From: Hyphomicrobiales bacterium
Lineage (GTDB): Bacteria > Pseudomonadota > Alphaproteobacteria > Rhizobiales > Devosiaceae
Assembly (NCBI GenBank): GCA_015487985.1
Contig: WFOP01000002.1
Span: 1-16,485, forward strand
Direction: 5' to 3'
Length of the DNA stretch: 16,485 nucleotides
Below, piece after piece: positions 1 through 16,485 of this stretch. Position 1 is the stretch's first letter; every line of letters starts with the position of its first letter. Position numbers and translations under genes: made by a program. The notes beneath the pieces are model-generated. The model worked only from the letters and a program-made list of their open reading frames with translations, did not search any database and was not told the DNA's origin.

Positions 1-1865
1 CGCGAAACCTTGTCAGCCGGTGTCAATTGCGCTTCTGCCTGAGCGATGCCCAGTTCAGTTGCCAGCTCGTGCACAGGGCCGGCCCTGTCCCCGGACAGCA
101 GACTGATCTGCACCCCCGCAGCTTTAAGGGCGTCAATGGCCTCTTTTGCCTCCGGGCGGGCGGTGTCGGACAATTCAAATCCGGCAACGGGTTTTTGGTT
201 GAGAGACAGCCAGACCTGCGAGCGGTTTGAATATTGTTGCGGGTTTTTTACCCCGCACCATTCTGCATGCCCCAGTCGCCATTCGCCCTGTTTATCGGTG
301 GCCTTTAGTCCTTGTCCGGGCACCTCGTCGACTTGCCCTTCAAAAACCTCGTTCACGCAGATTTTCTTTTCGTTTGCACCATCGCCAAGTGCAACGGAAA
401 ACGGATGTGCGCTGCGCCGGGCCAGACGCGCCGCTTGGGCAAAATCGGCACGATTGCCCAAAAGCTGCCCTTTCAGGCGTGGTTTGCCCACCGTCAAGGT
501 GCCGGTTTTATCAAATACAACATGATCGACCAGTGCCATTCGCTCCAGTGCCGCGCCGTCCTTCATGACGATGCCCGCCTCAAACAGCCTGCCTGCCGCC
601 ACGATATGCACCATGGGCACCGCCAGTCCCAGCGCGCAGGGGCAGGTGATAATCAGCACGGCTATGGAAATGACCGTGGCCACATGCCAGTCTCCCCCCA
701 GCAATCCCCACCCTAAAAAGGCACTCAGGGCCAGCATGTGAACGGCAGGGGCATAGATTTCAGCCGCCTTGTCGGCTACGCGCCGATAGCCCGCTTTTGA
801 GCCTTCTGCCGCCTCCATCAATTCAATCATGCGGGCCAGAAATGACTTGTCCGCCGGGTGTTCCGCTTTCAGGGAAATCGACCCCGATAGAATAAGGGTT
901 CCCGCCAGCAGGGATTGTCCCGGCTCCACAGGCTCCGGTTCTGCTTCCCCGCTCACCAGAGAAACATCCGCCTCGCTGACCCCTTCGATTACTTCGCCAT
1001 CCACAGGAATACGTTGACCGGCAAAAATGGACAGAACCATTCCCGGCTCGATGTCCCCGATTGCGACGGCCTCACGCCGACCATCCGGCAATATCTGAAC
1101 GGCGCTTCTGGGGGAGAGTTGGGCAAGGTTCTTGACTGCACCGCGCGCCTTTTCGCGCATCATATGATCCAGCGTGCGCCCCACCAATAAGAAGAATAAC
1201 AGGGAGACCGAGGCATCAAAATAAACCAGTTTTGCCCCGCGCGCCGTCTCAAAAATGCTCATGCACAAGGCCAGCACCACAGCAAGGGAAATGGGGACAT
1301 CCATGTTCAGCCTGCCATGGCGCAGGGCAGCGATAGCCGAGCGGAAAAATACCTGCCCTGAAAATCCCACGGTTGGAATGGCAATCAGGGCTGAAATCCA
1401 GTGGAACAGATCGCGGGTGGCCTCTTCCGCCCCCGACCAGACCGACACCGAAAACAGCATGATATTGCCTGCTGCAAAACCGGCAACAGCCATGGCACGG
1501 ATCAAGCTTCCCATTTGCCCGTCATCGTCCTCATCCAGCCCTTCGAGCAAAAGAATGCGGTGACCCGATTTTGTGACCGCCGCTGTCATTTGGTCCGGGG
1601 AGCCTTTTTCAGGATCATAGGTAATGCGCACCCGTTTGGTAGACAGGTTAACGCGTGCCGCATGCACCATGCCAAGCTCGCCCAGGTCCCGCTCAATGGT
1701 GGAGATACAGGTGGCGCAATGCACATCAGGCACCGCCAGTTCCAGTTGATTCAGACCTTCGCCAAGGGGCTTGGAGGCGGCAAGCAGGCTTTCATTGTCC
1801 GATTCTGCGGATTTGGTTGCCCCGATATGGGCCGCAGCTTCAATACCCGGAGCGCAACAACTCAT
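1..1865 (-). CDS. ccoI: CcoI/FixI copper-exporting P1B-type ATPase (3' end outside window)
   Basis: The product is a copper-translocating P-type ATPase of the inner membrane, needed to supply copper to the CcoN active site of cbb3 oxidase. About 621 residues are visible. An N-terminal MSCCAPG segment precedes a heavy-metal-associated domain with a metal-binding HCATC (residues 49-53). Membrane helices follow, then the actuator motif SGE (305-307), the metal-gating CPC in a transmembrane segment (408-410), the phosphorylation motif DKTGTLT (Asp452) and the His-Pro pair HP (487-488). The family is usually about 720-760 residues, so roughly the last 110-130, including the GDGxNDAPAL hinge motif, lie beyond base 1. 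The ATG at 1865-1863 was chosen because an in-frame TGA sits 27 bases upstream and GGAA precedes the ATG at SD distance. The actuator has SGE where many P-type ATPases have TGE. Downstream ccoS is expected outside the window. Identification is secure. Confidence 0.95.
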   Translation of the reverse strand, partial: MSCCAPGIEAAAHIGATKSAESDNESLLAASKPLGEGLNQLELAVPDVHCATCISTIERDLGELGMVHAARVNLSTKRVRITYDPEKGSPDQMTAAVTKSGHRILLLEGLDEDDDGQMGSLIRAMAVAGFAAGNIMLFSVSVWSGAEEATRDLFHWISALIAIPTVGFSGQVFFRSAIAALRHGRLNMDVPISLAVVLALCMSIFETARGAKLVYFDASVSLLFFLLVGRTLDHMMREKARGAVKNLAQLSPRSAVQILPDGRREAVAIGDIEPGMVLSIFAGQRIPVDGEVIEGVSEADVSLVSGEAEPEPVEPGQSLLAGTLILSGSISLKAEHPADKSFLARMIELMEAAEGSKAGYRRVADKAAEIYAPAVHMLALSAFLGWGLLGGDWHVATVISIAVLIITCPCALGLAVPMVHIVAAGRLFEAGIVMKDGAALERMALVDHVVFDKTGTLTVGKPRLKGQLLGNRADFAQAARLARRSAHPFSVALGDGANEKKICVNEVFEGQVDEVPGQGLKATDKQGEWRLGHAEWCGVKNPQQYSNRSQVWLSLNQKPVAGFELSDTARPEAKEAIDALKAAGVQISLLSGDRAGPVHELATELGIAQAEAQLTPADKVS

Positions 1866-1903
1866 CTGACAATTTCCATGTTGAACATTTCAGCACGCGC
1901 CAT
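1862..1903 (-). CDS. Possible 13-codon leader ORF overlapping the ccoI start
   Basis: In the 55-bp gap between ccoH and ccoI there is a short reading frame encoding MARAEMFNMEIVR. AGGAAA lies upstream of its ATG, and its TGA overlaps the ccoI ATG as ATGA. It has no recognisable homology. It may be fortuitous, or it may couple translation of ccoI to the upstream message by termination and re-initiation. Only the reading frame and the overlap are visible; that it is translated is inference. Confidence 0.2.
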   Translation of the reverse strand: MARAEMFNMEIVR

Positions 1904-1920
1904 TTGTTGGAGTTTCCTGT

Positions 1921-2418
1921 TTAAGTACCCGGAATTGCAGGAGGCGCAACGATCAGACGTGCCCGGTAGTTAAAATCGGGCCGGCCGGGCATCAATGCAT
2001 GAATGACCACATTCCACACCCCGGCGGGAAGTTCTTCGGCCACTTCATACCATGTATGAACCGGCTGCAAGGTCAGTGTGCGGTCCAGCTTGGTGCCAAT
2101 TGGCCGGGTGAGCGCAATTGTTACGTCCTTCAACTCAACTGCCACATTGTCCTCATCAGCCAGGAAAAATTTCAAAATGCCATCCGAATAGCTGATATCA
2201 ATTTTAAGGTTGAGTTCGGCCTGAGCGCGTGAGGCGGCAAGTTTTTCATTGAATTGCTGGCTGGCAACATAGGAATTTTTAACCACCAGCCCGGTCCATG
2301 ATTGTGTTGCCTTGGTCGCCATAAAAATGTTGACGGAAAAGATGGTTCCAAAAAACAATATTATGATGATCAGCATATGTTTGCCGGTGAATGGTCGCTG
2401 AGTTTGTTCTTCACTCAT
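1921..2418 (-). CDS. ccoH: CcoH/FixH cbb3 oxidase assembly protein
   Basis: This 165-residue protein matches the FixH/CcoH family: a short cytoplasmic N-terminus, a single transmembrane segment (about residues 14-33) and a periplasmic beta-rich domain with the family-like ending that includes GVWNVVI and FNYRARL. CcoH is required for assembly or stability of cbb3 oxidase and is known to associate with it in other alphaproteobacteria. The ATG at 2418 is preceded by AAGGAAC at SD distance. The gene lies 24 bp after ccoG and 55 bp before ccoI, in the conserved ccoGHI order, so it is almost certainly cotranscribed from the promoter upstream of ccoG. Confidence 0.92.
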   Translation of the reverse strand: MSEEQTQRPFTGKHMLIIIILFFGTIFSVNIFMATKATQSWTGLVVKNSYVASQQFNEKLAASRAQAELNLKIDISYSDGILKFFLADEDNVAVELKDVTIALTRPIGTKLDRTLTLQPVHTWYEVAEELPAGVWNVVIHALMPGRPDFNYRARLIVAPPAIPGT

Positions 2419-2442
2419 TTGTAAGTTCCTTGCTTAAAAACA

Positions 2443-4008
2443 CTATTGCGGTGCTTCAAAAATTGCTTTGGCCGAGGCGGTTTCAGAACCATCCACATCA
2501 CTGACCGTTACATAAAAGGTTTGTGGAACAGACAGCAGATCTTTTGTATCTGCCTGAATGTAAAGTCGAACCGGCTGAACCTGATCGGGGTCAATTTCAA
2601 GCGTAAGCGTTTCCTTGGGCTCGGTTTGTTGGCCCGCCAGTCGCAATGTGCCACCCTCAAGACCTTCAAGGGACATTGTAACAGTGCGCGGGTTGGGTGT
2701 CATGTTAAGAATCTTCACATCAAAACCATTGCTGACCGACCCATCGGAAAGCAAAACATATAACGGGTTGCGATCATGCAATAGATTGATTGCCAGTCGA
2801 TCCCGCGTGTTCAATACATATAACATGCCAAAGCCGATGGCCGCCAGCACCCCCGCATATAAAATTGTGCGCGGACGGAAGATGGTTTTCCAGTTGGCGT
2901 GTTTCAGAGTACTGACAAATCTGCCATCTTCGGTGCGCACGTTTTTGGGATTGTAGGTGTCCCCGTCCCCCATCGCAATTTTTACATTCTCATTGTAATC
3001 GTTCAGGGTTGTGTAGGAAATCAGGCCCTTTTCCCGTCCGATTTTCACCATGACATCATCACACGCATCAATACAAAGGGCGCAGGTGATACATTCAAGC
3101 TGATTGCCGTCTCGAATATCAATCCCCATGGGACAAACCGCCACGCAGGCATTGCATTCGATACAATCCCCCACAACTTTGCCTTGGGCCTTGGCTTTTT
3201 TGGTATGTTTTGTTCGCGGCTCGCCCCGCCAGTCATTATAGGTCACGGTTGCCGAATATTCATCCAGCATGGCCGCCTGAATGCGTGGCCACGGGCACAT
3301 GTAGGTGCAGACCTGTTCGCGCATGAATCCGCCAAAGACATAGGTAAAAGCGGTGAGGACGGCAATTGTTATATAGGCGGCAGGGGAGGCTTCAAAATTT
3401 ATCAGATCCTGCGCCAGTTGTGGCGCATCGGCAAAATAAAATACCCACGCCCCCCCGGTGCTGATGGCCAGCAGCAACCAGATAACGTGTTTTGAAACGC
3501 GTTTGACAACCTTGCTCAGGCTCCAGGGGGCCGCATCAAGTTTGATCCGGGCGTTTCTTTCTCCTTCAATGGCCCGCTCCACCACCAGAAACAGATCCAC
3601 CCAAACGGTTTGCGGGCAGGTATAGCCGCACCAGGCGCGTCCCACGGTGGAGGTGATGAGAAAAAGACCAATGCCCGCCATGACAAGCAGGCCGGCCACA
3701 TAATAAAATTCCTGCGGCCAGATTTCGATCCACAGGAAAAAGAACCGCCGGTTGGCCAGATCGATCAACACCGCCTGATCCGTTACATATTCACCCCGGT
3801 CCCATTTCAGCCATGGCGTGATATAGTAAATCGCCAGCGTCAAAACCATAATGATCCACTTCAGGCGCCGGAATGTTCCCTTTGCCCGTTTCGGGAAAAT
3901 TTTCTTTCGTGGGGCATAAAGTGGTTCGCGAACTTTTGCGGAGTTTACGGCTTCAACGTCGAACTGATCAATTCCCTTTTGAGAATCCTGATTTTTGTCA
4001 TCGAGCAT
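2443..4008 (-). CDS. ccoG: CcoG/FixG/RdxA iron-sulfur membrane protein, cupric reductase for cbb3 assembly
   Basis: This is a 521-residue polyferredoxin-like membrane protein. CcoG is known to reduce Cu(II) to Cu(I) in the copper delivery route to cbb3 oxidase. Two ferredoxin-type cysteine clusters are present: C282/C285/C288 plus C292, and C306/C309/C312 plus C316. Further conserved cysteines lie in WCGYTCP (C127, C131) and CTYMCPWPR (C234, C238). Several transmembrane helices precede the clusters, one follows at about residue 380, and the C-terminus is a periplasmic Ig-like domain. The frame extends upstream to a TTG at 4062, but the ATG at 4008 has AGG at SD distance and gives the normal family length, so it was preferred. 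The gene is first in ccoGHI and has its own FNR box about 95 bp upstream. Confidence 0.95.
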   Translation of the reverse strand: MLDDKNQDSQKGIDQFDVEAVNSAKVREPLYAPRKKIFPKRAKGTFRRLKWIIMVLTLAIYYITPWLKWDRGEYVTDQAVLIDLANRRFFFLWIEIWPQEFYYVAGLLVMAGIGLFLITSTVGRAWCGYTCPQTVWVDLFLVVERAIEGERNARIKLDAAPWSLSKVVKRVSKHVIWLLLAISTGGAWVFYFADAPQLAQDLINFEASPAAYITIAVLTAFTYVFGGFMREQVCTYMCPWPRIQAAMLDEYSATVTYNDWRGEPRTKHTKKAKAQGKVVGDCIECNACVAVCPMGIDIRDGNQLECITCALCIDACDDVMVKIGREKGLISYTTLNDYNENVKIAMGDGDTYNPKNVRTEDGRFVSTLKHANWKTIFRPRTILYAGVLAAIGFGMLYVLNTRDRLAINLLHDRNPLYVLLSDGSVSNGFDVKILNMTPNPRTVTMSLEGLEGGTLRLAGQQTEPKETLTLEIDPDQVQPVRLYIQADTKDLLSVPQTFYVTVSDVDGSETASAKAIFEAPQ

Positions 4009-4096
4009 AGTGGTGTGCCTGCTTGCCTTGGGGAAGGGGTCAACAGTGAAATGAATAAGCAATCATACCATTGTCATGTTATTTGCTTCCCATGTG

Positions 4097-4110
4097 TTGA
4101 TTTTTGTCAA
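4097..4110 (-). promoter_or_regulatory. FNR/FixK-type box upstream of ccoG
   Basis: The sequence TTGAT-TTTT-GTCAA matches the FNR-family consensus TTGAT-N4-ATCAA at nine of ten half-site positions. It is centred about 95 bp before the ccoG ATG, in the gap after the HupE-like gene. A GACAAT hexamer (minus, 4075-4070) lies at the spacing expected for class II activation; TATGAT (4067-4062) is a better hexamer but is 7 bp too far. Either places transcription start between about 4065 and 4055. FnrL, encoded in this window, is the likely activator. Confidence 0.85.
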
Positions 4111-4127
4111 CTTACATAAGTGTTTTC

Positions 4128-5291
4128 TTACACAAAAAACGTGCGTTCTATAAACCACCATATGGCGATTGCGCCAATAGCTAATGAGGCCGGAATGACA
4201 ATAAATTTGTGATACCAGCTTGTTTTTGAGAACCAGAAGCCCACAACCAGAAAACACACGGCAATTACGCTGAGCTGACCCAGCTCCACCCCGATGTTAA
4301 AGGAGATCAGACCCACCACAAATTGATTGGCGGGCAGCCCGATTTCACTCAAAACGCCTGCAAAGCCCAAACCGTGCAACAGGCCAAATGCAAAGACGAC
4401 AAATGGCCGCCACCGGGTCAGTTTTTGCGTAAATATATTTTCCACGCTGACATAAACAATCGAAAGCGCAATCAGGGGTTCCACGAGGGCAGGGGAAGCA
4501 ACCACCAGTCCCGTAATGCCCAATGCCAGGCTGATTGTATGGGCAAGGGTAAACGCCGTGATCTGCCATAAAAGAGGGCGCAGTCTGGTCGACAGCAAAA
4601 ACAGGCCGACAACAAACAATATATGGTCAATGCCACGCGGGATAATATGAATATAACCAACGCCGATATAGTTGACGACCGTGTCAAAAAATCCGCGCGC
4701 CCTGGAGCCGGTAATGGGCAGAGGATCGCTTAGCTGTCCCTCAACGATATAGGCGGAATAGGCTTCGTTGTCCTCCTCCCCCGCAATACGGATAACGCTG
4801 GAGCCAAACTGAAAAACCCAGCCCCAGGTAAAGGTTTCAGCGCCGGGGGGGAGGTCTCCAACGATGGTCAGGGTGGATTCGCGCGCCAGATCGATATCCC
4901 CGGTTTCAGGAATTTCCACGCTTTGGATTCTCGCCTCAAGCGGGAGACCGTCGGCTTCAAGCCGAAGTCCTGCCAGAAACTCCGGGGAAAAATCCGCAAA
5001 CACCGTTTCAAGTTCTTCAGCGGACAAGGCGCGCATACGATCATATTCAGGCGCATTTTCACTTTGTGATGTATCGTCATTATCCGGCTCGATCCCGGCA
5101 ATGACGGCTTCAAGGTTGAGCAGAATTGAAATCGAATATTTCGAATCCTGCAAAAAACTCAAGTCCGCAATCGCAGGTTGCACTTCGTGGGCGACACTGC
5201 TCCACACCAGGGTGAATATCCCGATCACGCTTAGAAGAAGCCTCTTGAGCCAACGACGAATATAACCCACACTGAATAGTTGATATTTCAT
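4128..5291 (-). CDS. HupE/UreJ_2-type membrane protein, candidate metal permease
   Basis: The 387-residue product has a signal peptide (RRWLKRLLL core, likely cleaved at SSVA-HEV, leaving His35 first), an exported domain of about 170 residues (35-205) and a C-terminal bundle of about six or seven membrane helices. That bundle carries the HupE/UreJ_2 signatures: IIPRGIDHILFVVGLFLLS with His215, Asp222 and His223, AFTLAH (His251), SIVYVSVEN (Glu284), HGLGFAG (His306) and FNIGVELGQ (Glu336). HupE and UreJ relatives transport nickel; members of the _2 branch with a large exported domain are poorly characterised. The first motif here is H-X6-DH, one residue longer than the H-X5-DH of classical HupE. 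The ATG at 5291 has AGGAAA at SD distance. The gene is divergent from a DUF4198 gene 33 bp away and ends 119 bp before ccoG, with no convincing terminator, so read-through into ccoG is possible. Family assignment is firm; the metal is unknown. Confidence 0.85.
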   Translation of the reverse strand: MKYQLFSVGYIRRWLKRLLLSVIGIFTLVWSSVAHEVQPAIADLSFLQDSKYSISILLNLEAVIAGIEPDNDDTSQSENAPEYDRMRALSAEELETVFADFSPEFLAGLRLEADGLPLEARIQSVEIPETGDIDLARESTLTIVGDLPPGAETFTWGWVFQFGSSVIRIAGEEDNEAYSAYIVEGQLSDPLPITGSRARGFFDTVVNYIGVGYIHIIPRGIDHILFVVGLFLLSTRLRPLLWQITAFTLAHTISLALGITGLVVASPALVEPLIALSIVYVSVENIFTQKLTRWRPFVVFAFGLLHGLGFAGVLSEIGLPANQFVVGLISFNIGVELGQLSVIAVCFLVVGFWFSKTSWYHKFIVIPASLAIGAIAIWWFIERTFFV

Positions 5292-5303
5292 GCTTTTCCT
5301 TTT

Positions 5304-5323
5304 GGAGACTACTGGAGACTACT
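5304..5323. repeat. Tandem direct repeat of GGAGACTACT spanning the RBS region
   Basis: Two perfect 10-bp copies lie back to back in the 33-bp divergent gap. The second copy supplies the ribosome binding site GGAG (5314-5317), 7 bases before the ATG of the DUF4198 gene, and the first supplies a duplicate GGAG. Duplication by replication slippage is a simple explanation. Confidence 0.8.
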
Positions 5324-5324
5324 A

Positions 5325-6152
5325 ATGCCAATTAAATCAAAATTCAATCGGATGATCGCTGTTTTGGCGGCGGGGATACTGTTTTTGCAATCCCCTTCGT
5401 TTGGCCATGAATACTGGATCGAGCCAATCAGTTTTTCTCCCGCTTTGGGGCAGCAGGTTTCTGCAAATCTCAAGGTTGGTTCAGACCTTAAAGGGCAGTC
5501 TCTTGCATTTATCCCCCAGTTTACGCTCAGCTATCAGCTTATGGATGCAAAAGGGATGCTGGAACTGGAAGGCGCTGCGGGGGACAGGCCAGCTTTGAAC
5601 TTTTTCCCTGAGCAGGCCGGATTGAATGTCATTGTTTACCAGACCACAAAAAATCGGGTGACCTTTAGTGAATGGGAGGTATTTGAAAAATATCTGGTGA
5701 GTGAGGGCATGCCTGAAATTATCGGGCGGCACCGCGAGCGCGGCCTGCCTCAAACCGATTTTTCCGAAAGCTATTCACGATATGCAAAGACACTGATCGA
5801 CGTTGATTCCACAGGCACAGGAAATGACGCAGCCACGGGGATGATCATTGAACTGGTGGCAATGCAAAATCCCTATTCCTTGCAGCCCGGCGAGGAACTT
5901 GGCATCCAGCTGCTTTATCGCGGGGAACCGTTGGCGGACAATCAGATATCAATATTTATGCAGGATCAGGCCCGCACGAAAGAATTGGTTGTTGAGCGGG
6001 TGCGCACGGATGAAAACGGTCAGATCAAATTTGTGCCCGAGCCGGGTTTGATGTATCTGCTCAATTCAATTGAAATAGAAGAAATCAGCGGGCAGGGCAA
6101 ATTGTCATGGGAAAGTTTCTGGGCATCCTTGACGTTTGCGGTCCCTGAATAA
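5325..6152 (+). CDS. DUF4198-type exported protein, candidate periplasmic metal-binding partner
   Basis: The 275-residue protein has a signal peptide (hydrophobic core at residues 10-20, likely cleaved at PSFG-HEY) and then the DUF4198 hallmark HEYWIEP, so His28 would become the mature N-terminus. The rest is beta-rich: an N-terminal Ig-like region, a middle segment with FSESYSRYAKTLIDV, and a C-terminal region with NPYSLQPGEELGI and a terminal repeat-like fold. DUF4198 relatives are found beside nickel/cobalt transport genes and are thought to be periplasmic metal-handling proteins, but biochemical proof is limited. The ATG at 5325 was chosen because GGAG lies 7 bases upstream and the signal peptide follows directly; the open frame extends to 5280 only by overlapping the neighbouring gene. 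It is the only plus-strand gene within the cco region and ends before a strong terminator. Its pairing with the HupE-like gene suggests one shared system. Confidence 0.82.
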   Translation: MPIKSKFNRMIAVLAAGILFLQSPSFGHEYWIEPISFSPALGQQVSANLKVGSDLKGQSLAFIPQFTLSYQLMDAKGMLELEGAAGDRPALNFFPEQAGLNVIVYQTTKNRVTFSEWEVFEKYLVSEGMPEIIGRHRERGLPQTDFSESYSRYAKTLIDVDSTGTGNDAATGMIIELVAMQNPYSLQPGEELGIQLLYRGEPLADNQISIFMQDQARTKELVVERVRTDENGQIKFVPEPGLMYLLNSIEIEEISGQGKLSWESFWASLTFAVPE

Positions 6153-6174
6153 GGGTCAGCCGGTTTCAAGGCAC

Positions 6175-6207
6175 AAAAAAGGGGCTGTCCATAAAGGACA
6201 GCCCCTT
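6175..6207. terminator. Bidirectional intrinsic terminator
   Basis: A perfect 12-bp stem (6179-6190 AAGGGGCTGTCC paired with 6196-6207) encloses a 5-base loop. On the minus strand the stem is followed by six T residues, making a textbook terminator for ccoNOQP, whose last gene ends at 6232. On the plus strand it is followed by TTAAATTTATT and can end the DUF4198 transcript, which stops at 6152. It insulates two converging units. Confidence 0.92.
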
Positions 6208-6231
6208 AAATTTATTGCATTGTTTCAGTCC

Positions 6232-7101
6232 CTATTGTCCACCACCAAGGGAGTGCACATAAACGGCCAACTGTTTGACGGTGACATCCCCCAGTTTTTC
6301 ACCCCATGCAGGCATTACACCATGTTGGGGCGTATCAATCTGGCTGACAATCGCATCAAGAGAACCGGCATACTGGAAGATGGCGTTGTTAAGCGCGGGC
6401 GCTCCCTGATAAATGTCGCCTGCCCCGGTTTCCCCGTGACATCCAGAACAATTGTCCAAAAACAGTTCTTCGCCTTCAGTTGTCTTTTCGCCGCCCTCAA
6501 AGCCACCAAGGAAGGCTGTATATTGTGCAACAGAGTGAATTTCCGCATTGGTAAGAATGTCATCCTTACCAAACGCGCTCATTTCACTGAAGCGGGTATC
6601 GAAATCCGCTTCATAGCGAATGCCATGATTGATCGTGGTATAGATGTCTTCGATTGTACCACCCCACAGCCACTCATCATCGTTCAGATTTGGATAGCCG
6701 ACAAATCCTTGTGCGCCAGAGCCGTGGCACTGGGAGCAGTTCAACTTGAAGGCTGCCGATCCCCCTGCGCGGGCAAACCGGGCCAGTTCCTCATCGCCAA
6801 TAATGTCCGTCAACTCGGTTGCATCAATGCGCGCAAAGAATTCCGCCTGTCCCTCTTTTGCTGCGGCAATATCGTTGGCCACGGCACCACGGCTGGTATA
6901 GCCCAGCACACCTGGCGTAAACGAATTGACCAGTGGAATGGCCGGCATGGCGATCATATAGCCCACCGCCCACACGATACAGGCATAAAATGTCCATAGC
7001 CACCAGCGCGGTAAAGGTGTGTTGAGCTCTTTGATTCCGTCCCACTCATGTCCCGTGGTTTCGGTGCCGCTAATCTTATCTACTTCGGGTTTGTCACTCA
7101 T
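6232..7101 (-). CDS. ccoP: CcoP/FixP, di-haem cytochrome c subunit of cbb3 oxidase
   Basis: This 289-residue subunit accepts electrons from the cytochrome bc1 side and passes them to CcoO. A cytoplasmic N-terminus precedes one transmembrane helix (about 32-58) and two periplasmic cytochrome c domains. The haem attachment motifs are CSQCH (C122, C125, H126) and CSGCH (C218, C221, H222), with likely axial methionines in MSAF (Met174) and MPAW (Met263). Length is normal for the family. The ATG at 7101 was chosen over an upstream in-frame ATG at 7131 because it has GAGG at SD distance and matches the usual MSDK-like start. The gene overlaps ccoQ by 8 bases, indicating coupled translation, and ends 25 bp before the shared terminator. 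Confidence 0.97.
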   Translation of the reverse strand: MSDKPEVDKISGTETTGHEWDGIKELNTPLPRWWLWTFYACIVWAVGYMIAMPAIPLVNSFTPGVLGYTSRGAVANDIAAAKEGQAEFFARIDATELTDIIGDEELARFARAGGSAAFKLNCSQCHGSGAQGFVGYPNLNDDEWLWGGTIEDIYTTINHGIRYEADFDTRFSEMSAFGKDDILTNAEIHSVAQYTAFLGGFEGGEKTTEGEELFLDNCSGCHGETGAGDIYQGAPALNNAIFQYAGSLDAIVSQIDTPQHGVMPAWGEKLGDVTVKQLAVYVHSLGGGQ

Positions 7102-7273
7102 TTTTGTTGTCCTCATCCAACAGGGTTTCATCCCTTAGTGGAATACCTGCGGCATCAATTGCACGTTTTTTGGCTCCGGGTAAAAACAGGCTGAAAAGCA
7201 CGCCCAGCCAAACAATCACCAGGTATAAAAGTCCCCAACTGTCGGCAAATTCGCGAAAAATTCCGTAATCCAT
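7094..7273 (-). CDS. ccoQ: CcoQ/FixQ, small cbb3 oxidase subunit
   Basis: This short gene encodes 59 residues beginning MDYGIFREFADSWGLLYLVI, with one transmembrane helix (about 14-31) and a charged cytoplasmic tail containing GAKKRAIDAAGIPL, a characteristic CcoQ pattern. CcoQ stabilises the CcoP-CcoNO complex in several bacteria. The ATG at 7273 is preceded by AGGGGGATGAA, a strong SD. It starts 11 bp after ccoO ends, and its TGA lies inside the start of ccoP. The tail is acidic (DETLLDEDNKNE). Confidence 0.93.
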   Translation of the reverse strand: MDYGIFREFADSWGLLYLVIVWLGVLFSLFLPGAKKRAIDAAGIPLRDETLLDEDNKNE

Positions 7274-7284
7274 TTCATCCCCCT

Positions 7285-8031
7285 TTAGCGATAATTGGCT
7301 TCTGGCTCATAGGTTGAAAAATCAACCAGTGTTCCAAGCATTTGCAGATAGGCAACCAGCGCGTCCATCTCACTCACCATGTCCGGGTTGCCGTCATAGT
7401 CTTCAATGCGCACATTGTTGTAGCGCGATTCAAGTCCCGAAGAATCAAGCTCGGGATTGGCCTGAGCCAGCAAATCTGCTGTGGCATTGTCAATCATGCC
7501 CTGATCGTAGGGAACCCCCACCATCGCATTGGCCCTGAGTGCATTTGACATGAGGTTGTTGGATGTCAGGCTGTATTCCAGCACGGTGTCCTTCATGAAG
7601 GCATAGGTTGGCATGACAGATTCAGGCACCACCGAACGCGGGTCAATCAGATGTTGAACATGCCATTCACTGGAATAGCGATCCCCGACCCGGGCCAGAT
7701 CCGGCCCGGTTCGTTTTGACCCCCATTGGAAGGGGTGGTCATACATGCTTTCGGCCGCCAGAGAATAGTGGCCAAACCGCTCGACTTCATCCCTGAACGG
7801 ACGGATCATCTGCGAGTGGCACAAATAGCACCCTTCACGAATATAAATATCGCGTCCTGCCAGTTCCAAAGGTGTGTAGGGGCGCATCCCCTCCACTTTT
7901 TCGATTGTACTTTCAAGATAAAAAAGCGGCGCAATTTCCACGATCCCCCCGATTGAAACCACAAGAAGTGATCCAACCAGCAATAGGGTTGCGTTGCGTT
8001 CAATAATACCGTGTTTTTCAAGAAGTCCCAT
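7285..8031 (-). CDS. ccoO: CcoO/FixO, mono-haem cytochrome c subunit of cbb3 oxidase
   Basis: This 248-residue membrane-anchored cytochrome c relays electrons from CcoP to the CcoN haems. It has an N-terminal transmembrane helix (about 14-37), the motif [16 protein letters not shown] with haem-binding C68, C71 and H72, then the family blocks GHYSLAAES and GPDLARVG, and a likely axial Met140 in PESVMPTY. Length is typical. The ATG at 8031 has GGGAGC upstream. The gene is 12 bp downstream of ccoN and 11 bp upstream of ccoQ, in a tightly packed operon. Confidence 0.97.
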
Positions 8032-8043
8032 TGTTTCGGCTCC

Positions 8044-9657
8044 CTATTCAGCTGGTTGGATGTTAGCAGACGCGCTGCCAGGAATCGGACGTTCATTGCG
8101 TGATTTACCCAGAATGGTCATCCAGATATTGTAGGCCATGATACATCCACCGATGAGATAAAGCAGTCCACCGATCATGCGAAGAATATAGTAGGGCTTC
8201 ATCGCCGCCACGGTTTCCGCAAAGGAATAGACCAGGAAGCCCTGGGCATCATATTCACGCCACATCAGCCCCTGTGTAATGCCCGACACCCACATCACCG
8301 CAGCATAAACAACGATGCCAAGGGTCGCCAGCCAGAAGTGCCAGTTGACCATGCGCATGGAATAAAGGCCTTCACGGTTCCACAATCTGGGCACCATGTA
8401 ATACAGGGCGCCAAACGTGATCATGCCAACCCAGCCCAATGCGCCCGAGTGTACGTGCCCGATGGTCCAGTCGGTATAGTGAGACAAACCGTTCACCGCC
8501 TTGATGGCCATAACAGGTCCCTCAAACGTGCTCATGCCATAAAACGCCACGGCAATCACCATCATGCGGATAATCGGATCGGTGCGCATTTTGTCCCATG
8601 CACCCGACAGCGTCATCAAGCCGTTGATCATGCCACCCCAGGAAGGCATCCACAACATGATCGAAAATGCCATGCCAAGTGTTTGCGCCCAATCGGGCAA
8701 AGCCGTATAGAGCAGGTGGTGAGGACCGGCCCAGATATAAAGGAATATCAGGGACCAGAAGTGAATGATTGACAAGCGATAGGAATAAACCGGACGCTGG
8801 GCCTGTTTGGGCATGAAATAATACATCATTCCCAGGAACCCGGCAGTCAGGAAAAATCCAACCGCATTATGTCCGTACCACCACTGGGTCAAAGCGTCCT
8901 GCACCCCGGCAAAGAGCGAATAGCTTTTTGACCCCAGGAACGAAACCGGCCAGGCCAGATTGTTCACAACGTGCAGCATGGCAATCGTGATGATGAAGGC
9001 CAGATAGAACCAGTTGGCCACATAGATGTGGGGCTCTTTGCGCTTGAACAGCGTGCCCATGAACATCACCAGATAGGCGACCCACACAATCGTCAGCCAG
9101 ATATCGACATACCATTCAGGCTCGGCATATTCCCGGCTTTGGGTGATGCCCAAAAGATAGCCCGTTGCCGCAAGCAGAATGAAGAACTGATAGCCCCACA
9201 TGACAAACCATGCCAGCCCGCCACCAAACAGGCGCGCCCGGCAGGTGCGTTGCACCACATACATTGAGGTTGTGATCAACGCCGTGCCGCCAAAAGCAAA
9301 AATCACAGCGGATGTATGAAGCGGACGCATCCGGCCAAAGGAGAACCATGGCTCCCACATAAATTCCGGCCATGCCAGTTGTGAGGCAATAACCACCCCT
9401 TGGGTAAATCCGATAACGCCCCAGAACATGGTGAGGATTGCCCCCACGCGAATTGGATCGTCCATATACCCGGTTGGATCAACCGGTTCGGCAGGGGTAA
9501 ACCCCACGCGCCGCAACAGGATGATTGTAGCCAGTCCCAAAGTCAGCGCAATGATCGACATATGGATCTGAAACGCGCTGTCCTGAGCAAATGCTGCAAG
9601 CAGGAGCGTGATGAATGTACCGGCCCCCACTACAATTGTGCTTGTAATATTTCTCAT
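8044..9657 (-). CDS. ccoN: CcoN/FixN, catalytic subunit of cbb3-type cytochrome c oxidase
   Basis: This 537-residue, about 12-helix haem-copper oxidase subunit reduces oxygen to water at high affinity and pumps protons across the inner membrane. All active-site residues are visible: His114 (RPLHTSA, low-spin haem b), His263 ([10 protein letters not shown], CuB), Tyr307 (FLYIWAG, the helix VII tyrosine cross-linked to the CuB histidine in this family), His313 and His314 (GPHHLLYT, CuB), His401 (haem b3) and His403 (haem b) in [12 protein letters not shown]. From His263 on, positions track Pseudomonas stutzeri CcoN with an offset of 56, reflecting the longer alphaproteobacterial N-terminus. The ATG at 9657 is preceded by AAGGGA. 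It is the first gene of ccoNOQP, with an FNR box about 139 bp upstream. Confidence 0.98.
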
Positions 9658-9729
9658 TTTTGTCCCTTAACCGGCGGCAATGTGTTTTGTTCACACCCGC
9701 TCGTTCCCCAATTAACTCCACACCAGCTT

Positions 9730-9758
9730 ATTATATAATGCAGGCTGGCCCTTGGAAA
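9730..9758 (-). promoter_or_regulatory. Candidate sigma-70 promoter for ccoNOQP
   Basis: On the minus strand a -35-like TTTCCA (9758-9753, four of six matches) lies 17 bp from a perfect -10 TATAAT (9735-9730). Transcription would start near 9723, placing the FNR box centre about 73 bp upstream, a class I-like position. The -10 sits in a 10-bp palindrome ATTATATAAT (9730-9739), itself inside a CCAGC/GCTGG dyad (9723-9748). An alternative is a class II promoter with a weak -10 GATAGT (9770-9765) starting near 9755. Confidence 0.5.
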
Positions 9759-9789
9759 CTCTTAACTATCGCAAGCATTGGAACAAACG

Positions 9790-9803
9790 TTGACCTAAAT
9801 CAA
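9790..9803. promoter_or_regulatory. FNR/FixK-type box shared by ccoN and the hemerythrin gene
   Basis: The sequence reads TTGAC-CTAA-ATCAA on the plus strand and TTGAT-TTAG-GTCAA on the minus strand, nine of ten half-site bases of the FNR consensus. It is the only such box between the divergent ccoN and hemerythrin genes. On the plus strand a weak -10 GAAAAT (9826-9831) lies at class II spacing, giving a start near 9838; on the minus strand the box serves ccoNOQP. FnrL encoded nearby is the likely binder. Confidence 0.85.
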
Positions 9804-9839
9804 TGCGCATTTTGTCTCATATGCTGAAAATACTTCATT

Positions 9840-9861
9840 CGAAACACGGGTGACTGTTTCG
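9840..9861. promoter_or_regulatory. Dyad-symmetric element in the hemerythrin gene leader
   Basis: A perfect 7-bp inverted repeat, CGAAACA and TGTTTCG, is separated by 8 bases (CGGGTGAC). It lies just after the predicted plus-strand transcription start and 20 bp before the ribosome binding site. It could be an operator for a second regulator or a small leader hairpin; the 8-base spacer and 22-bp footprint favour a dimeric regulator. The binder is not recognised. Confidence 0.45.
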
Positions 9862-9889
9862 ATAAATTTTATCCGTTCATGGAGGCCAG

Positions 9890-10372
9890 ATGAATTCGCG
9901 CCGGACCGGGTCCCAAAAGCAGATGGATGAGCAGTTGTTGCAGGCATTTGAACGTGTTTGTGAAGAGCAACTGGCCCTGTGTGAGGCCCTTGAAAATATC
10001 GCCGATCAACTGGGGGCACAACCGGACCGGCAGAAATGTTTGCAGATGGCCGAAGAGTTGGACCCGGTAATGCAGCGTGCCCACGCCTTTGAGGCAGATG
10101 TGTTATTTCCCCTTCTGGCATCAATCGCCAATGATGATTCGCAACAAACCGCTGTGATTGCCAGGCGCTATCTTGAACAGTTAAAGATGGAACATGATGA
10201 TGATGTGGGCCTTGTTGGGGAAGTGGTTGAGGCCCTCCGGGAGTTTGGACAGGATAACTCTCCCATTTCTTCCGACGCCATCGGGTATATGTTGCGGGGA
10301 TTGTTTGTGGGGCTGCGCCGACATCTGGCCTATGAAAATCAGGTGGTGCGTACCATTACGCAAAATCACTGA
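9890..10372 (+). CDS. Hemerythrin HHE-domain protein
   Basis: This 160-residue, all-helical soluble protein resembles bacterial hemerythrin-like HHE proteins, which bind a di-iron centre and are linked to oxygen, nitric oxide or iron sensing. Visible candidate ligands are His65 and Glu68 (AHAFEAD), His102 and Asp105 (EHDDD), and His145 and Glu149 (RRHLAYE). The first helix (ERVCEEQLALCEALENIAD) has no histidine where related proteins usually have one; from memory of the family, Cys24 occupies that place. GGAGG (9881-9885) lies 4 bases before the ATG. It is transcribed divergently from ccoN, shares its FNR box, and converges on fnrL, so an oxygen- or NO-linked role in the low-oxygen response is plausible. 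The family is clear; the metal content and ligand are not. Confidence 0.8.
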   Translation: MNSRRTGSQKQMDEQLLQAFERVCEEQLALCEALENIADQLGAQPDRQKCLQMAEELDPVMQRAHAFEADVLFPLLASIANDDSQQTAVIARRYLEQLKMEHDDDVGLVGEVVEALREFGQDNSPISSDAIGYMLRGLFVGLRRHLAYENQVVRTITQNH

Positions 10373-10456
10373 AGCATGCCCAGAGCATTCTCGGTTTTTG
10401 TTTTTACGCGTTTCCGGACGGATAACCGGTGTCCACTTATCCTGGAAACGCTCTAG
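10373..10456. repeat. RIME-like palindromic intergenic element
   Basis: The whole 80-bp gap between two convergent genes is a structured palindromic sequence. The arms GCGTTTCC (10408-10415) and GGAAACGC (10444-10451) are perfect, and a nested stem GGATAA (10420-10425) pairs with TTATCC (10437-10442). AGAGC near the left and GCTCT at the right form outer ends. The sequence resembles, from memory, the short palindromic elements dispersed in Hyphomicrobiales genomes. Its right edge overlaps the fnrL stop codon. The T-rich stretch at 10394-10405 could aid transcript ending on the plus strand. Confidence 0.7.
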
Positions 10457-11199
10457 CTTTTGATACGGCTGCCATAGCCGCATGAACGGCGCAGTTTTTC
10501 AATATCGGCCACACTGATATGGCGGTGATTCTTGATGCTGATAATGCCGCTCTTGCGCAATTTGGTGAATTGGCGCGACACAGTTTCAATGGTCAGCCCC
10601 AAAAAATCGGCTATGTCGGAACGGGTGAGAGGCAGATCAAAACTGATCGCACTGTCTTCGTGGGTGGGGTCCTTGTGGGTGGCAATCAGGTATAAAAAAC
10701 TGGCCACTTTTTCGTTGGCGGTTTTTCTGCCCAGTGTCACCATCCATTCGCGCGCCTCATCCAGTTCACGCAAGGTCTGCTCCAGCAGCCGTCCCTCAAG
10801 GGCGGGGTTTTTCGCCACCAGCGCTTCAAGGGCGGCCCTGGGCATGCGGCAAAGTTCAACATCGGAAGCCGCATCGGCGTTCAGGTTGCTTTCGCGACCA
10901 TAAAGCCGGCCTAAAAAATCCGGGGCAAATTGCAGTCCCACGACCTGTTGGCGCCCATCCTCAAGCACCTTGGAGAGTTTGACCACCCCGTGCATTACCG
11001 AGGCATAGCTTTCAATCGGGTCCGCATCGTTGATTAACTGCTCGCCCGCCTTGCGCACCACCTGACGGCTGTTGCGGCTCAACTCGAGTAATTCGGATTC
11101 CTCAAGCACGCCACAAATTCCACGGTGCCGGGCTTCGCAGTTCTGGCACAGGTTGGGAACCGCAGAATTGTGCACATCTTTTCGTTCGCTATCAGTCAT
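10453..11199 (-). CDS. fnrL: FnrL-type oxygen-sensing Crp/Fnr regulator
   Basis: This 248-residue cytoplasmic regulator has the layout of FNR: an N-terminal cysteine cluster (C18, C21, C29) plus a central Cys117 (VELCRMP) to hold an oxygen-labile [4Fe-4S] cluster, a cyclic-nucleotide-binding-like beta domain (about 35-125), a dimerisation helix (about 130-160) and a winged helix-turn-helix. The recognition helix LTIETVSRQFTKL contains Glu205, Ser208 and Arg209, the residues that read TTGAT half-sites. It should activate the cco operons under low oxygen, since both have matching boxes. The ATG at 11199 lacks a good SD; a GTG at residue 9 is an alternative, and neither changes the cluster. No FNR box was seen upstream of the gene itself. 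It is a single gene between two repeat elements. Confidence 0.93.
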   Translation of the reverse strand: MTDSERKDVHNSAVPNLCQNCEARHRGICGVLEESELLELSRNSRQVVRKAGEQLINDADPIESYASVMHGVVKLSKVLEDGRQQVVGLQFAPDFLGRLYGRESNLNADAASDVELCRMPRAALEALVAKNPALEGRLLEQTLRELDEAREWMVTLGRKTANEKVASFLYLIATHKDPTHEDSAISFDLPLTRSDIADFLGLTIETVSRQFTKLRKSGIISIKNHRHISVADIEKLRRSCGYGSRIKS

Positions 11200-11314
11200 C
11201 TATAAAGCAATTTGTTGGATGGTTTTTTCAAAGTTCAACATCATTTTTACATATTGCGATTGTTTGGGCCACCCCAGAAAACACAGGGGCGCCAATATCG
11301 CAGTTTTGAAACCC

Positions 11315-11443
11315 AAAGCATGCCTCCCAAAAGCATGCCCTCGGGCTTGACCCGTGGGTGGTACCGGTTTTGGGATAAAAGACATGCGTTCAACAAGAAG
11401 ATAAAGCATGTTGCGTAAATACGATTGAACCCAGCATGCTTTA
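11315..11443. repeat. Composite palindromic repeat element between fdhD and fnrL
   Basis: Of the 241-bp gap, about 128 bp is a mosaic element. Its ends are a perfect 9-bp inverted repeat, AAAGCATGC (11315-11323) and GCATGCTTT (11434-11442), with further AAGCATGC copies at 11331 and 11405. An inner pair ACATGC (11382-11387) and GCATGT (11406-11411) forms a second dyad. The text resembles, from memory, RIME-type elements of Hyphomicrobiales. The right end supplies the last bases of the fdhD stop codon TAA (11443-11441). The rest of the gap, 11200-11314, shows only a weak A/T-rich stretch that could hold the fnrL promoter. Confidence 0.7.
11338..11358. repeat. Small hairpin inside the composite repeat
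   Basis: CCCTCGGG and CCCGTGGG form an 8-bp stem with one mismatch around the 5-base loop CTTGA. This unit resembles, from memory, a GC-rich palindrome common in alphaproteobacterial intergenic DNA and may have been inserted into, or merged with, the larger element. It is not followed by a T tract, so it is unlikely to be a classical terminator. Confidence 0.5.
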
Positions 11444-12235
11444 GTCAAAAATCATAATGTTTGTTTCCGCCTGAGCGCCAATCTTCATGGCCGCTTTTTT
11501 TGAAATCGCCAATGCAAGGCTGGTGGGGGCCGAAACACAGGCAACGAATGAAAAACCAAAAGAGGCGGACTTTTGTGCCATTTCAACCGAATAACGGCTG
11601 GACAGGACTAAAAACCCTGTTTTGGCAGATAGTTCAGCCCTGGCCATGGCCCCGATCAATTTGTCCAGAGAGTTATGCCTTCCCACATCCTCGCGCAAGA
11701 GTAATATTTCGCCATTTTCATTTGCCAGAGCTGCCGCATGGGTTGAATAGTTTTTTTGCCGTAATTTTTGTTGTGCCGGCAGGTTTTTCAGCGCCTTGAG
11801 CGCAATGGGTGGCGAGGGGATAAATCCGCGGGTTTTTTTAACCCGTGGCAGGGCAATGGCAAGGGACTGCGCTCCGCAAATGCCACAGCTTGAAGCCCCC
11901 GCGATTGAACGTTTGCGGGTTCGGGCTATTTTGAGTGCTTCTTCGGGAACGATGATATTCACCCCCATCCCCTGCGCCAGATTTTCCAGTCGGATATCGC
12001 CAATCTCACTGACTGAATTGATGATGCCTTCGCTCAAACTGAAGCCGATGGCAAATTCCTCGAAATTGTCGGGGGTCATCATCATCACCCCGAACTGGAT
12101 GCCATTGTAAAAAATTACTACGGGCATTTCTTCAGCGATTTCCCAGCCGGTGGGTTCGCCATATTGTGCGGGAGGCTCGTGGGATGAGCCGTTTTCCTCA
12201 GGGCCATATCTATGTCCCCTGACCCTGTCACTCAC
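11441..12235 (-). CDS. fdhD: FdhD/FdsC formate dehydrogenase accessory sulfurtransferase
   Basis: FdhD transfers sulfur from the cysteine desulfurase to the molybdenum cofactor, or inserts the sulfurated cofactor into formate dehydrogenase; it acts in the cytoplasm. The 264-residue product contains the essential CxxC (SSCGICGAQ, Cys117 and Cys120), the HNSLDK block in EDVGRHNSLDKLIG, and LLLREDVG and VLSSRYSVEM of this family. The start is GTG at 12235, which overlaps the fdsA stop as GTGA, a coupling typical of operons; the protein then begins MSDRVRGH. It follows fdsB and fdsA, matching the fdsGBAC order of Rhodobacter. The usual downstream fdsD was not found. The stop codon lies at the edge of a repeat element. 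Confidence 0.95.
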   Translation of the reverse strand: MSDRVRGHRYGPEENGSSHEPPAQYGEPTGWEIAEEMPVVIFYNGIQFGVMMMTPDNFEEFAIGFSLSEGIINSVSEIGDIRLENLAQGMGVNIIVPEEALKIARTRKRSIAGASSCGICGAQSLAIALPRVKKTRGFIPSPPIALKALKNLPAQQKLRQKNYSTHAAALANENGEILLLREDVGRHNSLDKLIGAMARAELSAKTGFLVLSSRYSVEMAQKSASFGFSFVACVSAPTSLALAISKKAAMKIGAQAETNIMIFD

Positions 12236-15108
12236 GATATTTTGGGCGCCCGCTTCGCCAGGTCAGCTTGCCCCCCGGATTGAAAGGCAACATTTTTACT
12301 CTTCTTGCGATCCTTTTGCCAGTTGGAAAGATGGCTGGTGCGTTTCACCTCAACCGCCGTAACCTTGTATTCGGGGCAATTGGTGGCCCAGTCACTATTG
12401 TCAGTGGTGATGACATTTGTTCCGCTTACCGGGTGGTGAAAGGTTGTATAAACCACTCCCGGCGTCATACGCAGACTGAGTTCAACCCTTAGACTGGTGG
12501 TACCCATGCGTGAAGAAACCTCCACCCGGTCCTTGTCGCATATGCCCCTTTGCTGCGCATCATGGGGATGGATTTCCAGCACATCTTCGTGATGCCATCT
12601 CGAGTTTGGTGTGCGCCTTGTCTGCGCCCCCACATTATATTGGCTCAATATGCGCCCCGTGGTCAGAATAAGCGGAAATTTGCGCGATGTGCGCTCGGTT
12701 GTGGGAATATATTGCGTTTCAACAAACAGCCCCTTCCCGCGAACAAACCCGTCCGCATGCACAATCGGCGTGCCATCCACGGCCCCCTCGTTCACCGGCC
12801 ACTGCAAGGCCCCCTGTGTGTCCAGCCGTTTATGGCTGACCTCGGCAAAGCTGGGGGTCAGCCGTGCGATTTCATCCATGATTTCGCTTGGGTTCTCATA
12901 GTGCATGGGATAACCCATTTTGCTGGCCAGCGCTGCCGCCACCTGCCATTCCGCCATGCCGCATTTTTCTTCCATGACCTTGTGCACCCGATTGATTCGG
13001 CGCTCGGCATTGGTGAACGTGCCCTCTTTTTCCAGAAAAGTTGTGCCGGGCAAAAACACATGGGCATACATTGCGGTTTCATTCAGGAATAAATCCTGCA
13101 CCACCAGACAGTCCAGCGCTTCAAGGGCGGCTGTTACATGTTTTGTATTGGGGTCCGATTGGGCCAGATCCTCCCCCTGAACAAACATGCCCCTATAGGT
13201 GCCCGCAATGGCACCATCAAACATATTGGGCAGGCGCAATCCGGGGGTGCCGGACAGTTTTACCCCCCAGTCTTTTTCAAATTCAGCACGCACCGCCTTG
13301 TCCTTGACGGATCGATAACCGGAAAATTCATGGGGGAACGAGCCCATGTCGCACGATCCCTGAACATTGTTCTGCCCGCGCAAAGGATTTACCCCGACAC
13401 CGGGCCGCCCGATATTGCCCGTTGCCATGGCCAGATTTGCCATGGCCATCACACTGGTGGAACCCTGGGAATGTTCGGTGACCCCCAGCCCATAATATAT
13501 GCCCGCGTTTTTTGCGCTGGCAAAAAGTCGTGCCGCCTCGCGAATGGTCTCTGCCTCGACCCCGGAAATTCTGGATGCGGCTTCGGGGGAGTTTTCAGGG
13601 CTTGCAATAAATTTCACCCATTGCTCATAAGCCTGTACATCGCATTTTTCAGCGATGAAATCTTCATCGATCAGGTTTTCTTGAACTGCCACATGGGCCA
13701 GTGCATTGAGAATGGCCACGTTAGAGCCGGGGCGTAAAGCCAGATGATGGGCGGCGTTGATATGGGGTGAGCGCACCAGATCAATCCGGCGTGGATCAAT
13801 GACAATCAGTTTTGCTCCCGCCCGCAAACGTTTTTTCAGCCGGGAAGCAAACACCGGATGCCCGGCGGTGGGGTTGGCACCGATCAGCAAAACCACATCG
13901 CAGCTCTCAACGGATTTGAAATCCTGCGTTCCCGCCGAGGTGCCAAAGGCGGTTTTCAGTCCATATCCGGTGGGGGCATGACAGACCCGGGCACAGGTAT
14001 CCACATTGTTTGAACCAAAGGCGGCCCGCACCATTTTTTGTACCACAAACACCTCTTCATTGGTGCAGCGCGACGAGGTGACCCCGCCTATGGCGCTTTT
14101 ACCATGGGTGGCAATGATCGTGCTGAACCTGTTGGCGGTGAAGTCAATGGCGTCTTCCCAACTGACAACCCGCCAGGGGTCAGAGATTTTATCGCGGATC
14201 ATGGGCTGTGTGATGCGCTGATCATGGGTGGCATAATCAAAGGCGAACCGCCCTTTGACACAGGAATGGCCCTCGTTGGCGCCGCCCGCTTTTGCAGGCA
14301 CCATGCGAATAACCTCATCCCCCTGCAATTCCACGCGAAATGAGCACCCCACCCCGCAATAGGCGCAGGTAGTGTCAACATAACGGGTCGGCACCCCATG
14401 TTCCACCACCTTGGTCTCGACAAGAGAAGCGGTGGGACAGACCCCGATGCAGGCACCACACGAAACACATTCTGAGGAAAAGAAGTCATCAAGGGGCGTG
14501 CCCGCCGTAATTCTTGACAAGAACCCGCGCCCCTCAACCCCCAAAGCGAAGCTGCCCTGCACTTCTTCACAGGCCCGAACGCATCTGGAGCAAACGATAC
14601 ATTTTGAGGGATCATATTGAAAATAGGGGTTGGACTGGTCGACCGGTTGAGCGGTTTGGGGCGAAAAATGGTTTTCCCCCTGATAGCTATAACGCACGTC
14701 GCGCACCCCGATTTCCCCGGCAACATCCTGCAACTCGCAATCCCCGTTGGTGGCGCAGGTGAGGCATTCAAGGGGATGATCGGACAGATAAAGTTCCATC
14801 ACCCCCTGGCGCAATTTTGCCAGACGTGGGTTCCGGGTGGTAACTTTCATGCCCGCTGCCACCGGTGTTGTGCATGAAGCGGGCGTGCCTTTCATGCCTT
14901 CGATTTGAACCAGGCACAGGCGGCACGAACCAAAGGCCTCCAATCGGTCGCTGGCGCATAATTTTGGAATATCGCGCCCGATTTCCCGCGCTGCCCGCAT
15001 AACGGAGGTGCCGGCGGGTACGTTCACCTCAACCCCGTCAATGCTCAGGCTGACAGGCTCGCCCTGCGCAGCGGGTGTACCAAAATCTTTTTCCTTTTTC
15101 AGCGACAT
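12232..15108 (-). CDS. fdsA: FdsA, molybdenum catalytic subunit of NAD-dependent formate dehydrogenase
   Basis: This 958-residue cytoplasmic enzyme oxidises formate to CO2 at a bis-MGD molybdenum centre and passes electrons to FdsB. The N-terminus is NuoG-like: a [2Fe-2S] set (C51, C62, C65, C79), a His-Cys3 cluster (H111, C115, C118, C124), and two further [4Fe-4S] sets (C170/C173/C176 with C224; C214/C217/C220 with C180). A proximal cluster (C248, C251, C255, C283) leads into the molybdopterin domains. The active site is cysteine type, not selenocysteine: Cys376 and His377 in ARVCHAPT, with Arg577 in NPLRGQN; all are ten residues below the Rhodobacter capsulatus numbers (386, 387, 587) as recalled. 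The C-terminal domain (from about 820) closes the cofactor site. The ATG at 15108 lies one base after the fdsB stop, with GGGAGC as SD. Length equals known FdsA proteins. Confidence 0.97.
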   Translation of the reverse strand: MSLKKEKDFGTPAAQGEPVSLSIDGVEVNVPAGTSVMRAAREIGRDIPKLCASDRLEAFGSCRLCLVQIEGMKGTPASCTTPVAAGMKVTTRNPRLAKLRQGVMELYLSDHPLECLTCATNGDCELQDVAGEIGVRDVRYSYQGENHFSPQTAQPVDQSNPYFQYDPSKCIVCSRCVRACEEVQGSFALGVEGRGFLSRITAGTPLDDFFSSECVSCGACIGVCPTASLVETKVVEHGVPTRYVDTTCAYCGVGCSFRVELQGDEVIRMVPAKAGGANEGHSCVKGRFAFDYATHDQRITQPMIRDKISDPWRVVSWEDAIDFTANRFSTIIATHGKSAIGGVTSSRCTNEEVFVVQKMVRAAFGSNNVDTCARVCHAPTGYGLKTAFGTSAGTQDFKSVESCDVVLLIGANPTAGHPVFASRLKKRLRAGAKLIVIDPRRIDLVRSPHINAAHHLALRPGSNVAILNALAHVAVQENLIDEDFIAEKCDVQAYEQWVKFIASPENSPEAASRISGVEAETIREAARLFASAKNAGIYYGLGVTEHSQGSTSVMAMANLAMATGNIGRPGVGVNPLRGQNNVQGSCDMGSFPHEFSGYRSVKDKAVRAEFEKDWGVKLSGTPGLRLPNMFDGAIAGTYRGMFVQGEDLAQSDPNTKHVTAALEALDCLVVQDLFLNETAMYAHVFLPGTTFLEKEGTFTNAERRINRVHKVMEEKCGMAEWQVAAALASKMGYPMHYENPSEIMDEIARLTPSFAEVSHKRLDTQGALQWPVNEGAVDGTPIVHADGFVRGKGLFVETQYIPTTERTSRKFPLILTTGRILSQYNVGAQTRRTPNSRWHHEDVLEIHPHDAQQRGICDKDRVEVSSRMGTTSLRVELSLRMTPGVVYTTFHHPVSGTNVITTDNSDWATNCPEYKVTAVEVKRTSHLSNWQKDRKKSKNVAFQSGGQADLAKRAPKIS

Positions 15109-15109
15109 T

Positions 15110-16485
15110 TTATGCGCTCCCGTTTTTTTTCACACCCGACTTTTCCGGCAGTCCAAAATCCGCAGGGAAAAGTTTCAGGGCTGAAAGCACCGGCAGGGGC
15201 GTCAAGCCCCCCATGGCACACAAAGACCCCGCCTCCATGATGGTGCAAAGGTCGTGCAACAGTGCCACATTGTTTTGTGTATCTGTGCCGGCCAGAATTT
15301 TATCAATGGTCTCCACTCCGCGCACCGACCCGATGCGACACGGTGTGCATTTGCCGCAGGATTCCATGGTGCAAAACTCAAAGGCGAACCGGGCCAACTC
15401 CCCCATGTTGGCGCTTTCATCAAAAACCACGATTCCCCCGTGGCCAAGCATCAGGCCGGCTTTACTCAGGCTTTCATAGTCCATGGCAATATCGAGCATC
15501 GAGGCGTCCGCATAGGCGCCAAGCGGCCCACCAAGCTGGGCGCATTTGAACGGTTTGCCCGAAGCGGTTCCCCCGCCAAAATCCTCAATTATTTCCCCTA
15601 GTGTCAGGCCAAAAGGCACTTCGATCAGCCCCCCCTGTTTGACATTGCCCGCCAGTTGAAACGCCTGCGTACCGCGTGAGCGCCGGGTTCCCTTTTTTTC
15701 ATAAGTTTTGGCACCGCCCGTTATGATTGCAGGAATACTGGCCAGCGTTAAAACATTGTGCACCAGCGTTGGTTTTCCAAACAGGCCCGATATTGCGGGA
15801 ATGGGGGGCTTGGCCCGCACCTGTCCGCGTTTGCCCTCAAGACTTTCCAGCATGGCGCTTTCTTCGCCACATACATAAGAACCCGCCCCCCGGCGCACTT
15901 CAACACTAAAGCTGAGGGATGAACCTGAAATATTCGGCCCCAGCCACCCCGCATCCAGCAAAATTCGGATAGCTGATTTCAGGGTCTTGATGGCCCCGGG
16001 ATATTCACTGCGCACATATATCAGCCCCTTGTCAGCGCCGATGGCAAACCCGGCAATCATCATCGCTTCGATCAGGGCAAACGGGTCCCCCTCCATCACC
16101 ATGCGATCAGCAAAGGTGCCGCTGTCCCCTTCATCGGCGTTACAGCAGACATATTTTTGCGGCTCTTTTTGCTCCGCTACCGTTTTCCACTTGATACCGG
16201 CGGGAAACCCGGCACCTCCCCGTCCCCTTAGGCCCGAAATCCGCACCTGCTCAAGGATGGCTTCAGGGCCGATTTTAAGAGCTTTTCTTAAGGCCGAGAA
16301 ACCGCCGGTGCGGATATAATCGGGCAAATCCAGCGGTTGGGTTTTCCCCGCCCGTTGAAATATCTGCCGATCCTGGCGGGCAAGAAAGGGAATTTCTTCA
16401 ACCGATCCGACAAAGCTGGCATGGGGCTGCCCATTTTCAAAACCGGCATCAAGCAGCGAAGCCACATCGCGGGCCTCTATGGGGC
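15110..16485 (-). CDS. fdsB: FdsB, FMN/NAD-binding subunit of formate dehydrogenase (5' end outside window)
   Basis: FdsB is the diaphorase subunit that carries FMN and [4Fe-4S] and reduces NAD+ with electrons from FdsA; it is a NuoF homologue. The visible frame remains open to base 16485. Counting from the GTG at 16465 (451 residues), it shows the NAD-binding glycine loop RGRGGAGFPAG (80-90), the FMN site NADEGDSGTF (109-118), GAGSYVCGEESA (193-204), and the cluster ESCGKCTPCR (C370, C373, C376) with Cys416. Family members are about 500 residues with an N-terminal thioredoxin-like region, so roughly 50-80 residues probably lie outside; the GTG is not taken as the true start because the frame continues upstream as PIEARD. 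The small subunit gene fdsG is expected to the right. The stop TAA is one base from the fdsA ATG. Confidence 0.95.
   Translation of the reverse strand, partial: PIEARDVASLLDAGFENGQPHASFVGSVEEIPFLARQDRQIFQRAGKTQPLDLPDYIRTGGFSALRKALKIGPEAILEQVRISGLRGRGGAGFPAGIKWKTVAEQKEPQKYVCCNADEGDSGTFADRMVMEGDPFALIEAMMIAGFAIGADKGLIYVRSEYPGAIKTLKSAIRILLDAGWLGPNISGSSLSFSVEVRRGAGSYVCGEESAMLESLEGKRGQVRAKPPIPAISGLFGKPTLVHNVLTLASIPAIITGGAKTYEKKGTRRSRGTQAFQLAGNVKQGGLIEVPFGLTLGEIIEDFGGGTASGKPFKCAQLGGPLGAYADASMLDIAMDYESLSKAGLMLGHGGIVVFDESANMGELARFAFEFCTMESCGKCTPCRIGSVRGVETIDKILAGTDTQNNVALLHDLCTIMEAGSLCAMGGLTPLPVLSALKLFPADFGLPEKSGVKKNGSA

Follow-up and report, generated by a model that had tools for sequence, protein, structure and literature searches.

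A head-to-head HupE/UreJ_2 and DUF4198 gene pair within a cbb3 oxidase locus is a candidate periplasmic metal capture and import module

Main

The copper-binding 'anglerase' domain Ang-1, represented by RbAng-1a (PDB 9GCE), is described in the main text of a 2025 paper with DUF4198 as a prevalent neighbour (PMC12537917). RbAng-1a is reported there to bind Cu(II), then Ni(II), with Kd values of 74 nM for copper and 220 nM for nickel, and its residue Asn41 to be poorly conserved. The same text notes nickel permeases among HupE family members and a nickel preference of IsDUF4198. Since Ang-1-HupE has been named and its DUF4198 neighbour listed in that paper, the gene pair considered here is largely known already; new here are its divergent pairing in 25 of 30 alphaproteobacterial genomes that have a full-length relative and a placement among cbb3 oxidase (cco) genes that was seen in one genus only.

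Copper for the cbb3 oxidase of R. capsulatus is described as entering the cytoplasm via CcoA (PMC5829832), so a copper importer at a cco locus would make sense. The route of copper to the cytoplasm for cbb3 assembly without CcoA is a gap for which the pair is a concrete, testable candidate.

Results

The window, meaning the whole 16,485-nucleotide stretch that was analysed, is an entire contig from the draft genome of a Hyphomicrobiales bacterium, which measures 2.07 Mb and is 82.7% complete; the nearest named protein relatives include one labelled Devosiaceae. In it, the HupE_UreJ_2 and DUF4198 genes stand head to head, with ccoNOQP on one side and ccoGHI on the other:

3-1865, minus strand: ccoI
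1921-2418, minus strand: ccoH
2443-4062, minus strand: ccoG
4097-4110, plus strand: FNR-box-like palindrome TTGATTTTTGTCAA in the HupE/ccoG interval, exact match
4128-5291, minus strand: HupE/UreJ_2 permease with N-terminal Ang-1 domain, 387 aa
4227-4670, minus strand: HupE_UreJ_2 transmembrane domain (Pfam match and alignment of relatives)
4695-5189, minus strand: Ang-1 (anglerase) periplasmic beta-sandwich domain, starting with His1 (phmmer and Foldseek against 9GCE)
5292-5324, no strand: divergent gap of 33 nt with both Shine-Dalgarno-like stretches inside
5325-6152, plus strand: DUF4198 secreted protein, 275 aa, mature N-terminal His at 5406-5408
6179-6207, no strand: terminator-like hairpin of 12 pairs in the DUF4198/ccoP interval, T-run on the ccoP-reading strand
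6232-7131, minus strand: ccoP
7285-8031, minus strand: ccoO
8044-9657, minus strand: ccoN
9790-9803, minus strand: FNR-box-like palindrome upstream of ccoN, exact match

The preliminary description had placed a divergent pair at this position, and the coordinates, the Pfam matches and the place of HupE in five congeners agree with it. It had also stated that the window encodes no nickel enzyme, which is true; the draft genome, at 82.7% completeness, likewise gave no match to urease, [NiFe] hydrogenase or Ni-SOD. A short open frame, which we take to be ccoQ-like, lies in the 7132-7285 gap in the ccoO/ccoP interval. In GC content the pair differs little from the neighbouring genes and thus gives no sign of recent transfer. 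Upstream of ccoN, window positions 10453-16483 hold genes for a Crp/FNR-type regulator, fdhD, a formate dehydrogenase alpha subunit and a NuoF-like subunit, an order repeated in a congener (G005, locus L118).

The HupE protein combines an N-terminal His after a putative signal peptide, an Ang-1 immunoglobulin-like domain and a C-terminal PF13795 domain (E = 3.3e-47), three marks of an anglerase. Its signal peptide of about 34 residues and the cleavage site were placed by eye rather than by a signal-peptide program, giving a putative mature N-terminal His at 5187-5189; this residue (precursor His35) is matched to residue 1 (His1) of 9GCE (phmmer, 3.7e-14). The Ang-1 domain matches 9GCE with a Foldseek E-value of 4.3e-12 and a target-normalised TM-score of 0.87, based on a predicted HupE model of moderate quality (pLDDT 84.6), HupE and DUF4198 each having been modelled singly. 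In the membrane domain, His181, Asp188, His189 and His272 (mature numbering) are present in 54/54 aligned relatives.

HupE N-termini were located in 41 sequences, four of them distant copies (L043-L046), and begin with His in 38 and Asp in 3; another 11 rows, which are partial, membrane-only or divergent, have no recognisable N-terminal motif. The three Asp1 copies (L037, L040 and L041) form one clade, and the stretches fetched around them contain no DUF4198; two of them, L037 and L041, lie next to a protein whose C-terminal domain is of the 5'-nucleotidase type. Membrane-domain-only relatives were also seen (L106, L107 and L110), that of L106 beside an ABC ATPase and an FtsX-type permease, with neighbours of the same sizes at L107 and L110.

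The DUF4198 protein matches PF10670 with an E-value of 8.5e-27 (95.1 bits against a cut-off of 34), and its fold matches, like those of HupE, are structurally characterised metal-binding proteins with an N-terminal His. This His is encoded by every paired DUF4198 gene that was located (30 of 30). His1, Trp4, Glu121, Arg125, Lys128 and Glu149 are shared by all aligned paired proteins (31/31) and His109 by 22 of the 31; in the mature window protein, His1 and His109 are the only His residues. His18, the second ligand of the known nickel site, occurs in 0/31 paired proteins, six of which have His at 20-22; position 18 was read here from the alignment of paired sequences.

The DUF4198 frame is open from a TTG at 5280, the better start being the ATG at 5325, which is preceded by GGAG and leaves the two divergent start codons 33 nt apart. 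At its ribosome-binding site (window 5303-5322), TGGAGACTAC stands in tandem and forms two Shine-Dalgarno-like stretches. Because both Shine-Dalgarno-like stretches lie inside the 33-nt gap, the promoters of the pair probably fall within the opposite reading frames. The divergent region contains no inverted repeats, no operator that is clear by eye when four genus loci are aligned as DNA, and, in the gap, no FNR-like box at up to one mismatch.

ccoN and ccoG, on the other hand, have separate boxes. The one in the HupE/ccoG interval also occurs in all five other genus genomes, and the one upstream of ccoN in the three genus genomes whose stretch covers the site; as one-mismatch FNR matches are common by chance, the conserved position is what counts. 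With an FNR-like box for each cco operon, the pair seems to form a unit of its own; transcripts may read through from HupE into ccoG. The hairpin with its T-run sets ccoP apart from the pair, in a scan that found 4 hairpins against 3.5 in shuffles and hence no excess.

We surveyed HupE at a threshold of 1e-40, which is biased to close relatives, and found matches in 33 of 385 alphaproteobacterial genomes. Three membrane-domain-only cases (G063, G199 and G298) were removed to give 30 full-length ones and were counted among the 'others' in the co-occurrence tests. DUF4198 adjoins full-length HupE in 25 of these 30, own genome included. For the other five (G424, G067, G235, G197 and G135) an adjacent DUF4198 is missing from the fetched stretch; G235 and G197 are divergent and maybe not true Ang-1 types, and the contig of G067 is short. 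A second, phylum-wide draw yielded 10 new HupE loci, all from a single family, with DUF4198 at nine. All pairs for which the start gap was measured (30, counting genus copies and near-duplicates) are divergent; the median gap is 27 nt under a start rule that gives 60 for the window (33 with the ATG at 5325).

For the placement among cco genes, six congeners were examined, and HupE and ccoG are present in five: on a single contig, with HupE flanked by ccoP and ccoG, in three (G002, G004 and G006), and with ccoP-DUF4198 and HupE-ccoG on separate contig ends, compatible with the same order, in two (G003 and G005). DUF4198 was found in four of these five, none being detected in G006, while in the sixth congener (G001, 74% complete) neither ccoG nor HupE nor DUF4198 was found. 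With HupE among cco genes in five of six congeners, chance is not a good account, and HupE identity to the window falls from 85% to about 54-64%. Outside the genus, cco genes were found near HupE in 0 of 29 class genomes (fetched stretches of about 8 kb per side, shorter on small contigs) and within 1.5 kb of HupE at 0 of 10 phylum loci. The six cco-located HupE copies form one clade (support 99/96), the simplest reading of which is one insertion; judged from this tree, the pair was probably inserted once among the cco genes, in the ancestor of the genus. The preliminary description had named as a check whether this HupE-like subfamily, DUF4198 and cco genes occur together across genomes: HupE and DUF4198 mostly do, and the cco placement was seen in one genus only.

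Across genomes, cbb3 is present in 11/25 genomes with the pair against 145/360 others (Fisher P 0.83, uncorrected for kinship). The co-occurrence with cbb3 expected of a dedicated biogenesis factor is therefore not seen, and the similar frequencies are evidence against a cbb3 link. Furthermore, near-complete genomes of 1.2-1.4 Mb retain the pair without cbb3.

Gene neighbourhoods were surveyed with 96 proteins (best 25 of 123 families), after which an overlapping set of 84 proteins was rescanned at 1e-12 in four batches, mostly two genes each side; gene calls came from a basic codon script, so that some neighbours will be wrong or missing. Neighbours linked to copper were seen in three lineages outside the genus, in few cases, and most scanned loci have neither copper nor nickel neighbours. 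In G067 (L082:424-3714) a copper amine oxidase gene lies directly downstream of HupE on the same strand, in a stretch with no DUF4198, and on the plasmid NZ_CP081071.1 of Leisingera caerulea S122 (L134:5977-10629) HupE, copper amine oxidase and DUF4198 follow one another on one strand; in neither of these two lineages does DUF4198 face HupE head to head. In G060 (L035:8829-10962) the pair is flanked by a six-Cys precursor with no Pfam family match, an MNIO/MbnB-like enzyme and DUF2063. MNIO, DUF2063 and a precursor are described as the make-up of bufferin copper clusters, which guard against copper excess rather than serving copper acquisition (PMC12452194). A DUF983 gene beside HupE was considered as a COX-operon link and dropped, L085 when read out having NUDIX genes and no COX gene. 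COX2 is nearly universal (39/40 genomes), and its presence is thus uninformative on the pair.

Nickel enzymes were traced in the same way. Urease, counted at E < 1e-20 (112/385 genomes, a partial match in G284 included, against 169 at 0.001 and 157 at the family cut-off), is present in 14/25 pair genomes against 98/360 others (Fisher P 0.005, uncorrected for kinship), a mild point for nickel. It lies close to HupE in 0 of the 16 class genomes that have both it and full-length HupE: in 10 the two are on different contigs, and in the other 6 a distance of 205 kb or more separates them; among 10 genus or order genomes scanned, the congeners G002 and G005 have both the pair module and urease. [NiFe] hydrogenase exceeds the family cut-off in 2/40 genomes, clearly so in G439 and over the first 66 of 508 positions only in G006 (1.4e-8); five more matches lie below the cut-off (5e-4 to 7e-4, first 68 positions). 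Of these, G439 was counted; the other six may be complex I subunits. Ni-SOD was found in 1/40 genomes, G164, at 11 kb from HupE (contig C18, 60877-73706); no other nickel enzyme was seen in the vicinity of HupE. All three enzymes are absent from 10 of the 25 pair genomes. The preliminary description had held that a pair lying mostly away from cco genes and beside nickel enzymes would speak against it; the pair does lie mostly away from cco genes, and among the loci scanned none has a nickel enzyme directly beside HupE.

Discussion

On balance, we favour the reading that the pair is a self-contained two-gene module for periplasmic metal capture and import, with copper the likeliest metal in this lineage and nickel second. 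DUF4198 would be exported and would hold a metal ion via its N-terminal His; the tethered, His-first Ang-1 domain of HupE would take up the ion, whether directly or by way of DUF4198, and feed it to the HupE/UreJ_2 permease for passage into the cytoplasm. The pair would have entered the locus by a single insertion, in the genus ancestor, between two FNR-driven cco operons, and would still be read from its own divergent promoters.

The copper hints, namely the amine oxidase in two lineages, the bufferin-like cluster of another lineage and the lack of the second nickel-site His in paired DUF4198 proteins, favour copper rather than nickel as the more likely cargo, and the position between copper-oxidase gene clusters hints the same way. 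A module that takes up nickel, or nickel and cobalt, to supply urease or another nickel enzyme, and lies among cco genes by accident, is possible but doubtful. It can draw on the HupE precedent and on a nickel-binding DUF4198 (PMC12537917), together with the enrichment of urease, its presence in G002 and G005 and the Ni-SOD gene of G164; yet urease is distant from HupE in all 16 genomes, all three enzymes are missing from 10 of the 25, His18 is missing, and RbAng-1a is reported to favour copper (PMC12537917).

CcoI passes copper on to the cbb3 oxidase, and HupE could supply it as a stand-in for CcoA by importing the copper that CcoI hands over. Such a dedicated supplier is unlikely. It would fit the persistence of HupE at the ccoP/ccoG interval in five congeners (two judged from contig ends) despite large divergence, the copper bound by Ang-1 (PMC12537917), and the descriptions of truncated CcoA-like genes directly downstream of Rhizobiales cco clusters and of cbb3 without CcoA in 74/327 alphaproteobacteria (PMC5829832). 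However, the cco placement is that of one clade, with none at the 29 other class loci, the pair does not co-occur with cbb3, and the divergent gap has no FNR-like box, whereas both cco operons have one. Dedication to cbb3 is thus unproven: of the copper capture or import for the oxidase that the preliminary description proposed, a metal capture module stands on the N-terminal-His structure matches and copper is plausible, while service to cbb3 is unsupported. Periplasmic copper buffering or sensing instead of import, for which the bufferin-like cluster beside one copy and DUF6702, a secreted N-His family proposed as a metal sequesterase (PMC12537917), might speak, is quite improbable, as the partner is a permease that retains the HupE motif residues throughout its aligned relatives. 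It is rather unlikely, though worth stating, that the head-to-head pair is a general alphaproteobacterial copper import route that feeds cbb3 in this genus in place of CcoA; if it were, a large branch of 'nickel permeases' would carry copper.

The capture and import module that we favour questions the habit of labelling HupE/UreJ_2 proteins as transporters of nickel. For metal choice and joint working, natural contrasts are offered by the absence of His18 and by the Asp1 paralogue clade, which has no DUF4198 nearby.

Compared with known systems, the window HupE resembles the Ang-1-HupE/UreJ-2 anglerases in its probable signal peptide, N-terminal His, Ang-1 beta-sandwich and following HupE_UreJ_2 domain, and differs from RbAng-1a (9GCE) in that the copper ligand Asn41 is aligned to Ser. 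This anglerase lies in a cbb3 locus, and cbb3 is not mentioned in the main text of PMC12537917. Unlike the IsDUF4198/NikK-type proteins (PDB 9GCB), the window DUF4198 is without the second nickel ligand His18; it is also unlike Zcp (PDB 9MHI-9MHO; 18% identity), for which we found no describing paper in the literature and whose mutated His, taken as H142, is aligned to Ser here. The HupE nickel transporter of R. leguminosarum (Brito 2010, as cited in PMC12537917) is likewise a HupE superfamily permease, and serves a hydrogenase, whereas the draft genome of the window has no hydrogenase match. HupE belongs to a protein family unrelated to that of CcoA, an MFS copper importer for cbb3; as a putative importer gene beside cco clusters it would have a parallel in the CcoA-like genes of Rhizobiales (PMC5829832).
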